Below, in pieces: positions 1 to 64,000 of a stretch of DNA of 64,000 bases; position 1 is the first letter of the stretch, and each line of letters starts with the position of its first letter. The stretch spans positions 121,512 through 185,511 of the forward strand of contig JALQCY010000005.1 in assembly GCA_023241745.1 (NCBI GenBank), read 5' to 3'. The translations under genes were made by a program, and so were the position numbers. The notes beneath the pieces were generated by a model. The model did not search any database. It saw nothing but the letters and a program-made list of their open reading frames with translations, and was not told where the DNA came from. Source of the stretch: Isoptericola peretonis. Its GTDB lineage: Bacteria; Actinomycetota; Actinomycetes; Actinomycetales; Cellulomonadaceae.

Positions 1-546
1 CGGCTCGAGGGCACGCTCGTCGCCGGGTCGTACGCCGTCCCGCGCGCCGCGGAGGCGGTGGGCGTGTTCCTCACCGACCACGTCTCGGGGAAGATGTCGG
101 CGTACCTCGACTCCGTGCTGAGCGTCGTCGACTCGCGGTGCACCGACGGGGTCCGCGTGGACACGCTCGAGCTGACGCTCGCGTCGACGGCCCCCGCGGA
201 CGCCGCCACGTCGCTGCCCTGGTACGTCGCAGGCCTGCCCGACCAGGCCGGACCGCCCGGCTCGCTGCGGCTCGGCGTCACGGTGTCGGGGCCGCGCGGA
301 GGCGAGACGCCGCGCGTCGAACGGGACGGGAGCGCGGTGGGCGGCGAGGCCCGCACGACGCACGGCCGCCCCACCCAGTCGATCACCCTGGCCCTCGCCC
401 CGGGCGAGAGCACGACGCTGCGCCTCACCGTCCCGGCCGGCCCGGCGGTCGACGGCGGCACGCCGCCCGGGCGGCTCGAGGTCTGGTCCACGCCGACGAC
501 CACGTCGGCCGGCCTCCTCGACGTCGAGGTGCCCGTGTGCTCGTGA
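1..546 (+). CDS. DUF4012-family protein, C-terminal fragment
   Basis: The reading frame is open from base 1, so this is the 3' end of a longer gene. The visible 181 residues contain a segment reading FLTDHVSGKMSAYLD, followed by a beta-rich domain ending in PVCS. The 'GxKMxYYLD' stretch and the following region match the C-terminal part of actinobacterial DUF4012 proteins, which are large, membrane-anchored, secreted proteins of unknown function often found near polysaccharide genes. The start, any signal segment and the main domain lie outside the window. The family call is fairly confident; the function is unknown. Confidence 0.6.
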   Translation, partial: RLEGTLVAGSYAVPRAAEAVGVFLTDHVSGKMSAYLDSVLSVVDSRCTDGVRVDTLELTLASTAPADAATSLPWYVAGLPDQAGPPGSLRLGVTVSGPRGGETPRVERDGSAVGGEARTTHGRPTQSITLALAPGESTTLRLTVPAGPAVDGGTPPGRLEVWSTPTTTSAGLLDVEVPVCS

Positions 547-701
547 GGCGCATCGGGGCCCTCCCGAGCCCTGCGCTCCGAGCGGGTGAATGCACCTCCG
601 GCCAGCGGTTTCACCCGGGTGAGACGGGATCCGGCGGCCCCGCCGCGGCTAGCGTGAACGTCCGAGCAAGCCCCCCGCCGAGCACGCCTGAGGGAGTCGA
701 G

Positions 702-1430
702 ATGGCCCATGCACGCTCTGTCGCCGGTGTCGCCGTCGGCCTGGCCCTGGGCGTCGGCGCCGTCCTCGCCGCCGCGCCCGCCGGGGCGGCGACGGCCCCG
801 AGCCCCAGCCCGAGCACCACGGGGTACCCGCCCCCCGAGGTCCCGACGCTGACGGCGCAGATCTTCCAGCCCGAGTGCGACGGCGACGTGCCCTACCTGC
901 GCTACGCGGTGACCGCGACCGGCACCGAGAACACCACGGTGACCCTCACCTGGATCAACCCGTCCGGCGAGGACGTCGTGCAGGCCGGCCTGCCGCTCAG
1001 CGGCCGGGTCCTGTGGCCGGGGGCCGTGGTGGACGGGTCGGGCGCCCCCCTCGACTGGCCCGGCTGGCGCCTGGTGGACGGCGTGTGGGTGCAGGGCGAC
1101 GAGTTCGACTGGGTGCGGCCCGCCGTCGACGTGAAGCTCGAGGTCAACCCCGAGCTGACGCTCACGGCCGACTACCCGCCGTCGTCCCCGGACTGCGCCA
1201 CCGACCCGCCCGGCAACCCGCCCCCGGGCGAGGAGCCGGCGCCGGGCACGACCGTCCCCGCGGCCGTGCCGGTCGACGGCGCACCGCCGGCCGCCGCCCC
1301 GCCGGCGTCGGGCTTCCTGCCGCAGACCGGTGCCGGCGTGGCCGGGCTGGTCGCGGCCGCCGCCGCGCTGGTCGCCGCCGGAGGCCTCGCCGTCACCGTC
1401 GCCCGTCGGCGCCGCAGCACCGACAGCTGA
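702..1430 (+). CDS. Secreted LPQTG-anchored surface protein
   Basis: A 242-residue protein. The N-terminus (about residues 5-30) is a hydrophobic signal peptide ending in an APAGAATA-like cleavage site. A proline/serine stretch follows, then a beta-rich domain (about 45-160), a Pro/Ala-rich linker, and a classical sortase signal: LPQTG, about 20 hydrophobic residues and a basic tail (RRRR). The protein should be exported and covalently attached to peptidoglycan by a sortase. I chose the ATG at 702 because it begins the signal peptide and has an AGGGAG ribosome site just upstream; the same frame is open further upstream only as non-coding-like sequence. The ligand or role of the extracellular domain is not recognisable. 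Confidence 0.8.
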   Translation: MAHARSVAGVAVGLALGVGAVLAAAPAGAATAPSPSPSTTGYPPPEVPTLTAQIFQPECDGDVPYLRYAVTATGTENTTVTLTWINPSGEDVVQAGLPLSGRVLWPGAVVDGSGAPLDWPGWRLVDGVWVQGDEFDWVRPAVDVKLEVNPELTLTADYPPSSPDCATDPPGNPPPGEEPAPGTTVPAAVPVDGAPPAAAPPASGFLPQTGAGVAGLVAAAAALVAAGGLAVTVARRRRSTDS

Positions 1431-1457
1431 CCCGCCGCGCCTCCGGGGCTCCCGGGC

Positions 1458-3053
1458 TCAGGAGGCGCGACGGTGCGCGACGACGGTCAGCTCGCCGCGC
1501 GAGCTCACCCCAACCTTGCGGAACACGCGGCCGAGGTGGACCTCGACGGTCCGGACGGAGACGCAGAGCCGGTCGGCCACCTGCTTGTTGGCCAGCCCGT
1601 CGGCCACGAGGCGCGCGACGTCGAGCTCCCGCGCCGTCAGGACACCCGCCCAGCGCGCCCACACGTCGCCCCCGGGGCGGTCGTCCGGCCCCCGGCACCT
1701 CCGCACCGCGCTGACCATCAGCGACGGCGTCTCGGGCGACCGGGCCCCGCCGTGGTCCCGGCACACGGCGCGCGCCGGCGCGGCGGGCCCGGGACCGGCC
1801 GCGCGCAGGCTCGCGGCGAGCGAGCCGGAGCCGTCGACGCACCGGGCGACCTCGGCGGCCAGGCCGCCCGCGACGTGCGTCACGGGGAGCCGCCCCGCCG
1901 CGTCGTCGAGCACGCGGGCGGCCTGCGCGGCGTCACCGCCACGCAGCAGCACCAGCGCCTGCACCACGCGCAGGTGCGCCTCGGCGAGCGGGGTGAGCCC
2001 GGCCCTGCCCGTGGGCCACACCGCCTGCTCGCTGTGCGGCACCGCGGTGACGACCGCCCGCGCCAGGACGGCGTCGGCGTCGCGCGGTCGCAGGTCGAGC
2101 CGGGCCAGGGCGTCGACCACCGCGACCAGCGCGGCACGGTCCGCGCTCGACACCGCGGTCCGGACGACGGGCACCACGAGCCGGGCGAGCCGCCGGCCCG
2201 GCGGGGCGTCGTCGGGCGTCGGGGCCCCGGCCTCGACCCCGGAGAGCGCCCGCACCACCTCGCCCGCCCGCGCGGCAGCTCCCTGCACCCCGGTGGCCCC
2301 CGTGCTGGTCGCCCGGTCGAACCACCCCGCCGCCGTGTGCAGGTACCCGGCCAGCAGGGCGGCGCGGCCGGCGACGAGGAACGCGCGGGCCCGGACATCG
2401 CCCGTGCCGTGGCTCGCGGCCTCGCGGGCCACGGCGTGCGCCGCCACCGCGCTGCCCTCCTCGAGTCGTCGCTCCGCGAGCCCCACCAGGCCGTCCGCGA
2501 GCCCGGGGTCGCCGGCGAGCGTCGCGAGGGCCGCGTGCCACCGCGCGGCGTCCGCCTCGCCGGCCCGGTCGAGCTCGGCGGCGAGGGCGGCGTGCACCGT
2601 CGTCCGGCCGGCGAGGTCGGCGTCCTCGTGCACGACGGCGCGCACCCGCGGGTCGACCACGCGGAAGCGGCCGTCGACGAGCTCCAGGTGCTGCGCGACC
2701 GGCGGTGCGAGCAGCCGTTCGACCGGCACGCCGGTCGCGCCGAGCAGCACGTCGACGCGGTCGACCACGAGGACGCCGGCCGCGAGCAGCACGCGGCGGG
2801 CCTCGTCGTCGAGGGTGCCGGACGACCCGTCGCGCACCGCCTCGCGCACGGCGGGGGTCACGGGCAGCGGGTCGGGCAGCACCGCCGACCCGGCCAGCTG
2901 GTGCGGCGTGAGCTGCCCGAGGGTCTGGGCGAGTGCCTCGCGGTCGCCGCCGACGAGGGCGGACACGCGCCGCACGACCTGCGGCGCGACGGGCCGGGCG
3001 CGCGCGACGGACGAGGTCCGCGGGGGCATGGCAGCGTCCCGGATCGACGTCAT
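1458..3053 (-). CDS. LuxR-type regulator without a P-loop (LAL-like)
   Basis: A 531-residue protein. The last 60 residues are a LuxR/NarL helix-turn-helix (LTARELDVARLVADG, then QVADRLCVSVRTVEVH), so it should bind DNA. The central part is alpha-helical and alanine-rich like the TPR-type region of large LAL regulators. The N-terminal part resembles the winged-helix end of a LAL ATPase module (ALVGGDREALAQTL, VLPDPLPVTPAVREAV), but no Walker A or B motif is present. LAL proteins are usually about 900 residues, so this looks like a family member that has lost its ATPase domain. It stands alone, convergent with the LPQTG gene. The target is unknown. Confidence 0.7.
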   Translation of the reverse strand: MTSIRDAAMPPRTSSVARARPVAPQVVRRVSALVGGDREALAQTLGQLTPHQLAGSAVLPDPLPVTPAVREAVRDGSSGTLDDEARRVLLAAGVLVVDRVDVLLGATGVPVERLLAPPVAQHLELVDGRFRVVDPRVRAVVHEDADLAGRTTVHAALAAELDRAGEADAARWHAALATLAGDPGLADGLVGLAERRLEEGSAVAAHAVAREAASHGTGDVRARAFLVAGRAALLAGYLHTAAGWFDRATSTGATGVQGAAARAGEVVRALSGVEAGAPTPDDAPPGRRLARLVVPVVRTAVSSADRAALVAVVDALARLDLRPRDADAVLARAVVTAVPHSEQAVWPTGRAGLTPLAEAHLRVVQALVLLRGGDAAQAARVLDDAAGRLPVTHVAGGLAAEVARCVDGSGSLAASLRAAGPGPAAPARAVCRDHGGARSPETPSLMVSAVRRCRGPDDRPGGDVWARWAGVLTARELDVARLVADGLANKQVADRLCVSVRTVEVHLGRVFRKVGVSSRGELTVVAHRRAS

Positions 3054-3141
3054 CGTCGGCCTCCCGTCTCGTGCCGGCGAAGGTGCCGGTGGGAACGGCT
3101 CAGCGCACGGCGCCGAGCCCGGAGGCGCGGCCTGCCATTTG

Positions 3142-3567
3142 TTAGGTCTCCACCAATATAGTCACCGGACCGTCGTTGACCAGCTCGACGGCCATGTCGG
3201 CGCCGAAGCGGCCGGTCGCCACCTCGAGCCCTCGCGCCCGCAGGTCGGCCACGACGGCGTCGACGAGCGGCTCCGCGACGGGGCCGGGGGCCGCCGCGTT
3301 CCACGTGGGACGACGCCCCTTGCGGGCGTCCCCGTACAGCGTGAACTGGCTGACCACCAGCACGGGCGCGCCGTCGTCCACCGCGGAGCGCTCGTCGCGC
3401 AGGATGCGCAGCTCCGCGATCTTGCGGGCCACGGTCGCCACCTCGGCCGGGCCGTCGTCGTGCGTCACCCCGACGAGGGCCAGCAGGCCGGGCCGGTCGA
3501 TCGCGCCGACCACCTCGCCGTCCACCGTGACGCTGGCCCGCGCGACACGCTGCACCACCGCTCTCAT
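3142..3567 (-). CDS. dtd: D-aminoacyl-tRNA deacylase
   Basis: A 141-residue protein, the normal size for the DTD family. It hydrolyses D-amino acids (and glycine) mischarged on tRNA, acting as a cytoplasmic chirality checkpoint in translation. The diagnostic motifs are both present: SQFTLYG at residues 73-79 (SQxT) and NDGPVT at 131-136 (the cross-dimer Gly-cisPro-containing motif). The start ATG overlaps the stop of the upstream asparaginase gene by 4 nt, so the two are probably translationally coupled. It is the last gene of the minus-strand run that begins with vapB. High confidence. Confidence 0.95.
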
Positions 3568-4592
3568 GCGCCGGCCGTCCCGAACGCCGCGCGCACCGCT
3601 CCCACGGCCGCCCCGCCGCCCAGCACGGGCGTGTCGGCCACCGCGTCCAGGGCCGCGGGGTCCGCCCCGGCGACGTCCGCCGCCCCCGCGACGCGCACCG
3701 CGGCGGCGAGGATCGCCGGCCGCGGCCGGTCCCCTCCGTCGAGGATCTTGAACGCCACCGCGGACCCGTCCGGCAGCCCCGCCGCGCAGACGCCGTCGGC
3801 CCCGATCTTCGCGACCGTGCCGGGCACGGCGGTCATGACCAGCGTGTCCTCCCGCCCCCGGCCCGCGACCATCTCGGGGTGCCCGGCCATCGCGCGGGCG
3901 ACGCGCGCCACGTCGGCGTCGCCGTCCGCCGCGCCCGACCCCGCCGCCGCGAGGCGCCCGAACGACCGCGCCAGCCCGAGCACCGTCGTGGAGAACAGCG
4001 GGGCGCCGCACCCGTCCACCGTGCCGAGGGGTTCGTCGTCGTCCGTCAGCGCGACCACGGCGGACCGCACCGCACGCTGCAGCGGGTGCGCCGGGTCCAG
4101 GTAGGACGCCGTGTCCCAGCCCGCAGCGACGCACGTGGCGAGCATGGCGGCGTGCTTGCCCGAGCAGTTCTGCGCGATCCGCTCCGGCCCGCGACCGGCC
4201 TCCTGCCAGGCGCGCGCCTCGGCGCGGCCGAGCGGCAGGTCGGGGGTGTTGCGCAGGGCGGACTCGTCGAGCCCCGCCCCCGCGAGGATCTCCCGCGCCC
4301 CGGCGAGGTGCTCGGGCGCGCCGCTGTGGCTCGCCGCCGCGAGCGCGAGCAGGCGGTCCGGCAGGTCGAGGCCCGAGCGCAGCATGGCGAGCGCCTGCAG
4401 CGGCTTCGCCGAGGAGCGCGGCCAGATCGTCGTCGCGGGGTCGCCGAGGGCGAGCCGGACCTCCCCGCCCGGGCCCAGCACCACGAGGTGCCCCAGGTGC
4501 ACCGACTCGACGAGGTCGCCGCGCACCACCTCCGCGAGCGGGACGGCGCCGCGGGCCACCGGAGCGGGCGCGGGCGTCGCCGGCGGGGTCAT
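3564..4592 (-). CDS. L-asparaginase II-like amidohydrolase
   Basis: A 342-residue protein of the 'thermolabile' Rhizobium etli-type asparaginase family, which is unrelated to the classical AnsA/AnsB enzymes. Conserved blocks visible are [28 protein letters not shown] and [11 protein letters not shown], which carry the Ser/Lys and Cys residues of the active site in this family. The predicted reaction is L-asparagine to aspartate plus ammonia in the cytoplasm. There is no signal peptide. It starts 1 nt after the DUF2516 gene ends and overlaps dtd by 4 nt, so it belongs to the same transcript. Family assignment confident, substrate inferred. Confidence 0.85.
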
Positions 4593-4593
4593 C

Positions 4594-4908
4594 TCACCAC
4601 CCGCCCGTCGGGCCCTGCGGGCGACGCCCCCCGCCGGTGCCGTACGGCTGGAGCCGCGGCCGCACGTCCACCCAGTAGATGATCGACGGCGCGACGGCGA
4701 AGACGTTGAGGAAGCCCATGCCGACGCCCGTGAGCGCGAGCAGGCCCAGCGCCGCAGCGATGCCGAGGATGAGGAGCCAGATGTTCTTGGTCAGCTTCCC
4801 CTCCGCGACGAAACCCTTCGCCGGGCGGCGGACGGCGTCGACGAACGCCACGGCCTGGACGACGAAGACGACGAGGTTGAGGACGAACCAGACGAGGGAT
4901 TGGATCAC
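4594..4908 (-). CDS. DUF2516 family small membrane protein
   Basis: A 104-residue protein with two or three hydrophobic segments: residues about 4-25 (VWFVLNLVVFVVQAVAFVDAV), 45-64 and 66-80. The N-terminus, the RRPAKGF-like cytoplasmic loop and the KNIWLLIL segment fit the actinobacterial DUF2516 family, whose function is unknown. The C-terminus is a short Gly/Pro-rich tail. It lies 9 nt downstream of vapC and 1 nt upstream of the asparaginase gene, so it is in the middle of an operon. Confidence 0.8.
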   Translation of the reverse strand: MIQSLVWFVLNLVVFVVQAVAFVDAVRRPAKGFVAEGKLTKNIWLLILGIAAALGLLALTGVGMGFLNVFAVAPSIIYWVDVRPRLQPYGTGGGRRPQGPTGGW

Positions 4909-4917
4909 CCGCCGAGC

Positions 4918-5343
4918 CTACGGGAGCACGTGCATCCGGCGGGAGCGCGCGGCGCCCGCGACGTGGTCGTCCCACGCCGCGACGACGGTGTCCTCGTGCG
5001 CGACGGCGAGCGCGCTGGCCACGTGCAGGGCGTCGGCCGCCCGCAGCGGCACGGGGCACGCCGCCAGGAGCTCCGCTGCCCGTGCGGCGACGTCCGCGGT
5101 CACCTCGACCAGGTGCAGCCCGGCGCTCAGGTCGTCCCAGAGCGCGGCGCCCCGCCGGCGGGCGAGGGGGTCGAGCACCCCGGCCCGCTCGCCGGCCGCG
5201 AGCGCGGCGCGCACCTCGGCGTCCGCGAGGCGCGAGCTGACGACGACGTCGGCACGGTTCCACAGCGCGCTGGCGAGCTCGGACCCGGGCTCGCGGACGC
5301 ACAGCTTCACCAGCGCGCTCGCGTCGAAGTAGACGAGGGCCAT
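4918..5343 (-). CDS. vapC: VapC-type PIN-domain ribonuclease toxin
   Basis: A 141-residue PIN domain. The start FDASALVKL supplies the first acidic residue (Asp7). Further conserved acids fit at Glu43 (ADAEVRAAL), Asp104 (RAADALHVA) and Asp125 (AAWDDHV), the usual metal-binding quartet of VapC endoribonucleases. The ATG at 5343 is chosen because it begins the PIN fold; the frame stays open further upstream but is not PIN-like. It lies 98 nt downstream of a Phd/YefM-like antitoxin gene, so the pair reads as a type II toxin-antitoxin module. Target RNA is unknown. Confidence 0.88.
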   Translation of the reverse strand: MALVYFDASALVKLCVREPGSELASALWNRADVVVSSRLADAEVRAALAAGERAGVLDPLARRRGAALWDDLSAGLHLVEVTADVAARAAELLAACPVPLRAADALHVASALAVAHEDTVVAAWDDHVAGAARSRRMHVLP

Positions 5344-5441
5344 CGTGCTCCGTTCGGGTAGCGCCCCTCGAGCCCTGGGCTCGGTGGGCTCGATCAGCGG
5401 TCCTGCGGGTTCCCGGTGGGCGGCCCAGGTGGGCCGTCCGG

Positions 5442-5741
5442 TCAGCGCCGGATGCGACGCACCAGGTCGGACACGCGCGTCGACGTCCGGGCCGCGGGGC
5501 GGCCGACGGGCCGGGCGGCGGCCGCGGTGCCGTCGTCGGGCACCGCGTGCACCGCGCGCTCCGTCGCGGCGGGGGTGATCAGCCCGTCCCGCACGAGCCC
5601 GGCGACGAGGTCCGCCGTCTGCACCCCCGACAGGCGCGCCACGGGCACCCCCCGCTCGGTGATGACGACCTCCTCGCCCGCCCGAGCCCTCTCGATCCAC
5701 GACTTCAGCTCGGCGCGCAGCGCGCTGACGGAGACCTCCAT
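5442..5741 (-). CDS. vapB: VapB antitoxin, Phd/YefM type
   Basis: A 99-residue protein. Residues 1-50 form a typical Phd/YefM DNA-binding domain: VSVSALRAELKSWIERARAGE, then EVVITERGVPVARL. The C-terminal half is basic and Pro/Ala-rich and would be the toxin-neutralising part. It precedes the PIN toxin gene, the order expected for an autoregulated antitoxin-toxin operon. It lies 47 nt downstream of the ABC permease gene on the same strand and may be partly co-transcribed with it. Confidence 0.85.
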   Translation of the reverse strand: MEVSVSALRAELKSWIERARAGEEVVITERGVPVARLSGVQTADLVAGLVRDGLITPAATERAVHAVPDDGTAAAARPVGRPAARTSTRVSDLVRRIRR

Positions 5742-5788
5742 GACCGACGACCGTACCGGTCGCGGCCGGTGGCGAACAGACACCGGCG

Positions 5789-6571
5789 TCAGAGGGCGCG
5801 GCGGTAGGCGCGGAACGCCAGCGAGGCGAGCGCGCCCATCACGCCGACGGCGGCGGCGAGCAGCCCCAGGTGCAGCCACACGGTGCCGGGGTCGGCGAAG
5901 CCCTGCAGCGCGTCGCGGGCGACGACCACCGCCCAGTCGAACGGGTTGTACCGCGCGACGTCGGCGATCCAGTCCGGCGCGAGCGCCGGGTCCATCACGG
6001 CCGACGAGAGGAACATCAGCGGGATCGTCAGCAGCTGGGAGACGCCGATGAGCGCCTCCTGCTGGCGGGTGAGGAGCGCGACGGCCCCCGAGAGCGCGGC
6101 GAACAGGCAGCTCAGCAGCGCCACCGCGACGAGGGTCACCAGCACGCCGGCCCCGCCGCCCGGGAACCTCGCCCCGCCCAGCCACGCCACGCCCACGACG
6201 ACCAGCGCCTGGCCGCAGCCCACCAGCGAGTACCAGGCCATCGTCGCGGCGAGCAGCGCGCCGCGGCTCGTCGGCGAGGCGAGGAAGCGGTCCATGACCC
6301 CGCGCTCCATGTCCTGCACGAACGTCGTCCCCGCCCACGCCGCACCGCCCATCGCCGTCATCATGACGACGCCGGGCGTGAGGTACTCGAGGTAGCTCAC
6401 GTCCGCCCCGCCGGCGAACCCGGGGATCTCGATCACCGACCGGAAGAGCTGGCCGAACAGCAGCAGCCAGATCATCGGCTGCAGCAGGTTCATGACCATG
6501 AACACGGGGATGCGCGCACCCTGGCGCGCCTGCCGCCCCGTGAGGAGGGCGGCCTGCGTCACGGCGCTCAT
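5789..6571 (-). CDS. ABC-2 type drug exporter permease
   Basis: A 260-residue integral membrane protein with about six hydrophobic segments in the ABC-2 (DrrB-like) arrangement. It includes VSYLEYLTPGVVMMTA and the conserved DRFLASPTSRGAL loop, which is diagnostic for daunorubicin-type exporters. It would form the membrane pore for the ATPase encoded immediately upstream; the two genes overlap by 4 nt (ATGA). The substrate is unknown. Control by the PadR-family regulator encoded upstream is plausible from the gene order. Confidence 0.88.
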   Translation of the reverse strand: MSAVTQAALLTGRQARQGARIPVFMVMNLLQPMIWLLLFGQLFRSVIEIPGFAGGADVSYLEYLTPGVVMMTAMGGAAWAGTTFVQDMERGVMDRFLASPTSRGALLAATMAWYSLVGCGQALVVVGVAWLGGARFPGGGAGVLVTLVAVALLSCLFAALSGAVALLTRQQEALIGVSQLLTIPLMFLSSAVMDPALAPDWIADVARYNPFDWAVVVARDALQGFADPGTVWLHLGLLAAAVGVMGALASLAFRAYRRAL

Positions 6572-7611
6572 GCCGCCACCTCCTCGGCCTCGACACCGGC
6601 CGAGGCGCGGTGGGCCGCCGCCATGCTGCGGCCGGTGTGCCGCAGGTAGACGTCGTCGAGCGTGGGCCGGGACAGGCCCGCCGCCCGCACCCCGAGGCCC
6701 GCGGCGTCGAGCGCCGCCAGCAGGGCCGGGAGCGCGGTGGCCCCGGCGTCGGCGCGCGCCCGCAGCGTGGGCCCGTCGGCCGCGACGTCGACGACGCCGG
6801 GCACGCGCGCGGCCACCGCCGCCGCCGAGGCCGCGGCGACGTCGTCGCCGAGGTCGACGGTGACGCCGTCTCCGCGCAGCTCGTCCTTCAGCGCGTCGGG
6901 CGTGCCGGTGGCCACGACGCGCCCCGCGTCCACGATGACGACCCGGTCGGCGAGCCGGTCGGCCTCCTCGAGGTAGTGCGTGGTGAGCAGGATCGTCATG
7001 CCGTCGCCGAGCGCCATCCGCTCGATCTCGGACCACATGGCGGCACGGGCCTCGGGGTCGAGGCCCGTGGTGGGCTCGTCGAGGAACAGCACCTGCGGCC
7101 GGTGCACGAGGCCGACGGCGACGTCGAGCTTGCGCGCCATCCCGCCGGACCAGGTCTTCACGAGGCGGCCGGCGGCGTGCGCGACGCCGAAGCGCTCGAG
7201 CAGCTCGTCGGCCCGCTGCCGGGCGTCCCGGGCGCCGAGACCCTGCAGCCGGCCGGCCAGCACGAGGTTCTCCCGGCCCGTGCCCATGGGGTCCGTCACC
7301 GGACGCTGCGCCACGTAGCCGATGGCGCGGCGGACGGCGGCCGGGTCGCGGACGACGTCGTGCCCGGCCACCCGGGCCGTCCCGGAGTCGGGTCGCGACA
7401 GCGTCGCGAGGATCTTCACGGTCGTGGACTTGCCGGCGCCGTTGGGGCCCAGCAGGCCGAGCACGCTGCCGTGCGGGGCCGTGAGGTCGAGGCCGTCGAG
7501 CGCGCGCACCGTGCGGGCGCCGCGGCCGGAGCCGTAGGTCTTGGTCAGGCCGGCGACGTCGATCGCGTTGTCGATCGCGCCGCCCGCCGACCCGTTCGGG
7601 TGTGCGGACAT
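6568..7611 (-). CDS. ABC transporter ATPase, DrrA-like
   Basis: A 347-residue ATPase. The Walker A is GPNGAGKST (about residues 55-63). The signature region reads WSGGMARKLDVAVGL, a slight variant of the usual SGGMRRRLD. Walker B is VLFLDEPTTGLDP, followed by an H-loop TTHYLEEAD. The C-terminal about 100 residues are the extra domain seen in daunorubicin-resistance ATPases (ending RPTLDDVYLRHTGR). It powers export through the overlapping permease gene. The order PadR, HAAS-type membrane protein, ATPase, permease is consistent with a regulated antibiotic or lipid exporter. Confidence 0.92.
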   Translation of the reverse strand: MSAHPNGSAGGAIDNAIDVAGLTKTYGSGRGARTVRALDGLDLTAPHGSVLGLLGPNGAGKSTTVKILATLSRPDSGTARVAGHDVVRDPAAVRRAIGYVAQRPVTDPMGTGRENLVLAGRLQGLGARDARQRADELLERFGVAHAAGRLVKTWSGGMARKLDVAVGLVHRPQVLFLDEPTTGLDPEARAAMWSEIERMALGDGMTILLTTHYLEEADRLADRVVIVDAGRVVATGTPDALKDELRGDGVTVDLGDDVAAASAAAVAARVPGVVDVAADGPTLRARADAGATALPALLAALDAAGLGVRAAGLSRPTLDDVYLRHTGRSMAAAHRASAGVEAEEVAA

Positions 7612-7767
7612 GTCTTCCTCCTGGTCGGTCGACCCGCTGGCGTCCCCAGCGGGTCCGGAGGGTCCGGCGCACGCCCTAGGGTGGGAGTGCGTCTCGAGGT
7701 GCGGTCGTGCACCGGACCCGAGCCACCGGTCCCGGGCGATGGCAGTCGCCCGGGACCGTTCTCGTGC

Positions 7768-8727
7768 TCACTGCTGCGGCGAGCCCTCGGCGTCGTCCTT
7801 CCGCTCGCCGAAGAGCATCTTCGCCAGCAGCAGCATGAAGACGATCCAGCCGGCCACGAGGGCGAGCCACGACCACGCCCACCCGACCGTGAAGCCGAGG
7901 ACGGCGAAGGCGACGAACGACGTCATCCAGATCACCGACGTGAAGATGCCGAACCTGGCCGCCGCGTCGGGGTCCCGGTCGAACCGGTCGCCGACGGCAC
8001 CGTGCTCGCGGCTGACCTCGCGGAACCACGCCTTCTTGCGGTTCGTCTGGGTGACGCCGAGCCCCACGAAGAGGATCGCCCCCAGCACCACGAGGACCCC
8101 CGCGACCGCGTACACCCACGAAAAGAACGTCCCGAGGACCGTGAAGAGCGCGAGCAGCAGCCCGAACACGGCGAGCGAGGTCGCCAGGTAGTAGCCGCCG
8201 GCCCGGCCGGACGGCAGCGGGTGATTCGTCGTCGTCTCCTGCGAGAGGGAGAGGCCCACCACGAAGCCGGCGGCGCTCGCCGCCGTCAGCAGGATCGCGG
8301 CGGTGGCGACGGCGGGCAGCACGAGGACGGCGGCCGCGTCGAGGCCCGCGACGACGAGGGCCGCCAGCAGGACCATCGCGGCGATCACGACGCCGAGCAC
8401 GAAGCCCGGCTTCGGGCGCACCTTGTTCGCGAGCATCGCCTGGGCCGTCGAGGCGTACCCCGCCGCGAGCACCGGCCGCGGCGCGCGCCCCGGCCGCAGA
8501 GCGCCTGGCGCCTCCGGGGCGCCGGCGGCGTCCTCGACCAACGCGCTCAGGTCCCCCAGCTCGTCGAACGCGCGCCGGGCGGCGTCGTCGGGTGCCGCGC
8601 CGGAGGCCTGCAGCTCGGCGGCGCGGGCCTCGAGGTTCGCCCGGATCTCCTCCTTGAGGTCCTGGACCTCAGGGGTCAGCTCGACGCCGGCGAAGGCCTG
8701 GTCGAGGAGGCGGTGGACGGTGCTCAT
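7768..8727 (-). CDS. HAAS-type (DUF1700-like) membrane protein
   Basis: A 319-residue protein. The first about 75 residues are a helical cytoplasmic domain (LKEEIRANLEARAAEL, ARRAFDELGD) like the HAAS/DUF1700 'permease prefix' domains that accompany PadR regulators. About seven hydrophobic segments follow in three clusters. It overlaps the PadR gene by 4 nt, a classical pairing in which the membrane partner is thought to modulate or sense with PadR. The function is not established; it could be a membrane-stress sensor or an anti-regulator. Confidence 0.7.
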   Translation of the reverse strand: MSTVHRLLDQAFAGVELTPEVQDLKEEIRANLEARAAELQASGAAPDDAARRAFDELGDLSALVEDAAGAPEAPGALRPGRAPRPVLAAGYASTAQAMLANKVRPKPGFVLGVVIAAMVLLAALVVAGLDAAAVLVLPAVATAAILLTAASAAGFVVGLSLSQETTTNHPLPSGRAGGYYLATSLAVFGLLLALFTVLGTFFSWVYAVAGVLVVLGAILFVGLGVTQTNRKKAWFREVSREHGAVGDRFDRDPDAAARFGIFTSVIWMTSFVAFAVLGFTVGWAWSWLALVAGWIVFMLLLAKMLFGERKDDAEGSPQQ

Positions 8728-9116
8728 CGCGGGGTGTCCTTGTCTGTGCTCGTGGTGTCCGTGCGGAGGAGGGAGTCGATGACGTCCCGGGTGGCGACCC
8801 ACGCGGCGACGTTGCGCCGGTAGACGGCGCGGCCCGCGTCGGTGATCCGGTAGTACTTGCGGCGCCCGCCCTGGGACTCGTCGCCCCAGTAGGCCTCGAC
8901 CAGCCCGTCCTTGGTCAGGCGGCGGTACGTCGCGTAGAGCGTGGCCTCCTTGATCTCGTGCGACCCGCCCGTGGCGTCCCGGATCGCCTTGTAGATCTCG
9001 AAGCCGTAGCGGTCCCCGCGGCGGAGCGTCGCGAGCACGATCGTGTCGGTGTGGCCACGCAGCAGGTCGGCGGAGAACGCGTCGTCCACCGTCGAGGTCT
9101 CGTCTCGCTGCATCAC
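8724..9116 (-). CDS. PadR-family transcriptional regulator
   Basis: A 130-residue winged-helix protein. The fold is visible as TDTIVLATLRRGDRYGFEIYKAI, KEATLYATYRRLTKDGLVEAYW, then GGRRKYYRITDAGR, the hallmark wing of PadR. The C-terminal helix for dimerisation is short, as in PadR subfamily 2. It heads a minus-strand run with a HAAS-type membrane protein and an ABC exporter, which are the likely targets. Two adjacent ATG codons could serve as the start (9116 or 9113). Confidence 0.9.
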   Translation of the reverse strand: MMQRDETSTVDDAFSADLLRGHTDTIVLATLRRGDRYGFEIYKAIRDATGGSHEIKEATLYATYRRLTKDGLVEAYWGDESQGGRRKYYRITDAGRAVYRRNVAAWVATRDVIDSLLRTDTTSTDKDTPR

Positions 9117-9317
9117 GACAGGTACTGTATCTCATCAACTACTCGACGACAACAGGTTCAGGTCCTGCACCACCACCCACGAGGTGGCTCGGACCCCGGC
9201 GAGGTAGTCCGCGCTCGTCGTGCCGATGTACCTCGACCGTGGCAACGTGCGTCCGGGAAGACACCACGGCGGACACCGCCGTCCGCTGATGCCGACCGTC
9301 GACGCCGGAGGGCCGCC

Positions 9318-11327
9318 ATGACCGCAGCTGCCGCCGAACCGCAGGCGCTGCCCCAGCGCCGGGTCCTCGCCATCTTCGGCGGGCTCATGCTCGCGATGCT
9401 GCTGGCCGCGCTCGACCAGACCATCGTCGCGACGGCGCTGCCCACGATCGTCTCCGACCTCGGCGGCGCGGAGCACCTGTCCTGGGTCGTGACCGCCTAC
9501 ATGCTCGCGAGCACGGCCACCACGGTGCTCTGGGGCAAGCTCGGTGACCTCTACGGCCGCAAGGCCCTGTTCATCGCCTGCATCGTCATCTTCCTCGTCG
9601 GGTCGATCCTGTCGGGCACGTCCCAGACGATGGGCCAGCTCATCGCCTGGCGCGCGGTGCAGGGCGTGGGCGGCGGCGGGCTCATGGTCCTGTCGCAGGC
9701 GATCATCGGCGACGTCGTCCCGCCGCGGGAGCGCGGCAGGTACCAGGGCTTCTTCGGCGCCGTCTTCGGTGTCTCGTCCGTCGCCGGGCCGCTGCTCGGC
9801 GGGTTCTTCGTGGACAACCTCGACTGGCGCTGGGTCTTCTACATCAACATCCCCATCGGGATCGTCGCGCTGCTGGTCGTCGCCGCCGTGCTGCCACACA
9901 TCGAGGCCGGCACGAAGCCCCGCATCGACTACGCCGGCATCATCCTGCTGGGCCTCGTCTCGACGTCGATCGTGCTCGTCACCAGCCTCGGCGGCACCAC
10001 CTGGGAGTGGCAGTCGTGGCCGGTGTACGGGATGGTCGCGCTCGCCGTCGCGTCGCTGATCGCCTTCGTCGTCGTGGAGCAGCGCGCGCCCGAGCCCGTG
10101 CTGCCCCTGCGCCTGTTCCGCAGCAAGGTGTTCTCCGTCGCCGCCGTCGTCGGGTTCGTCGTCGGGTTCGCCATGTTCGGCGCGATCACCTACCTGCCCC
10201 TGTACCTGCAGACGGTCAAGGGCTCCACGCCGACCGAGTCCGGCCTCGAGATGACGCCCATGATGCTCGGCATGCTGCTCACGTCGATCGGGTCGGGGCA
10301 GCTCATCTCGCGCACCGGGCGGTACAAGATCTACCCGATCCTCGGGACGGCGATCACCGCGTGCGGGCTCTACCTGCTGTCCCTCATGGATCGCGACACG
10401 ACGACGCTCCAGGCGGGCCTGAGCATGTTCGTCCTCGGCGCCGGCCTGGGCATGGTCACCCAGGTGCTCGTCATCGCCGTGCAGAACGCCGTCAGCTACA
10501 AGGATCTCGGCACCGCGACGTCGGGCGCCACATACTTCCGCACCATCGGCTCGTCCGTCGGCGTCGCCGTCTTCGGCACGGTCTTCGCCAACCGGCTCGG
10601 GGACGAGCTGATCACCTCCGTCCCCGCGACGGCGCAGGGCCCGTGCGCGCCCGAGGCGCTCGCCGCCTCCACCCAGGCCCTCGTGCAGTGCCCGCCCGAG
10701 GTGCAGAACTGGTTCCTCGACGCGTACGCCGGCGCGCTGCACGTCGTCTTCCTCTGGGCCGTGCCGGTCGCCGTCCTCGCCTTCCTCCTCACGTGGCTGC
10801 TGCCCGAGGTCGAGCTGCGCACGGCGACCCGCGGCGACGCCGCCGCCACCGCCGGGCAGGCCGCCGGCGAGTCGTTCGCCCTCGGCTCCGCCCGCACGTC
10901 GCTCGACGAGCTGCGGCTCATCCTGTGGCGCCGCGTCGGCAAGCTCGACCCGCTGCGCGTGTACGAGCTGGTCGAGCGGGACATCGACCTCAGCGCCGAG
11001 GAGGCCTGGATGGTCACCCGCGTCTCCCTCAAGCGGAAGCGGTCGGTGCAGCTCATGGCGGAGCGCACGGAGGTGTCCCCCGAGACCGTACGGCGCGTCG
11101 CGCAGTCGCTCGAGGCGCGCGGGCTCGTGGAGGTGGACGGCGACGCCGTCCTGGCCACGCCCGACGGCGACGCCGCGGCCGAGTCCCTCCGCGAGGCCGA
11201 GCGTCGTCGGCTGCGGCGATACGTCGCCGAGTGGCCCGGCGGCGACGAGCCGGAGGTCGACGAGCTCGTGGAGCAGCTCGCCCACCAGCTCCTGGCGGAC
11301 GACACGGACGTGGTCGAGCACCGCTGA
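9318..11327 (+). CDS. EmrB/QacA-type MFS exporter with C-terminal winged helix
   Basis: A 669-residue protein. The first about 510 residues are a 14-segment DHA2-type multidrug exporter. Visible motifs are LDQTIVATALPTI (motif D1), GKLGDLYGRK (motif A) and a RAVQGVGGGG / GPLLGGFFVD region (motifs B and C). After the last membrane segment, about 150 soluble residues follow, containing a MarR-like helix-turn-helix (LMAERTEVSPETVRRVAQSL, ARGLVEVDGD). The ATG at 9318 is chosen because it precedes the first membrane segment directly; the open frame upstream encodes no hydrophobic segment. The substrate is unknown. Confidence 0.9.
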   Translation: MTAAAAEPQALPQRRVLAIFGGLMLAMLLAALDQTIVATALPTIVSDLGGAEHLSWVVTAYMLASTATTVLWGKLGDLYGRKALFIACIVIFLVGSILSGTSQTMGQLIAWRAVQGVGGGGLMVLSQAIIGDVVPPRERGRYQGFFGAVFGVSSVAGPLLGGFFVDNLDWRWVFYINIPIGIVALLVVAAVLPHIEAGTKPRIDYAGIILLGLVSTSIVLVTSLGGTTWEWQSWPVYGMVALAVASLIAFVVVEQRAPEPVLPLRLFRSKVFSVAAVVGFVVGFAMFGAITYLPLYLQTVKGSTPTESGLEMTPMMLGMLLTSIGSGQLISRTGRYKIYPILGTAITACGLYLLSLMDRDTTTLQAGLSMFVLGAGLGMVTQVLVIAVQNAVSYKDLGTATSGATYFRTIGSSVGVAVFGTVFANRLGDELITSVPATAQGPCAPEALAASTQALVQCPPEVQNWFLDAYAGALHVVFLWAVPVAVLAFLLTWLLPEVELRTATRGDAAATAGQAAGESFALGSARTSLDELRLILWRRVGKLDPLRVYELVERDIDLSAEEAWMVTRVSLKRKRSVQLMAERTEVSPETVRRVAQSLEARGLVEVDGDAVLATPDGDAAAESLREAERRRLRRYVAEWPGGDEPEVDELVEQLAHQLLADDTDVVEHR

Positions 11328-11366
11328 GCCCGGGACTACCTCGGCGCGGTCCGGACCACCTCGGCG

Positions 11367-12602
11367 TCACATCTCCGGGAGGGTGGCGCGGGCCTCGTCG
11401 GGCGCCATCCCGGCGCCCTCGAGCAGGTCGACGACGGGCGAGCGCAGCAGCAGCACCAGCGACTGCACCTGCCAGTGGCCCTCTCCGAGGGTGCGGGGAT
11501 CGACGTCGCGGGCGACGTCCGCGAGCGCGTCGCGCGCCTCTGCCAGGCCGGTGCCGGTGCCGAGCGCCGCCGCGAGCAGGCGCACCCCGTGCCCGAGGCG
11601 CACCACGAGGTCGGCCACCGGGTCGGCCACCGGGTCCACCTCGGGCGGCGGCGGCAGCGCGCCCGACAGGGGCGCCGTCTCGACGCGGTGGTCGCCGTCC
11701 TCGGAGAGCTCCCCCAGCGACCGGAGCGTGGCCGGGACACGGCGCGCGAGCACGCGCACGCTGCGCATGGCCCGGTCGACCAGCACCGCCTGGGACGCGA
11801 GCCGGGTGATCTCCGAGCGCAGCACCCGGTTGACGCTCACCCGCGCGATCTCGTCCGACTTGGTCGCCACGTCGTGCCAGTCCTCCAGCACCTTCTCCGC
11901 CGCGCGGCCCCGCACCAGCGCGGCGGCCAGCTCGTCCGCGTCGCCGTCCCGCAGGCCGCGGGCGACCGACTCGAGGGTCAGGGCCAGCTCCCGCGTCGCG
12001 CTCTGCGCCAGGCCGCGGATGCGGCGGCGCGGGTCGCCGGGCGTGAGCAGGGCGACCAGCAGCGCGACCCCGCCGCCGACGAGGGCGTCCGTCCAGCGCC
12101 CGAACGCGCCGTTCGTCGCCACCGACGCGGGCAGCCCCACGACGACGCCCGCCTGGACGCCCGCCTGGATGGTCACGAGCGCGCCGCGGTCGATGAACCG
12201 CGCGATGAGGGCGGAGACGCCCATGACGAGCGCGATCTGCCACCAACCGGACCCGATGAGGTGCACCATGAGGTCGCCCAGCGCGACGCCGAGCGCCACG
12301 CCCGCGGCCACCTCGGCCACCTTGCGCAGCTCGCGGTCGAAGCTGAACCCCAGGCAGACCCACGCGGCGATGGCGGCGAAGAACGGTTGCGTGTGGCCGA
12401 GCACGACGGTCGCGATCCCGTAGGCGACGCCGGCCGCGAGTGCGGCCTGCACGACCGGCCAGAAGGAGACCCGCAGCCGCGCGAGCCCCTGCCGCAGGCG
12501 GATGCGCCGCGGCAGGGTGCGCAGCGCGGCGCGCGCCGCGGCGCCGGCCCGTCGGGACACGGGGGTCCCGCCCGTGGGACGGGCCGCCGGCTCGTCGCTC
12601 AC
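11367..12602 (-). CDS. FUSC/aromatic-acid exporter-like membrane protein
   Basis: A 411-residue protein. About six hydrophobic segments lie between residues 50 and 200, including LGHTQPFFAAIAAWVCLGFSF and RGALVTIQAGVQAGVVVGL, the pattern of the FUSC/ArAE (fusaric acid resistance, p-hydroxybenzoate efflux) superfamily. A long soluble helical C-terminal half follows. I chose the GTG at 12602, 10 nt after the YgfZ stop codon; the frame stays open upstream, but that would overlap the YgfZ gene extensively with a basic, unstructured extension. A role in export of small aromatic or toxic compounds is inferred only from the family. Confidence 0.75.
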   Translation of the reverse strand: MSDEPAARPTGGTPVSRRAGAAARAALRTLPRRIRLRQGLARLRVSFWPVVQAALAAGVAYGIATVVLGHTQPFFAAIAAWVCLGFSFDRELRKVAEVAAGVALGVALGDLMVHLIGSGWWQIALVMGVSALIARFIDRGALVTIQAGVQAGVVVGLPASVATNGAFGRWTDALVGGGVALLVALLTPGDPRRRIRGLAQSATRELALTLESVARGLRDGDADELAAALVRGRAAEKVLEDWHDVATKSDEIARVSVNRVLRSEITRLASQAVLVDRAMRSVRVLARRVPATLRSLGELSEDGDHRVETAPLSGALPPPPEVDPVADPVADLVVRLGHGVRLLAAALGTGTGLAEARDALADVARDVDPRTLGEGHWQVQSLVLLLRSPVVDLLEGAGMAPDEARATLPEM

Positions 12603-12612
12603 GGGCGCCCGC

Positions 12613-13767
12613 TCACAGCAGGCTCTGGGGTGCGTCCGGTCCGCGCGGGGTGAGCCCGCGCGCGAGCGGCCCGTGCTGCTCGGGGCGGTCGGCCGAGACG
12701 CCGTCGCCGGGCACCACAACCTCCTGCGCGGCCGCGACCTGCAGCTCCTGCCCGCCGACGTCGCCCACCACGGTGAGCTCCGCGTCCTCGGGCACGGACC
12801 GCTTGACCACGGCCAGGGCGACGGGGCCGAGCTCGTGGTGGCGGGCCACCGTGGTCACCGTGCCGACGGCGCGCCCGCCTGCCGCGCCGCCCACGAACAC
12901 CTCGGCCCCGGCCTCCGGGACCACGTGCTGGGAGCCGTCGAGGTGCAGCAGCACCAGGCGCCGCGGCGGTCGGCCGAGGTTGTGCACCCGCGCGATCGTC
13001 TCCTGACCGCGGTAGCACCCCTTGTGGAGGTGGACGGCGGTGCGCAGCCAGTCCAGCTCGTGCGGGACGCTGCGGTGGTCGACCTCGTGGGACAGCCGCG
13101 GACGCCACGCCTCGACGCGCAGCGCCTCGGTGGCCCAGGTGCCCGCGAGCGTCCAGCCGGCGGCCTCGCGCTCGGCGACGGCGGCCTCCAGCCCGGCGCG
13201 CGGCACGAGCACGAGCCGCCACGGACGGTCGAGACCCGGGTGCTCCGTCTCGGACGGCCCGTACCGGGTGCCGCCGGCGGCGACGCGCGGCCAGGTGTCC
13301 CACCACGTCACGGGCTCGCCCTCGGCGCCCTCGGCGGCGACGGGCTCGCCGACCGCCGCGTACTCGGCGGAGAGGTCGGAGATCTCGACCCGCATCATGA
13401 ACTTCATGCGCTCGAGCCAGCCGGCGAGGTGCGCGGCGTGGTCGCCCTCGGTGACCAGCCACGTGGCCTCGCCGTCGTCGACGACGCCCGCGGCGTGCTC
13501 GACGTGTCCCTGCGGGGACAGCACGAGCAGCTCGGTGGACGTGCGGGGCGCCAGCGCCTGCACGTCCTGCGACGTGATCGAGTGCAGCCAGGACAGCCGG
13601 TCCGGGCCGGCGACGCGCACGACGCCCAGGTGGGACTGGTCGACGACGGCGCCGCCGCGGGCGAGCGCGCGCTGCTCGGCCACCGGGTCGCCGTAGTGCC
13701 AGGCCACGCCCTCGTCGGCGCCCGTGGCGGGCACCGCGCCGTGGCGCGTGAGCAGCGGGGAGTCCAT
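12613..13767 (-). CDS. ygfZ: YgfZ/GcvT-like folate-binding protein
   Basis: A 384-residue protein of the YgfZ family, which uses a folate-binding GcvT-like fold to help maintain or repair iron-sulfur enzymes. The family signature K-G-C-Y-x-G-Q-E is present as KGCYRGQE, followed by the C-terminal barrel region (HNLGRPPRRLVLLHLDG). The start codon overlaps the stop of the nitrobindin-like gene by one base (TGATG), so translation is probably coupled. The nitrobindin-YgfZ neighbourhood is a recurrent actinobacterial arrangement. Confidence 0.9.
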   Translation of the reverse strand: MDSPLLTRHGAVPATGADEGVAWHYGDPVAEQRALARGGAVVDQSHLGVVRVAGPDRLSWLHSITSQDVQALAPRTSTELLVLSPQGHVEHAAGVVDDGEATWLVTEGDHAAHLAGWLERMKFMMRVEISDLSAEYAAVGEPVAAEGAEGEPVTWWDTWPRVAAGGTRYGPSETEHPGLDRPWRLVLVPRAGLEAAVAEREAAGWTLAGTWATEALRVEAWRPRLSHEVDHRSVPHELDWLRTAVHLHKGCYRGQETIARVHNLGRPPRRLVLLHLDGSQHVVPEAGAEVFVGGAAGGRAVGTVTTVARHHELGPVALAVVKRSVPEDAELTVVGDVGGQELQVAAAQEVVVPGDGVSADRPEQHGPLARGLTPRGPDAPQSLL

Positions 13768-14336
13768 CAGGCGCCTTCCTCGACGCGGTCGAGCTGGGCG
13801 GAGGCGTACGAGCCGAGCGGGTGCCCGAACGCGGCCAGCTCCTCGACCCACATGAGGCGCCCCTCGACCAGGCCGTACAGCCGCTTCGCCGCGGTGACCT
13901 CGGCGGCGGTGGAGGTACGGGCCACGAAGTCGGTGGCCAGGTCGACACGGCCGTTGCCGGCGACACCCAGGAACAGCGACAGCCGGCCCGACGCGTCGGT
14001 GACCAGCACCTCGAGGGTGTGCCGGTCGTCCTCGAGCCCCTCGGGCCGGTCGCTCGACACGCGCCAGTAGCCGGTCTCCGTGGACCAGACGGTGTCGGGC
14101 TCGTCGGCGCCGGGCCCGTCCGTGCCCTCGCCGTCGGCGGTCGCGGCCGAGCGCACGCGGAGCGTGGACTCGAAGCGCAGGTACGGCCCGCCGTCGTGGT
14201 CGAAGACGAGGTCGTGCACGAACGGCGTCTCGTCGATGCCGGTGTACTCGATCACGCCCTCGCCCCGCCAGCGGCCGACGAGCCAGGCGAGCGGGTAGAC
14301 CTCGGGCGCCAGACCCTCGGGGAAGGCGAAGGGCAT
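13767..14336 (-). CDS. Nitrobindin-like heme-binding beta-barrel protein
   Basis: A 189-residue protein of the FABP-like/nitrobindin (DUF1794) family. The entry motif GRWRGEGVIEY (GxWxGxG) begins the ten-stranded barrel. The C-terminal segment ELAAFGHPLGSYASAQL supplies the conserved histidine that ligates heme in this family. The family binds ferric heme and can isomerise peroxynitrite. TGATG overlaps join it to the upstream 37-aa peptide gene and to the downstream YgfZ gene, so all three likely form one transcript. Confidence 0.88.
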   Translation of the reverse strand: MPFAFPEGLAPEVYPLAWLVGRWRGEGVIEYTGIDETPFVHDLVFDHDGGPYLRFESTLRVRSAATADGEGTDGPGADEPDTVWSTETGYWRVSSDRPEGLEDDRHTLEVLVTDASGRLSLFLGVAGNGRVDLATDFVARTSTAAEVTAAKRLYGLVEGRLMWVEELAAFGHPLGSYASAQLDRVEEGA

Positions 14337-14449
14337 CAGCGCTGGCCCTGGAACAGCTTGTAGACGACGTACCCGGCGAACCAGACGATCGTGACCGACA
14401 CGACGACCAGCAGACCGGTGAACACTGCCTCGAGAGCATGGATCGACAT
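14336..14449 (-). CDS. 37-residue single-span membrane peptide
   Basis: An open frame of 37 codons starting at ATG 14449. It begins MSIHALEAV, then a 20-residue hydrophobic span (VVVSVTIVWFAGYVV), and ends KLFQGQR. The positive C-terminal end suggests a C-in orientation. Its stop codon overlaps the nitrobindin start (TGATG), the same coupling used between the next two genes, which supports its being a real gene despite its length. No function is recognised; a membrane anchor or partner for the nitrobindin-like protein is only a guess. Confidence 0.6.
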   Translation of the reverse strand: MSIHALEAVFTGLLVVVSVTIVWFAGYVVYKLFQGQR

Positions 14450-14536
14450 GCTGCGATCCTACCCAGCCGTCCCCGGGCGAGTCAGCGCGGGGCGGCGTGA
14501 CGTCGGCCCGAGGTGAGGTGAGTAGGGTCGCGCCCC

Positions 14537-14923
14537 ATGAGCTCCTCCACCACTGCCGCCCCCGCACGCTCGCTCGTGATCAAGACCACGTCGGGGGTGG
14601 ACCGCCCCGAGGCGGCGAACCAGGCCCTGACCGTCGCGGCCGCCGCCGTCGCCGCGGGCGCCGAGGTGAGCCTGTGGCTCACCGGGGAGTCCGCCTGGTT
14701 CGCGGTGCCCGGGCGGGTCGCGGAGCTGGCCCTGGAGCACGCGGCGCCGGCCGCGGACCTGCTCGACGCCGTGCTCGCGGCCGGGTCGGTCACCCTGTGC
14801 ACGCAGTGCGCCGCCCGCCGGGACCTCGGCCCCGACGACGTCCTGCCGGGCATCCGCATCGCCGGGGCCGCCGTCTTCGCCGAGGAGATCCTGCGGCCGG
14901 GCGCCCAGGCCCTCGTCTACTGA
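14537..14923 (+). CDS. DsrE-family protein
   Basis: A 128-residue protein with the alternating beta-alpha pattern of the DsrE/DsrF-like sulfurtransferase family (SLVIKTTSGVDRPEAANQAL near the N-terminus, GAEVSLWLTGESAW). A CTQC pair at residues 88-91 is a plausible redox or persulfide site. It is transcribed divergently from the nitrobindin cluster. It may carry or exchange sulfur, but no partner sulfur-relay genes are adjacent, so the role is open. Confidence 0.8.
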   Translation: MSSSTTAAPARSLVIKTTSGVDRPEAANQALTVAAAAVAAGAEVSLWLTGESAWFAVPGRVAELALEHAAPAADLLDAVLAAGSVTLCTQCAARRDLGPDDVLPGIRIAGAAVFAEEILRPGAQALVY

Positions 14924-15154
14924 CGACGGAGCGCGGAGGGCTCGGTCGACCCTCCCGCCCCGGCCCGTCGCGGCTGTGAGGCACACCACCGGTGGCCCGA
15001 GGTACTCCCGGAGGTGACGCGTCGTGCCGTAGATTGAACGTTGAAGCATCCCGTGACGCCCCGCCGTGCCGACCGCGGCCGGGACGTACGTCCCCGAGGC
15101 CCCTCCCGCCGTCCGCGGGCACCGGCCGTCGCCGCGATCCCCGGAGAACCGCCC

Positions 15155-15829
15155 ATGACCTCGCCCACCCGGACCTGGAACGACCTCGTCATCCCGGCGG
15201 CGGGCACCTATGTGCTCGACGAGGCGCACAAGCGCCTCGGCTTCCTCGCGATGCACATGATGGTCAGCCCCGTGCGCGGCGAGTTCCCGGTCGGCACCGC
15301 GACGATCCACGTGGGCGAGGACCCGCTGCAGTCGTCCGTCTCCGCGACGCTCGAGACGGGCACGATCACCACGCACAACCCGGACCGCGACACGCACCTG
15401 CGCAGCCCGGACTTCCTCGACGTCGAGACCTTCCCCACCATCGAGTTCCGCAGCACCGGGCTCGAGTGGCGCACCGAGGAGGACGCGATGTTCTCCTGGG
15501 CACGGCTCAAGGGCCGCACCCCCGGCCGCGCCGTCGTGCCGCAGGCGGCGCGCACCTCCGCCAAGTTCACGCTGTACGGCAACCTCACGATCCGCGGGAT
15601 CACCCACCCGATCGCGCTGAACGCCGAGTTCGGCGGCGCGCGCCGCGACCCGTTCGGCAACGACCTCTTCGGCTTCAGCGCCACCGCCGACTTCGAGCGC
15701 GAGAAGTACGGCCTCACGTGGAACGTCGCCCTCGAGGCGGGCGGAGTGCTCGTGGCCAAGACGGTGCGCATCGAGCTGGCCGGCGAGGCGATCCGCCAGG
15801 CGCCGCCCGAGCCCGCTCCGGCGTTCTGA
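15155..15829 (+). CDS. YceI-family lipid-binding protein
   Basis: A 224-residue lipocalin-like YceI protein. The typical pattern is visible: GTYVLDEAHKRLGFLAMHMM, ATLETGTITTHNPDRDTHLRSPDFLDVE, TFPTIEFRST, then LTIRGITHPI. There is no obvious signal peptide, as in many actinobacterial members. YceI proteins bind isoprenoid-type lipids. The ATG at 15155 is chosen because the fold begins directly after it; an in-frame upstream extension is basic and unstructured. The preceding 231 bases contain no gene. Confidence 0.9.
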   Translation: MTSPTRTWNDLVIPAAGTYVLDEAHKRLGFLAMHMMVSPVRGEFPVGTATIHVGEDPLQSSVSATLETGTITTHNPDRDTHLRSPDFLDVETFPTIEFRSTGLEWRTEEDAMFSWARLKGRTPGRAVVPQAARTSAKFTLYGNLTIRGITHPIALNAEFGGARRDPFGNDLFGFSATADFEREKYGLTWNVALEAGGVLVAKTVRIELAGEAIRQAPPEPAPAF

Positions 15830-15839
15830 GCCCGTCGAC

Positions 15840-16610
15840 CTACGCGACGACGAGGCGCCCGACCACGAACACCAGGACGCCCGCCACGGCGACGGGCGTG
15901 GTGACGGCGGCCAGCACCGCGCGGCGGCTCGTCAGCGCGGGCTGACGCTCGAACAGCAGGCGCAGCACCGCGACCACGAGCCCGGAAACGAGACCTGCGA
16001 CCAGCCCGCTGATCGGGTCGATCGACGGCAGGACCGCGGCCGCGCCCCCCGCCGCGACGCCGCCGAGCGCCACGCCCACGAGCGAGCCGGCCCACCCGCG
16101 CGCGACGGGCGTCGCCGAGACCGCTGACGCCACCGCCAGGCCGATCGCGCTCGCCACGACCAGCGACGCCCCCGCCTCGGACCGCCCCGCGGCGACCCAG
16201 CCGGAGGCGCAGACCGCGACGACGGCGCCGGTGACCGTGCCGCTGACCGACTCCACGAGCCGCGGGCGTCCGCCGCGGCGCAGCATCTCCGCCACGAAGG
16301 CGAGCACCAGGGCCATCGCGAGCACCAGCGGCACGTTGCGCAGCACCGGCTCGCCCTCGGTGCCCCAGGCCACCGCGACGGCCCCGAGCCCCGCGAGCGC
16401 CACCACGACGGTCGTCCCGCCCTGCGCGGGGAGCCGCAGCAGGGGCGCCCACCCGATCGCGAGGAGGATGGCCAGCGCGGCGGCGACGACGGCCAAGGGC
16501 AGCACCTCGCCGGGCCCGATCGACGCCCCGACCGAGGGCCCGAACGCGGCGGCGGCCGCGACGACGGCGGAGAGGACAGCCGTCCAGACGGCACGGGTGG
16601 TCACGGTCAC
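15840..16610 (-). CDS. Multi-pass membrane protein of unknown function
   Basis: A 256-residue protein consisting almost entirely of hydrophobic Ala/Val/Leu/Gly segments, about eight spans, with no catalytic motif I can recognise. It ends 10 nt after the convergent YceI gene. The GTG at 16610 is the best start because the first membrane span follows directly; GTG 16604 is also possible. It lies divergently upstream of glnR. The function is unknown. Confidence 0.65.
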   Translation of the reverse strand: MTVTTRAVWTAVLSAVVAAAAAFGPSVGASIGPGEVLPLAVVAAALAILLAIGWAPLLRLPAQGGTTVVVALAGLGAVAVAWGTEGEPVLRNVPLVLAMALVLAFVAEMLRRGGRPRLVESVSGTVTGAVVAVCASGWVAAGRSEAGASLVVASAIGLAVASAVSATPVARGWAGSLVGVALGGVAAGGAAAVLPSIDPISGLVAGLVSGLVVAVLRLLFERQPALTSRRAVLAAVTTPVAVAGVLVFVVGRLVVA

Positions 16611-16862
16611 GACGACGAGTCTGGCAGACGGCGCAGCGCCCCCCGGCCCTTCCCGCGTCTCCCCCGGCCGGCTTCCGGCCACCCACGACACAGTCCGGTC
16701 AACGGTCGGTAACGCGCCCGCAACACGGTTCGGGGCACACTGCGGGGACCTGGTCGGCCGACCGGGACGGGTGCGGTGTGACCAACGCCGCAGCCGCGGT
16801 ACGTTGGCGGCGCACCTGTCGGGCGCTGCCACGGACCGTCCGACGACCGGGAGGAGGTGCCG

Positions 16863-17624
16863 GTGGCCGAGCTCCTGATCCTCACGCCCGCCTCCGGCGG
16901 GTCGGTCGAGGTGCTGCCCGCGCTGGGTCTGCTGAACCACAAGGTCCGGGTGCTTCCCATGGAGCCGTCGGCCCTCGTGGACGCGCCCGACTCCGACGTG
17001 GTGCTCCTCGACGCGCGACGCGACCTCGTCGCTGCCCGCACCACGTGCCGCCTGCTGCACGCCACAGGGCTCACGGTGCCGCTCGTGCTCGTCCTCACCG
17101 AGGGCGGGCTCACCGTCGTCACACACGAGTGGGGCGCCGACGACCTGCTGCTCGAGACGGCGTCGCCCGCCGAGGTGGAGGCGCGGCTGCGGCTCGTGAT
17201 CGAGCGCTCTGCGCACGGCCCCGTCGACGACGGGCCGCAGGAGATCGCCGCCGGCGACCTGGCGATCGACGCGGGCGGCTACACCGCGCGGCTGCGGGGC
17301 CGCCCGATCGACCTCACCTACAAGGAGTTCGAGCTCCTCAAGTACCTGGTGCAGCACCCGGGCCGCGTCTTCACCCGCGCCCAGCTGCTGCAGGAGGTCT
17401 GGGGCTACGACTACTACGGCGGCACGCGCACCGTGGACGTGCACGTGCGGCGGCTGCGCGCCAAGCTCGGGCCCGAGCACGAGCAGCTCATCGGCACGGT
17501 CCGCAACGTCGGCTACCGGTTCGACCCGCCCAAGGAGCCCCGCCCCGTCGAGGGGGCGGACGGCGACAGGTCCTCCGCGACGGTCGACGGCGAGGGCGCA
17601 GCGGGGCGGGCACCGGCGCGCTGA
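16863..17624 (+). CDS. glnR: Nitrogen-responsive regulator GlnR
   Basis: A 253-residue OmpR-type orphan response regulator. The N-terminal receiver-like domain ([20 protein letters not shown], then [11 protein letters not shown] with Asp50 at the usual phosphorylation position) and the C-terminal winged helix ([40 protein letters not shown]) follow closely what I recall of Streptomyces GlnR. That protein is the global activator/repressor of ammonium assimilation genes. I chose GTG 16863 because a GAGGAGG ribosome site lies 5 nt upstream; GTG 16857 overlaps that site. No histidine kinase is adjacent, as expected for GlnR. Confidence 0.9.
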
Positions 17625-17685
17625 GCGGTCGGGGCCTTCCGTCGCCTCCCGTCCTCCGCGGCGCGCAGCGGGTAGGTTCGACCGG

Positions 17686-18633
17686 GTGACCGCGATGTCG
17701 GACTCCAGCGATTTCTCCAGCGCCCTCGTGGACGGCCCCTGGCGGCACGAGCTCGTGCCCGCCAACGGCGCCCGGTTCCACGTGGCGCTGGCCGGCCCCG
17801 ACCGGTCGAACGGCGGCGGCCGCCCGCTCGTCGTCCTGCTGCACGGCTTCCCGCAGTTCTGGTGGGCGTGGCGCCACCAGGTCGCGCACCTGGCGGACGC
17901 CGGGTACCGCGTGGCGGCGATGGACCTGCGCGGCGTCGGCGCCTCGGACAAGCCGCCGTCCGGCTATGACGTCCCCACGGGCACGCAGGACGTGGCCGGC
18001 GTGGTGCGCTCCCTGGGTCACGACCGTGCGGTCTTCGTCGGGCACGGCACCGGCGGCGTGACCGCCTGGTCGATGGCCCGGCTGCAGCCGGCCGTCACCG
18101 CCGCCGTGGCCGCCTTCTCCTCGCCGCACCCGGGCCGCCTGCACGTGTCCGGGCGTCGGCTGCTCACCCCGCTGGCCCGGCGCCAGCTCGCGGCCTACCA
18201 GGTGCCCACGCTCCCGGAGCGGCGACTGACGGACGGCGACCAGGTGGCGCGCGTGCTCCGGGACGGCGCGGCGCGCCCTCTCGGGACGGACGCGTTCGAG
18301 CTGTACCGCACCGTGATGCGCATCCCGTTCGCGGCGCACACCGTCATGGAGTCGCTGCGCTGGATGGTCCGCTCGACACCCCGGCCCGACGGCCGGCGCT
18401 ACCTCGCGGCGCTGCGGCAGCCCGTCGACGTGCCCGTGCTGCAGGTGCACGGCTCGCTGGACGGCTTCCTCGACCCGCGGTACGCCGCCGTCGACGGCGC
18501 CGCGCTCGCCCGCGACTTCCGCTTCGAGACGGTGGAGGGGGCCGGGCACTTCCTGCCCGAGGAGGCGCCCGACGACGTCAGCAAGCTGCTCGTGGACTGG
18601 CTGCAGCACGCTCTCGCTCACGCCGCGGGTTGA
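17686..18633 (+). CDS. Alpha/beta-hydrolase of the EphE-like type, nucleophile replaced
   Basis: A 315-residue alpha/beta-hydrolase fold. The oxyanion segment is LLHGFPQFWWAW, and the general-base histidine lies in EGAGHFLPEE near the C-terminus. The nucleophile elbow reads VGHGTGG, so the position normally holding Ser or Asp is glycine. The family resembles epoxide hydrolases. The gene sits beside nth and crp, as does ephE in mycobacteria (recalled). The missing nucleophile suggests a non-canonical or non-catalytic role. Confidence 0.8.
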   Translation: MTAMSDSSDFSSALVDGPWRHELVPANGARFHVALAGPDRSNGGGRPLVVLLHGFPQFWWAWRHQVAHLADAGYRVAAMDLRGVGASDKPPSGYDVPTGTQDVAGVVRSLGHDRAVFVGHGTGGVTAWSMARLQPAVTAAVAAFSSPHPGRLHVSGRRLLTPLARRQLAAYQVPTLPERRLTDGDQVARVLRDGAARPLGTDAFELYRTVMRIPFAAHTVMESLRWMVRSTPRPDGRRYLAALRQPVDVPVLQVHGSLDGFLDPRYAAVDGAALARDFRFETVEGAGHFLPEEAPDDVSKLLVDWLQHALAHAAG

Positions 18634-18666
18634 GCCCCGCCCTGAGCCCGTCGAGCCGGACCGACG

Positions 18667-19416
18667 TCAGCCGCGCGGCCCCGGCTTGATGAGCTTCTGC
18701 GCCGCGACCGGGTCCGTCTCGCCGACGCCGAACGACGGGCACCAGCGCGCCACCGGGCAGGCCCCGCACGCGGGCCGGCGCGCGTGGCAGCGCCGCCGCC
18801 CGTGCCACACCAGGTGGTGGCTGAGCATCGTCCAGTCCTTCTTGGGGAACAGCGCCCCGACCTCGTGCTCGACCTTCACCGGATCCTCCGACGTGGTCCA
18901 GCCGAAGCGGCGGGCGAGCCGGCCGAAGTGCGTGTCCACCGTGATCCCCGGCACGCCGAACGCGTTGCCGAGCACCACGTTCGCCGTCTTGCGTCCCACG
19001 CCGGGCAGCGTCACCAGGTCGTCCAGGCGGGCCGGGACCTCGCCGTCGAACCGCTCGACGAGGGCCTGCCCCAGCCCGATGACCGACCGGGTCTTGGCGC
19101 GGAAGAAGCCCAGCGGCTTGAACAGCTCCTCCATCTCCGACGGGTCCGCGCCGGCGTACGCCGCGGCGTCCGGGTACCGGGCGAAGATCGCGGGCGTGGT
19201 GGCGTTGACGCGCACGTCCGTGGTCTGCGCCGACAGCACCGTCGCGACCAGCAGCTCGAGCGGCGTGGTGAAGTCCAGCTCGGCACGGGCGTCGGGGTAG
19301 GTGACGGCGAGCTCGCGGTCGATCCGGCGCGCCCGGCGCACCAGCGCGACGCGGGACTCCCCCGTGGGGGTCTCGTCGGACGAACGGTCGGTCGCGGGGG
19401 CGGGCGTCGTCGGCAC
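18667..19416 (-). CDS. nth: Endonuclease III, DNA glycosylase/AP lyase
   Basis: A 249-residue enzyme of base excision repair that removes oxidised pyrimidines. The helix-hairpin-helix [14 protein letters not shown] carries the catalytic lysine, and [11 protein letters not shown] the catalytic aspartate. The C-terminal four-cysteine cluster follows the C-x6-C-x2-C-x5-C spacing expected for the [4Fe-4S] loop. The start at 19416 gives about 20 extra unstructured residues; an internal GTG nearer the first helix is possible. It is divergent from crp, a conserved actinobacterial arrangement. Confidence 0.93.
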
Positions 19417-19590
19417 GTGACGAGCCTAGCCATCCCCTCCGACAGCCCGGAGCCACCGCCTCCCGGCGCTCCGTCGTGCCGCGATTTGGTGCGGTGAGGC
19501 AGACTGAGAACCGGAACACACCCTCTTGACAACCCCCGGACGACCGGTCCCACCCCGGGAAGGCCGCCCCTGAACCACGTGAGGAATCCT

Positions 19591-20268
19591 GTGGACGACA
19601 CCGTCGTGCTCTCCGCCCCTCTCTTCGCGGACATGGAATCCGAGGAGACGAAGGCGCTCTTCGAGTCCATGGTCCCCGTCGAGCTGACCCGTGGGGACGT
19701 CCTCTTCCGCGAGGGCGAGCCCGGCGACCGGCTCTACGTCATCGCCCAGGGCAAGATCAAGCTCGGCCGCCGGTCGAGCGACGGCCGGGAGAACCTGCTG
19801 TCGATCCTCGGCCCCGGCGAGATGTTCGGCGAGCTGTCCCTGTTCGACCCGGGCCCCCGCACGGCGACGGCCTCGTCCGTGTCCGACGCGCTCGTCTACG
19901 AGCTGCGCCACCAGGCGCTCGTGCAGTGGATCGCCGCGCACCCCAGCGTCGCGACGACGCTGCTGGGCGCGCTGGCCCGCCGCCTGCGCCGCACCAACGA
20001 GACCCTGGCCGACCTGGTCTTCTCCGACGTGCCCGGTCGCGTCGCCAAGGCCCTGCTCGACCTGTCCGCCCGCTTCGGCGAGCCGAACGACGACGGCATC
20101 CGCGTGGCGCACGACCTCACGCAGGAGGAGCTGGCCCAGCTGGTCGGCGCCTCCCGCGAGACGGTCAACAAGGCGCTGGCCGACTTCGCCACCCGCGGCT
20201 GGGTCCGCCGCGAGGGCCGCGCCGTCGTCCTCCTCGACATCGACCGCCTGGAGCGCCGGGCGCGCTGA
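19591..20268 (+). CDS. crp: CRP/FNR-family cAMP-responsive regulator
   Basis: A 225-residue protein. The N-terminal cyclic-nucleotide domain carries EGEPGDRLYVIAQGKIKLGRR and the phosphate-binding cassette FGELSLFDPGPRTAT (residues 79-93), matching the cAMP-binding residues of mycobacterial CRP. The C-terminal helix-turn-helix reads TQEELAQLVGASRETVNKAL. GTG 19591 is chosen because GAGGA lies 5 nt upstream; the ATG-equivalent at 19579 would add four residues. It is likely a global regulator. Confidence 0.92.
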   Translation: MDDTVVLSAPLFADMESEETKALFESMVPVELTRGDVLFREGEPGDRLYVIAQGKIKLGRRSSDGRENLLSILGPGEMFGELSLFDPGPRTATASSVSDALVYELRHQALVQWIAAHPSVATTLLGALARRLRRTNETLADLVFSDVPGRVAKALLDLSARFGEPNDDGIRVAHDLTQEELAQLVGASRETVNKALADFATRGWVRREGRAVVLLDIDRLERRAR

Positions 20269-20344
20269 GTCATCCGGCTGGCCACCGCACGTCTCGGTGG
20301 CCGCCGGTCGGCTGCCTGCCACGTCCCGGCCGGACGGCTGAGGG

Positions 20345-20980
20345 TCAGGCGCGGTAACCGCGCACGAAGACGTCCACGCCGGCCACGATCCACGCGTCGC
20401 GGTCGGGCGGCGCCGCCCCCGGCGGGCCGGGTGTCGCCGAGACGAGCCTGCCGAGGTGGACGGCGGCGCGGTCAGCGTCGTCGATCCGCAGCCAGCCCGC
20501 GGCAGACCATTGCGCGAGCCGGTCGGCCAGGGCGCGTTGCACCCGCACCGGCCCCGCCGCCCACCACGCCGCGACGACGTCCGACCCGAGGTGCGCCGCC
20601 TCGGCCCGCACCTGGCCGATGAGGGCCCGGTGGGCCGCGGACTCCGCACTCCCCCGCAGCCACGCGACGGCGAAGCCGACCAGCGCCGGCCCGATCTCCG
20701 CGGCGCCCGCGACTCCGTCGAGGTGGCGTTCCACCAGCTCGACCTCCGCCTCGGCGACGCGGCCGGCCGAGGCCGCGACGACGGCGTCGAACAGCGCCGA
20801 CTTGTCGGCGAAGTGCTTGTAGATCGTCCGGGTCGACACCCCGGAGGCCTCGGCGATCGCGCCGATGCTGGCGCGGACGTACCCGTCGGACGCGAACACC
20901 TCGAGCGCCCCTGCGACGATCGCCGCCCGCTTGTCCGCACGCAGCCGCCCGCTCGCGGGCCTGTCGCCGTCGTCCCCCAT
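20345..20980 (-). CDS. TetR-family repressor
   Basis: A 211-residue TetR protein. The DNA-binding domain is at residues 15-62: IVAGALEVFASDGYVRASIGAIAE, then GVSTRTIYKHFADKSALFDAV. The ligand domain is unremarkable. It is divergent from an FMN-reductase/MFS operon. A GTAAAGT/ACTTTAC inverted repeat in the 83-base gap is the probable operator, so it most likely represses those genes and itself. Confidence 0.92.
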   Translation of the reverse strand: MGDDGDRPASGRLRADKRAAIVAGALEVFASDGYVRASIGAIAEASGVSTRTIYKHFADKSALFDAVVAASAGRVAEAEVELVERHLDGVAGAAEIGPALVGFAVAWLRGSAESAAHRALIGQVRAEAAHLGSDVVAAWWAAGPVRVQRALADRLAQWSAAGWLRIDDADRAAVHLGRLVSATPGPPGAAPPDRDAWIVAGVDVFVRGYRA

Positions 20981-21020
20981 GGCTCCTCCTGCCGGTCGCT
21001 GGCGTTGCCGAGACTAGCAT

Positions 21021-21043
21021 GTAAAGTGCTCGTTGTACTTTAC
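21021..21043. promoter_or_regulatory. Probable TetR operator (inverted repeat)
   Basis: A perfect 7-bp inverted repeat, GTAAAGT at 21021-21027 and ACTTTAC at 21037-21043, separated by 9 bases. It is AT-rich against a very GC-rich background and lies midway between the divergent TetR and FMN-reductase genes. The size and position fit a TetR-family operator controlling both directions. Confidence 0.7.
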
Positions 21044-21063
21044 CGAAGAGTCAGGAGCAGGAC

Positions 21064-21672
21064 ATGACCCGCATCGCCATCCTCACGGCAAGCACCCGGA
21101 CGCACCGACGCGGCAAGGCGGTGGCCGACTGGACGCTCGGGACCGCGCGCCGGGTCGGCCCCGCCGACGCGACGTTCGAAGCGCTCGACCTCGCAGCGTT
21201 CGGGCTCCCGGTGCTCGACGAACCGGCGCCCGCGGCGTGGGGGCTCGTCGCCCACGATCACACCCGCCGGTGGTCCGAGGCGGTCGCCGGCTTCGACGGG
21301 TACGTCTTCGTGACGCCGGAGTACAACCACGGCGTCCCCGGAGTGCTGAAGAACGCCGTCGACTACCTCTTCCACGAGTGGAACGACAAGGCCGTCGGCT
21401 TCGTCAGCTACGGCGTCAACGGCGGTGTCCGCGCCGTCGAACAGCTGCGCCAGACCGCGGCCGAGCTCAAGCTCGCCGACGTGCGCACCCAGGTCGTGCT
21501 CAACACCTACACCGACTTCGACTACACCGGCCTGGACGTCACGGACCCCACGGTCACCGGGCTGTTCTCGCCGGCCGAACGGCACACCGACGACCTCGCC
21601 CAGCTGCTCGACGAGCTCGTGACGTGGAGCCGCGCCCTGGCCCCGGTGCGCGCCCTGGCGGGCGCGCGCTGA
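21064..21672 (+). CDS. NADPH-dependent FMN reductase / quinone reductase
   Basis: A 202-residue flavodoxin-like protein. ILTASTRTHRRGKAVADW forms the FMN phosphate loop, and TPEYNHGVPGVLKNAVDYL is the signature of the NADPH-dependent FMN reductase family. Such proteins reduce quinones, azo compounds or nitro compounds using NAD(P)H. The stop overlaps the start of the downstream MFS gene (TGATG), and a TetR operator lies upstream. This suggests a two-gene detoxification operon that reduces a compound and exports it. Confidence 0.9.
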   Translation: MTRIAILTASTRTHRRGKAVADWTLGTARRVGPADATFEALDLAAFGLPVLDEPAPAAWGLVAHDHTRRWSEAVAGFDGYVFVTPEYNHGVPGVLKNAVDYLFHEWNDKAVGFVSYGVNGGVRAVEQLRQTAAELKLADVRTQVVLNTYTDFDYTGLDVTDPTVTGLFSPAERHTDDLAQLLDELVTWSRALAPVRALAGAR

Positions 21673-23153
21673 TGGCCACGGCCGCCCCGCGGCCGGCACC
21701 GGGCGGCCACCGGGTGAGGTCAGCGCGCGCGGCGCTGCTGGTGGTGCTCGCGGGCTTCCTCGTCCTGCCGATGTCGATGTCGGGCGCGAGCGTCGCGATC
21801 CCCCGGATCGCCGCCGGCCTGGGCACCGGTGGCGCAGCCGCGCAGTGGGTGGTGACGGCGTACTTCCTCACCGCCTCCGCGCTCATGCTGGTCTCAGGGT
21901 CGCTGGCCGACGCCGTCGGGCGGCGCCGGGTGTACCGGGCCGGCGCCGTGGCCTACGCGACCGGCAGCCTTGCCGCGGCCCTCGCGCCCGGGATCGGCGT
22001 GCTGCTCGCCGCCCGGGTGCTCACCGGCGCCGGGGCCGCCGGCGTGATGGCGGCCGGCGGGGCCCTGGTCGCCGCGACGTTCTCGGGCAGGGCCCGCACC
22101 CGGGCGTTCGCAGCGGTGGGCACGACGGCGGGCCTGGGGCTGGCGCTGGGCCCGCCCGTGTCGGGTTGGCTCGTGGACGCGCTCGGCTGGCGCCTCGGGT
22201 TCGCCGTCTTCGCTCTGGCGGGCCTCGGCCTGGTGGCGGGGACCTGGGCGCTGCCCGAGAGCCGCGCCGCGACCCGACCGCGCGTCGACTGGGCCGGGGC
22301 TGCGCTGATCGCGACCGGCCTCGCGGGCACCATGCTCGCCGTCTCCCAGGGACCCGGTCGCGGCTGGACGGACCCCCTCGTCCTCGGCGCCGCCGCCGTC
22401 GGCGTCCTCGGGATCGGCCTCGCCGTCGCCGTCGAGAGGCGGGGGCCGCACCCCGTGCTAGACCTCCGGCTGCTGCGCCGTCGCCGGTTCATGGGCTGGC
22501 TGCTCGCGGCGGGCACGATGGCGCTGGGATTCGGCGGAGTCCTGTCCTTCCTGCCCAGCTACCTCCAGTCCCCCGCCGGGTACAGCGCCACCGCGGCCGG
22601 CGCGCTGATGCTGCTGCCGACCCTCCCGATGGTGGGCCTGCCGCCGCTCGCCGCCGCCGCGATCAACCGCGGCGCGAGCCCGGGGGCGCTCGTCACCGGC
22701 GCGCTCCTGCTGCTGGCCGCGGGCAACGCATGGCTCACCGTCCTCGCGCCCGACGTCGGCCTCGCGGCGCTCGCCGGGCCGCTCCTGGCCGTCGGCGCGG
22801 GCGTCGGCCTCGCGTCCGGGACCATCGATGCGCAGGCCATGGACCAGATCGAGGAGGACCACGTGGGCATGGCGGCCGGGATGCTCAACACGGTGCGGGC
22901 GGCCGCCAACGCGCTCGTCCTGGCTCTCTTCGGGGCTGCGCTCGTCGGGCTCCTCTCCGCCCGGCTGGGTTCGTCGGAGCTCGCCGGACGGGTGGTGACG
23001 GGCAACGTCCCGGCGGCGGGGGCCGACACCCTCGCCGCCCACCTCACCGACGTCTGGCACCTCACGCTGTGGGCCGCCGCCGGCGTGTGTGTGGCGGGTG
23101 CCGTCGCGACCGGCGTCCTGGTGCGCGACGGCGCCCGGCGTAACGCTCGGTGA
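21672..23153 (+). CDS. MFS drug exporter, DHA2 type
   Basis: A 493-residue membrane protein with about 14 hydrophobic spans. Motif A is GSLADAVGRRR and motif C is GLALGPPVSGWLVD. The ATG at 21672 overlaps the FMN-reductase stop, so translation is coupled. Control by the divergent TetR repressor is inferred from layout. A strong hairpin follows the stop codon. The substrate is unknown but probably an oxidising or aromatic toxicant given the partner gene. Confidence 0.9.
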   Translation: MATAAPRPAPGGHRVRSARAALLVVLAGFLVLPMSMSGASVAIPRIAAGLGTGGAAAQWVVTAYFLTASALMLVSGSLADAVGRRRVYRAGAVAYATGSLAAALAPGIGVLLAARVLTGAGAAGVMAAGGALVAATFSGRARTRAFAAVGTTAGLGLALGPPVSGWLVDALGWRLGFAVFALAGLGLVAGTWALPESRAATRPRVDWAGAALIATGLAGTMLAVSQGPGRGWTDPLVLGAAAVGVLGIGLAVAVERRGPHPVLDLRLLRRRRFMGWLLAAGTMALGFGGVLSFLPSYLQSPAGYSATAAGALMLLPTLPMVGLPPLAAAAINRGASPGALVTGALLLLAAGNAWLTVLAPDVGLAALAGPLLAVGAGVGLASGTIDAQAMDQIEEDHVGMAAGMLNTVRAAANALVLALFGAALVGLLSARLGSSELAGRVVTGNVPAAGADTLAAHLTDVWHLTLWAAAGVCVAGAVATGVLVRDGARRNAR

Positions 23154-23159
23154 CGCGGC

Positions 23160-23205
23160 CGCGGGTGGGGACGAGGTCCTGGGACGGACGTCGTCCCCAC
23201 CCGCG
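23160..23205. terminator. Bidirectional terminator hairpin
   Basis: A perfect 15-bp inverted repeat (arms 23160-23174 and 23191-23205, both containing GGGTGGGG or its complement) with a 16-base loop. It sits between the convergent MFS and RidA genes. There is no long T-run, as is common in high-GC actinobacteria. Confidence 0.8.
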
Positions 23206-23229
23206 GGACCAGCGAGGAGAGCACCTCGG

Positions 23230-23706
23230 TCAGGAATCGAGCTCCACGATCAGCTCGACCTCGACGGGCGCGTCCAGCGGGAGGACGGCGACGCCGACGG
23301 CCGACCGGGCGTGCACGCCCGCGTCGCCGAAGATCTCGCCGAGCACGGTGGACGCACCGTTGATCACACCGGGCTGGCCGGTGAACGACGGGTCGGACGC
23401 GACGAAGCCGGTCACCTTGACCACGCGGGCGCCGTCGAGCGTGCCGGTGATCGAGCGGACGGCGGCGAGCGCGTTGAGCGCGCAGGTGCGCGCGAGGTCC
23501 GCGGCGACGTCGGGCGCGACGAGGCCGTCGCCCTCCCCCACCTTGCCGGTGACGGCGAGCGCGCCGCCGACGAACGGCAACTGGCCTGCCGTGTAGACGT
23601 ACTGCCCGGACCGCACGGCCGGGACGTACGCCGCGACGGGCGCGGCGACCTCGGGCAGGGAGATGCCGAGCTCGGCGAGGCGGGCCTCGGGGCCGGTGCC
23701 GCTCAT
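23230..23706 (-). CDS. RidA-family enamine/imine deaminase
   Basis: A 158-residue protein of the RidA/YjgF superfamily. Visible conserved stretches are GQYVYTAGQLPF, ALNALAAV and VVKVTGFVASDPSF, and a C-terminal VELIVELDS that resembles the family's strand. It belongs to the longer RidA-like subgroup often found near crp and nth in actinobacteria. Some members hydrolyse reactive enamines; others have unknown roles. It overlaps the stop of the small DUF4177-like gene by one base (TGATG). Confidence 0.85.
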   Translation of the reverse strand: MSGTGPEARLAELGISLPEVAAPVAAYVPAVRSGQYVYTAGQLPFVGGALAVTGKVGEGDGLVAPDVAADLARTCALNALAAVRSITGTLDGARVVKVTGFVASDPSFTGQPGVINGASTVLGEIFGDAGVHARSAVGVAVLPLDAPVEVELIVELDS

Positions 23707-23870
23707 CACTGCCCGCCGGAGGGGCGCTTGAGGTAGGCGACGAGGTTGGTGCTGTCGGGGCCGGGGACGACCTGGACGAGCTCCCAGCCGTCCGACCCCC
23801 ATTGGTCCAGGATCGCCTTGGTGTTGTGGATCAGCAGGGGGATGGTCGCGTACTCCCACGTGGTAGCCAT
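23706..23870 (-). CDS. DUF4177-like small protein
   Basis: A 54-residue protein reading WEYATIPLLIHNTKAILDQ, then WGSDGWELVQVVPG. The 'WEYATIPL... NxxxWGxDGWELVQV' pattern is the actinobacterial DUF4177-like family found next to RidA-type genes. It is coupled to the RidA gene by a TGATG overlap. It has no known function; the small size and conservation suggest a binding partner. Confidence 0.8.
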   Translation of the reverse strand: MATTWEYATIPLLIHNTKAILDQWGSDGWELVQVVPGPDSTNLVAYLKRPSGGQ

Positions 23871-23966
23871 GCGGCGATCGTAACCACCACCGGTGCACAG
23901 AACCTGCACAGCGGGAAGGCGGCGCCCGGACGGGCCCGGACGGGCCCAACCCTTACGCTGGTGGGC

Positions 23967-26369
23967 ATGGCCAAATCCGACCCTCGCCGCATCACGCGCA
24001 CGATGCCGGCCACGCAGCTGGTCGCGCTGCTGCTCGCGTTCGTCCTCGCTGCCGGTGTCGGCGGCGTCCTCGCCGCCGGCCTGGTCATCCCGATGGTCGC
24101 CGGGGCGAACGCCGCGGCCGACAGCACCGTCGCCATCTACGACGAGGTGCCGGCGGAGCTGGAGCCGCGACCGATGTCGCAGCAGTCGCGCATCTACGCG
24201 GCCAACGGCAAGCTGCTCGCCACGTTCTACGCGCAGAACCGCATCGTGGTGCCGCTGGACGAGATCTCGGAGCCGATGCAGCACGCGGTGATCGCGATCG
24301 AGGACGAGCGCTTCTACGAGCACGGCGGCATCGACGTGCAGGGCATGTCGCGCGCGCTGGCCAACAACGTGGCGGGCCACGCGACGCAGGGCGCCTCGAC
24401 GCTGACGCAGCAATACGTGAAGAACATGCTGATCGACCAGGCGCTGCAGGACGGCGACAAGTTCGCCGTGATCAAGGCGAGCGAGGACTCGATCGCCCGC
24501 AAGCTCACCGAGGCGAAGATGGCCATCTCCCTCGAGAAGACGATGAGCAAGGACGAGGTGCTCCAGGGCTACCTCAACGCCGCGCAGTTCGGCTCGCGCA
24601 GCGTCTACGGCGTGGAGGCCGCGGCGCGCTACTACTTCGACAAGCACGCCTCGGAGCTGAGCATCGTCGAGGCGGCGACCGTCGCCGGCATCACCAAGTC
24701 GCCCACCCGGTTCGACCCCACGGTCAACCCGGACGAGGCGAAGGAGCGCCGCGACCTGGTGCTGCAGAACATGTGGAAGCTCGGTTACATCACCACCGAG
24801 GAACGCGACGAGGCCAAGGCCACGAAGGTCAAGGACACGCTCGACGTCAACCCGACGGAGATCGGGTGCAGCGCCGCGGGCGACTCGGCGTTCTTCTGCG
24901 ACTACGTCACCAAGGAGATCGTCACCAACCCGGTGTTCGGCGAGACGAAGGCCGAGCGCCAGCAGCTGCTGTACCGCGGCGGGCTCGAGATCCACACCAC
25001 GCTGGACCCGAAGAAGCAGAAGGCCGCCGCCAAGGCGGTCCGCAACGCCGTCCACCCGGGCGACTCCAGCGGCCTGCAGTCCGCGATCGCGTCGGTGGAG
25101 CCCGGCACGGGCAAGATCCTGGCGATGGCGCAGAACATCCCCTACACCCCCGCGGCCGGCAAGAAGGGGACCACGCGGGTGAACTACGCGGCGGACCCCC
25201 TGCACGGCGCGTCCGGCGGTTTCCAGGTCGGCTCGAACTTCAAGCCGTTCGTGCTGGCGGAGTGGCTCAAGGAGGGCCACACCCTGTCGGAGCGCGTCAA
25301 CGCCAACGAGGTCAGCCGCGTGGTGGGCAACTTCCAGACCAAGCCCTGCGTCGGCTGGCTCGGCCCGGAGCCGTGGATGCCCGGTAACTCCGAGGGCGGC
25401 GGCCGCGGGTACATCAGTGCCATGCAGGCCACCTACGAGTCCGTGAACACGGCCTACGCGTCGATGGGCTACGAGCTCAACCTGTGCGACCTGCGCAACA
25501 CCGCCTGGGACATGGGCTTCCGCCCCACCCGGGCGACCGGCGGCGAGAAGGGCGCGCGCGTGGTGACCGCCCCGGAGCGCGAGGACATCGACGTCCGGGC
25601 CCCGATGATCATCGGCACCCAGGAGTCGACACCGCTGCACCAGGCCGCGGCCTACGCGACGCTGGCCTCGGGCGGTACCTACTGCTCGCCGATCGCCATC
25701 ACGAGCATCACGGGCCCCGGCGGCAAGGACTACGACGTCCCGGACGCGAAGTGCGACAAGGACGCCCTGCCGGCCAACGTCGCGAACACCGTGGTGTACG
25801 CGATGGAGAAGGTCTTCACGGACGGCACGGCGCGGCGCCTCGGCGGTCTGGCGGACGGTCGACCGGTGGCGGGCAAGACCGGCACGTCGCAGCTGTCCGC
25901 ACAGACCTGGTTCACGGGGTTCACGCCCAACCTGTCCACCTCCGTGTGGGTGGGCAACGCCGACAAGCCCAACGAGGACCACACGGAGGGCAACGTCGTC
26001 AACGGCCAGTTCTACGAGGTGCTGTACGGCTCCACGATCGCCGCGCCGGCGTGGAAGGAGTACATGGACAAGGCGATCGACGACGTCCCGGTCGAGGACT
26101 TCGGCGCGCCGGACCAGAGCCTCATCGGCGCCTCGGCCCCGCCCCCGTCGTCGGACGACGGCGGCGACAACGGCGGCGACGAGGACAAGAGCGGCGACGA
26201 GGGCGACGACAACGGCGGCGACGAGGACAACGGCGGCGACGAGGGCAACGGCGGCGACGACAAGGGCAACGGCAAGGGCAACAACGGCCGGGCCGACGCT
26301 GAGGCCGCGTGGAACGCCATCACCGAGGGTGACTGGGACTCGCTCGGCGACTCGTGGGGCGACAACTGA
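23967..26369 (+). CDS. Bifunctional penicillin-binding protein (class A)
   Basis: An 800-residue cell-wall synthase with one N-terminal membrane anchor (about residues 17-45). The GT51 glycosyltransferase carries EDERFYEHGG (catalytic Glu112) and QGASTLTQQYVKN. The transpeptidase motifs are SNFK (Ser423/Lys426), SVN (492-494) and KTGT (637-640). The last about 60 residues are a Gly/Asp/Glu/Asn repeat tail followed by DSLGDSWGDN; no PASTA domain is present. The enzyme polymerises and cross-links peptidoglycan outside the membrane. The metallophosphoesterase gene overlaps its end by 16 nt. Confidence 0.95.
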   Translation: MAKSDPRRITRTMPATQLVALLLAFVLAAGVGGVLAAGLVIPMVAGANAAADSTVAIYDEVPAELEPRPMSQQSRIYAANGKLLATFYAQNRIVVPLDEISEPMQHAVIAIEDERFYEHGGIDVQGMSRALANNVAGHATQGASTLTQQYVKNMLIDQALQDGDKFAVIKASEDSIARKLTEAKMAISLEKTMSKDEVLQGYLNAAQFGSRSVYGVEAAARYYFDKHASELSIVEAATVAGITKSPTRFDPTVNPDEAKERRDLVLQNMWKLGYITTEERDEAKATKVKDTLDVNPTEIGCSAAGDSAFFCDYVTKEIVTNPVFGETKAERQQLLYRGGLEIHTTLDPKKQKAAAKAVRNAVHPGDSSGLQSAIASVEPGTGKILAMAQNIPYTPAAGKKGTTRVNYAADPLHGASGGFQVGSNFKPFVLAEWLKEGHTLSERVNANEVSRVVGNFQTKPCVGWLGPEPWMPGNSEGGGRGYISAMQATYESVNTAYASMGYELNLCDLRNTAWDMGFRPTRATGGEKGARVVTAPEREDIDVRAPMIIGTQESTPLHQAAAYATLASGGTYCSPIAITSITGPGGKDYDVPDAKCDKDALPANVANTVVYAMEKVFTDGTARRLGGLADGRPVAGKTGTSQLSAQTWFTGFTPNLSTSVWVGNADKPNEDHTEGNVVNGQFYEVLYGSTIAAPAWKEYMDKAIDDVPVEDFGAPDQSLIGASAPPPSSDDGGDNGGDEDKSGDEGDDNGGDEDNGGDEGNGGDDKGNGKGNNGRADAEAAWNAITEGDWDSLGDSWGDN

Positions 26370-27277
26370 CCGCCGGCTGGCGGGTGGCCGGCGGCCTCGT
26401 CGCCGCTGGTGTCGCGGGGCTCGCGTACGCCCACCTGGAGACCAAGCTCTTCACCGTGCGGCGCGCCACGGTGCCGGTGCTGCCCGCGGGGCAGCCGGAC
26501 CTGCGCGTCCTGCACGTGTCGGACCTGCACCTCACGCCCTCGCAGGGCCGAAAGGTCGCGTGGGTGCGGTCGCTCGCCGCGCTCGAGCCGCACCTGGTGG
26601 TGAACACCGGCGACAACCTGGCGCACCGCGAATCGCTCGGGCCGCTGCTGGACGCGCTCGCACCGCTGCTCACGACCGCCCCCGGGGCCTTCGTCATGGG
26701 CTCGAACGACTACTACGCGCCCGTGCCGAAGAACCCGGCGCGCTACCTGAAGCGGGACACCCGCGTGAGGCACACGCGCCCGGCCGAGCTGCCCTCGCAG
26801 GACCTCGCCGACGCGATGACCGCCGCCGGGTGGAAGGACCTCACCAACCGGCGCGACGCCGTCGAGGCGGACGGCCGGCTGCTGTCGCTGGTGGGGGTCG
26901 ACGACCCGCACCTCGACCGCGACGAGTTCCCGGCGCCGTCGACCGACGACGCCCTGCTGCGCCTCGGCGTCACGCACGCCCCCTACCGCCGCGTGCTCGA
27001 CCGGATGCACGCGGACGGCGCGGACGTCGTCCTGGCCGGTCACACGCACGGCGGCCAGCTGCGGCTACCGGGCTACGGGGCCCTCGTCACCAACTGCGAC
27101 ATCGACCGGCGGCGGGCCAGCGGCCTGCACGGCTGGCCCGGGCCGCGGCCCGACGAGACGGGCGGGCGGGGCTCCACGTGGCTGCACGTCTCCGCCGGCG
27201 CGGGCACCTCGCCGTACGCCCCCGTGCGGTTCGCGTGCCGCCCGGAGGCGACGTTGCTCACGTTCACCGCCCGGTAG
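26354..27277 (+). CDS. Membrane-anchored metallophosphoesterase
   Basis: A 307-residue protein. One hydrophobic segment (about residues 9-27) is followed by a calcineurin-like phosphoesterase with the expected metal motifs: VSDLHL, NTGDNL, MGSNDYY (the GNHD equivalent), VTHAP and AGHTHGGQ. It resembles YkuE-type proteins linked to cell-envelope lipids. GTG 26354 overlaps the end of the penicillin-binding protein gene in another frame, so it is probably co-transcribed with that gene. Confidence 0.9.
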   Translation: MGRQLTAGWRVAGGLVAAGVAGLAYAHLETKLFTVRRATVPVLPAGQPDLRVLHVSDLHLTPSQGRKVAWVRSLAALEPHLVVNTGDNLAHRESLGPLLDALAPLLTTAPGAFVMGSNDYYAPVPKNPARYLKRDTRVRHTRPAELPSQDLADAMTAAGWKDLTNRRDAVEADGRLLSLVGVDDPHLDRDEFPAPSTDDALLRLGVTHAPYRRVLDRMHADGADVVLAGHTHGGQLRLPGYGALVTNCDIDRRRASGLHGWPGPRPDETGGRGSTWLHVSAGAGTSPYAPVRFACRPEATLLTFTAR

Positions 27278-27369
27278 CCGGATCTCGTTTTCGTCCAGGC
27301 CGGATCGTCGGCTATTCTAGGCAGGCTTCCACAGGAGAACGGCGTTCTCCGTGCGTGGGGCAAGTCCTT

Positions 27370-27447
<78 letters not shown>

Positions 27448-27448
27448 C

Positions 27449-27496
27449 CGAAAGGCCCTCTGACCAGCGGAAACGCTGAGACCAGGGGGCCTTTCG
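27449..27496. terminator. Terminator with nested hairpin after tRNA-Pro
   Basis: Outer arms CGAAAGGCCC (27449-27458) and GGGCCTTTCG (27487-27496) pair perfectly. Inside them is a second perfect stem CAGCG-GAAA-CGCTG (27465-27478). CTTTGCCC follows. It is placed to end the tRNA transcript and also the opposing integrase transcript. Confidence 0.75.
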
Positions 27497-27544
27497 CTTT
27501 GCCCGGAAGGGCTGTCCGAAGTCGCTGAGTGCCAAAGTGAGTGC

Positions 27545-28759
27545 CTACGCCGCGCCACGTCCACCCGCTTCGTCGTCCTTGGCCGGCGATTCCTCGACCC
27601 CCATCACCGAGAACAAGTCGTCCATCGCACGGGCCCCGGTCTGGAGCACCGGTCGCAGCTCGTGCCGGTAGACAGCTTCCGTTACCGCGGTTCCCGAGTG
27701 GCCGACGAGCCGGGAGATCTCCTCGAGCGGGACGCCGTGCTCGCTCATGAGAGAGACGAAGGAGTGCCGCAGGTCCCGCGGGGTCCACTCCGAAGGCTCG
27801 AGCCCGGGTACCCGTCGCAGCGCGTCGCGGAAATGCCGTCGCACGTTCGAGGCGTCGAGTGGTGTTCCGACCTGCGAGGCGAAGACGAGTCCGTGCTCCT
27901 GCCAGCGCTCGCCAGCTGCCCTCCGCGCCTCCGCCTGGGTGTGCTGCTGAGCGCGCAGGGCACGCACCGCGATCGTCGGCAGCGCAAGCGTCCTTCGCGA
28001 CTTCCGGGTCTTCGTGTCGCCGCCGACTCGGACCGAACGCCACACGTTCACCGACGGCGGCGCGGGCGGGTCACCGTCGGGTCGCCCCTCGAGGTCGACG
28101 TGCCGCCACTCCAGAGCGCGCACCTCTTCCGTCCGCAGCCCCGTCGTCAGCGACAGCACGATGTAAGCGTGCATCGGATGTCCCACCGAGCGTCCGAGCA
28201 CGTCGTCCGCCTGCCGCAGCGTCAAGGATCGTGAGTCGCGGCCAGCCCGTCCGCGCGGGATCTGCGCGAGCTCGACGACGTTGCGCTCCACCATCCCCTG
28301 GATCATTGCGCGGCGTACCGCACGGTTGAGCACCGAACGCGTCTCGCGGAGCGTCCGGGTCGACTGTGTTTGCCCGAGGGTGATGAGCCACCGCTCGACC
28401 TCGTCGGCACGCAGGTCCTTGAGCTTCCTCGCACCGAGATGCTCGATGACGTGCCGTGCGAGGTAGCCGTGCTTCTCGGTCGTCCGCTCGCCGGCCTTGC
28501 CCTGTCCGAGCTCGAGCCAGTCCTCGACGGCCCGCTTCACGGTGTACCGATCAGCTCCGACCCGGATCCCAGCCTCGTGCTCCTTGACCTTCTCCCGCAG
28601 GGCTCGGAGAGCCGCCGACTCCGTCTTGCCGGAACCGCGACGCACAATCCGCTTCCCCCGCGCGTCGTAGCCGACCACCTTCGCCGCGAGGTAGCGCTGG
28701 CGACGCTCGTCCCAGTAGACGCTCCCCTCCCCGTGTGGGGCGCGCTGTCGCTCGTTCAT
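27545..28759 (-). CDS. int: Tyrosine site-specific integrase
   Basis: A 404-residue phage/ICE-type tyrosine recombinase. The N-terminal arm-binding and SAM-like domains span about residues 10-160. The catalytic residues are Arg209 (TTGLRTEE), Arg331 in TPRDLRHSF (the box I-type histidine is replaced by Arg328, a variant I recall from other actinobacterial integrases), His354 (LVGHSGT) and the nucleophile Tyr364 (AVYRHEL). It overlaps xis by 4 nt and lies about 100 bases from tRNA-Pro. It should integrate and, with Xis, excise the element. Confidence 0.95.
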   Translation of the reverse strand: MNERQRAPHGEGSVYWDERRQRYLAAKVVGYDARGKRIVRRGSGKTESAALRALREKVKEHEAGIRVGADRYTVKRAVEDWLELGQGKAGERTTEKHGYLARHVIEHLGARKLKDLRADEVERWLITLGQTQSTRTLRETRSVLNRAVRRAMIQGMVERNVVELAQIPRGRAGRDSRSLTLRQADDVLGRSVGHPMHAYIVLSLTTGLRTEEVRALEWRHVDLEGRPDGDPPAPPSVNVWRSVRVGGDTKTRKSRRTLALPTIAVRALRAQQHTQAEARRAAGERWQEHGLVFASQVGTPLDASNVRRHFRDALRRVPGLEPSEWTPRDLRHSFVSLMSEHGVPLEEISRLVGHSGTAVTEAVYRHELRPVLQTGARAMDDLFSVMGVEESPAKDDEAGGRGAA

Positions 28760-28974
28760 GCCGTCACCGCCAGACGCGTGCGGATGTACTCGTGGATCGC
28801 CACGGCCGGGATTAGCCGGCGGCGGCCGACCTTCATGGACCGTAGCTGTCCCGAGCGGAGCAGCTCATAGGTGGTGTCTCGCGAGATGCGCAGTACCTCG
28901 GCCGCTTCTTCCACGCTGTAGACGAGCGGCGGCTCGTCCGCCGCCACGAAGTCGTGGTTGTCCTTGCTGGTCAT
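28756..28974 (-). CDS. xis: Excisionase-like MerR-type HTH protein
   Basis: A 72-residue protein with the helix-turn-helix of the excisionase/DNA-binding family: VYSVEEAAEVLRISRDTTYELLR, then SMKVGRRRLIPAVAIHEYI. It is coupled to int by a 4-nt overlap and follows the Rep gene in the standard AICE order. Its likely role is to direct the integrase toward excision. Confidence 0.9.
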   Translation of the reverse strand: MTSKDNHDFVAADEPPLVYSVEEAAEVLRISRDTTYELLRSGQLRSMKVGRRRLIPAVAIHEYIRTRLAVTA

Positions 28975-29007
28975 GGTGGATGTCCCCTCGTAGTCGTCAC
29001 TGTCCCG

Positions 29008-30537
29008 TCAGGCTCGATGGATGCGCGCGTGGCGCCGGTCGGCACGCCACTTCTCGTACTCGCGGGCACGAGACGCCGCGGCGTCGGCGAGGGCCTTGTC
29101 CCCCGCACGAGGCCAGCCCGACCCCTCGAATGCCCAGTTGGCGATTACGAGGGTTGTCTCCTCCTCGTCCGCCATGAGCCGATCCTCGAGCTCTCGGACG
29201 TCAAGCACCTCGTCGCGATGACGTGAGTCGGCTGCGTAGCGTTGGAAGCGTCGGCGGGCGCGACGCAGGGCCCCCAGGGTGACCGAGTAGCGGCGCGACT
29301 TGCTCGAGAAGTGGCCGCGGAACCCGAGCATCAGAGCCCATCGACCGAGCAGGGCGTATGTGTTCTGGCAGCACTCGCCGCAGAGGCGTGCGCGGCGGTC
29401 GTTGACGCGCTCGTCGCACCCGAAGGGACACCCGGCGAGGGCGCGGGTCGCCAGGGCTCGGCAGGAGTCGATGATCCTCTCGAGGTGCGGAGCAGGGCGC
29501 CTGGGGTCGACGCCGGCCGACTTGGTCGAGTACTTCGCGAGGTACGCGGCAACCTGCTCAGCGGTGATCTGGTCGCCGGCCGCCGCGCCATCACGGACGA
29601 CTCGCACGTCGGTCTGGCTGCCAAACCGGAGGATGCGTTCGACGTCGCCGTCATCGACGGGCATGGCCGCGTACTGGACCGCAGTGACAGCGTCGCGAAC
29701 TCCTCGCTCCAGCGCTGACGCCGTGATCGGCGCTGGCGACCCCGGACCATCGGGTCCGTCGATCCGGACGAGCCCATGGAAGTGGACCAGCCCGCGCGCC
29801 TGAAACTCAGCGACCTTGGCGTACTCGAGGCGCGCATGGTGCTTGAGATCGCGTTCCGTGACGCCGAGCTCAGCGGCAAGCTGCCGTCGCAGGGCGATCG
29901 TGAACCGGCGCCACAGCTCGGGCGCGTGCCACTGCCAGACCACGGCCGACTCGACGTCGTAGCAGTCCGGGCACAGCGGGGCGCCGACGTCAGGGTCGTC
30001 GATGTCGTGGTGCGCCCAGCACGTCAGGCGCCGGCCGTGCGGGCAGACGCCGGTGCGCGATCGCGGATGGCAGGGCTGTTTCCCGTCGCGGGCACTGTGC
30101 ACGGCCCCGAAGGAGGGCGCAGTGAGCGTGACGAACAGCAGCGGGTTCGTCTGGACCGTGGCCGGGACGCCCTTGCCCCCGTGCAGGCCGGTGGAGACCA
30201 ACTCGAAGGTGTCGCGCGCATAGATGCGCGAGCACGAGGGGCAGACCTCCTCGCGCCGGTTGCCGCAGGGCTTGAACAGCCTCCCCATCGGTTCGTCGAC
30301 CGAGCGAAAGGTCGTGATCTCGCCGGTGCGCGTGTCGACGGTCTCCGAGCTGCCGACGAGACGGACCGGGTGGGCGCAGTTGCCGACCTTGGCGAGCGTC
30401 GCAGCGAGGGCCGGCATCGTGCCGTCGGCGAGGCGTCCCACGATGGACTCCGCCTCGGACGCGACGAGGTCGCCCAGCTCGAGGGGAGCGTCGGGCCCGA
30501 AGCCCGGGAACCCATCGCGCGTCGCCGTCGTCATCAC
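29008..30537 (-). CDS. repSA: RepSA-type replication initiator
   Basis: A 509-residue protein of the RepSA family of actinomycete integrative elements (pSAM2 type), which starts rolling-circle-like replication of the excised circle. Visible features are FVTLTAPSFG (motif 1), ARGLVHFHG with the HFH metal motif at residues 252-254 (motif 2), AAYLAKYSTKS with candidate tyrosines (motif 3), and several zinc-type Cys pairs (CPSC, CPDC, CGECC). It overlaps the tra gene by 4 nt. Confidence 0.9.
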   Translation of the reverse strand: MMTTATRDGFPGFGPDAPLELGDLVASEAESIVGRLADGTMPALAATLAKVGNCAHPVRLVGSSETVDTRTGEITTFRSVDEPMGRLFKPCGNRREEVCPSCSRIYARDTFELVSTGLHGGKGVPATVQTNPLLFVTLTAPSFGAVHSARDGKQPCHPRSRTGVCPHGRRLTCWAHHDIDDPDVGAPLCPDCYDVESAVVWQWHAPELWRRFTIALRRQLAAELGVTERDLKHHARLEYAKVAEFQARGLVHFHGLVRIDGPDGPGSPAPITASALERGVRDAVTAVQYAAMPVDDGDVERILRFGSQTDVRVVRDGAAAGDQITAEQVAAYLAKYSTKSAGVDPRRPAPHLERIIDSCRALATRALAGCPFGCDERVNDRRARLCGECCQNTYALLGRWALMLGFRGHFSSKSRRYSVTLGALRRARRRFQRYAADSRHRDEVLDVRELEDRLMADEEETTLVIANWAFEGSGWPRAGDKALADAAASRAREYEKWRADRRHARIHRA

Positions 30538-32012
30538 GCCGCCTCAGGATCCTCAGGCTCACGCGGAGCGCGAGGCGAGCGCTGGCGGTCGGGAGGCGGG
30601 GCGACGATCGAGACGAGCTCGCCCACCTGCTCGTCAACGTCAGTCTCAGGCTCATCTGGTTCCTCGTCCGCACCGGGATCGACCGGCGCCGGGTAGGTGC
30701 CCGCGACCAGCCGGAGGACGTCGTCGGGCCAGTAGTCGGCCCGCACCCGCTCGACCTCGCCGTCGTTGCGCACGACGTACCCGACCCCGGGCATGGTCCG
30801 GTCAATGCGGTGCGCCGGGGCGAGGTCGCCGTACCCGTCGCCGAGGACCATGCGGGTCTCCGACGTCGAGGCGAGCCTCAGAGCGATGGTCTGGGTGAAC
30901 AGCTCGCGCATGCCCACGGTCTCCTTGCGCGGGTCCTGCACGAAGGCCACCACCATCACGCCGAGTGCGCGGCCCTGAGTCAGGATCCGCTTGAGCAGCG
31001 TGGTCGCCTCGTTGACGACGTCGCGCGACGCGTAGCCCGTCAGCACGGCGAGCTCGTCGATCAGCAGCACGTGCGCCGGGTCTCCCTCGGAAGGTTCGAA
31101 CTGCCGAGTCCTGCCCCGCATGGCAGCCTGCCGCTCGCCGATGACCCTGTGCAGAGAGTTGAGCAGCTCGAGCGCCGCCCGTTCGTCCATTGCGACCGAC
31201 GAGAACATCCTTGCGCCCACAGCTACCTCGACGCCGCCCTTGAGGTCGATCCCCCACAGCCGCACGAGTCCGGCGCTGGCCGCCGGGGAGAGGTTGCCCG
31301 CGATGCCCCAGAAGATCGACCCCTTGCCAGCACCCGATCGTCCGACGACGAGGGTGTGACGGCCGGCGAGCTCGAGCCGCCATGGCGAGCCGTCCGAGCG
31401 CCGGCCGAGGGTGACGGCCTCGGTCTCGATCTCGTCCGGGAAGGGAGGCGTAGACGGCTCGTGCAGGAGCTCGCGCATCGTCAGCACGATCTCAACCACA
31501 CCCGGACCGATGCGTCGCGAGTCGACCGACTCCGCGTCGAAGGCGGTAGCAATGGCCTCGGCAGCATCAACCAGGTCATCGACGGTCTGCCCGACGACGG
31601 CACGGACGCGGAGCGTGAGCGTGTTCCCGCTCGTACGGACCTTGAGCAGCTGAGGGAATCGTTGCCTCTTGTCGTTCTCCCACGGCCACGCGAGCCCGCA
31701 CCGCTCGGCAACCCGACCCCACTCCTTGCGTACCCGACGTCGCCAGGCTCGACGACGCAACGGACCGCCGAGTGCCGCCTCGTACGTGAGCGGGCTGACG
31801 GCTTCCCAGATCGCCCGGACCGTGTTCCATACCGGCACGAGTAGCAAGACGGCGATCCCCGCCGCTTCGTGGTCGGTGATCAGCAAGACGTCGCCGACCA
31901 CGAAGCTGACGAGAATAATTCGCCACGACTGGGCGGTCCACGCCACGGAGTTCCAGAACGCGCGCCCTGCCCGCCCGAGCAACGAGCCGATCAAAGCGAG
32001 CCCGGACATCAC
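30534..32012 (-). CDS. traSA: FtsK/SpoIIIE-type DNA translocase, TraSA-like
   Basis: A 492-residue protein. Two hydrophobic segments (about 30-65) anchor it. The FtsK-type ATPase core has Walker A GRSGAGKGS (224-232) and Walker B VLLIDELAVL (around 315-324), and a later arginine-finger-like stretch. In AICEs this single protein moves double-stranded DNA between mycelial cells. It is coupled by 4-nt overlaps to its neighbours on both sides. Because a VirB4-type apparatus lies downstream in this element, it could also act as that machine's coupling ATPase; this is inference. Confidence 0.9.
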   Translation of the reverse strand: MMSGLALIGSLLGRAGRAFWNSVAWTAQSWRIILVSFVVGDVLLITDHEAAGIAVLLLVPVWNTVRAIWEAVSPLTYEAALGGPLRRRAWRRRVRKEWGRVAERCGLAWPWENDKRQRFPQLLKVRTSGNTLTLRVRAVVGQTVDDLVDAAEAIATAFDAESVDSRRIGPGVVEIVLTMRELLHEPSTPPFPDEIETEAVTLGRRSDGSPWRLELAGRHTLVVGRSGAGKGSIFWGIAGNLSPAASAGLVRLWGIDLKGGVEVAVGARMFSSVAMDERAALELLNSLHRVIGERQAAMRGRTRQFEPSEGDPAHVLLIDELAVLTGYASRDVVNEATTLLKRILTQGRALGVMVVAFVQDPRKETVGMRELFTQTIALRLASTSETRMVLGDGYGDLAPAHRIDRTMPGVGYVVRNDGEVERVRADYWPDDVLRLVAGTYPAPVDPGADEEPDEPETDVDEQVGELVSIVAPPPDRQRSPRAPREPEDPEAA

Positions 32013-32398
32013 GCCGCACCGTTTCCAGATGGGGCAGCCACAGAGGCGCCATCCTCACGCCGAGGGAACGCCCGCAGGGGCCGGACCGGCTCCACGTCGC
32101 AGAACACCTGGAACTGTGCCTCAGGCCATGTCCCGCCTTTCCACACCGCGAACGGGTGAACGGACTGAGACGTCGCGACCTCGAGCACCTGGTCCAGCCC
32201 GAGGCGCCATGCGAGGTACTCCGCGGCGGTCTGGGAGGCCACGTGCACCGACACTCCCCCGTTGCCCACCTCGACGGTGACGACCCGGCCGTTGACCATG
32301 GCGATGATGTCCGCCGCCATGGCCAACAGCTCCGGGACGGTCGGCCCGATCTCCCCCGAGGTGTCGAGGGTCTGCCCGACGTCGAAGTCCGACATCAC
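32009..32398 (-). CDS. AICE hypothetical protein
   Basis: A 129-residue soluble protein, mixed alpha/beta by appearance (VPELLAMAADIIAMVNGRVVTVEVG, AAEYLAWRLGLDQVLEV). I do not recognise a domain. It lies between the Pra-like and TraSA-like genes with 4-nt overlaps on each side, so it is an integral part of the element's transfer/replication operon. Confidence 0.6.
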   Translation of the reverse strand: MMSDFDVGQTLDTSGEIGPTVPELLAMAADIIAMVNGRVVTVEVGNGGVSVHVASQTAAEYLAWRLGLDQVLEVATSQSVHPFAVWKGGTWPEAQFQVFCDVEPVRPLRAFPRREDGASVAAPSGNGAA

Positions 32399-32823
32399 GC
32401 CGCCGCCTTCTGCTCACCTGACTTGGCCTGCTCCTGTCCCGCCGTCGCGAAGCCCTTCGCTCGGAACGACCACGCGATGCGGGGCCGGGTGCCCGAGTCG
32501 TCGACGTAGGGCAGCGCCGTCAGCCCGGCGAACTTCACGGGGGTCCACGGCATCGGAGAGGTGTTCTTCGGCGGCACCGGCTGGACCTCGGCAGCGAACT
32601 TCACCGTGACGCCGAGCTCGCGACGGTTGGCCTCTTCGTCACCGTCGATCACCGTGCACTGCCACAGCGGGAGGCCGGTCTCCTTGTCGCGCTGCTGGGG
32701 CCGCGAGCCGTCCGGGCGCTTCTCGGCCTGGAAGTCGGCGACGGGCTCCACGATGCCCCGCAGGTAGGCGCCCTGGGGAAACACTGCCTCGTGGGCGATC
32801 TCGAACCGCTTGGCGATGGCCAT
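32395..32823 (-). CDS. pra: Pra-like activator of replication, integration and excision
   Basis: A 142-residue protein with the pattern FEIAHEAVFPQGAYLRGIVE, RPDGSRPQQRDKETGLPLWQ and GLTALPY. I associate this with the small AICE proteins annotated as plasmid replication, integration and excision activators, named after pSAM2 Pra. It is the first gene of the minus-strand operon (pra, hypothetical, traSA, repSA, xis, int), preceded by a GAGGAG ribosome site. Its promoter faces the divergent XRE regulator gene across a repeated operator. Confidence 0.7.
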   Translation of the reverse strand: MAIAKRFEIAHEAVFPQGAYLRGIVEPVADFQAEKRPDGSRPQQRDKETGLPLWQCTVIDGDEEANRRELGVTVKFAAEVQPVPPKNTSPMPWTPVKFAGLTALPYVDDSGTRPRIAWSFRAKGFATAGQEQAKSGEQKAAA

Positions 32824-32919
32824 GATGTCGTCTCCTCGTCGATCTCGTGTTCATTCCAGTTCGGGCTGGATGCCCACTCACCACGAGACCGTCAGCGACA
32901 AGGACGTCGTCACCACCTA

Positions 32920-32962
32920 GCGGGACGTCTTGGGACGTCCTACGATGACAAAGACGTCCCGC
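32920..32962. promoter_or_regulatory. Repeated GGGACGTC operator in the divergent promoter
   Basis: Three copies of the GGGACGTC element lie between the pra-like and XRE genes. A perfect 12-bp inverted repeat has arms GCGGGACGTCTT (32920-32931) and AAGACGTCCCGC (32951-32962), with a third copy GGGACGTCC at 32932-32940 between them. A -10-like TACGAT (32941-32946) lies inside the array. The layout suggests that the adjacent XRE regulator, like KorSA in pSAM2, binds here and represses the excision/transfer operon. Confidence 0.7.
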
Positions 32963-33005
32963 AACGCCCCATCCAGTGCTCATCATCGTCACGCTTGGAG
33001 CCGCC

Positions 33006-33758
33006 ATGACGAACGAACGACTGCGCGCAGCGATCACCGACGCCGGATTCTCGCTCCAGGAGTTCAGCGACCAGCTCGGCGTCGATCCCAAGACCGTCGA
33101 GCGCTGGATCACCAAGGACCGGATGCCCTACCTGTCCCACCGCATGAACGCCGCAGGCATCTTGGGCAGGACCGCTGGCTACCTCTGGCCGTCGACCGAG
33201 GCCGACCCTCGCACGAAGTCAGCCACCCGCGCCGAGCTCGTCGACCTCTACCCCAGCCGTGGCGCGCTTCCCATCTCCATGTGGGAAGACCTCATCGACG
33301 GCGCCACCGAGTCGATCGACCTTCTCGCTTTCGCCGGCTCGTTCCTGCACGACGGGATTCCTGAGTTCGGCGAGCGGATCAGGGCACGTGCGGCGGCAGG
33401 CGTGCGAATTCGCCTGCTGTTCGGAGACCCAGAGAGCGCAGCTGTCACGCTACGCGGCGAGGAGGAGGGCATCGGCGACCTCATGGCTGCCCGATGCCGG
33501 CTGACGTGGAACTACCTCGCACCCTTGCTCGACGGCATCGCGGGCATTCAGGCACGCAAGCACGGCAGCACGGTCTACGCCTCGCTCTTCCGCTTCGACA
33601 ACACTCTGCTAGTCAACCCACACGCCCTGGGCGCGCCGGCCGGGCACTCCCCGATCCTCCATCTGCATCGCATCGCTGGTGGCAAGCTCTTCGATCACTA
33701 CATGGAGTCCTTCGATCGGACCTGGCAGTTCGCCAATCGATCGCTACGACTCGACTAG
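33006..33758 (+). CDS. XRE-type regulator with phospholipase D-like C-terminal domain
   Basis: A 250-residue protein. The N-terminal HTH reads LQEFSDQLGVDPKTVERWI. The C-terminal about 150 residues (MWEDLIDGATESIDLLAFAGSF, IRARAAAGVRIRLLFGDPES) look like a PLD-type fold without an intact HxK motif, as in XRE/DUF5919-type proteins of actinomycete elements. The probable role is control of the divergent transfer operon, possibly after sensing a ligand with the second domain. ATG 33006 is chosen because the HTH begins there. Confidence 0.75.
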   Translation: MTNERLRAAITDAGFSLQEFSDQLGVDPKTVERWITKDRMPYLSHRMNAAGILGRTAGYLWPSTEADPRTKSATRAELVDLYPSRGALPISMWEDLIDGATESIDLLAFAGSFLHDGIPEFGERIRARAAAGVRIRLLFGDPESAAVTLRGEEEGIGDLMAARCRLTWNYLAPLLDGIAGIQARKHGSTVYASLFRFDNTLLVNPHALGAPAGHSPILHLHRIAGGKLFDHYMESFDRTWQFANRSLRLD

Positions 33759-34019
33759 CCCAGACGTCTGGATCGCCTCGCGCAAAACTCGACCCAGCGC
33801 TACCAGGGCCGACCCGTCCCATCGGCAGCGGCAGAGCGCCTGTCCATCAACCACTACCCGTGCGCGTCGCCCGCCGCTGTCGTTCAGCCTCTCGCTCAGG
33901 CGCCCTAGGAACAAAGTCCGGAAGCCAACACCGCCCTCGAGGCCGCCGGCAAGAACATCAGCGCTCCGGCGCCACGCTAGGCAACCCAATGAGCGCGAGC
34001 ACCGAGTAACCTTCCCCTC

Positions 34020-35351
34020 GTGGGATCTCATTGGCTACTGACCGCGGGGCGGCGCGAACTCCTCTGGGGGAAGAACTTCCTGCCCGACCCGCTGATGCTT
34101 GTCTTCGATGACGACGACCGACGGATTGACCGAACGCGCTATGCCGCGCTGCAAGCCCGTTGGTCCACAGACGACGGCGCCGAAACATCTAACGAGGAAT
34201 TGCATCACCTATACACCTACCAAGCCAAAGCCGAAGACCTCGTAGCCCGCCTGACCCTCCAAGGCTTCGGACCTACTGCAGTAGTCGAGCATGCCGAGAG
34301 ATATCTGGACGATGAGATGGGCTCCGAAGACTCGTTCCTTTGGGGTGACATCGACAAGGAATACCGGACGGGCAAACGCTTGTTGCAAGCTATGTTGACC
34401 TGGGAGTCCCGGAACGGACGAATCATGGCCCGTGGGGAGTCTCGACATGATCGATCGATGTCCTGGGCCTGGGATGAGTTGCTCGAAGCTTTTGACGACC
34501 CTCGCTTCAAACTTGCACTCGGCCTCACTCGCACCCGGCGCTCTACTACGGTCACGCTCGATCTCACGGATCTCCTTCTCGGAGGCTGGCTTGAAGAGAA
34601 CGAAATCCCGCACCGAACTGCGCGCACACGAGTCGCAAACGACGTGACCGCGAATGGGCGCGTGATCGTAATCACCGAGGGCCGCACAGACGCAGAGTTT
34701 CTCACCCGAGCCCTCGCTCTTGCCCGACCCGAGCTCACAGACGCCTTCTCTTTCTTGGACTTCGAAGGAACGTCTGCACCCGGAGGTACCGATCGCGTGG
34801 TGAGCCTCACTCGCGGCATGGCGGCGGCGAAGGTAATGAATCGAGTCGTCGCCGTACTTGATAACGACACGGCAGGCAAAGCTGCATTTGAACAGCTCAA
34901 GCGCAGTAATCTTGCAGTCACGATAACAGCCACCCGACTGCCCGACGTCGAACTTGGATCAAGCTATCCCACCCTTGGCCCGAACGGCATGTCCCATGTG
35001 AACATCAATGGTCGAGCGATCACAATTGAAATGATGTTTGGTCAAACCGTGCTGCAGGATTCTGCGAATCTTACGCTATCACCGGTCCGGTGGACCGGCT
35101 ACAACAGCGCTGTGGGCGAGTATCAGGGAGAGGTTGAGGCCAAGAAGCTGATCCAAGCTCGCATACGAACTGCCCTATCAGCGCCCTCAATCGACCATCT
35201 TGACGAAGAGGCTGCCGAGGGTTGTCGCCGGCTGGCCAGCATGCTGATTGATGCGACAGCTGAGGCCACGCCTGCACTATCGTCCGATTTCTCTCCATTA
35301 CTCTGGATCCGCGAGCGCGAGAGTGATGCAAACGTCTCGATCGACAACTAG
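34020..35351 (+). CDS. HEPN/Toprim-N domain protein with Toprim fold, putative defence nuclease
   Basis: A 443-residue protein starting at GTG. Residues 1-190 match the 'HEPN/Toprim N-terminal domain' pattern (MGSHWLLTAGRRELLWGKN, DDDDRRIDR). A Toprim-like domain follows with VIVITEGRTDAEFL (Glu220, Asp224) and VVAVLDNDTAGKAAF (Asp281-x-Asp283), the catalytic acids of Toprim nucleases. Such proteins are associated with anti-phage or nucleic-acid conflict functions. Base composition is visibly more AT-rich than the flanks, and it interrupts the AICE backbone between the XRE and Nudix genes, suggesting a later insertion. Confidence 0.75.
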   Translation: MGSHWLLTAGRRELLWGKNFLPDPLMLVFDDDDRRIDRTRYAALQARWSTDDGAETSNEELHHLYTYQAKAEDLVARLTLQGFGPTAVVEHAERYLDDEMGSEDSFLWGDIDKEYRTGKRLLQAMLTWESRNGRIMARGESRHDRSMSWAWDELLEAFDDPRFKLALGLTRTRRSTTVTLDLTDLLLGGWLEENEIPHRTARTRVANDVTANGRVIVITEGRTDAEFLTRALALARPELTDAFSFLDFEGTSAPGGTDRVVSLTRGMAAAKVMNRVVAVLDNDTAGKAAFEQLKRSNLAVTITATRLPDVELGSSYPTLGPNGMSHVNINGRAITIEMMFGQTVLQDSANLTLSPVRWTGYNSAVGEYQGEVEAKKLIQARIRTALSAPSIDHLDEEAAEGCRRLASMLIDATAEATPALSSDFSPLLWIRERESDANVSIDN

Positions 35352-35410
35352 TTGCCGTCACGCGGGAGCCAACCTAGCGGTGGTCACATCGGAACGAATC
35401 GGAGACGTCA

Positions 35411-36025
35411 GTGATCAGTGATTCCGTGCCATGGAAGGAAAGTCTTCTGGCTACGGCCGCTCGAATTGAGCGGAAGGTCGTCCAGAAGCGCTGGACAGAA
35501 CGCTCGATGTTTCTGTTCGAGCGTGACGTAATGACGGCGGCATACTCGGTTCGTAAGCTAATTGAGTCTCACAAAGTGTCCGACACCCTCGCAAGAAAGT
35601 CGTGGCCGCTAATCAAGTTCGCACGGATTGGCCCCGTGCCGGATGTGTACAACTTCTACGCGCCGGAAGAACTGTTCGATCTATCGTCGTCAACGCGATT
35701 CAGCTTATCGACCCTGGAGATCACCAACCAGATAGTCCACAGTTTTCTATTCTTCCCGGTCTGGCAGTGGCATGAAGAGACCGGTAGGCGCGGAAACCTG
35801 ATTTCACTATCCTTCGTTTCTGATCGGCGTCGTCGCGACCATCTTCTTTCCATAGACATTGGCAAAATCATCGAATTGCTCAACGAGGTTGGAGATGAGG
35901 ACGTCATTAGCGTGACAATGAGGCCCGATGAGAACGGAGAGCGATACTTCAGCGAAGTCGTTGGTGTAGGGCGCGGCGATCCGAGACATTGGGCGTCAGG
36001 ATGCGCCAATGAGTCCGAAACTTGA
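35411..36025 (+). CDS. Unrecognised 204-aa protein, partner of the Toprim gene
   Basis: A protein starting at GTG 35411, 59 bases after the Toprim gene. I recognise no family. The N-terminal half is helical (RSMFLFERDVMTAAYSVRKLIESHK) and contains R48-x5-H54, which fits the R-x(4-6)-H motif of HEPN RNases, though this short pattern also occurs by chance. The C-terminal half is beta-rich (FFPVWQWHEETGRRGNLISLSFVS, DVISVTMRPDENGERYF). It shares the AT-rich composition of the Toprim gene, so the two probably arrived together. There is no signal peptide or membrane segment. Confidence 0.6.
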   Translation: MISDSVPWKESLLATAARIERKVVQKRWTERSMFLFERDVMTAAYSVRKLIESHKVSDTLARKSWPLIKFARIGPVPDVYNFYAPEELFDLSSSTRFSLSTLEITNQIVHSFLFFPVWQWHEETGRRGNLISLSFVSDRRRRDHLLSIDIGKIIELLNEVGDEDVISVTMRPDENGERYFSEVVGVGRGDPRHWASGCANESET

Positions 36026-36149
36026 GCAGGTCGAAGGTTGTCGTCGGCGGGAATGAATGATTCAGTTCGCAGGGGAGGAACGTCGCGGACGGCACGAACC
36101 TTCGCGATCCCTCGCTGAGCAGGTCAGCGAGCCGCGTAGTCTCGTTGGT

Positions 36150-36620
36150 ATGGCTCGAACCGACTTCATCGACGACCCCAGCGCCCCGGCGATCAACTCG
36201 GTCGTCCCCTCCGTTGTCGCGATCGTCCAGGACGACCGGGGCCGCGTGCTCATGATCCACAAGACCGACAACGACAAGTGGGCGTTGCCGGGCGGTGGCC
36301 ACGAGCCTGGCGAGAGCATCGCCGACACCGTGGTCCGCGAGGTCCGGGAAGAGACGGGCTACGAGGTCGAGGTCGAAACGATCACCGGCACGTACACCAA
36401 CCCGAATCACGTCATCCAGTACGACGACGGGGAGGTGCGCCAGCAGTTCTCGATCGCCTTCCGCGCACAGCTGGTCGGCGGCGTGAAGCAGACCAGTTCC
36501 GAGAGCGACGAGGTGGAGTGGCTCACGCCCGAACAGATCGAGGGCCTAGACCTCCACCCGTCGATGCGGCTACGCCTCGAGCATGCGCTCAGCGACTCCG
36601 ACCGGCCATTCATCGGGTAG
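36150..36620 (+). CDS. Nudix hydrolase, Pif-like immunity factor
   Basis: A 156-residue Nudix protein. The Nudix box is complete: GGGHEPGESIADTVVREVRE, followed by ETGYEV. In pSAM2-type elements the Nudix protein Pif prevents redundant transfer into cells already carrying the element; the position in this AICE supports that role, but a house-cleaning nucleotide hydrolase is also possible. ATG 36150 begins the conserved fold; an upstream in-frame extension is not conserved-looking. The 3' end overlaps the convergent HD gene by 51 bases. Confidence 0.8.
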   Translation: MARTDFIDDPSAPAINSVVPSVVAIVQDDRGRVLMIHKTDNDKWALPGGGHEPGESIADTVVREVREETGYEVEVETITGTYTNPNHVIQYDDGEVRQQFSIAFRAQLVGGVKQTSSESDEVEWLTPEQIEGLDLHPSMRLRLEHALSDSDRPFIG

Positions 36621-37148
36621 CCCGAGTCGCTCGCGCGCGCGTCGGGCGGACGCAATGAGCGCGGCCTGCGAGCGGGTGACGGCTCGATGGACAGGACTGA
36701 ACGTGGGGTACCTGCTCAGGATCTCCGCGACCCTGGTCTCCGGGTCGGTCGTCGTCCCGTCCGGCGCCGTCACGAGGTCTAGGAGGGTGAGCACGTCAAG
36801 CTCGTCCGGTTCGGGTGCCGGCAATCTAGCCAGATGCTCGCTCAGTCCCCGCTCATCCGCTTCGAAGTCGGCGCCCGTGTGATGGGCAACGAGCGCCACG
36901 ATCTCCGTTGGGACACCCTCGTCCATGAGGAACGACGCTCCATCGAGCGGGTGGAAACCCCTCGTCGAGAGCTCCTCGGCGTAGCCCAGGTCGTGCAGCC
37001 AAGCAGCCGCTACGACGTCTGACGACACCCTGTGAGCTAAGGCGAGATCCTCAGCCAGTCGCCCTACAGCCTGGACATGGTCCCAGCGACGGCCGAGACC
37101 TGATAGGTACTCGGACGCCAGCTTCGGCGCCACCTCTGCGCTCCACAT
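36570..37148 (-). CDS. HD-domain phosphohydrolase
   Basis: A 192-residue protein with the HD pattern RWDHVQAV, then AAWLHDLGYAEEL and LVAHHTGADFEA, giving the histidine/aspartate metal ligands H..HD..H..(D). HD proteins hydrolyse nucleotides or phosphate esters. Small HD proteins next to Nudix genes recur in actinobacterial AICEs. ATG 37148 is chosen; an ATG 48 bases upstream is possible. The convergent overlap with the Nudix gene is unusual but short. Confidence 0.8.
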   Translation of the reverse strand: MWSAEVAPKLASEYLSGLGRRWDHVQAVGRLAEDLALAHRVSSDVVAAAWLHDLGYAEELSTRGFHPLDGASFLMDEGVPTEIVALVAHHTGADFEADERGLSEHLARLPAPEPDELDVLTLLDLVTAPDGTTTDPETRVAEILSRYPTFSPVHRAVTRSQAALIASARRARERLGLPDEWPVGVAERMLEA

Positions 37149-37215
37149 GTTCCCATCGTGCCCCTGCCCGACCACATCGCCTAGTTCGTCCCCCACGGTT
37201 CGATCTGACGACCGA

Positions 37216-37551
37216 TCAGCGCCGGTGGGTGCCAGAGCGCGGCGCAGATCGCCCGCTGATGGTCAGGCTGCGGGCCAACCGACGTCGCCTCCTGATAGCG
37301 GAAGCAACCAACGCAAAGATGGCGAGGAGCAGCACCACGAGGACGCCAACACCGACGACGTCCGCCTGGTCGAGGCGACCGACCACCGGCAGATCAGCGA
37401 TCTCACCTGACTGGATCTCACCCCAGACCTGCTCGATCCACGGGCGAAGCTTCGCGGTCCACAGCTGCTTGATCGCCACGAGGCCGACGAGGGCGAGGAC
37501 CCAGTAGAAGACCTGCTGGACCTCGCCATCGCCCTCACGGTCGTTGCTCAC
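37216..37551 (-). CDS. Small two-span membrane protein of the transfer operon
   Basis: A 111-residue protein from GTG 37551. Two hydrophobic segments are visible (VFYWVLALVGLVAI and VVGVGVLVVLLLAIFALVASAI), with an acidic N-terminus and a very basic C-terminal tail (RRRRRLARS). No family is recognised. It is the last gene of the minus-strand T4SS-like operon, 10 bases after the preceding gene, so it may be an accessory membrane component of the transfer apparatus. Confidence 0.6.
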   Translation of the reverse strand: MSNDREGDGEVQQVFYWVLALVGLVAIKQLWTAKLRPWIEQVWGEIQSGEIADLPVVGRLDQADVVGVGVLVVLLLAIFALVASAIRRRRRLARSLTISGRSAPRSGTHRR

Positions 37552-37561
37552 GGCTCCCCCC

Positions 37562-38233
37562 TCAGACGTAGGCGAACAGGCGGTGCAGCGGGATCGTCCG
37601 GACCTTGTCCTGCAGTTCCGGGTAGTAGCCAACCTGGTGGAGCCACCAGTGGGACTGCGGAACAGCTCGGACACAGAAGTCGCCGTCGACGTCGATCGGC
37701 TCGGAGACGCCGACGAACCAGAACCACTCCCCCTCGGCGTTGCGGGATCGGAGCGTTCGGCCCGTGAGGGCGCCGGCCCCCCGAGCACGGATCGGGTTCA
37801 ACACGGGCGGTTGCCCCAAGTCCGGGCGCACGCGGTCCAACCACGACGTCGATGCCTCGACCGCGGGCTCGCCAGCCGCCGCGGATGTGTGCGCACCTGC
37901 TGGCACCGCGTCCCGGTAGATCCACGCGTGATCGACCGGCCACCACTGCATGACCGGGTTCCGATTCGGAGCGACCCGCCAGGTCCAGTAGTGGATCGGC
38001 GCGCACACGGCCAGCGCCTCGTGCAGCTCGCCGTCGGCCGGGAACTCGATCCGCGACCGCTCCGCACGCAGGAGGATCTGGCCGTCGATGAAGTAGCGGT
38101 CCGGGATGCCGATCGTCAGTTCGGCTCCGACGTCGAGATCAGGAACGTAGGCAGCGGGGATCGGGTGGCGGACCGGTGGGGGCACCGTCTGCCACGCGAT
38201 GTCTTCGAACGCGAAGAACTCGGCGTCCATCAT
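37562..38233 (-). CDS. Hypothetical protein of the transfer operon
   Basis: A 223-residue soluble protein rich in Trp, Pro and Tyr (WQTVPPPVRHPIPAAYVPDL, IHYWTWRVAPNRN). It has no signal peptide or membrane span, and I recognise no domain. It overlaps the wall-hydrolase gene by 4 nt (start ATG 38233, with a second ATG directly after), so it is translated with the transfer operon. It may be an accessory protein of the conjugation machine. Confidence 0.6.
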   Translation of the reverse strand: MMDAEFFAFEDIAWQTVPPPVRHPIPAAYVPDLDVGAELTIGIPDRYFIDGQILLRAERSRIEFPADGELHEALAVCAPIHYWTWRVAPNRNPVMQWWPVDHAWIYRDAVPAGAHTSAAAGEPAVEASTSWLDRVRPDLGQPPVLNPIRARGAGALTGRTLRSRNAEGEWFWFVGVSEPIDVDGDFCVRAVPQSHWWLHQVGYYPELQDKVRTIPLHRLFAYV

Positions 38234-39552
38234 GACCAGGCTCGCAGGTTGACCCCGTGCTTGCGCATGAACGGCTCCGGGTCGATGGGCTCTCCGTCGA
38301 CGTGCACCTCGAAGTGATAGTGCGCGCCCGTGCCCACACCGCTGTCGCCGGACCGCGCGATGGGCTGGCCGCCCTGGACCTCCTCGCCCGGCTTTACCAA
38401 CGCCTCGGACAGGTGCAGGTGGCGGGTCTTCACCCCGTCGGCGTGCGCGATGGCGACGTTCAACCCGCCCCCCGAGCTCCATCCCACCTGGTCGACGACC
38501 CCCCTCGTGGGCGATGCGATCGACGTTCCGACGGCGGCGTGGAAATCCGTGCCGGCATGCAGACGCGACTCGTGATAGATCGGGTGGAACCTCATGCCGA
38601 ACGGTGACGTGACCTGCGACTGGATCGGCGCGGTCCACTCCCCTGCCTGGACGACCTTGCCCGAGGTCGCCGCGACAGGGCCCTCGGCCGAGGCGAGCTC
38701 GAACTCCGTGGAGCAGAAGCTGTCGATGTCTACGCCGCTCGCACGGTACTCGGCGGCTGTCGTCACGGCCTGCTGAGTGTGGCTCGTCTGCTTGCCGCCG
38801 CTCGAGGACGTTGAGCCGATCGATGTCGTCGAGGTCATGTCGCCAGCAAGGGCGTCGACGATCACAACGGCGCGCTCCTCGTGCTTGGCGTACGCGCTGG
38901 GAAACGCGGAGCGCTGGACGCTCTGCGCCGCGACGGTGATTGGCAGGTCGCTCCAGCCGGACACCTCGAGGAGCCCACCCGGCGAGGCCTTCCCTGTCGC
39001 ATGGCCGAAGTGCGGTGACGTCGGGCCGCCGAAGAAGGCGAGGGCGGCGAACTTCGGGTCGCGGACCTGCTCAGCGGTGCCCCAGCCCTGAGACGGGCGC
39101 TGCTGGAACAAACCGAGCGAGTCCCGGTCGCCGTAGTCGACATTCTCGAGCCCGGACTCCTGGAGCGCCGTAGCGATCGCGACGATCAGGCCACGCCGTC
39201 CGACGCCGGCCACACCGCCGGCCGCGATGATCGCTTGGGCATTGGCGACCTCGGCGGCGTCGTCCGGGCCGAAGCCGGGGACGGACCCGCCGGTGGGAAC
39301 AGTCGGCTTCTCCTCGACGGGCGGCGGTCGATAGGCCGCCTGGTCGACGGAGTAGCCCAGCTCGGTGCAGGCGTTCGCCGCTTCGGTGACCTGCCCGTTG
39401 CTCGACACCAGGCTCACGGCGGTCACCGCCAGGAACGTCGCGACGCCGACGACGGCGAGACCGGCCGCCACCAGCTTGCCCCAGTTGCGCGCGAGCCAGC
39501 CGAGCGCCTGGGTCTTGGCCCACAGCACGAGCGAGGCGGTGACGGCTTCCAT
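38230..39552 (-). CDS. T4SS wall hydrolase: transglycosylase-like plus M23 peptidase
   Basis: A 440-residue protein. One N-terminal membrane span (about residues 28-50) is followed by a lysozyme/transglycosylase-like domain (IVAIATALQESGLENVDYGDRDSLGLFQQRP). The C-terminal M23 zinc-peptidase domain carries SPFGMRFHP, HAGTDFHAAVG and GAHYHFEVHVDG, with the expected HxxxD and HxH ligands. Two wall-degrading domains in one membrane-anchored protein fit the VirB1/TcpG-type component that opens peptidoglycan for a Gram-positive conjugation channel. Confidence 0.88.
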   Translation of the reverse strand: MEAVTASLVLWAKTQALGWLARNWGKLVAAGLAVVGVATFLAVTAVSLVSSNGQVTEAANACTELGYSVDQAAYRPPPVEEKPTVPTGGSVPGFGPDDAAEVANAQAIIAAGGVAGVGRRGLIVAIATALQESGLENVDYGDRDSLGLFQQRPSQGWGTAEQVRDPKFAALAFFGGPTSPHFGHATGKASPGGLLEVSGWSDLPITVAAQSVQRSAFPSAYAKHEERAVVIVDALAGDMTSTTSIGSTSSSGGKQTSHTQQAVTTAAEYRASGVDIDSFCSTEFELASAEGPVAATSGKVVQAGEWTAPIQSQVTSPFGMRFHPIYHESRLHAGTDFHAAVGTSIASPTRGVVDQVGWSSGGGLNVAIAHADGVKTRHLHLSEALVKPGEEVQGGQPIARSGDSGVGTGAHYHFEVHVDGEPIDPEPFMRKHGVNLRAWS

Positions 39553-39568
39553 CCGGTCCTCACCATCC

Positions 39569-40165
39569 TCAGCTCACGGGCTCGACACTGGAGACGAGCC
39601 AGGTCGCGCCGTCCGGTCCAGGGACGGCATGGACTCGCACCCAGTCGCCCGTCGTCGGGACGTCGAAGACTGCCTCCTCGGCGTTGATCGCGATCTGGCG
39701 GGGTTCACCGCGGACGGTGACCTCGGGCGTGCTTGCCGGGTCGGTCATGCTCAGGCCGGTGGTCCACAGGTCTGACGTGACCAGCGGCCGGACGTTGCCG
39801 GCCCAGGCCTCGGGGTCGAGGTCGGGGCGCGCCCAGGCCGCGACGAAGGCAGCGGCAGCATCAGCGGCGGCGGCACCGGGGTTGTCGGCCGCGGGGTCGA
39901 CGCTCAGGTCGTCGGTCGCGTCAGCAGAGGCGGCCTCGCCTGCCGTCGTGCTAGGGCTCGAAGTTTCGCCGGACGACGTCGACGAGGGTGAGCCCGGGAC
40001 AGCCTCGGGCGTGGCCGACACAACGACGGCGGCGGCCGGCGCGGCGCCTTCGTCGTTCACCTCGCCGACCAGAAACACCGCCACTAGGACGCCGACGACG
40101 ACGGCGATAAACCGCAAGGGCGAATAGAGCGGCCAGCGGACGATCGGGGCGAGCACTTCCCACAT
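39569..40165 (-). CDS. VirB8/TcpC-like membrane protein
   Basis: A 198-residue protein. One membrane span (about 17-34) is followed by a Ser/Thr/Ala-rich linker and a small alpha/beta domain (AAFVAAWARPDLDPEAWAGN, then VTVRGEPRQIAI, VPTTGDWVRVHAV, TWLVSSVEPV). This layout matches the NTF2-like VirB8/TcpC scaffold proteins of Gram-positive type IV secretion systems. It overlaps the TrbL-like gene by one base. The assignment rests on topology and fold pattern, so it is moderate. Confidence 0.65.
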   Translation of the reverse strand: MWEVLAPIVRWPLYSPLRFIAVVVGVLVAVFLVGEVNDEGAAPAAAVVVSATPEAVPGSPSSTSSGETSSPSTTAGEAASADATDDLSVDPAADNPGAAAADAAAAFVAAWARPDLDPEAWAGNVRPLVTSDLWTTGLSMTDPASTPEVTVRGEPRQIAINAEEAVFDVPTTGDWVRVHAVPGPDGATWLVSSVEPVS

Positions 40166-42339
40166 CAGCGGTACTCCCCCGGGTCGTCGCCGTGCGCGTC
40201 GGCCGTGGTCGGCGGACGCCAGATCTCGAAGACGGAGTTGCCTTCCGAGTCGTAGGTCGTGCTCGCCTCCACGACGCCGGTGGGCAGGTCGCTCGTACCG
40301 ATGACCTCGCCGCGCGGGGCGTTCTTGTCAGCGGGCCGCGACAGGTCCACATCGGCATCTTCCGGGCGGGTCGCGGAGGACTTTCGCACCTCGATGACCG
40401 GGTTCTCGCTGCCGGGCCCGACGATCGACGTCCCCGCCGCCATGGTCGGAGTGTCGATGTCGGCGGACACGGGCGTGAACGTGTCGCGAGAACTCGAGGA
40501 CGAGGAGTTCGCCGCGGCCCCGGCAACGGCACCAGCGCTAGCACCAACCGCCAGTTCCCCGCGGGTGCGACGCGACAGCGTTCGACGCCCGGCCGGCCGG
40601 ACAGCGGGGATCTCGTTCGTGCGGTCGCGGTTCCGAGCGCGGCTCGACCCGCCCGGCATCTCCGTCAACTCGCGCGCCTCAGCGGTCTGGCGGCTGGAGG
40701 ACAACTCGCGCGGTGGCACGCTCCCGGCGGGGAGCGTTCTCGTGTTCCCCGCTGCCACCGGAGCACTCTTGGCGTAGGCGTGTCGGTAGACGCTGGGCTC
40801 CCGGCTCTTCCCGTCGGTCGAGTCTTCGTCGCCCTTCTTCGAGTCCTCGACGCCGCCCCGGACTGCCTGGCGCGTGACGAACGCGTTGAGGAACGTCCCC
40901 ATCCCCGACCGGGCCATGCGTCGCGCCGCCCGCGAGCCCGGAACCGCACGCCCAGGACGCAGCAACTTGAACAACACGAACGGGATCGCGGCGACGATGA
41001 CGAGCTTGAGCCCGAACGCGAGGTCGGAGTCGAGCACGGCCGTGGCGAGCAGAAGGTTCGCCAGCGCGGCGATGAAGAACGCCGGCCCCAGGATGATGAA
41101 CCGTCCCACCTGCTTGAGCACGCCGATCACCCAGTCCTGGGTGACGTACAGCAGCCCGAGCACCCCGAACGCAGGCGCGAGCGGCACGAACACTCGCGTG
41201 GCTACGTAGGCGACGACGATGAACACCGCGGCGACTGCCAGGAACGGCATCATCACGGCGACCCTGAGCACAGCGGTCCCGGCTGCATCCCAGCGGCCGT
41301 TGTTCCCCGTGAGCTGCTGGTAGGCGCCGGAGTCCTCGCGCTCGACGGCGGCCGCGGTCTTGACCCACAGGTCCTTCTTGGCGTCGATGATCGCCTGGCC
41401 GGCGTCGGGGTCGTTCTTCACCGTCTCGGCCTCGCTCCAGGTCAGGTGCGAGGCACGGAACAGGTTCGGACCGTGCTCGCGAGCAACCGCGCTGTCGTTG
41501 GATCCGAGCGTGCCTTCTAGCCATGCGTCGTAGAACAAGTCGCGGTTGATCGTGTCGAACATGTCGTCCAGCGCGGCCTGGGCCTCGTTGGCACTCTCCC
41601 GGCCCTCGTTACCTGGGACCGGCGGGCCGTAGGTCTCGTTCGCGACACCCACGCCGCGCGCCGACGTCGCGATCGTCGTCTGCACTAGCTCGTCGACCGC
41701 ACGGGCCGACGAGACCGGGTAGCTCATGACGTACGTCGATCCGACCAGAACCAGCAGCGCCCAGCCGACCGTCGTGACCGTGGACGAGACGTCGGCTCGC
41801 ATCGCCGTGATCAAGACGCCGGCGGCGACGAGGAGCAGGATCGCCGTGACCCACGGGTCCCAGAATCCGCCCTTGACCGCCGAGGTGGCGCTCGTCAGGA
41901 CGTCGTCGAGCGGGCCCAGGAAGTCGGGCGTGACGACGAGGCTGAACAGCCCGTGCGTGAACCCCGACACGGCGGCGCTGCCCGACAGGAGGAAGTTCGC
42001 CATGCCCGTCTGCGCCTTCGGAAGTACGTCCGAGCCAGGGACACAGCCGTTGTCGTAGTTGACCCAGCGATACGAGTAGCCATAGACGTCCGCCAGCTTC
42101 ACGTCCTGGTTGGTGAACGGGTCGGCGTCACTGGCCGTGGCGGGCTTGTCGTAGAGCTTCCCTGGCAGGCCGGCCAACGGCGAGGCCGGCTCGGGGGCCG
42201 GGGCGCACGCCTTCGCCGCGACCCCGCCCGCGGCCGAGACCGCCATCGTCGCCCCGGGTGCGGCGGCAGCACTCAGCGCTGGCACCACGGCCAGGAGGCC
42301 AAGGGTCAGCAGGACGACGGCGGCGGCCCGGCGGATCAT
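40165..42339 (-). CDS. TrbL/VirB6-like channel protein
   Basis: A 724-residue protein with a signal peptide (residues 1-27, ALSAAAAPGA), an extracellular segment and about seven hydrophobic spans between residues 110 and 440. A long, charged, disordered cytoplasmic tail follows. Size, topology and position directly after VirB4 fit the TrbL/VirB6-type inner-membrane channel of conjugative machines; the long hydrophilic tail is typical of Gram-positive versions. It overlaps the VirB4 gene by 4 nt. Confidence 0.75.
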   Translation of the reverse strand: MIRRAAAVVLLTLGLLAVVPALSAAAAPGATMAVSAAGGVAAKACAPAPEPASPLAGLPGKLYDKPATASDADPFTNQDVKLADVYGYSYRWVNYDNGCVPGSDVLPKAQTGMANFLLSGSAAVSGFTHGLFSLVVTPDFLGPLDDVLTSATSAVKGGFWDPWVTAILLLVAAGVLITAMRADVSSTVTTVGWALLVLVGSTYVMSYPVSSARAVDELVQTTIATSARGVGVANETYGPPVPGNEGRESANEAQAALDDMFDTINRDLFYDAWLEGTLGSNDSAVAREHGPNLFRASHLTWSEAETVKNDPDAGQAIIDAKKDLWVKTAAAVEREDSGAYQQLTGNNGRWDAAGTAVLRVAVMMPFLAVAAVFIVVAYVATRVFVPLAPAFGVLGLLYVTQDWVIGVLKQVGRFIILGPAFFIAALANLLLATAVLDSDLAFGLKLVIVAAIPFVLFKLLRPGRAVPGSRAARRMARSGMGTFLNAFVTRQAVRGGVEDSKKGDEDSTDGKSREPSVYRHAYAKSAPVAAGNTRTLPAGSVPPRELSSSRQTAEARELTEMPGGSSRARNRDRTNEIPAVRPAGRRTLSRRTRGELAVGASAGAVAGAAANSSSSSSRDTFTPVSADIDTPTMAAGTSIVGPGSENPVIEVRKSSATRPEDADVDLSRPADKNAPRGEVIGTSDLPTGVVEASTTYDSEGNSVFEIWRPPTTADAHGDDPGEYR

Positions 42340-45050
42340 GCTGCGCCTGCCTCGGCGCTCTCGTGGTCGACGAGTTCGAGGGAGCGCCGCTTGGTCGGGT
42401 CCGCGGTGGTGTTCAGCGCCGCGGTGAGCCGCTCGTGATTCGAGTAGTCGACGCGGATCTTCTCGACGCCGCCCTTGCCGTCCTCCCCGCCCATGCCGTC
42501 GCGGAAGATGAACTCGCGCGGAGCGCCCGTCGTCTCCGAGCGCCGCGACCGGCGCGAGAGCTTCGCGAACTCCGCCTCGTATCCGACTCCGGTGGGCAGC
42601 CCGAGCAAGCGGCAGTTGTGCTCCTGCGCTTCCTCGTCCGTCGTCTTCCCCACGAACGCGGCGCCGACGAAATTGTTGATGTTCTGCCCGATGACGTTGG
42701 CCGCGTTCTGCGTCGAGACCAGGGCCGCGATGTCGTGCTTGCGGGTGTCGGTGGCGACCTTCTGCACCAGAGTGCGGCCCGTCGAGACAGCGGTGATCTC
42801 GTGGACCTCGTCGAGGAACATTCCCTTGCGCTCGTGGAAGTCGGCCCGGTAGACCGACCGCAGCGCTGACCACGCGGCCAGCGACATCACCGGTCGGCTC
42901 ATCAGCTCGTCGTACGACCACTCGCCCTTGGGCTTGTTTTCGTCGATCTGCGCGAGGCCCTTGAGGCTGAAGAACGTCATGCGCCGGCTGCTCAGCGCCT
43001 CGCCATGGTTGCCGGCCGACGGCGAAGCGAAGAACAAGCGCGAGATCTCCCGCTCCGATGCCTCCCGCAGCCTGCGCTGGATGCGCGCCGCCAGCTCGCG
43101 GTCGGCGTGGTCGTGGTGCTGGAGCGACATGAGGACGCCGTGCGCCGTCGAGTACGGCAAGGCCTCGGCGCGGGCGACGGCGTCGCGCAGGATCGACATC
43201 GCAGCGTTGTCGTCCTGGTCCTCGGCCGGAAGGCACCACCGCAGCGTGTCCGTCACCAGGTCGCGTCGCTGGGCCTTGGCGGCGGACTTCGCCAAGGCGA
43301 GAGCCTGCTCGGGGTCCGGCTCGTCGCGGAACCACGCCTCCTGCGGTTCCGGAACGAGCGCGTAAGGATTGAGCGCCCCGGGCTCGGACTCCAGCAAGTT
43401 GATCGCGGTGGCGACCACCCGGAACTCCGGGAGCCCCGCCAGCGCGCCGAGTCGGCCCGAAGGGTCGAGGACGGTCCAGGGCACCCCTTGGGCCCCGGTC
43501 TTGTAGACGATGCCGCCCGCGAAAAAGCTCTTGCCCGCACCGAGCCCGCCGACGATCGGCACCAGGCCGGAGCCCTCGACGACCTCGGGCCCGTACCAGG
43601 GATCCCAGGTGACCGGCCGCTCCGCGAAGCCGCTGGTATAGCCGATCAGCACGCCGCGCTTGTCGCCGACCTCTGCCGTCGCGGCGGGGACGCCGGCCGC
43701 GAACTTGAGGATCGGCAGGTGCCGGGTGTGGCCGGTGTTGGCGAGCGGCTCCATCGGCACGAATTCTCGGGCGAGGCGGAACTGGTCGAGCTCGCGCTCG
43801 ATCTTGATGGCCGGCTTGTAGACCTTCTGCACCACCTTGGCCCGCGCCAGCGCCTCCTCCTGGGTCGGTGCAGCCACGGCGATCCGGTACCAGCCACGGG
43901 TGCGGGTCGCGAGACCGTCGAAGCCGGAGCGCTGTTCGTCCTCGACAGCGGAGGCCCGCTCGGACTGCCGGGCGAGCTGGCGCGGAGGCTGCTTGCCGTG
44001 GTCCTCGAGGTAGTGGTCGCGCTGAGCCAGCACCCGGTCGGAGAGCTTGTTCATCTCCTTCGACGTCTCGTCCGGCGAACGCACGTCCACGCGAAAGGAC
44101 CATTCGACGGGGAAGGGCAGCTTGTCGGTCTTGGCGATCCATGGCTCGTCGACCTCGGGGATGTGCAGCTCGCCCATGCGGCCGACCGTCAGGACGACGA
44201 CGTACCGCGTGATCGGCTGCTCCCCCGCCGTCGAGTCGATCCGCACCGACTGCGCCAGCGGTTCGGCGCTCCAGAACGTCGAGCCCGTGAACTCGTGCAG
44301 GTCCTCCTTCGACCAGTGGGTCTCCTCGATGGTGTCCTGGTTCGGAGCCGGGCAGCCGAGCGCAAACGACCGCGCCATCAGCCAGGCCATGTCGTTCCCG
44401 ACCGCAGGGATCGCGTCGACGCCGGCGCCCGCCATGATCTCGCCCACCTCGTCCACGCGGTGCTGCACCGCCTCGAGCTCGCGGCGGGCGACGTCTGGCA
44501 GGACCCGCGCGGTCAGGTCGACGGCCGAGGACCGCGACCCGAGGTCGACCCCGAAGTACACGAGCTTGTCCGACTGCATGCGCGACGCGAGCTGCTGCTG
44601 GTCGCGCACGAGGATCTCTTCGAAGCCCTCGCTCGGGTTCGGCGAGTTCTGCCATGCGGCCTGCGCCCAGGTCTGGACCGGATAGGGGCGAGTGGTGATG
44701 CGGCAGTAGGCCGTGCGCCCAACGAGCTCGGCGATCTGCGAGGCGTGCGCCTCGATCAGGGCCTCGCCGTCGGCCACGGTGCGGAAGCTCCACCGCTGCG
44801 GGTCGAGCAGGTACCAGGCGACCATGCGCTTGTCCGAGAACGTGACGTGGTCGGCCACTCGCGACAGCGCCCACTTCATGGGACTGGTCATCTTCGGGGC
44901 GTCCGGGTGACGGCCGCGACCCTTCGCGGGCTTCGTCGGCCGAGCAGTCTCGACGTGCTCCTCGACGGGGTCGTAGGAGATCGCGGCGTCGTCGTCCTCG
45001 ACGTCGTCCCGCTTGCGGCCGAGGAGCGACCTCAGGTTGAGCTGCATCAT
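42336..45050 (-). CDS. VirB4-type conjugation ATPase
   Basis: A 904-residue protein. Walker A is GGLGAGKS (501-508), and Walker B is MFLDEVHEI near residue 717, followed by a sensor region VSTQNAANVIG. The large N-terminal half is the VirB4 family platform, and the C-terminal half the hexameric ATPase that energises assembly and transport. It is the signature gene of the T4SS-like operon. It overlaps the genes on both sides by 4 nt. Confidence 0.9.
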   Translation of the reverse strand: MMQLNLRSLLGRKRDDVEDDDAAISYDPVEEHVETARPTKPAKGRGRHPDAPKMTSPMKWALSRVADHVTFSDKRMVAWYLLDPQRWSFRTVADGEALIEAHASQIAELVGRTAYCRITTRPYPVQTWAQAAWQNSPNPSEGFEEILVRDQQQLASRMQSDKLVYFGVDLGSRSSAVDLTARVLPDVARRELEAVQHRVDEVGEIMAGAGVDAIPAVGNDMAWLMARSFALGCPAPNQDTIEETHWSKEDLHEFTGSTFWSAEPLAQSVRIDSTAGEQPITRYVVVLTVGRMGELHIPEVDEPWIAKTDKLPFPVEWSFRVDVRSPDETSKEMNKLSDRVLAQRDHYLEDHGKQPPRQLARQSERASAVEDEQRSGFDGLATRTRGWYRIAVAAPTQEEALARAKVVQKVYKPAIKIERELDQFRLAREFVPMEPLANTGHTRHLPILKFAAGVPAATAEVGDKRGVLIGYTSGFAERPVTWDPWYGPEVVEGSGLVPIVGGLGAGKSFFAGGIVYKTGAQGVPWTVLDPSGRLGALAGLPEFRVVATAINLLESEPGALNPYALVPEPQEAWFRDEPDPEQALALAKSAAKAQRRDLVTDTLRWCLPAEDQDDNAAMSILRDAVARAEALPYSTAHGVLMSLQHHDHADRELAARIQRRLREASEREISRLFFASPSAGNHGEALSSRRMTFFSLKGLAQIDENKPKGEWSYDELMSRPVMSLAAWSALRSVYRADFHERKGMFLDEVHEITAVSTGRTLVQKVATDTRKHDIAALVSTQNAANVIGQNINNFVGAAFVGKTTDEEAQEHNCRLLGLPTGVGYEAEFAKLSRRSRRSETTGAPREFIFRDGMGGEDGKGGVEKIRVDYSNHERLTAALNTTADPTKRRSLELVDHESAEAGAA

Positions 45051-45496
45051 TCCCCCTCGCGCACGGCGGTTCGGGTGATGGCTTGCTGATTGGCGTACGA
45101 CCGCCAGCGCCGCCGTCCGATCGGCAGCGTGTGGTCAGCGCCGATGGCTGTGGTCCGACGTCGAAACGCCGCAGGGCACCGGGCTTGCTGCCCGCGCACT
45201 GGCAGGCGGGTCGCGGTGAGCTCGTGCCAAAACGTCGTCATCAGGACGCCGATCGGGCGTTCGTGCGTCGTCTTGTCGACGATCCATTGCGACAGCCGCA
45301 GAGCGATGAGAACGGTCAGCACGACCGACAGCAGCGTGAACCCGATGCCGGTCTTGATGAGGAAAGCCAGCCCGAGCAGGACCATCACCGGAGTGACCGC
45401 GATCATCCGGTAGCGCAGTCGGCCGATGTAGTACCCCGGCGGGCCGAGGTACGTCTGGTCGACGTCGTAGATCTCGTCGTCGTCCGGGAGCCGCAT
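45047..45496 (-). CDS. PrgI/TcpE-like small membrane protein
   Basis: A 149-residue protein with two adjacent hydrophobic segments (about residues 31-70: MIAVTPVMVLLGLAFL and VVLTVLIALRL) and a basic soluble C-terminus. Two-span proteins of this size next to VirB4 in Gram-positive systems are usually the PrgI/TcpE (VirB3-like) component. ATG 45496 is chosen because it lies 2 nt after the pilin-like gene; an upstream start at 45529 would overlap that gene. Confidence 0.6.
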   Translation of the reverse strand: MRLPDDDEIYDVDQTYLGPPGYYIGRLRYRMIAVTPVMVLLGLAFLIKTGIGFTLLSVVLTVLIALRLSQWIVDKTTHERPIGVLMTTFWHELTATRLPVRGQQARCPAAFRRRTTAIGADHTLPIGRRRWRSYANQQAITRTAVREGE

Positions 45497-45498
45497 GA

Positions 45499-45726
45499 TC
45501 AGGCCGTCTGGAAGAGCCCGAGAAGCCACTTCCCGACCTCATCGGACGAGCCGGTCACGACCATGGCCAGGAACGCCACCCCGACGAGGGTCACGCCAAC
45601 CTTGGTCACGGCCTTGGAAATGTTGCCGGCGTTGCCGGCCCACAGGACGCCGATCGCGATGACGATCAGGATGAGTGGAACCACGTTGTCCTGGATCCAC
45701 TGAGCGATGCCGCCGGTACCAAACAT
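45499..45726 (-). CDS. VirB2/TrbC-like small hydrophobic protein
   Basis: A 75-residue protein with two hydrophobic segments (residues 13-33, VPLILIVIAIGVLWAG; 43-58, VGVTLVGVAFLAMVV) separated by a short polar loop, NISKAVTKV. This is the arrangement of VirB2/TrbC-type pilin-like subunits, although pilus formation by Gram-positive members is unproven. It is the first gene of the operon and has a good GGAG ribosome site. The tandem 16-bp operator-like sites lie 27 bases upstream. Confidence 0.65.
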   Translation of the reverse strand: MFGTGGIAQWIQDNVVPLILIVIAIGVLWAGNAGNISKAVTKVGVTLVGVAFLAMVVTGSSDEVGKWLLGLFQTA

Positions 45727-45752
45727 GATGGAGTCTCCTTCGATGCTGGATC

Positions 45753-45784
45753 GTGCAACGCATTACACGCTACACGCGTTGTCC
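45753..45784. promoter_or_regulatory. Tandem operator-like sites upstream of the T4SS operon
   Basis: Two adjacent 16-bp sites resemble the palindrome GTnCAACnnGTTGnAC found upstream of the HTH gene at 46302. Site 1 (45753-45768) matches 12 of the 14 defined positions; site 2 (45769-45784) is weaker, at about 9 of 14. CAACGC and GCGTTG also form a spaced inverted repeat (45756-45761 and 45776-45781). They lie just before the first gene of the T4SS-like operon and could bind the HTH protein. Confidence 0.45.
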
Positions 45785-45844
45785 GACAGTTGCTAGGGAA
45801 GCCGGTTCGGAGATTTCGTCGCGAGGGTGTTGTCAGGGAGCCAG

Positions 45845-45865
45845 CTCGTGGTCGATGACCACGAG
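45845..45865. terminator. Perfect 9-bp hairpin in an intergenic region
   Basis: CTCGTGGTC (45845-45853) and GACCACGAG (45857-45865) pair perfectly around a 3-base loop. It lies about 160 bases downstream of the HTH gene and upstream of the T4SS operon promoter. It could end the HTH transcript. Apart from this hairpin and the tandem sites, positions 45727-46023 show nothing I can support. Confidence 0.5.
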
Positions 45866-46023
45866 GGAGTCGGCGCGCAGCCGGTCTGAGGTTGTCCCGC
45901 GGGGCTGTCGACCGCGCTTCGCACGCGCTGCGATGCGCACCCCGGCACTTCCAGTGTTAGCCGCGGGCGACGAATCGGCGGCGCGACGCGCCGGAGGACA
46001 GAGGCCCGACAGTGAACTCTTGG

Positions 46024-46302
46024 TTACGCGTCGTGCCGCTCGAGGTATGCGCGTGCCTGCTCCGCGTTCTCGAAGTTCGCGCGGGCGGTCCGGTCAATGT
46101 AGGCGACCATGCTCTTCGAGAGGCCGACGTCGGACGCTACGGTGCCAAGCGACGCCCCGGGCGACGCGAGCATCGCCAACACTTCGACATCGCGCGCTAG
46201 CCGAGCCATGCGCTCATGCTCGGCAGCCTCCTTCTGGCGCGCGATCGCCGCGCGAGCACGATCGCGGTGGAGGTCGTATTGGGACCGACTGCCGCTAGCC
46301 AT
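46024..46302 (-). CDS. Small HTH protein, probable local regulator
   Basis: A 92-residue protein: a charged helical N-terminus (RARAAIARQKEAAEHERMARL), then a helix-turn-helix-like segment (GASLGTVASDVGLSKSMVAYID) and a short helical tail. No named family is recognised. A palindrome (GTTCAACACGTTGTAC) lies 22 bases upstream of its start, and related sites occur before the T4SS operon, so autoregulation and control of conjugation are plausible. Confidence 0.6.
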   Translation of the reverse strand: MASGSRSQYDLHRDRARAAIARQKEAAEHERMARLARDVEVLAMLASPGASLGTVASDVGLSKSMVAYIDRTARANFENAEQARAYLERHDA

Positions 46303-46808
46303 ACAGCGACACTACCGCCGAGCGTTCAACACGTTGTACAGCCGACGCCGTCGCCCGCCACAGGAAGCCTGGTAGAAGCGCATACCCCCGAGGCGCGAGC
46401 TTCCTTCCGGCGGATCCGTGGAGACCGGCGCTCCGAGTACCTGCGCAACGGCCGCAAGGACCGGCTGCCGGTGGTGGGCACCTGGCGATAGCCGGCCGTT
46501 CGGCGCCGTCTCGACGTGCAGATGCCGAGCGGCGAGTCACGCGTAGTCACGCTGCGTATCGGGGGCTCTGTGTAGACGTCGAGACTCACCCATAGCTGAC
46601 GGTGATCGCCGTGTCGCGACGCGGCAAAATCCCCCGCCGGGGGTTCTGAACCACCGAGGGTATTGAGAGAGGTTTTTGACCGGCGTGTCGTCGGCGCGGC
46701 GAGGGCGCAGCGCGGGCGCGTCAGAAACGGTCGGTTTTGCACTGTCCCACAACCCTGGGGGTTGGCGACGGTGGGACGCTGGGATGGGGCTCGAGGTCGG
46801 AGGCGACC
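46303..46808. other. 506-base non-coding region with repeats (candidate origin-of-transfer region)
   Basis: No convincing gene lies here. Visible structure: a palindrome at 46324-46339; a perfect 10-bp inverted repeat GTCTCGACGT (46508-46517) / ACGTCGAGAC (46576-46585) whose interval contains a direct repeat AGTCACGC at 46535 and 46545; and a nested hairpin with outer arms GTCCCAC (46744-46750) and GTGGGAC (46771-46777) around CAACCC/GGGTTG. It sits between the conjugation operon and the cargo genes, where an oriT or recombination site would be reasonable, but nothing proves that. Confidence 0.4.
46324..46339. promoter_or_regulatory. Palindromic operator upstream of the HTH gene
   Basis: GTTCAACACGTTGTAC fits GTnCAACnnGTTGnAC, an imperfect 16-bp dyad, 22 bases before the start of the small HTH gene on the minus strand. 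Similar sequences precede the T4SS operon. Likely an autoregulatory site. Confidence 0.5.
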
Positions 46809-47318
46809 GTGATCGATATCCCGGGGTTGCCGGAGCCGGACGCAGGTCCGGTGTTCGACCTCGCGCTGCTTGTGCACGTGGCCGCGGGGCTGACGGGGGT
46901 GCTCGCGGGGTTGGTCGCGATGCTCGCCCGCAAGGGCGGTCGCTGGCACATCACGGCGGGGCGCGTCTTCCTGGGTGGGGTCGCGGCTCTCTTCGGGTCG
47001 ATGGTCGTGATGGTGGTGATCCGCTGGCCCGCCACGGTGCATCTGGCCGTCCTCGGCGGGATCGCGTTGGCCGCCGTGTTGCTCGGGTGGCACAACCGGC
47101 GCCGCGGCGAGAGCGACGGCGTGCACATCGCGTGGATGGGCCTGGCGTATGTCGCGATGCTGACCGCGTTCTACGTCGACAACGGGCCACACCTACCGGT
47201 GTGGGAGCGGCTACCCGACTGGTCGTTCTGGATCCTGCCCGCGGCGATCGGCGCACCGATCACGGTCTGGGCGATCCGACGACATCGCCCTCCGCCCAGC
47301 ACCGGCGCAGGGCTCTGA
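46809..47318 (+). CDS. Four- to five-span membrane protein (DUF2306-like)
   Basis: A 169-residue protein with spans at about 16-40 (LALLVHVAAGLTGVLAGLVAM), 52-72, 77-93, 111-125 and 137-155. The opening 'HVxAGxxGVLAGLVAMLARKGGRWHxxAG' resembles DUF2306-type membrane proteins. The function is unknown. GTG 46809 is chosen because GGAGG lies 5 bases upstream. It is the first cargo gene after the conjugation region. Confidence 0.65.
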   Translation: MIDIPGLPEPDAGPVFDLALLVHVAAGLTGVLAGLVAMLARKGGRWHITAGRVFLGGVAALFGSMVVMVVIRWPATVHLAVLGGIALAAVLLGWHNRRRGESDGVHIAWMGLAYVAMLTAFYVDNGPHLPVWERLPDWSFWILPAAIGAPITVWAIRRHRPPPSTGAGL

Positions 47319-47352
47319 GCCGGCACCTTCGACCGGCGCCCGTTGAGTGCGG

Positions 47353-47664
47353 TCAACCTCGGATGCGCGCCTCGACGGCGAGGGCCAGCGCGTCGTCCTC
47401 GGGCACGCCGCGCAATCCCGCGATCGTGGGGTAGACGCGGCATGCCACACCAGGGCGATCCGCAGGAGCGGGGAACAAGTCCTGTCCGTCGACATGGAAC
47501 GACGGCGACCCGAGGAAGCCGCGAGCCTGGGCCTGGTCGTCGTCGCGGACAACGACGGTCGCGATCGGTGCGTCGATGCCGGCCCGGTCCAGTGCCTTGC
47601 GCAGCGCGTCCCGTGCGGGCACCTCGTTGGGGCATGTGTCGACTACCAGGAGCTCAACCTTCAC
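47353..47664 (-). CDS. Thioredoxin-like protein of metal-resistance loci
   Basis: A 103-residue protein from GTG 47664. It starts VELLVVDTCPNEVPARDALR and continues GFLGSPSFHVDGQDLFPAP, the thioredoxin-like pattern with a single early Cys and a cis-Pro-type SPSF segment. This family recurs beside mercury and other metal-resistance genes in actinobacteria. The redox partner or substrate is unknown. It is divergent from an MFS gene across a CsoR-type palindrome. Confidence 0.7.
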   Translation of the reverse strand: MKVELLVVDTCPNEVPARDALRKALDRAGIDAPIATVVVRDDDQAQARGFLGSPSFHVDGQDLFPAPADRPGVACRVYPTIAGLRGVPEDDALALAVEARIRG

Positions 47665-47723
47665 GGGGCCATCCTCTCTCGTTCTACGTGCCCGACCGTC
47701 AGATCGGGCGAGGCTTCCTGAGC

Positions 47724-47744
47724 CTATACCCCACAGGGGTATAG
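47724..47744. promoter_or_regulatory. CsoR-type palindromic operator
   Basis: A perfect 9-bp dyad, CTATACCCC (47724-47732) and GGGGTATAG (47736-47744), separated by ACA. The core ATACCCC/GGGGTAT is the operator form used by CsoR/RcnR-type metal or sulfur sensors. It lies between the thioredoxin-like and MFS genes and could regulate both. No CsoR-family gene was found in the window. Confidence 0.7.
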
Positions 47745-47826
47745 TCGTCGGGCCGCCCCGGCCGACCGGACGGGCAGCCGGCACATGACGACGACGTGGC
47801 CCGAGGGCCGCGAACGGGAGGACGGC

Positions 47827-49251
47827 GTGGCCAAGAACCAGACGACAACGTCCCAGCGGGGGGCCTTGGTGGCCCTGCTGGTGATCGCGACCGCACAGCT
47901 GATGCTGGTGCTCGACGACTCGATCGTGAACATCGCACTGCCGAGCATCCAGACCGAGCTCGACGTCGAGGCCGTCGACCTGCCGTGGGTCGTCAACGCC
48001 TACATCCTCGCGTTCGGCGCACTGCTGCTGCTCGGTGGCCGCGTCGGCGACCTGTGGGGCCGGCGCCGCACCCTGCAAGCCGGCATCGCGCTGTTCGTCC
48101 TCGCGTCCCTGGCCGGCGGCTTCGGACAGACGACGGCGATGCTCGTCGTCGCGAGGGCCGTGCAGGGCATCGGCGCCGCGATGGCCGCCCCGAACGCCCT
48201 CGCCCTGATCGCCACGACCTTCTCCGACCGCGCCACGCGCGACAAGGCACTCTCGCTCTACGGCGCGATGTCCGGGCTCGGCATCATCCTGGGCCTGCTG
48301 CTCGGCGGCGTCCTCACCGACACGCTCGGCTGGCGCTGGGTGTTCTTCATCAACGTCCCGATCGGGCTCCTGGTACTGCTCGGCAGCCGCACCCTCGTGG
48401 CCGCCGACCGCCACCGCGGCCGCCTCGGCGTCCTCGGCGCCATCCTCGGCACCGCCGGCATGATCGCCCTCGTCTACGCGATCACACGGTTCGGCGAGGA
48501 CGGCCTCGCCGACCCCGTCGCCATCGCCCTCGTGGCCGCCGCCGCCGTGCTCCTGACCGCGTTCGTCCTCACCCAGGCCCGCAGCAGGAACCCACTGCTG
48601 CCGCTCAGCCTGTTCCACGACCGCAACCGCACCGGCGCCTACGTAACCATGCTGCTGCTCGCGATCGGTCCGATGGGCACCTTCTACGTCCTCACGCTGC
48701 ACCTGCAGCAGGTCCAGCACTACAGCCCGCTGCAGACCGGGCTGGCCTGGCTCCCCTTCGCGCTCGGCATCGTCGTCGGCGCCGGGATCGCGCCGAAGCT
48801 GCTGCTGCGCATCGCGCCGCGGTACGTCGCCGCGGCCGGTGCCCTGCTCGGCGCCGCGGCCGCGCTCTGGTTCTCCACGATCACCGTCGACTCCGGCTAC
48901 TGGCTGCACCTCGCCCCGGCGATGTTCGTCCTCGCACTCGGCTTCGGCCTCGGCGTCCTGACCCTGACCCAGGCCGCGGTCTACCGCGTCGACCCCGACA
49001 AGGCCGGCATCGCCTCCGCCCTGCTCAACTCCGCCCAGCAGATCGGCGTCGCGCTCGGTCTCGCGCTCCTCGCCGGCATCGCAGCGACCGTCACCGCACG
49101 CCCAGCCAACGCCGCGCTGGCTACCGACCAGGCACTCGTGGCCGGATACAGCACCGCCCTCACGGTCGCCTCCGGTGTGCTCCTCGCCGCCGCCGTCCTC
49201 GCCCTCGCCCTTCTCCGAGGTCAGCAGGCAACCGCAGCGGAGCAACAGTAG
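47827..49251 (+). CDS. MFS exporter, EmrB/QacA type
   Basis: A 474-residue DHA2-type exporter with about 14 spans. Visible are LDDSIVNIALPSI (D1), GGRVGDLWGRRR (motif A), ARAVQGIGAA (B) and GLLLGGVLTDTLGWRW (C). GTG 47827 is preferred because a GGGAGG ribosome site lies 5 bases upstream; an ATG 42 bases earlier is possible. It lies downstream of a CsoR-type palindrome, so expression may respond to copper or sulfide/sulfite. The substrate is unknown. Confidence 0.9.
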   Translation: MAKNQTTTSQRGALVALLVIATAQLMLVLDDSIVNIALPSIQTELDVEAVDLPWVVNAYILAFGALLLLGGRVGDLWGRRRTLQAGIALFVLASLAGGFGQTTAMLVVARAVQGIGAAMAAPNALALIATTFSDRATRDKALSLYGAMSGLGIILGLLLGGVLTDTLGWRWVFFINVPIGLLVLLGSRTLVAADRHRGRLGVLGAILGTAGMIALVYAITRFGEDGLADPVAIALVAAAAVLLTAFVLTQARSRNPLLPLSLFHDRNRTGAYVTMLLLAIGPMGTFYVLTLHLQQVQHYSPLQTGLAWLPFALGIVVGAGIAPKLLLRIAPRYVAAAGALLGAAAALWFSTITVDSGYWLHLAPAMFVLALGFGLGVLTLTQAAVYRVDPDKAGIASALLNSAQQIGVALGLALLAGIAATVTARPANAALATDQALVAGYSTALTVASGVLLAAAVLALALLRGQQATAAEQQ

Positions 49252-49266
49252 GGGCGCCTCTACCGG

Positions 49267-49334
49267 GAGGCTTCAAGACCGTCAGAACCCGATTCCGAGG
49301 CACCACAGACTCGGTCAGTTTCACTTGAAGCCTC
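49267..49334. repeat. 11-bp inverted repeat flanking a structured 46-base segment
   Basis: GAGGCTTCAAG (49267-49277) and CTTGAAGCCTC (49324-49334) are perfect complements. Inside, CCGAG (49295-49299) pairs with CTCGG (49310-49314). It lies just after the MFS stop codon at 49251. It could be an unusual terminator or the remnant of a small mobile repeat. The rest of 49252-49514 shows nothing else I can support. Confidence 0.5.
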
Positions 49335-49514
49335 GAACAGCTCCGCGCCTGGTCGTTCCGGCTACGTCGACACCGGGTCCCGGCCCCCACCGCGCAATAC
49401 CGTCGACGCATCACCCCAGGGCCACGATCGCGGTCTACGGCTCTGATACCAAAGTCCCGGGCAACGTCGGAGTGTCAGATGGGCTGTTCGAGATTCGCTA
49501 GCCTGGACCTCGTC

Positions 49515-49964
49515 ATGCACGCGCTTCGCACCCTCCAGTCGCTGCTCGCCGATCCTCGGCGGCGCTTGGGTGCTGCGCTCATGATCGTCATGCTCGTCCT
49601 CGGCGTGGTGACGATGCACGCGATGAGCGGCTCGTCGACCGCCCACGGCTCGCCGGTAGCGACGAAGCACGTCGACGCCGGTGCGAACGCCGACCCGGCG
49701 GACCCCGGGCACGGGCAAGCGGTGAGCGCGAGCGATCACTCGGGCGACGCGTCACAGTCGTGCGACCACAGCTGTGGCGGACACGAGTTGATGACCGCGA
49801 TGTGCCTGATGGTGCTCGTCGTGCTGCTGACACTGGCGGTTCCGGTGCGCCGACTCTTTTTCGTGGTCGGTTGGACGCGTGCCGGCCCCCGCACCGCATC
49901 GCCTTCGCGCACCGTCTTCTCCAGCGCCCCGTCGCTGCATGCCCTGAGCATTTCTCGGACGTAG
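49515..49964 (+). CDS. DUF6153-like membrane protein of copper loci
   Basis: A 149-residue protein with two hydrophobic spans (about residues 20-36, ALMIVMLVLGVVTMHAM; 99-115, LMTAMCLMVLVVLLTL). Between them is a His-rich segment with CDHSCGGHE, a plausible metal-binding site. The pattern fits the DUF6153 family I associate with DUF305 genes in actinobacterial copper clusters. ATG 49515 is chosen as the start of the conserved part. It is likely in an operon with the DUF305 lipoprotein. Confidence 0.65.
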   Translation: MHALRTLQSLLADPRRRLGAALMIVMLVLGVVTMHAMSGSSTAHGSPVATKHVDAGANADPADPGHGQAVSASDHSGDASQSCDHSCGGHELMTAMCLMVLVVLLTLAVPVRRLFFVVGWTRAGPRTASPSRTVFSSAPSLHALSISRT

Positions 49965-50066
49965 GTCCCCTGAGCCGATGTGTCGAGCCTCGACACATCG
50001 GGCACTCGCCGATGTCGGACCACCCAGGGTCCGGCAGTGGATCTACCCAAGAAAGGCCCTACCTTG

Positions 50067-50684
50067 ATGAAGCGCACCCTTGTGCCCGCTCTCGTGATCG
50101 TCGCCGTCGCCGTGCTCGGCGCGTGCTCGAACACGCAGCAGCCCGCGCACGACATGTCCACCATGTCGAGCCCGACAGCGGAGCAGTCGCCCGCCGAGTC
50201 GGCGCCGTTCAACGATGCGGACGTCGAGTTCGCGCAGATGATGATCCCGCACCACCAGCAGGCGGTAGAGATGTCGGACCTGATCGCCGACAAGTCGGGG
50301 GTCGACCCGCGAATCTTGGACCTCGCCGCCCAGATCAAGGACGCCCAGGCCCCGGAGATCGAGCAGCTCACCGAGTGGCTCGAGCAGTGGGGCGCACCCG
50401 TCCCCGAGTCCGGCTCGATGGACTCCATGGGTTCGATGGACCACGGGTCCACGAACGGGATGATGAGCGCCGACGACATGGAAGCCCTTGAGAACGCCAG
50501 CGGCTCCGAGGCTGGCCGGCTCTTCCTGTCGCAGATGATCTCCCACCACCAGGGCGCCGTCGCGATGGCACAGACCGAGGTGGACGCGGGCGAGAACTCG
50601 GACGCGGTCGCCATGGCAGAGCGCATTGTCGAGACCCAGCAGGCAGAGATCTCGACGATGGACGAGCTCCTGTCCGAGAAGTAG
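50067..50684 (+). CDS. DUF305 lipoprotein (ferritin-like, copper-associated)
   Basis: A 205-residue secreted lipoprotein. The lipobox LGACS is at residues 17-21. Two repeats of the DUF305 motif follow: FAQMMIPHHQQAVEMSDL and FLSQMISHHQGAVAMAQTE, with M..HH..A...A residues lining a helical bundle. The middle is Met/Ser/Gly rich (SMDSMGSMDHG), typical of copper-handling proteins. DUF305 proteins accompany copper-resistance genes. It is followed by a strong hairpin. Confidence 0.9.
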   Translation: MKRTLVPALVIVAVAVLGACSNTQQPAHDMSTMSSPTAEQSPAESAPFNDADVEFAQMMIPHHQQAVEMSDLIADKSGVDPRILDLAAQIKDAQAPEIEQLTEWLEQWGAPVPESGSMDSMGSMDHGSTNGMMSADDMEALENASGSEAGRLFLSQMISHHQGAVAMAQTEVDAGENSDAVAMAERIVETQQAEISTMDELLSEK

Positions 50685-50696
50685 CCAGAAGGAGGT

Positions 50697-50728
50697 GGTG
50701 CGCCGGCCGTCATCGACGCCGGCGCACC
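50697..50728. terminator. Terminator hairpin after the DUF305 gene
   Basis: A perfect 11-bp stem, GGTGCGCCGGC (50697-50707) with GCCGGCGCACC (50718-50728), and a 10-base loop, 12 bases after the stop codon. Confidence 0.75.
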
Positions 50729-50772
50729 ATCTCGGTTCGCTCCTCCCATCCTCGAGCGCGCTAGGACGTGTG

Positions 50773-51729
50773 ATGATCTCCCCTGCCCGCATACCCGCCC
50801 GCATCCCAGCGACCGTCGTGTTGCTGCTCACCCTGACCGCTTGCTCCACGCCGCCGGGCGACTCGTCCCCGGCCCAGTCGGGCGGTGCGGCGACGGCTTC
50901 CGGCTCCTCGCTGAGCCGGGCCGACTTCTCGCATCTACATGCCCTCGTCTTCGACGAGCAGGACCGTTCCCTGTACGCGGCCACCCACACGGGGGTCTGG
51001 GCGTTACCGGACCCGACCACTCCGCCCGCGAGGGACGAGGCCGCCCCGCAACGCATCGGCTCCGGCATGCAGGACACGATGGGCATGGCGCTCGCCCCGG
51101 ACGGCGACCTCCTGGCATCCGGCCATCCCGGCCCTGGCGAGGCACCCGACCTCGCCACGCCGAACCTCGGGCTCATCCGCAGCACCGACGGCGCCCAGAC
51201 CTGGGAGTCGGTGTCCCTGGGTGGCGAGGTCGACTTCCATGCCCTCGCCGCAACCGACGACTCAGGGGCGGAACGCATCGCCGGCCTGGATTCGGCCAGC
51301 TCCACCATGTTCCTGAGCAACGACGCCGGCCAGACCTGGGATCGCGGCGCGACGATCCCGGCCCACGACCTGGCGTTCCTCGCCGATGATCCGGACCAGA
51401 TTCTCGCGACGACACCCGATGGTGTGCAGATCAGCCAGGACGGGGGCCGGTCCTTCTCCAAGCTCGCGGATGCTCCGCTACTGGTCTTCGTGGACACCCA
51501 AGCGAGCGGGGACATCGTCGGGATCGACACCAACGGCCTCGTTTGGACGGCGACACCGTCCGCCACCGGCTGGCGGTCGCACGGCACCGCCGCAGGCGGA
51601 GCGGTCGAGGCCATGACGACCGCGCCCAGCCCTGATGCCACAACGAATCTGGTGGTCGCCACCGAGGAGCGCATCATGTCCAGCCCGGATCTTGGTGCCA
51701 CATGGGTGTCGCTGGTGGAGATCTCATGA
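50773..51729 (+). CDS. Sialidase-like (BNR-repeat) lipoprotein
   Basis: A 318-residue lipoprotein with a lipobox LTACS at about residues 20-24. The mature part is a beta-propeller with BNR/Asp-box-like repeats (STDGAQTWESV, SNDAGQTWDRG, SQDGGRSFSKL, SSPDLGATWVSL). It fits the F510_1955-type glycosylhydrolase family found beside DUF305 and DUF6153 genes. No glycosidase activity is established; the propeller may bind or sense at the cell surface. Confidence 0.8.
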   Translation: MISPARIPARIPATVVLLLTLTACSTPPGDSSPAQSGGAATASGSSLSRADFSHLHALVFDEQDRSLYAATHTGVWALPDPTTPPARDEAAPQRIGSGMQDTMGMALAPDGDLLASGHPGPGEAPDLATPNLGLIRSTDGAQTWESVSLGGEVDFHALAATDDSGAERIAGLDSASSTMFLSNDAGQTWDRGATIPAHDLAFLADDPDQILATTPDGVQISQDGGRSFSKLADAPLLVFVDTQASGDIVGIDTNGLVWTATPSATGWRSHGTAAGGAVEAMTTAPSPDATTNLVVATEERIMSSPDLGATWVSLVEIS

Positions 51730-51859
51730 GGCCGCGGACGAGCGCGCCGACGCCGGCCTCCGACGCTTGCCTTCGGCACTGTTATCAATCCGTGACATTG
51801 GGGGCGACGCGGGGTATGTTCTCCCCACCTCGCAGCCCTGCGAGGCGCCCGAGCGGACG

Positions 51860-52016
51860 CCGAGCCCTGTCACCGCTTCGGGCAACACGCACACGTCATG
51901 ACAGGGACGGGGGACCCACTCACGGGCGCTGCGGCGTCCTCGGGGTGAAGCCGGACGGGATCTTCCCGTCGGCCGGGTCAGTCTCCGACCCGAACCCGAC
52001 AGCTAACCTCGCAGGC
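51860..52016 (+). ncRNA. Cyclic-di-AMP riboswitch (ydaO/yuaA type)
   Basis: The 301-base gap before the NlpC/P60 gene holds a clear ydaO-type aptamer. Elements in order: a stem CCCTGTCA (51865-51872)/TGACAGGG (51899-51906); GGGGGACCCA; a GGGGTGAAGCCGG segment; then CCGACCCGAACCCG and the highly conserved 3' block ACAGCTAACCTCGCAGGC. Such riboswitches turn off peptidoglycan hydrolase and osmolyte genes when c-di-AMP is high. The AGGAG ribosome site starts within a few bases of the aptamer's end, so translation or termination control is plausible. Confidence 0.9.
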
Positions 52017-52030
52017 GTCAGGAGATGACC

Positions 52031-52858
52031 ATGGCTTCACCGATTCCTCGCGGGCGCCATCGCGCCACCCGCGCCCCGATCACCCCACTGACTTCGCTGA
52101 CGCGGGCTGCCGGCACGAGCGTGAGCACCGTCGCACGCCGCGGGGCGCTGGCCCTGGCCGGCTCGGGAGTGCTCGTCTCGACACTCGGCGCTCCCGCTGG
52201 AGCCGAGACTGCCACCGACCACGGCAAGGCACTGAGCGCCGCCGGGCTGGATGCCATCACTGCCCAGGCCCGCCAGGCACTGACGGCGGCGCCTGCCGTC
52301 GCGGTGCCTGCTGACGCCGTCCTGACGGTGGAGAAGACAGCGGGCGGCACGATCACCCCCGCACCCGAACCGGAACCCGAACCCGCACCGGAGCCGGAGC
52401 CGGAGGTTGCTCCGGGCCCGGAAACTGACGCTAACGGCCAGTCCGCTGAGCGTTCCGCGGCGGCCCCCGGACCGGCCGAGGCAGGGTCCTCGCAGGAAGC
52501 GGCCCCCGACATCCCGGACGCGGCCAACGGTTCAGCGATCGTGGAGATCGCGAGGCAGTACCTCGGGGTTCCCTACCAGTGGGGCGGGTCGACCCCGTCC
52601 GGCTTCGACTGTTCCGGGTTCACGTCGTACGTGTATGCCGAGGCGGGCATCTCCATCCCGCGGACCTCCTCGGGCCAGCGCGACGCTGGCACGGTCGTCT
52701 CGCGCGAGGAAGCGCAGCCAGGTGACCTGATCTGGAGCCCCGGCCACATCGCCATCTACGCCGGCGGTGACATGCAGGTCGAGGCTCCGGTCCCCGGAAA
52801 GACGGTCCGGTACCGGTCGATCTGGCAGGACAACCCGACCTTCTTGCGGATGAGTTGA
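52031..52858 (+). CDS. NlpC/P60 peptidoglycan endopeptidase
   Basis: A 275-residue secreted protein. A signal peptide (about residues 25-60) is followed by a Pro/Glu-rich linker (PEPEPEPAPEPEPE) and a C40 cysteine-peptidase domain: FDCSGFTSYVY (catalytic Cys), PGHIAIYAG (His) and the downstream polar residue. ATG 52031 is preferred over 52025 because AGGAG ends at 52024, giving normal spacing. Its expression is probably set by the c-di-AMP riboswitch directly upstream. Confidence 0.88.
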   Translation: MASPIPRGRHRATRAPITPLTSLTRAAGTSVSTVARRGALALAGSGVLVSTLGAPAGAETATDHGKALSAAGLDAITAQARQALTAAPAVAVPADAVLTVEKTAGGTITPAPEPEPEPAPEPEPEVAPGPETDANGQSAERSAAAPGPAEAGSSQEAAPDIPDAANGSAIVEIARQYLGVPYQWGGSTPSGFDCSGFTSYVYAEAGISIPRTSSGQRDAGTVVSREEAQPGDLIWSPGHIAIYAGGDMQVEAPVPGKTVRYRSIWQDNPTFLRMS

Positions 52859-52967
52859 CGGTCGCTCGGCCCTGCGCGAGCTCGCGCCGCGCGGGGTCGA
52901 GCGCGCGTGGCAGACCGACGTCTGCCCGCATGCAGCCACGCGACCGCTCTGCCGCAAGGGACCCCAG

Positions 52968-53861
52968 ATGAAGCACGCCCACACCCAGAACCCGTCTGCC
53001 GATTCCTCCGGCAGGCCCTCCAGCCGCAGCGAACGCCACTCCAAGGGACGACACGCCAGCCTCCCGCCGTCCGCCACACGCTCAGCCCGCCGGCGAACCC
53101 TGCGCCCAGCCCGCCGCCTGCCCCTCGGCCCCGGCATCGGACTTGCGATCGCCGTGACGGCCACGACCTCGTTCACCGTGGCAACCGCCGACAACGACAG
53201 CAGCCGCCGGGCCTCCGCCATCGAACGCACGACGACACAAGAGACCACCTCCGACCCGGCGGCCCGCACTGAAGTCCCCGCCGCGCCGCCGATCGTGGTC
53301 GACCGGTCGGCGAAGATCTCGCGCGCCGAGGAACGCGTCGATCGCGTGAAGATCACTCCGGCACCCGCTCCGGAGCCGAAGGCGAAACCCGAGCCCGCAC
53401 CGGAGCCGGAACCCGAACCGGCCCTCGACGGTTGCAGCGGCGAGGCCACCGGGACCGGGTCGAACGGCCAGGTGCCCTCGAGCGAGCTGTGCGACCTCTG
53501 GGACGGACAGACGCACGTGCGCTCCGACGCAGCCGTAGCACTGGCCGAGGTGAACGAGGCCTACACCGAGCGATTCGGCGAGCCGATGTGCATCACTGAC
53601 GGCTACCGCTCCTACGACCAGCAGGTCGCCGTGAAAGCTGCGAAGGGCTATCTCGCAGCCACCCCCGGAACCTCGAACCACGGATGGGGACTCGCGGTCG
53701 ACCTGTGCCCGGAGACCTACGCCGGCGAGCGCTGGTCGTGGCTCGCTGAGAACGCGCCGTCCTTCGGGTGGGACAACCCTCCGTGGGCACGCCCGGGCGG
53801 TTCGAAGTACGAACCGTGGCACTGGGAGCTCACCGAGGAAGTCGCCCAGGTCGAGTCCTGA
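52968..53861 (+). CDS. D,D-carboxypeptidase, VanY-like (M15)
   Basis: A 297-residue protein. A basic N-terminus is followed by one membrane span (about 55-75), a Pro/Glu/Lys linker (EPKAKPEPAPEPEPEP) like that of the upstream P60 protein, and an M15 zinc-peptidase domain: CITDGYRSYDQQVAV, SNHGWGLAVDLC (HxxxxxxD) and PWHWELT. It should trim D-Ala from stem peptides outside the cell. The shared linker suggests it works with the P60 enzyme. Confidence 0.88.
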   Translation: MKHAHTQNPSADSSGRPSSRSERHSKGRHASLPPSATRSARRRTLRPARRLPLGPGIGLAIAVTATTSFTVATADNDSSRRASAIERTTTQETTSDPAARTEVPAAPPIVVDRSAKISRAEERVDRVKITPAPAPEPKAKPEPAPEPEPEPALDGCSGEATGTGSNGQVPSSELCDLWDGQTHVRSDAAVALAEVNEAYTERFGEPMCITDGYRSYDQQVAVKAAKGYLAATPGTSNHGWGLAVDLCPETYAGERWSWLAENAPSFGWDNPPWARPGGSKYEPWHWELTEEVAQVES

Positions 53862-53873
53862 GGCACGCACCCG

Positions 53874-53916
53874 GGCGGGCGACCTGACCTGCCAGATGGC
53901 AGGCTGGTCGCCCGCC
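53874..53916. terminator. Bidirectional terminator with nested stem
   Basis: GGCGGGCGACC (53874-53884) pairs with GGTCGCCCGCC (53906-53916), and CCTGCC/GGCAGG (53888-53893 and 53898-53903) forms an inner stem. It lies between the convergent carboxypeptidase and copper-ATPase genes. Confidence 0.8.
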
Positions 53917-53921
53917 TGCTC

Positions 53922-56183
53922 TCACGACGCAGGCACGTGCTGGGTATCAGCGCCCGGTGAGGACGGCTGAGTACGCTGGGGCGCGGACCGATAGGCGGCA
54001 GCGACAGACGCCGCAGGATTGAGGTCGAGACGGCGCAGCAGCTGGGCATTTGCCGCGACGACGATCGTCGAGAGCGACATCAGGATGGCGCCCACCTCCA
54101 TGGGTAGGACGAAGCCCACGGGAGCCAGCACACCGGCTGCCAGAGGCACGGCCGCGATGTTGTACCCGGCGGCCCACCACAGGTTCTGCTTCATCTTGCG
54201 GTACCCGGCGCGCGACAGCTCGATGACGGACAGCACCGACCGTGGGTCGTCGGAGGCCAGGATCACTCCGGCCGAGGCGATGGCGACGTCGGTGCCTGCG
54301 CCGATGGCGATCCCGACGTCCGCCTGAGCGAGAGCGGGGGCGTCGTTCACACCGTCTCCGACCATGGCCACGGCGCGGCCCTGCTGTTGAAGCTCGAGGA
54401 CCTTCTCGCTCTTGTTCTCGGGGCGCACGCCGGCGAAGACTTGGTCGATGCCCAGCTCGGCGGCGACGCTGCGTGCCACGGGTTCAGCGTCGCCGGTGAT
54501 CATGACGACGTGGACGCCGAGGGCATGCAGCGCGTCCACGGCCTCGCGAGACTCCTGACGCACCTCGTCCGCCAACGCCAGGGCACCCACCACCTGCCCG
54601 TCGATCAAGACGTGCAGCACCGTGGATCCCTGCTCGGACCACTCGCCGGCCTGGGCGAGGGAGACGGCTCCGTGCTCGGCAAGCAGGTTCGGCCCCCCGA
54701 CGGCAACCGTCCGACCCCCGACTGTCGCGGACACACCGACAGCTGTCGAAGCGCTGAAGTCGGACGCTTGCGGCACCTCCAGACCGCGCCTCTCGGCGGC
54801 GTCCAGGATCGCCCGGGCCAGCGGATGCTGACTGTCGGACTCGGCCGCGGCGGCTCGGGCGACGAGCTCGTCCTCCGTGCCGTCGACAGTCACGATGCCG
54901 CGCAACACCGGTTCGCCCTTGGTCAGCGTGCCGGTCTTGTCGAACAGCACGGCGTCGACGGTTCGCATGCGCTCCAGGGCGCCGCGGTCCTTGACCAGCA
55001 CGCCGCCGCGCGCCGCGCGCTCGGTCGAGATCGACACGACCAGAGGGATCGCGAGCCCGAGGGCGTGCGGGCACGCGATCACCAACACGGTGATCGCCCG
55101 AACCACCGCCAGATCCGGGCTGCCGACCACGCTCCACACGACGACTGTGACGATCGCGGCGATCAGCGCGAACCAGAACAGCCAGCCCGCCGCCTTGTCC
55201 GCCAACAGCTGAGCGCGGGTTGTCGAGGACTGCGCCTCGGAGACCAGTCGCTGGATACCCGCGAGGGCGGTGTCCTCGCCGACCGCCGTGACGCGCACTC
55301 GCACCGCGTTGTCCGTGGCGACCGTACCCGCGACGACCGGGTCCCCGACCTCACGCAGCACCGGCCGTGATTCTCCGGTGATCATCGACTCGTCCACGCT
55401 GGCACTGCCCTCGACGACGTCGCCGTCGGCGGGCACCCGACCGCCGGGCCTGACAATCACGACGTCGTCGAGCTCCAGCTGTGCCGGCGCGATCTTGACC
55501 ACCTGGTCGCCGCTGACCTTCTCCGCCTCGTCGGGCAAGAGTGCTGCCAAGGAATCCAGCGCCGAGGATGTCTGTGCGAGGGATCGCATCTCCAGCCAGT
55601 GGCCCAGCAGCATGATCACCACCAGCAGCGCCAGCTCCCACCAGAAGTCCAGCTCGTGCGAGAGAACCCCCAGGGTCGCGCCCCACGAGGCCACGAACGC
55701 GACAGTGATCGCCATCCCGATCAAGAGCATCATTCCGGGCAGGCGCGCTCGAACCTCCGAGACCGCGCCGGTCAGGAACGGCCAACCACCCCACAGGTAG
55801 ATCACCGTGCCCAGCAGGGGCGACACGACCGCCAGGCCCGCGACGTCCGGCAGGTCGTACCCCAGCAGGCCCGCGAACATATCGCTGAGCAGCACGGTCG
55901 GCACGGCCATCAGGAGCATGATCCAGAACAACCGCCGGAACATCGCCACGTGGTCCGCGCCATGTCCCGCGTGGCCGGCGTGATCGCCCGAGTGGCGCTC
56001 GTTACCCCGATGGACAGCGTGCCCCAGGTGATCAGGTTCGCCGTCACCGTGACCAGAAGGGCCGCGACCTCCCCCAGGCTCACCATGCGAGGGCTGGACG
56101 TGATGGACAGTTTCCCCCTGGCTGCCACCGGCATCGCCAGCCGGTGCGCGTTCAGGTTCGTGGTGCGAAGGGTGGGTAGCCAT
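53922..56183 (-). CDS. copB: CopB-type P1B metal ATPase
   Basis: A 753-residue heavy-metal pump. The N-terminus (about 1-80) is His-rich without CxxC domains. The membrane metal site reads ACPHALGLAIPL, the CPH form of P1B-3 (Cu2+/Ag+) ATPases rather than CPC. The phosphorylation site is DKTGTLTKGEP, and GDGVNDAPALAQADVGIAIG is the hinge. It should export copper or silver from the cytoplasm. An inverted repeat upstream (CATACC/GGTATG) may be its metal-sensor operator. Confidence 0.93.
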   Translation of the reverse strand: MATHPSHHEPERAPAGDAGGSQGETVHHVQPSHGEPGGGRGPSGHGDGEPDHLGHAVHRGNERHSGDHAGHAGHGADHVAMFRRLFWIMLLMAVPTVLLSDMFAGLLGYDLPDVAGLAVVSPLLGTVIYLWGGWPFLTGAVSEVRARLPGMMLLIGMAITVAFVASWGATLGVLSHELDFWWELALLVVIMLLGHWLEMRSLAQTSSALDSLAALLPDEAEKVSGDQVVKIAPAQLELDDVVIVRPGGRVPADGDVVEGSASVDESMITGESRPVLREVGDPVVAGTVATDNAVRVRVTAVGEDTALAGIQRLVSEAQSSTTRAQLLADKAAGWLFWFALIAAIVTVVVWSVVGSPDLAVVRAITVLVIACPHALGLAIPLVVSISTERAARGGVLVKDRGALERMRTVDAVLFDKTGTLTKGEPVLRGIVTVDGTEDELVARAAAAESDSQHPLARAILDAAERRGLEVPQASDFSASTAVGVSATVGGRTVAVGGPNLLAEHGAVSLAQAGEWSEQGSTVLHVLIDGQVVGALALADEVRQESREAVDALHALGVHVVMITGDAEPVARSVAAELGIDQVFAGVRPENKSEKVLELQQQGRAVAMVGDGVNDAPALAQADVGIAIGAGTDVAIASAGVILASDDPRSVLSVIELSRAGYRKMKQNLWWAAGYNIAAVPLAAGVLAPVGFVLPMEVGAILMSLSTIVVAANAQLLRRLDLNPAASVAAAYRSAPQRTQPSSPGADTQHVPAS

Positions 56184-56206
56184 CTCAATCCTTCCTCATG
56201 CCTCTG

Positions 56207-56225
56207 CATACCCTTCCCCGGTATG
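56207..56225. promoter_or_regulatory. Inverted repeat upstream of the copper ATPase
   Basis: CATACC (56207-56212) and GGTATG (56220-56225) with a 7-base C-rich spacer, 24 bases before the ATPase start on the minus strand. It resembles CsoR-type sites and the perfect palindrome at 47724-47744 (TACCCC/GGGGTA core), so a shared copper-type regulator is possible. Confidence 0.5.
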
Positions 56226-56302
56226 AGCGGGCCCGCAACGCCTGATGACGGCTTGCCAGCGCCTCAGAGTGGATCGGCTCTGACACGGATACGCGAGGCT
56301 GC

Positions 56303-56320
56303 ATCGGTCTATGTCAATAT
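56303..56320. promoter_or_regulatory. Candidate ArsR box before trxB-acr3-arsRC
   Basis: An ATCGnTnnATGTCAATnT sequence lies directly upstream of the trxB start. The same pattern occurs at 63209-63226 before the second arsR gene. The decamer ATGTCAAT(A/C)T in both suggests one ArsR-type repressor regulon serving both promoters. Confidence 0.55.
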
Positions 56321-56326
56321 AGAGGC

Positions 56327-57349
56327 ATGTCGATACAGCAGGTCCACGAGGTTGTCATCGTCGGCTCGGGCCCGGCGGGCTACACCGCGGCCGTCTACGC
56401 CGCGCGGGCTGGTCTGGCGCCCGTCGTGATCGCGGGCTCCGTCACCGCGGGCGGCGCGCTCATGAACACCACCGAGGTCGAGAACTTCCCCGGCTTCCCC
56501 ACCGGTGTCCAGGGCCCGGACCTCATGGAGGCCATGCGCGAGCAGGCCGAGAAGTTCGGTGCCCGCGTGCTGTGGGACGACGCCGAGCAGGTCGAGCTCA
56601 CCGGCGACGTCAAGACGGTCGTCACGGGCGGCGGCGAGACCTTCCGTGCCCGCGCCGTGATCCTCGCGACCGGCTCGGCTTACCGCGAGCTCGGTCTGCC
56701 CGAGGAGAAGCAACTGTCCGGCCGCGGGGTCTCGTGGTGTGCCACCTGCGACGGGTTCTTCTTCCGCGACCAGCACATCGCCGTCGTCGGCGGCGGCGAC
56801 TCCGCGATGGAGGAGGCCACCTTCCTCACGCGCTTCGCGTCCAAGGTCACCGTCGTGCACCGTCGCGACGGGCTGCGCGCCTCAAAGATCATGGCCGACC
56901 GCGCCGCCGCGGACCCCAAGATCGAGTTCGCCTGGAACAGCGAAGTCGCCGGGATTTCGGGCGACGACAAGGTGACCGGGCTGACGCTGCGCGACACCGT
57001 GACCGGCGAGCCGCGCCCGCTCGACGTCACCGGGCTGTTCGTCGCGATCGGTCACGACCCGCGGAGCGACCTCGTCAAGGGCCAGGTCGACCTGGACGAC
57101 GAGGGCTACATCCTCGCCGAGGGCCGTTCCACCCGCACCAACCTGCCCGGCGTCTTCGCGTGCGGCGACGTCGTGGACCACACCTACCGGCAGGCCATCA
57201 CCGCCGCCGGCTCCGGATGCTCCGCCGCGCTCGACGCCCAGGCGTACCTCACCGGGCTGGCCGACGCCGGTGGCGCCGGCACGCCTGCGGCTCCGAACCC
57301 CAGCGGTCTCCCGGACGCACTCGACGACGCGGCGGAGGTGGCCCGGTGA
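56327..57349 (+). CDS. trxB: Thioredoxin reductase of the ars operon
   Basis: A 340-residue flavoprotein. FAD-binding [10 protein letters not shown] is near the N-terminus, the redox CATC in [15 protein letters not shown]-binding [12 protein letters not shown], and a C-terminal FAD motif [16 protein letters not shown]. Within arsenic operons it regenerates the thioredoxin needed by the thioredoxin-type ArsC enzymes downstream. Its start follows the candidate ArsR box closely (no strong Shine-Dalgarno), so a leaderless transcript is possible. It overlaps acr3 by 4 nt. Confidence 0.93.
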
Positions 57350-58455
57350 GCGGGGCCTCGACCGCACAGGCCGCCCGGCGGCTGTCCACCCTGGATCGCT
57401 GGCTGCCCGCCTGGATCGGCCTGGCCATGGTCGGCGGCCTGCTGGTGGGCCGGTTCGTGCCGGCCCTGTCGGACGTGCTGGCCTCGATGGAGGTGGGCGG
57501 CATCTCCGTGCCGATCGCGCTGGGGCTGCTGGTGATGATGTACCCGGTGCTGGCCAAGGTCCGCTACGACAAGGTCGCCGCGGTGACTGGGGACAAGAAG
57601 CTGCTGGTCAGCTCGTTGCTGCTGAACTGGATCGTCGGCCCGGCGCTGATGTTCGCCCTGGCCTGGACGTTCCTGCCCGACCTGCCCGAGTACCGCACCG
57701 GGCTCATCATCGTGGGCCTGGCACGCTGCATCGCCATGGTCGTGATCTGGAACGACCTCGCCTGCGGCGACCGGGAGGCCGCCGCCGTCCTGGTCGCGAT
57801 CAACTCCGTGTTCCAGGTCCTGGCGTTCTCCCTGCTCGGGTACGTCTACCTCACCGTGCTGCCCGGCTGGCTCGGCCTCGACACCCAGGGATTGGACGTC
57901 TCGGTCGGCGAGATCGCTCTCAACGTGCTGGTCTTCCTTGGCATCCCGCTCGTGGCTGGCTTCGCGTCCCGCTGGATCGGTGAGCGGACCAAGGGTCGCG
58001 ACTGGTACGAGGAGCGGTTCGTGCCGAAGGTCGGACCGTGGGCCCTGTACGGGCTGCTGTTCACGATCGTGCTGCTGTTCGCCCTGCAGGGCGACGCCGT
58101 GACCTCGAACCCGCTCGACGTCGTCCGCATCGCCCTGCCGCTGCTGGTGTACTTCGCCGTCATGTGGGGGCTCGGCATGATCCTGGGCAAGGCCCTGTCC
58201 CTGGGCTACGCCCGCTCGACCACGCTGGCGTTCACCGCGGCGGGCAACAACTTCGAGCTCGCCATCGCCGTCGCGATCGGCACCTTCGGCGCCACCTCCG
58301 GCGAGGCGCTGGCCGGCGTCGTCGGCCCGCTCATCGAGGTCCCGGTGCTGGTGGGCCTGGTCTATGTGTCCCTGTGGGTCGCCCGGCGCTGGTTCGCCGT
58401 CGACCCGTACGCCGTCGAAGTCCCCGCACGAGAGCTGGACGAGGTGAGGTCATGA
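57346..58455 (+). CDS. acr3: Arsenite efflux permease Acr3
   Basis: A 369-residue protein with ten hydrophobic segments. The Acr3 signature is present: [23 protein letters not shown] (essential Cys and the following loop) and [20 protein letters not shown]. It exports arsenite using the proton gradient. GTG 57346 overlaps the trxB stop codon (GTGA) and the arsR-arsC fusion start overlaps its end, so trxB, acr3 and the fusion are tightly coupled. Confidence 0.95.
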
Positions 58456-59501
58456 CCACGACTGACACGACCGGGGCGACCCTGCCGCTGACGGTGCGCG
58501 ACCCGGGCTGCGGGCCGCGGATCGAGGCGCACGCGATCGGCGCCGAGGCGGCGGGCGTGGTCGCGGCCACGCTCAAGGCCCTGGCCGAGCCGCTGCGGCT
58601 GCGGATGCTGTCCTTTATCGCCACCGCGCCGGCCGGGGAGGCGTGCGTGTGCGACCTGGCCGAGCTGACCGACGTGTCCCAGCCGACCGTGTCCCACCAC
58701 CTCAAGGTGCTGCGCGACGTCGGCGTCCTCGCCTCCGAGCGGCGCGGCACCTGGGTCTGGTACCGCATCACCCCCGGCTACAAGTCCGCGATCAGCACCC
58801 TCCTGGAGTCGTTCGCGCCGGCGGCCCTGGACGCCCTGGGCGAGCACCCGCACCTGACCGGGCTCGAGGACGCCGACAAGGCACTGGACCGGCTCGCCGC
58901 CGACCTCGCGGCCACGCATCCCGACCTGGCCCGCGAGGTCGTGCTGCGCACCGTGCGCGAGTCGTACACCGCGCTGGCCCGCTCGGCGAAGGTCTCGGCG
59001 CACCTGCTCACCCTCACCGACCGGTTCGCCCGCCAGCGCCTCGCCGACCTGACCCGCGAGGCAGCCAGGAACGCCGACGCCGGTACTGCGACCGCGCCCC
59101 AGGTGTTGTTCGTGTGCGTCGCGAACGCCGGCCGCTCCCAGCTCGCCGCCGCGCTCGTGCGCCACTACGCCGGCGACCGCGTCGTCGTCCGCTCCGCCGG
59201 GTCCACCCCGGCAGCGGACGTGCACCCCGCCGTGCGCCCCGAGCTCGCCGCCCTCGGCACCGACGAGCCGTTCCCCAAGCCGCTGACCGACGACGCCGTC
59301 CGCGCCGCCGACGTCGTGATCACCATGGGCTGCGGCGACGTCTGCCCGGTCCTGCCCGGCAAGCGGTACGAGGACTGGCTCGTCGGCGATCCCGCCCTGG
59401 CCTCCCCGGCCGGAGTCGCGGCCATCCGCGACGAGCTCGACACCCGCGTGCGCGCCCTGCTCGCCGACCTGCTGCCCGAACTCGACCTGCCCACCCCGTG
59501 A
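58452..59501 (+). CDS. ArsR-ArsC fusion: arsenic sensor plus arsenate reductase
   Basis: A 349-residue two-function protein. Residues about 30-115 are an ArsR winged helix (LAEPLRLRMLSFIA, ACVCDLAELTDVSQPTVSHHL) with the As(III) cysteines C65 and C67. A short three-helix domain (about 135-205) follows. Residues 215-349 are a low-molecular-weight-phosphatase ArsC with P-loop C222-VANAGRS and TMGCGDVCP (C294, C298) for the thioredoxin-type cycle. It could repress the operon and reduce arsenate to arsenite in one polypeptide. Confidence 0.92.
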   Translation: MTTTDTTGATLPLTVRDPGCGPRIEAHAIGAEAAGVVAATLKALAEPLRLRMLSFIATAPAGEACVCDLAELTDVSQPTVSHHLKVLRDVGVLASERRGTWVWYRITPGYKSAISTLLESFAPAALDALGEHPHLTGLEDADKALDRLAADLAATHPDLAREVVLRTVRESYTALARSAKVSAHLLTLTDRFARQRLADLTREAARNADAGTATAPQVLFVCVANAGRSQLAAALVRHYAGDRVVVRSAGSTPAADVHPAVRPELAALGTDEPFPKPLTDDAVRAADVVITMGCGDVCPVLPGKRYEDWLVGDPALASPAGVAAIRDELDTRVRALLADLLPELDLPTP

Positions 59502-59524
59502 ACGACCGAACCTCGGAGACCACC

Positions 59525-59965
59525 GTGACCGACACCCCCGCCACCACGAAGCCGTCCGCCCTGTTCGTCTGCGTGCACAACGCCGGCCGCTCCCAGATGG
59601 CCGCCGGCTTCCTGCGCGCGCTCTCGGGCGGCGCCGTCGAGGTCCGCTCCGCCGGCTCCATGCCCGCCGACCGCATCAACCCGGTCGCCGTCGAAGCCAT
59701 GGCCGAGGTCGGCGTCGACATCACCGCCGAGCAGCCCAAGGTACTCACCACCGAGGCCGTCCAGGCGTCCGACGTCGTGATCACCATGGGCTGCGGCGAC
59801 GCCTGCCCGATCTTCCCCGGCAAGCGCTACGAGGACTGGCAGCTCGACGACCCCGCCGGCCAGGGGATCGAGGCCGTCCGGCCCATCCGCGACGAGATCG
59901 AGCGCCGCATCCGCGAGCTGCTCGCCTCGCTCGACGTCGAGCCCGTCGCCCTGCCCACCGCGTGA
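59525..59965 (+). CDS. arsC: Arsenate reductase, thioredoxin-type
   Basis: A 146-residue LMW-phosphatase ArsC. P-loop C16-VHNAGRS, TMGCGDACP and the final FPGKRYEDW loop match the fused copy upstream, so the operon holds two active-site-complete reductases. GTG 59525 is chosen because GGAG lies 6 bases upstream; a GTGA-overlapping start at 59498 would couple it to the fusion gene. It reduces arsenate to arsenite for Acr3 export. Confidence 0.93.
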   Translation: MTDTPATTKPSALFVCVHNAGRSQMAAGFLRALSGGAVEVRSAGSMPADRINPVAVEAMAEVGVDITAEQPKVLTTEAVQASDVVITMGCGDACPIFPGKRYEDWQLDDPAGQGIEAVRPIRDEIERRIRELLASLDVEPVALPTA

Positions 59966-59986
59966 GCTGCTAGCTCGTAGGCCGAG

Positions 59987-60020
59987 GATGCCGGCCGCAC
60001 CTCAGGGTGTGGCCGGCATC
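59987..60020. terminator. Strong terminator hairpin between arsC and the CDF gene
   Basis: A near-perfect 15-bp stem (arms 59987-60001 and 60006-60020, GATGCCGGCC... / ...GGCCGGCATC) with one G-T pair and a TCAG loop. It separates the plus-strand ars operon from the minus-strand CDF/CmtR genes. Confidence 0.85.
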
Positions 60021-60071
60021 TGCGTTGAGCCAGGTAGGTCCGTCGTCGATGTGTCCGACCCGCGGCTCTGC

Positions 60072-60728
60072 TCAGTGAGCGTCGTCCTCTTCGGCCAGTT
60101 CCTCGAGGACTTCGAACGGCGACTCGACGTCGCCTCGCCAGGCTTCGACGCCCTCGCGGATCGCCAGGACGGCAACGACCAGCGCGGCGACCGAGTCGGC
60201 CCACATCCACCCGAACAGCGAGTTCGCGAGCAGTCCGATCAGCACCGTGCCGGACAGGTAGATGCACAGCAGCAGCTGCTTCGCGTCGGCCTGGACGCTG
60301 CGCGACCCGAGCTCGCGACCGGTGCGGAACTCGAACCAGGCCAGGACCGGCATGATGATCAGGCTCGCGACGGCGATGCCGATCCCGAGCGGGCTATGGT
60401 CGACGTCGGCCTGTCCGGTCAGGCTCAGGACGGCGTCGATCGTGACGTAGGCGGCCAGGGCGAAGAACGCGATCGCGATGGCGCGGACTGTGGCCTTCTC
60501 CCACCGTTCGGGGTCCTTGCGGGTGAACTGCCAGGCGACCGCAGCAGCCGAGGCCACCTCGATGACCGAGTCCAGGCCGAACCCGATCAGCGCGGCCGAA
60601 GACGCCTGCGCCCCGGCAGTGATCGCGATGACGGCCTCGATCACGTTGTAGGTGATCGTGAAGGCGACGATGAACCGCACACGGCGGTGCAGGCGCTTCC
60701 TGCGCTCTTCGGTGAGGGTCGTGTTCAT
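60072..60728 (-). CDS. Cation diffusion facilitator (CDF) exporter
   Basis: A 218-residue protein with six spans. The metal-site acids are D53/E57 in GLDSVIEVA (span 2) and MWADSVAALVV (span 5). It lacks the C-terminal cytoplasmic domain of longer CDFs, ending EELAEEDDAH. It should export divalent metals (Zn, Cd or Pb). The gene overlaps cmtR by 4 nt, so it is the probable target of that sensor. Confidence 0.85.
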   Translation of the reverse strand: MNTTLTEERRKRLHRRVRFIVAFTITYNVIEAVIAITAGAQASSAALIGFGLDSVIEVASAAAVAWQFTRKDPERWEKATVRAIAIAFFALAAYVTIDAVLSLTGQADVDHSPLGIGIAVASLIIMPVLAWFEFRTGRELGSRSVQADAKQLLLCIYLSGTVLIGLLANSLFGWMWADSVAALVVAVLAIREGVEAWRGDVESPFEVLEELAEEDDAH

Positions 60729-61081
60729 CGCACGCACGCTCCTGCGCACTCGGGCGTCGGGCAGCCGCCGTCGATGCACGGGGCGTCCTCGTCCACGGCG
60801 AGGGTCACGTCGATCAGCATCACCAGCGCGCGCGCCAGGCGCGGTTCGGCGATCTCGTAGCGCGTCTGGCGCCCCTGCGGCTCGGCGACGACGATCCCGC
60901 AGTCCCGCAGGCACGTCAGGTGGTTCGACACATTGGAGCGCGTGAGTTCCAGCTCACGCGCGAGCACAGCCGGATAGCTCGGCCCGTGCAGCAGGGACAT
61001 CAGGATGCGCGAGCGCGTCGGGTCGGCCATGGCGCGCCCGAGGCGGTTCATCACGTCGAGACGCGAGGCAATGGTCAGCAT
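60725..61081 (-). CDS. cmtR: CmtR-type Cd/Pb sensor repressor
   Basis: A 118-residue ArsR/SmtB protein. MNRLGRAMADPTRSRILMSLLHG, ELTRSNVSNHLTCLRDCGIV and GRQTRYEIAEPRLARAL match Mycobacterium tuberculosis CmtR as I recall it. C57, C61 and C102 sit at the same numbers as the CmtR metal-binding cysteines. Three extra cysteines (107, 112, 116) are in the tail. It is coupled to the CDF gene by a 4-nt overlap. A perfect palindrome overlaps its own start codon. Confidence 0.92.
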   Translation of the reverse strand: MLTIASRLDVMNRLGRAMADPTRSRILMSLLHGPSYPAVLARELELTRSNVSNHLTCLRDCGIVVAEPQGRQTRYEIAEPRLARALVMLIDVTLAVDEDAPCIDGGCPTPECAGACVR

Positions 61082-61092
61082 GCACTGACCAT
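61071..61092. promoter_or_regulatory. CmtR operator palindrome overlapping the cmtR start
   Basis: ATGGTCAG (61071-61078) and CTGACCAT (61085-61092) form a perfect 8-bp inverted repeat with a 6-base spacer. The cmtR start codon lies inside the spacer region on the minus strand, so repressor binding here would block the start of a leaderless or short-leader transcript. Confidence 0.75.
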
Positions 61093-61242
61093 ACAGCACT
61101 CGCTGACCTAATGTCTCAAGGTGTCCGTCGTCGGTAGCACCGGTCGCGGCGCTGATCCTCGTGATGCACGCGGCACGCGGCTCCGGGCCTGCTCCGACAT
61201 CCGAGAGCAGCTCAGCGCCGTCGACAAGAACACCCGGCCTGC

Positions 61243-61743
61243 TCAGACGAGCGACCTCTGCAGCAGCGTCGTGCCCAACCACCGGTCGAACTTGCGCCCG
61301 ACCCGTTCGAGACGGCCGGCGTCGGCGAACCCCGCCCGCCGATGCAGCGAAAGGGACGCAGGCGAGTCCATGTCCGCGACGACCGCGATCACCTCGCGCG
61401 CGCCGGCCTGCTCGGCCTCCTCGATGAGGCGGGCCATGAGCTGCGTGCCGACGCCGCGGCCTGTGTGCGCGGGGTCGAGGTAGATGGAGTCCTCCACCGT
61501 GTGCTCATATGCGGGACGCGGTCGCCACGGCCCGACGTACGCGAAGCCGGCGACGTCGCCGCCCGAGTCCGCGATGAGGAACGGCCACCCGCCGTCCCGG
61601 ACGGCATCGAGCTTCGCGCCCCACAGCGGGCGTCCCGACGGGTCCAGCTCGAACGTCGCCGTCGACGTCAGGACGTAGTGGTCATAGATGGCCGCGACCC
61701 CTGCCATGTCGGCGGGGGTCGCGGCGCGCAGCGTGAGGCTCAC
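61243..61743 (-). CDS. GNAT acetyltransferase, ArsN1-like
   Basis: A 166-residue GNAT enzyme of the phosphinothricin-acetyltransferase type. The acetyl-CoA loop is HTGRGVGTQLMARL, and the fold carries AAIYDHYVLTSTATFEL, FAYVGPWRPRPAYEHTVEDSIYL. Relatives in arsenic islands (ArsN) acetylate the organoarsenical antibiotic arsinothricin or phosphinothricin. GTG 61743 overlaps the stop of the flavoprotein gene (GTGA). Function as ArsN is inferred from context. Confidence 0.75.
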   Translation of the reverse strand: MSLTLRAATPADMAGVAAIYDHYVLTSTATFELDPSGRPLWGAKLDAVRDGGWPFLIADSGGDVAGFAYVGPWRPRPAYEHTVEDSIYLDPAHTGRGVGTQLMARLIEEAEQAGAREVIAVVADMDSPASLSLHRRAGFADAGRLERVGRKFDRWLGTTLLQRSLV

Positions 61744-63158
61744 GCGTCCTCGCCGTCGCCAGAACGTCCGTGCACCACACCGCTGGCGAACCCGACACCT
61801 GCCGGGGCGCCGACGCCGAGCGTGACGAGCTGCGGCTCGGCCGGAGCGCTCCCGCAGCACGACCCCGCGGCAGACTCGCCGTCCGCCTCCAGCGCCAGGT
61901 CCGTCGAGCACACGCCGGTGGCCGGGAGGTTGAGCTCGACGGCGTCGGCCGCCGCGCGGTCGCCAGCGAGGGCGGCGGCGACGGACCGGACCTGCTCGTA
62001 CCCGGTGGCCAGCAGGAACGTCGGCGCGCGGCCGTAGGACTTCATGCCGACCAGGTAGAAGCCATCGTCCGGGTGGGACAGCACCGCCTCGCCGTGCGGG
62101 GGCACGGTGCCGCAGGAGTGCTGGTTGGGGTCGATGAGCGGGGCGAGCGCGCTCGGGGCCTCCACGACGGGGTCGAGGTCGAGGCGCACCTCGCGCAGCA
62201 TGTCCAGGTCGGGGCGGAAGCCGGTGGCGTTGACGATCGCGTGCACGTCCAAGGCGAGCGGCTCGTCCTTGGCCGTGCCGAGCACCTGGACCGGGCCATC
62301 GGCCGGGACGAGCTGCTCGATCGAGACCCGGGTGAGCAGGCGCAACCTCCCGGCGTCGACGGCCTCCTTGAGCCGGGCGCCCAAGAGACCGCGGGCGGGG
62401 AGCTCGTCGTCGGTGCCGCCCCCGAACAGGCGCCGGGCGGACCCGCCGCGGATCGCCCACGTGATCGTGGTGCCCGGCGTGGTCTGCGCGAGTTCCACCA
62501 GGCTCAGCAGCGTGTTCGCCGCCGAGTGCCCCATGCCCACCACGAGCGTGTGCCTCCCCGCGAACCGGTCGCGGTCGGCGCCCAGGACGTCGGGCAGCGG
62601 GCCGGTCACGAAGGGCGCCGCCGCGGCCTCGCCTGCGGCCGGCAGCCCGGAGACCCCGAGCGGGTTGGAGGTGTCGTACGTCCCGGATGCGTCGATCACG
62701 GCGCGGGCGAGGACGTCGGCGACCCGGCCGTCGGCGTCGACGGTGCGGACCCGGTAGCCGCGGCGCTCACGACCGAGCGAGCGCGTCTTGTCCGCACCGT
62801 CCCGCGCCACCGCGAGTACCCGCGTGCCCGTGCGCAGCCGCGCAGCAATCTCCGGCGTCGCCGCCAGCGGGGCGAGGTATCCCTCCACGAGCTCAGCACC
62901 CGTCGGCAGCCCGTCCAGGTCAGGCTCAGCCCACCCAGTGGGCTCCAGCAGACGGCGAGCTGCAGCATCGATGTCGTACCGCCACGGCGAGAAGAGTCGG
63001 ACGTGGCCCCACGACGAGATCGCCGCACCGGCGTGCTCGCCGGCCTCCAGCACCACGGGCTCCAGGCCCCGCTCCAGCAGGTGCGCCGCCGCAGCCAGCC
63101 CCACCGGGCCTGCGCCGATCACGACCACCGGCAACTCGTTCCGAGCAACCTCGCTCAT
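61740..63158 (-). CDS. ArsO-like flavin monooxygenase
   Basis: A 472-residue protein. FAD motif GAGPVGLAAAAHLLERG begins it, and a second Rossmann motif VVGMGHSAANTLLSL (NADPH) follows. A Cys pair, GSCCGSAP, near the C-terminus could bind arsenic. It fits ArsO-type flavin monooxygenases of arsenic islands, whose substrates are unclear. ATG 63158 is chosen because AGGAG lies 5 bases upstream. It is divergent from the final arsR and coupled to the acetyltransferase gene. Confidence 0.8.
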   Translation of the reverse strand: MSEVARNELPVVVIGAGPVGLAAAAHLLERGLEPVVLEAGEHAGAAISSWGHVRLFSPWRYDIDAAARRLLEPTGWAEPDLDGLPTGAELVEGYLAPLAATPEIAARLRTGTRVLAVARDGADKTRSLGRERRGYRVRTVDADGRVADVLARAVIDASGTYDTSNPLGVSGLPAAGEAAAAPFVTGPLPDVLGADRDRFAGRHTLVVGMGHSAANTLLSLVELAQTTPGTTITWAIRGGSARRLFGGGTDDELPARGLLGARLKEAVDAGRLRLLTRVSIEQLVPADGPVQVLGTAKDEPLALDVHAIVNATGFRPDLDMLREVRLDLDPVVEAPSALAPLIDPNQHSCGTVPPHGEAVLSHPDDGFYLVGMKSYGRAPTFLLATGYEQVRSVAAALAGDRAAADAVELNLPATGVCSTDLALEADGESAAGSCCGSAPAEPQLVTLGVGAPAGVGFASGVVHGRSGDGEDA

Positions 63159-63180
63159 CACCACTCCTCACATCGAGAAC

Positions 63181-63226
63181 CATCGATACGTCGATCCTGG
63201 AGCACATATCGATGGATGTCAATCTG
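63181..63226. promoter_or_regulatory. Candidate ArsR operators between arsO-like and arsR genes
   Basis: CCATCGAT (63181-63188) and ATCGATGG (63209-63216) form an 8-bp inverted repeat. Within it, ATCGA/TCGAT (63183-63187 and 63192-63196) forms a smaller dyad. ATGTCAATCT (63217-63226) matches the box before trxB. All sit between the divergent start codons, consistent with ArsR repression in both directions. Confidence 0.65.
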
Positions 63227-63241
63227 TGGGATAGTGAGGCC

Positions 63242-63619
63242 ATGACCACGACCGTGCCAGCACCCCTGCCTCTCGCCACACCGGCGGGCGGCGGCTGCTG
63301 CGCGCCCGACCTGACCCAGGCAGTCGACCCCGAGGCCGCACAAGAACTGGCCCGATCCTTCAAGGCCCTCGCCGACCCCACCCGCGTCCAGCTGCTGGCC
63401 ATCGTTGCCACCCAGCCGGGCGCCGAGGCGTGCGTCTGCGACCTCACCGAACCCGTCGGCCTCTCCCAGCCGACCGTCAGCCACCACCTCAAGATCCTCG
63501 TCGAGGCCGGCCTGCTCGAGCGCAAACAGCGCGGCCGCTGGGCCTACTTCTCCCTCGCGCCGGGCGCCCTCGCCTCGCTCGTCGGCTCGCTTTCCGCCGC
63601 AACGCAGGTCCCTCACTAG
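63242..63619 (+). CDS. arsR: ArsR-family As(III) sensor repressor
   Basis: A 125-residue winged-helix protein. LADPTRVQLLAIV, ACVCDLTEPVGLSQPTVSHHL and GRWAYFSLAPGAL are typical ArsR. Candidate As(III) ligands are the N-terminal C19-C20 pair and C64/C66; an N-terminal Cys pair plus one near the DNA helix is the arrangement of Corynebacterium glutamicum ArsR. It is divergent from the ArsO-like gene, with operator-like dyads between. A hairpin follows its stop. Confidence 0.92.
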   Translation: MTTTVPAPLPLATPAGGGCCAPDLTQAVDPEAAQELARSFKALADPTRVQLLAIVATQPGAEACVCDLTEPVGLSQPTVSHHLKILVEAGLLERKQRGRWAYFSLAPGALASLVGSLSAATQVPH

Positions 63620-63661
63620 TACTTGTACTTGAGGTCTGGAGGGGATTGAAACCTCCACAAC

Positions 63662-63687
63662 CCGGTTCTGGTGCGCCTCAGAACCGG
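63662..63687. terminator. Terminator hairpin after arsR
   Basis: CCGGTTCTG (63662-63670) pairs perfectly with CAGAACCGG (63679-63687) around an 8-base loop, about 43 bases after the arsR stop. Upstream of it, TGGAGG (63637-63642) and CCTCCA (63652-63657) form a second short stem. Confidence 0.65.
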
Positions 63688-63828
63688 TCGACCGATAAAT
63701 CGAACCTATTTACCCGCTCGCGGGGACTCCTCAGCTAGCGAGCCTGGTCGCGGACATGGGACACGTAGGACGCAGGTTCCAGTCGATTTCACCCATGATT
63801 GTCGGGGGCGAGGCGCTACTTTCTCGAC

Positions 63829-64000
63829 ATGACAGAAGATTCCGGTAGCGACGCCTCCTCGAACGAGGAGGTCGAACCCGATCCCGCCGCCACGGCGTCG
63901 ACGAGACGGGCCATCGCGGCCGTCGGCTTCAAACCGCGAGCGTCGGCGGCGGCGCGGGGGGTGTCGGGCATCTCGGCAGCCCAACGAGCGATCGCCGCCA
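63829..64000 (+). CDS. Start of an unrecognised gene, cut by the window edge
   Basis: An ATG at 63829 opens a frame that runs off the right end (57 residues visible). It has an acidic start, MTEDSGSDASSNEEVE, then a basic Ala-rich helix, TRRAIAAVGFKPRASAAARG. No domain is recognisable from this length. There is no strong ribosome site. It may be a further cargo or backbone gene of the element. Confidence 0.35.
   Translation, partial: MTEDSGSDASSNEEVEPDPAATASTRRAIAAVGFKPRASAAARGVSGISAAQRAIAA

What the first reader, a model, noticed from the sequence alone, without database searches (positions are those of the whole stretch)
34020..36025. AT-rich two-gene insert: HEPN/Toprim-N plus Toprim protein and an unknown R-x5-H protein
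Seen: a 443-aa protein with Toprim acids (E220-x3-D224, D281-x-D283) after a HEPN/Toprim-type N-terminal domain, then a 204-aa protein with an R48-x5-H54 motif. Both genes are plainly lower in GC than their neighbours and split the AICE order between the XRE regulator and the Nudix gene. Known: HEPN/Toprim-N domains occur in nucleic-acid conflict proteins, and HEPN RNases use R-x(4-6)-H. Inference: a compact two-component defence or transfer-immunity system carried by the element.
Basis: partly seen in the sequence, partly recalled or inferred. Interest (0 to 1): 0.78.

Follow-up and report, generated by a model that had tools for sequence, protein, structure and literature searches.

The report
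Two-gene nuclease cassette in conjugative element
A small DNA insert in a transferable bacterial element carries a predicted nucleic-acid-cutting enzyme of a known but untested defence family next to a protein of an unnamed family; the two genes also sit side by side on two unrelated plasmids, so they may work together against invading DNA.

Summary
Window 33759-36149 is a low-GC insert (58.1%, against 69.7% for the rest of the element seen) between the xre and nudix genes of an actinomycete integrative element with 49-bp att repeats. In 4 of 5 related elements taken, that junction is empty; the fifth holds a different candidate defence gene. Gene 1 is a HEPN/Toprim-NTD1 + Toprim protein: PF18871 27.8 bits, cut-off 25; all four Toprim acids in 24 of 24 aligned sequences, its own included. 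That architecture was described in 2013 (PMC3710099). Gene 2 belongs to an unnamed family without a Pfam, NCBIfam, PADLOC or PHROGs match. It is not HEPN-like: H54 is in 1 of 14 sequences (its own), and the model is a helical hairpin plus beta sheet. E37, R48, K55, H110 and S137 are invariant. The pair is adjacent in 2 of 25 other gene-1 loci and 2 of 15 other gene-2 loci held, in three gene orders, once with an 8-bp overlap. Most relatives held are unpaired. Best reading: a defence cassette whose Toprim nuclease is the effector and whose gene-2 product is an optional partner. The partner role is inferred; defence is untested.

The parts
34020..35351 (+). Gene 1: HEPN/Toprim-NTD1 (match at residues 1-91) plus Toprim core (E220-x3-D224, D281-x-D283) and a conserved C-terminal part (G331, E337, G370, K375 invariant); predicted metal-dependent nuclease
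35411..36025 (+). Gene 2: 204-aa protein of an unnamed family (invariant E37, R48, K55, H110, S137); no known domain found
33759..36149 (.). Low-GC insert (2391 bp, 58.1% GC) between xre and nudix; site empty in 4 of 5 related elements taken
33009..33758 (+). xre-type regulator (helix-turn-helix matches are below Pfam cut-offs), left neighbour of the insert
36150..36620 (+). Nudix hydrolase, right neighbour (start corrected from 36057 by comparison with relatives)
36570..37196 (-). HD-domain phosphohydrolase; xre-nud-mdp is a described cluster of such elements
27400..27448 (+). attL: 49 bp at the 3' end of tRNA-Pro, repeated exactly at genome C16:187152-187200 (1.6 kb beyond the window end)
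27545..28759 (-). Integrase next to attL

Best explanation
The insert is a cargo cassette of the element. Gene 1 encodes a single-chain Toprim nuclease effector: the N-terminal HEPN/Toprim-NTD1 is the sensing or activating part and the Toprim core cuts nucleic acid with bound metal ions. Gene 2 encodes an accessory protein of a still unnamed family that is recruited next to this nuclease, where I infer that it tunes triggering or substrate choice. Together they would protect the element's host, and so the element, from phages or competing mobile DNA. Shown: the insert, the domain call, the conserved acids, the recurrent adjacency and the defence-type neighbours of some relatives. Inferred: nuclease activity, the partner role of gene 2, the trigger and the target.
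For: PF18871 above cut-off; E220, D224, D281 and D283 in 24 of 24 aligned sequences. HEPN/Toprim-NTD1 is fused to HEPN RNases, TOPRIM and an Mrr-like REase in conflict contexts (PMC3710099, passages), so the shared N-terminus is plausibly a sensor. The pair is adjacent in three settings: window tandem with a 59-bp gap; Micrococcus plasmid pLMV7, head to head; Gluconobacter oxydans H24 plasmid, gene 2 first with an 8-bp overlap ATGGGTAG. In the plasmid collection gene 2 (query: relative L017) is in 6 and gene 1 in 47 of 72,556 records; 2 records have both, adjacent; 2 or more shared records have probability 6e-6 under independence (computed after the pairs were known). The same xre-nudix site in a related element holds a gene matching PADLOC model PDC-S59 (E 2.8e-117). 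Among 13 gene-2 loci without gene 1, chosen neighbours in 5 are a type ISP enzyme, an MmeI-type enzyme, a NERD-helicase, an AAA/OLD-like ATPase and an AbiV protein. One gene-1 relative is followed by AbiV beside CBASS genes.
Against: 23 of 25 gene-1 loci and 13 of 15 gene-2 loci held are unpaired, so neither needs the other everywhere. In 198 genomes of the order gene 2 was found in 4 and gene 1 in 5 (3 of them weak, Toprim part only); only the window's own genome has both. With the window's gene 2 itself as query only 3 plasmid records were found, none a pair. The closest gene-1 relative (46%, L085) has no gene 2 in 11.5 kb. The paired label is scattered on both trees (3 changes each). The base rate of defence genes near arbitrary cargo was not measured. 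No PADLOC model matched any gene-1 or gene-2 protein scanned at E 0.001. In the six-frame search with PF18871 the window's own genome gave no match at E 0.001, so the N-terminal call is near the limit. No solved structure matched gene 1 significantly, and its fold job was not accepted.
Confidence: 0.5

Rival explanations
1. Two independent single-gene defence modules that happen to share a cargo slot; gene 1 and gene 2 each act alone.
For: Most relatives held are unpaired (23 of 25 and 13 of 15); gene orders differ; the paired label is scattered on the trees; some unpaired gene-2 copies have defence-type neighbours.
Against: Immediate adjacency in all three cases, an 8-bp stop/start overlap in Gluconobacter, and record sharing at 6e-6 under independence; that figure does not allow for the clustering of defence genes.
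Confidence: 0.3
2. Toxin-antitoxin-like pair: gene 1 is a toxic nuclease and gene 2 its neutraliser.
For: Compact two-gene organisation on mobile elements, with an overlapping pair in Gluconobacter.
Against: Both genes are mostly found without the other in the loci held; an obligate neutraliser should accompany the nuclease.
Confidence: 0.08
3. A function in the element's own life cycle (regulation, replication, conjugal immunity like the Pif Nudix protein of pSAM2) rather than defence.
For: The site lies inside the xre-nud-mdp cluster; Nudix Pif acts in conjugal immunity (PMC3218068, passages). Toprim also occurs in primases and topoisomerases (PMC10568477, passage).
Against: 4 of 5 related elements lack the insert and the fifth has a different gene there; gene-1 relatives lie on unrelated plasmids, viral contigs and genome contigs.
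Confidence: 0.07
4. Gene 2 is a HEPN RNase with the R48-x5-H54 motif.
For: R48 is invariant; N106-x3-H110 (N in 10 of 14, H in 14 of 14) loosely resembles the polar-x3-H half of a HEPN motif.
Against: H54 in 1 of 14; alpha/beta model without a four-helix bundle; no HEPN family hit for 13 members; no profile similarity to two AbiV HEPN proteins.
Confidence: 0.03

Closest known systems
HEPN/Toprim-NTD1 + TOPRIM fusion proteins (Anantharaman et al. 2013, PMC3710099; PF18871)
   Same: Gene 1 has the same N-terminal domain and the Toprim core
   Different: No partner gene is mentioned in the passages seen. The Pfam match covers only profile positions 1-80 of 223
PARIS (AriA ATPase + AriB Toprim nuclease)
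   Same: Works like: a Toprim nuclease effector in a small two-gene cassette on mobile elements; AriB is a two-metal tRNA-cutting nuclease (PMC12409363, start of abstract and passages)
   Different: No ATPase partner: gene 2 has no AAA or ABC match. That AriB lacks HEPN/Toprim-NTD1 is recalled
OLD / Gabija GajA nucleases
   Same: Toprim domain with acidic metal-binding residues; two-metal cleavage suggested for class 2 OLD (PMC10568477, passages)
   Different: No ABC ATPase match in gene 1; the GajA match is only E 0.029
AbiV (HEPN) abortive infection proteins
   Same: AbiV sits where gene 2 would be: right after a gene-1 relative in Bradyrhizobium, and two genes from a gene-2 relative in Halioglobus
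   Different: No sequence-profile similarity to gene 2

Membership tests
HEPN/Toprim-NTD1 + Toprim proteins | PF18871 N-terminal domain above Pfam's cut-off | tested here: met
   27.8 bits against 25 with the GTG start read as M; 23.9 bits, just below, with the first residue as V; no match at E 0.001 in the six-frame search of its own genome. Match limited to residues 1-91, profile 1-80 of 223. 12 of 13 members of alignment A6, its own included, match at E 0.01
HEPN/Toprim-NTD1 + Toprim proteins | Toprim catalytic acids E-x3-D and D-x-D | tested here: met
   E220, D224, D281, D283 in 24 of 24 aligned sequences; Pfam Toprim_2 itself is below its cut-off (16.3 of 22.1 bits)
HEPN/Toprim-NTD1 + Toprim proteins | Nuclease activity | not testable with these tools
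   needs a bench assay; the fold job for gene 1 was not accepted
HEPN superfamily (for gene 2) | Conserved R-x4-6-H motif | tested here: not met
   R48 14 of 14, H54 1 of 14. Some HEPN families lack the H of the motif (PMC3710099 passages), so this alone is not final
HEPN superfamily (for gene 2) | All-helical bundle of about four helices (recalled) | tested here: not met
   AlphaFold2 model, mean pLDDT 80.3, pTM 0.72, 8 sequences: helices 7-23 and 30-52, then mostly strands. One predicted model of moderate confidence
HEPN superfamily (for gene 2) | Sequence-profile match to a known HEPN family | tested here: inconclusive
   No HEPN family among Pfam hits of 13 members at E 10; comparison with two AbiV proteins negative; diverged HEPN domains can be missed this way
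PARIS | OLD/ABC ATPase (AriA) encoded beside the Toprim gene | tested here: not met
   the neighbours of gene 1 are xre and gene 2; neither has an ATPase match
AICE (actinomycete integrative and conjugative element) | Integrase beside a tRNA gene with flanking att repeats | tested here: met
   exact 49-bp repeat at tRNA-Pro and 38.2 kb downstream; integrase matches solved integrases, best E 3.3e-8
AICE | Rep and FtsK/TraB-type transfer genes | tested here: inconclusive
   The FtsK-like ORF has relatives near xre in 5 of 5 related elements and the Rep-like ORF in 2 of 5 within the stretches taken, but their names are recalled; a sequence search of the FtsK-like ORF against solved structures found nothing
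AICE | xre-nud-mdp cluster described for several AICEs | tested here: met
   Nudix (PF00293) and HD (PF01966) above cut-off; the xre gene's helix-turn-helix matches are below cut-off; cluster described in PMC3218068 (passages)

The most novel reading that the evidence does not exclude
Gene 2 founds an unrecognised defence-associated protein family with its own invariant polar site (E37, R48, K55, H110, S137, nearly D138) and no recognised fold, found in Actinomycetota and, from single plasmid records, in Cyanobacteria, Spirochaetes, Alpha- and Gammaproteobacteria; it acts alone in many genomes and has been joined repeatedly to HEPN/Toprim nucleases to form a new two-component immune system.
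Probability: 0.33. Interest if true: 0.72.

Novelty: new variant of a known kind. Interest (0 to 1): 0.5.

Why it matters
HEPN/Toprim-NTD1 + Toprim genes lie on plasmids and viral contigs of several phyla and were predicted to be conflict proteins in 2013, yet in the three paper searches made for them (listings, and passages of 3 of the 4 papers listed) I saw no experiment on them. The recurrent side-by-side pairing with a small unnamed protein gives a compact, clonable unit in which trigger, effector and partner can be separated, and it names a second family that deserves testing on its own. It also shows the xre-nudix junction of these elements as a cargo site that takes candidate defence genes.

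Tried and rejected
Rejected: gene 2 as a HEPN RNase (H54 in 1 of 14; alpha/beta model). Not seen: gene 2 in phages; no match in 50,697 phage records, and none confirmed among 15 pattern hits in viral contigs. Rejected: gene 2 as a diverged piece of gene 1 (profile comparison, probability 0.3%). Rejected: a constant other partner of gene 2; all-against-all comparison of 86 ORFs around the gene-2 loci found, besides gene 2 itself, one shared pair, resolvases (ORFs of 120 aa or more within 3.2 kb, picked mechanically, so some true genes may be missing).

Weak: no control was run for defence genes near gene 1 or gene 2, and neighbours were scanned only as chosen (20 proteins, none from L010, L011 or L025). 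The 6e-6 figure assumes independent records, ignores that defence genes cluster, and was computed after the pairs were known. Of the 47 gene-1 plasmid records 15 were fetched with flanks. The gene-2 copies of L024 (altered C-terminal part) and L025 (internal loss) and the gene-1 copies of L035 and L045 (broken) were left out of the final alignments and trees but stay in the locus counts of 15 and 25. Gene-1 hits L007-L009 (Toprim part only, E about 1e-4) were dropped before the counts. The Gluconobacter gene-2 copy follows a transposase and seems to lack its first residues. The Leptospira noguchii record (H75/H80) and the phage record (H24) were not fetched. L022 is the same locus as L021 in a second Cryobacterium species and counted once.

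Full report
What is there. Two intact ORFs lie at 34020-35351 and 35411-36025 on the + strand. They are 58.0% and 53.2% GC while the flanking xre and nudix genes are 65.5% and 65.2%. The 2391-bp stretch 33759-36149 is 58.1% GC against 69.7% for the rest of the element seen in the window and 75.0% for the window before the element; no stretch of that length wholly outside the insert in that part of the element is under 67.1%.

The host element. A 49-bp exact repeat at the 3' end of tRNA-Pro (window 27400-27448) recurs at contig position 187152-187200, about 1.6 kb past the window end, so the element is about 38.2 kb. An integrase lies next to the tRNA. The xre, Nudix and HD genes match the xre-nud-mdp cluster described for several AICEs (PMC3218068, passages only). 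The names Rep and FtsK for 29008-30537 and 30534-32012 are recalled; the calls show only that relatives of the second lie near xre in 5 of 5 related elements, and of the first in 2 of 5, within the stretches taken.

The site is a cargo slot. A search for the xre protein in 61 genomes of the same family found it in 11, the own genome included. The five best others were taken with flanks. In 4 of 5 the xre and nudix genes are directly adjacent; in the fifth (L070) about 1.5 kb lies between them and encodes, on the other strand, a protein of 453 aa or more that matches the PADLOC model PDC-S59 (E 2.8e-117) and no Pfam family at E 0.01. That PDC stands for phage defence candidate is recalled; a paper search for PDC-S59 found no paper with that name. 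The comparison also shows that the Nudix protein starts near 36150.

Gene 1. With its GTG start read as M it passes PF18871 (27.8 bits, cut-off 25); with V it is just below (23.9), and the six-frame search of its own genome with this model gave no match at E 0.001. Only residues 1-91 match. Relatives: 47 of 72,556 plasmid records, 1 of 50,697 phage records, 5 viral contigs, 4 of 396 genomes of the same order with the family profile, one of them weak and one the window's own. Across 24 aligned sequences, its own included, E220, D224, D281 and D283 are invariant, as are R77, G82, P308, G331, E337, G370 and K375. Anantharaman et al. 2013 list HEPN/Toprim-NTD1 fused to two HEPN families, to TOPRIM and to an Mrr-like REase (PMC3710099, passages). 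I saw no paper with an experiment on the family in three searches. A gene-1 fold could not be obtained.

Gene 2. No family match at E 1 or better in Pfam, NCBIfam, PADLOC or PHROGs; for 13 family members Pfam gave only scattered single hits (best E 0.011) and PADLOC none at E 1. It is rare: 4 of 198 genomes of the order, its own included; 1 of 396 of the phylum sample, its own; 10 loci in the genome collection scan, which needs two short conserved stretches; 6 of 72,556 plasmid records with relative L017 as query, 3 with the window's protein. Members come from Actinomycetota, a Scytonema plasmid, Leptospira plasmids, a Halioglobus plasmid and a Gluconobacter plasmid. E37, R48, K55, H110 and S137 are kept in 14 of 14 sequences and D138 in 13 of 14; H54 in 1 of 14, the window's own. 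The AlphaFold2 model (8 sequences, mean pLDDT 80.3, pTM 0.72) has two long helices (7-23, 30-52) followed by a mostly beta part. No solved structure stands out. So it is not a HEPN protein of the kind proposed; the conserved histidine is H110.

Do the two belong together? Counting distinct loci other than the window, 25 gene-1 loci and 15 gene-2 loci were held with flanks of varying length; the two genes are neighbours in 2: Micrococcus sp. V7 plasmid pLMV7 (L012, head to head, about 0.2 kb apart) and Gluconobacter oxydans H24 plasmid (L038, gene 2 first). In the latter an ATG of gene 1 lies inside the gene-2 stop region (ATGGGTAG, 8-bp overlap), seen by reading the DNA; reading from that ATG gives the family's MGS start, upstream of the annotated start. 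Against a fixed pair: 23 of 25 and 13 of 15 loci are unpaired; in 198 genomes of the order only the window's own genome has both genes; and the closest gene-1 relative (46% identity, L085) has no gene 2 in 11.5 kb. On both trees the paired label needs 3 changes (well-supported branches force at least 3 for gene 1 and 2 for gene 2), so the link was made or lost repeatedly. Three gene orders and repeated joining fit an optional functional partnership; they also fit two defence modules that often travel together.

Surroundings. Of the 13 gene-2 loci without gene 1, chosen neighbours in five are of defence type: a type ISP restriction enzyme (L016), an MmeI-type enzyme (L018), a NERD-helicase (L020), an AAA/OLD-like ATPase (L004) and an AbiV HEPN protein (L015); neighbours scanned at L017, L019, L021, L023 and L024 showed none, and those of L010, L011 and L025 were not scanned. 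Among gene-1 loci, one is followed after 33 bp by an AbiV gene next to CBASS genes (L044), one lies beside a Schlafen-type AlbA gene (L080), one beside an HNH-type gene (L079), one near an AbiEii gene (L042) and one beside a restriction endonuclease gene (L039); most others listed show no such neighbour by annotation. No base-rate control was run.

Mechanism. Most likely gene 1 is a Toprim nuclease effector with NTD1 as its sensing part, working like AriB of PARIS (a two-metal tRNA-cutting Toprim enzyme; PMC12409363, start of abstract and passages) or OLD Toprim nucleases (PMC10568477, passages), and gene 2 adjusts trigger or target. It is not a member of PARIS or Gabija: no ATPase was found in or beside it. 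Nuclease activity, target and the role of gene 2 are inference.

Verdict. Gene 1 is a new member of a known predicted family; gene 2 is of a family without a name in the libraries scanned; their recurring adjacency is new as far as the searches named above go.

Noticed in passing
window 36057-36620: The Nudix ORF as listed is over-extended at its 5' end; relatives align only from residue 26 or later, and the conserved start is near 36150.
   Followed up: yes
L070 6430-7872: A related element carries a different cargo gene at the same xre-nudix junction, matching PADLOC candidate PDC-S59 at E 2.8e-117.
   Followed up: partly
L044 3365-5299: On a Bradyrhizobium plasmid a HEPN/Toprim gene is followed after 33 bp by an AbiV gene, beside CBASS genes: a possible alternative partner.
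   Followed up: partly
L015 3374-5555: On a Halioglobus plasmid an AbiV gene, a 268-aa unknown ORF and a gene-2 relative follow each other on one strand.
   Followed up: partly
L021 and L022 at 6001-6597: Two Cryobacterium species carry the same gene-2 locus with an identical gene-2 protein, suggesting recent transfer or very close genomes.
   Followed up: no
L025 2103-2427, L024 6001-6633: Two gene-2 copies look broken (internal loss; altered C-terminal part).
   Followed up: no
window 27400-27448 and genome C16:187152-187200: Exact 49-bp att repeats define a 38.2-kb element whose right end lies just beyond the window.
   Followed up: yes
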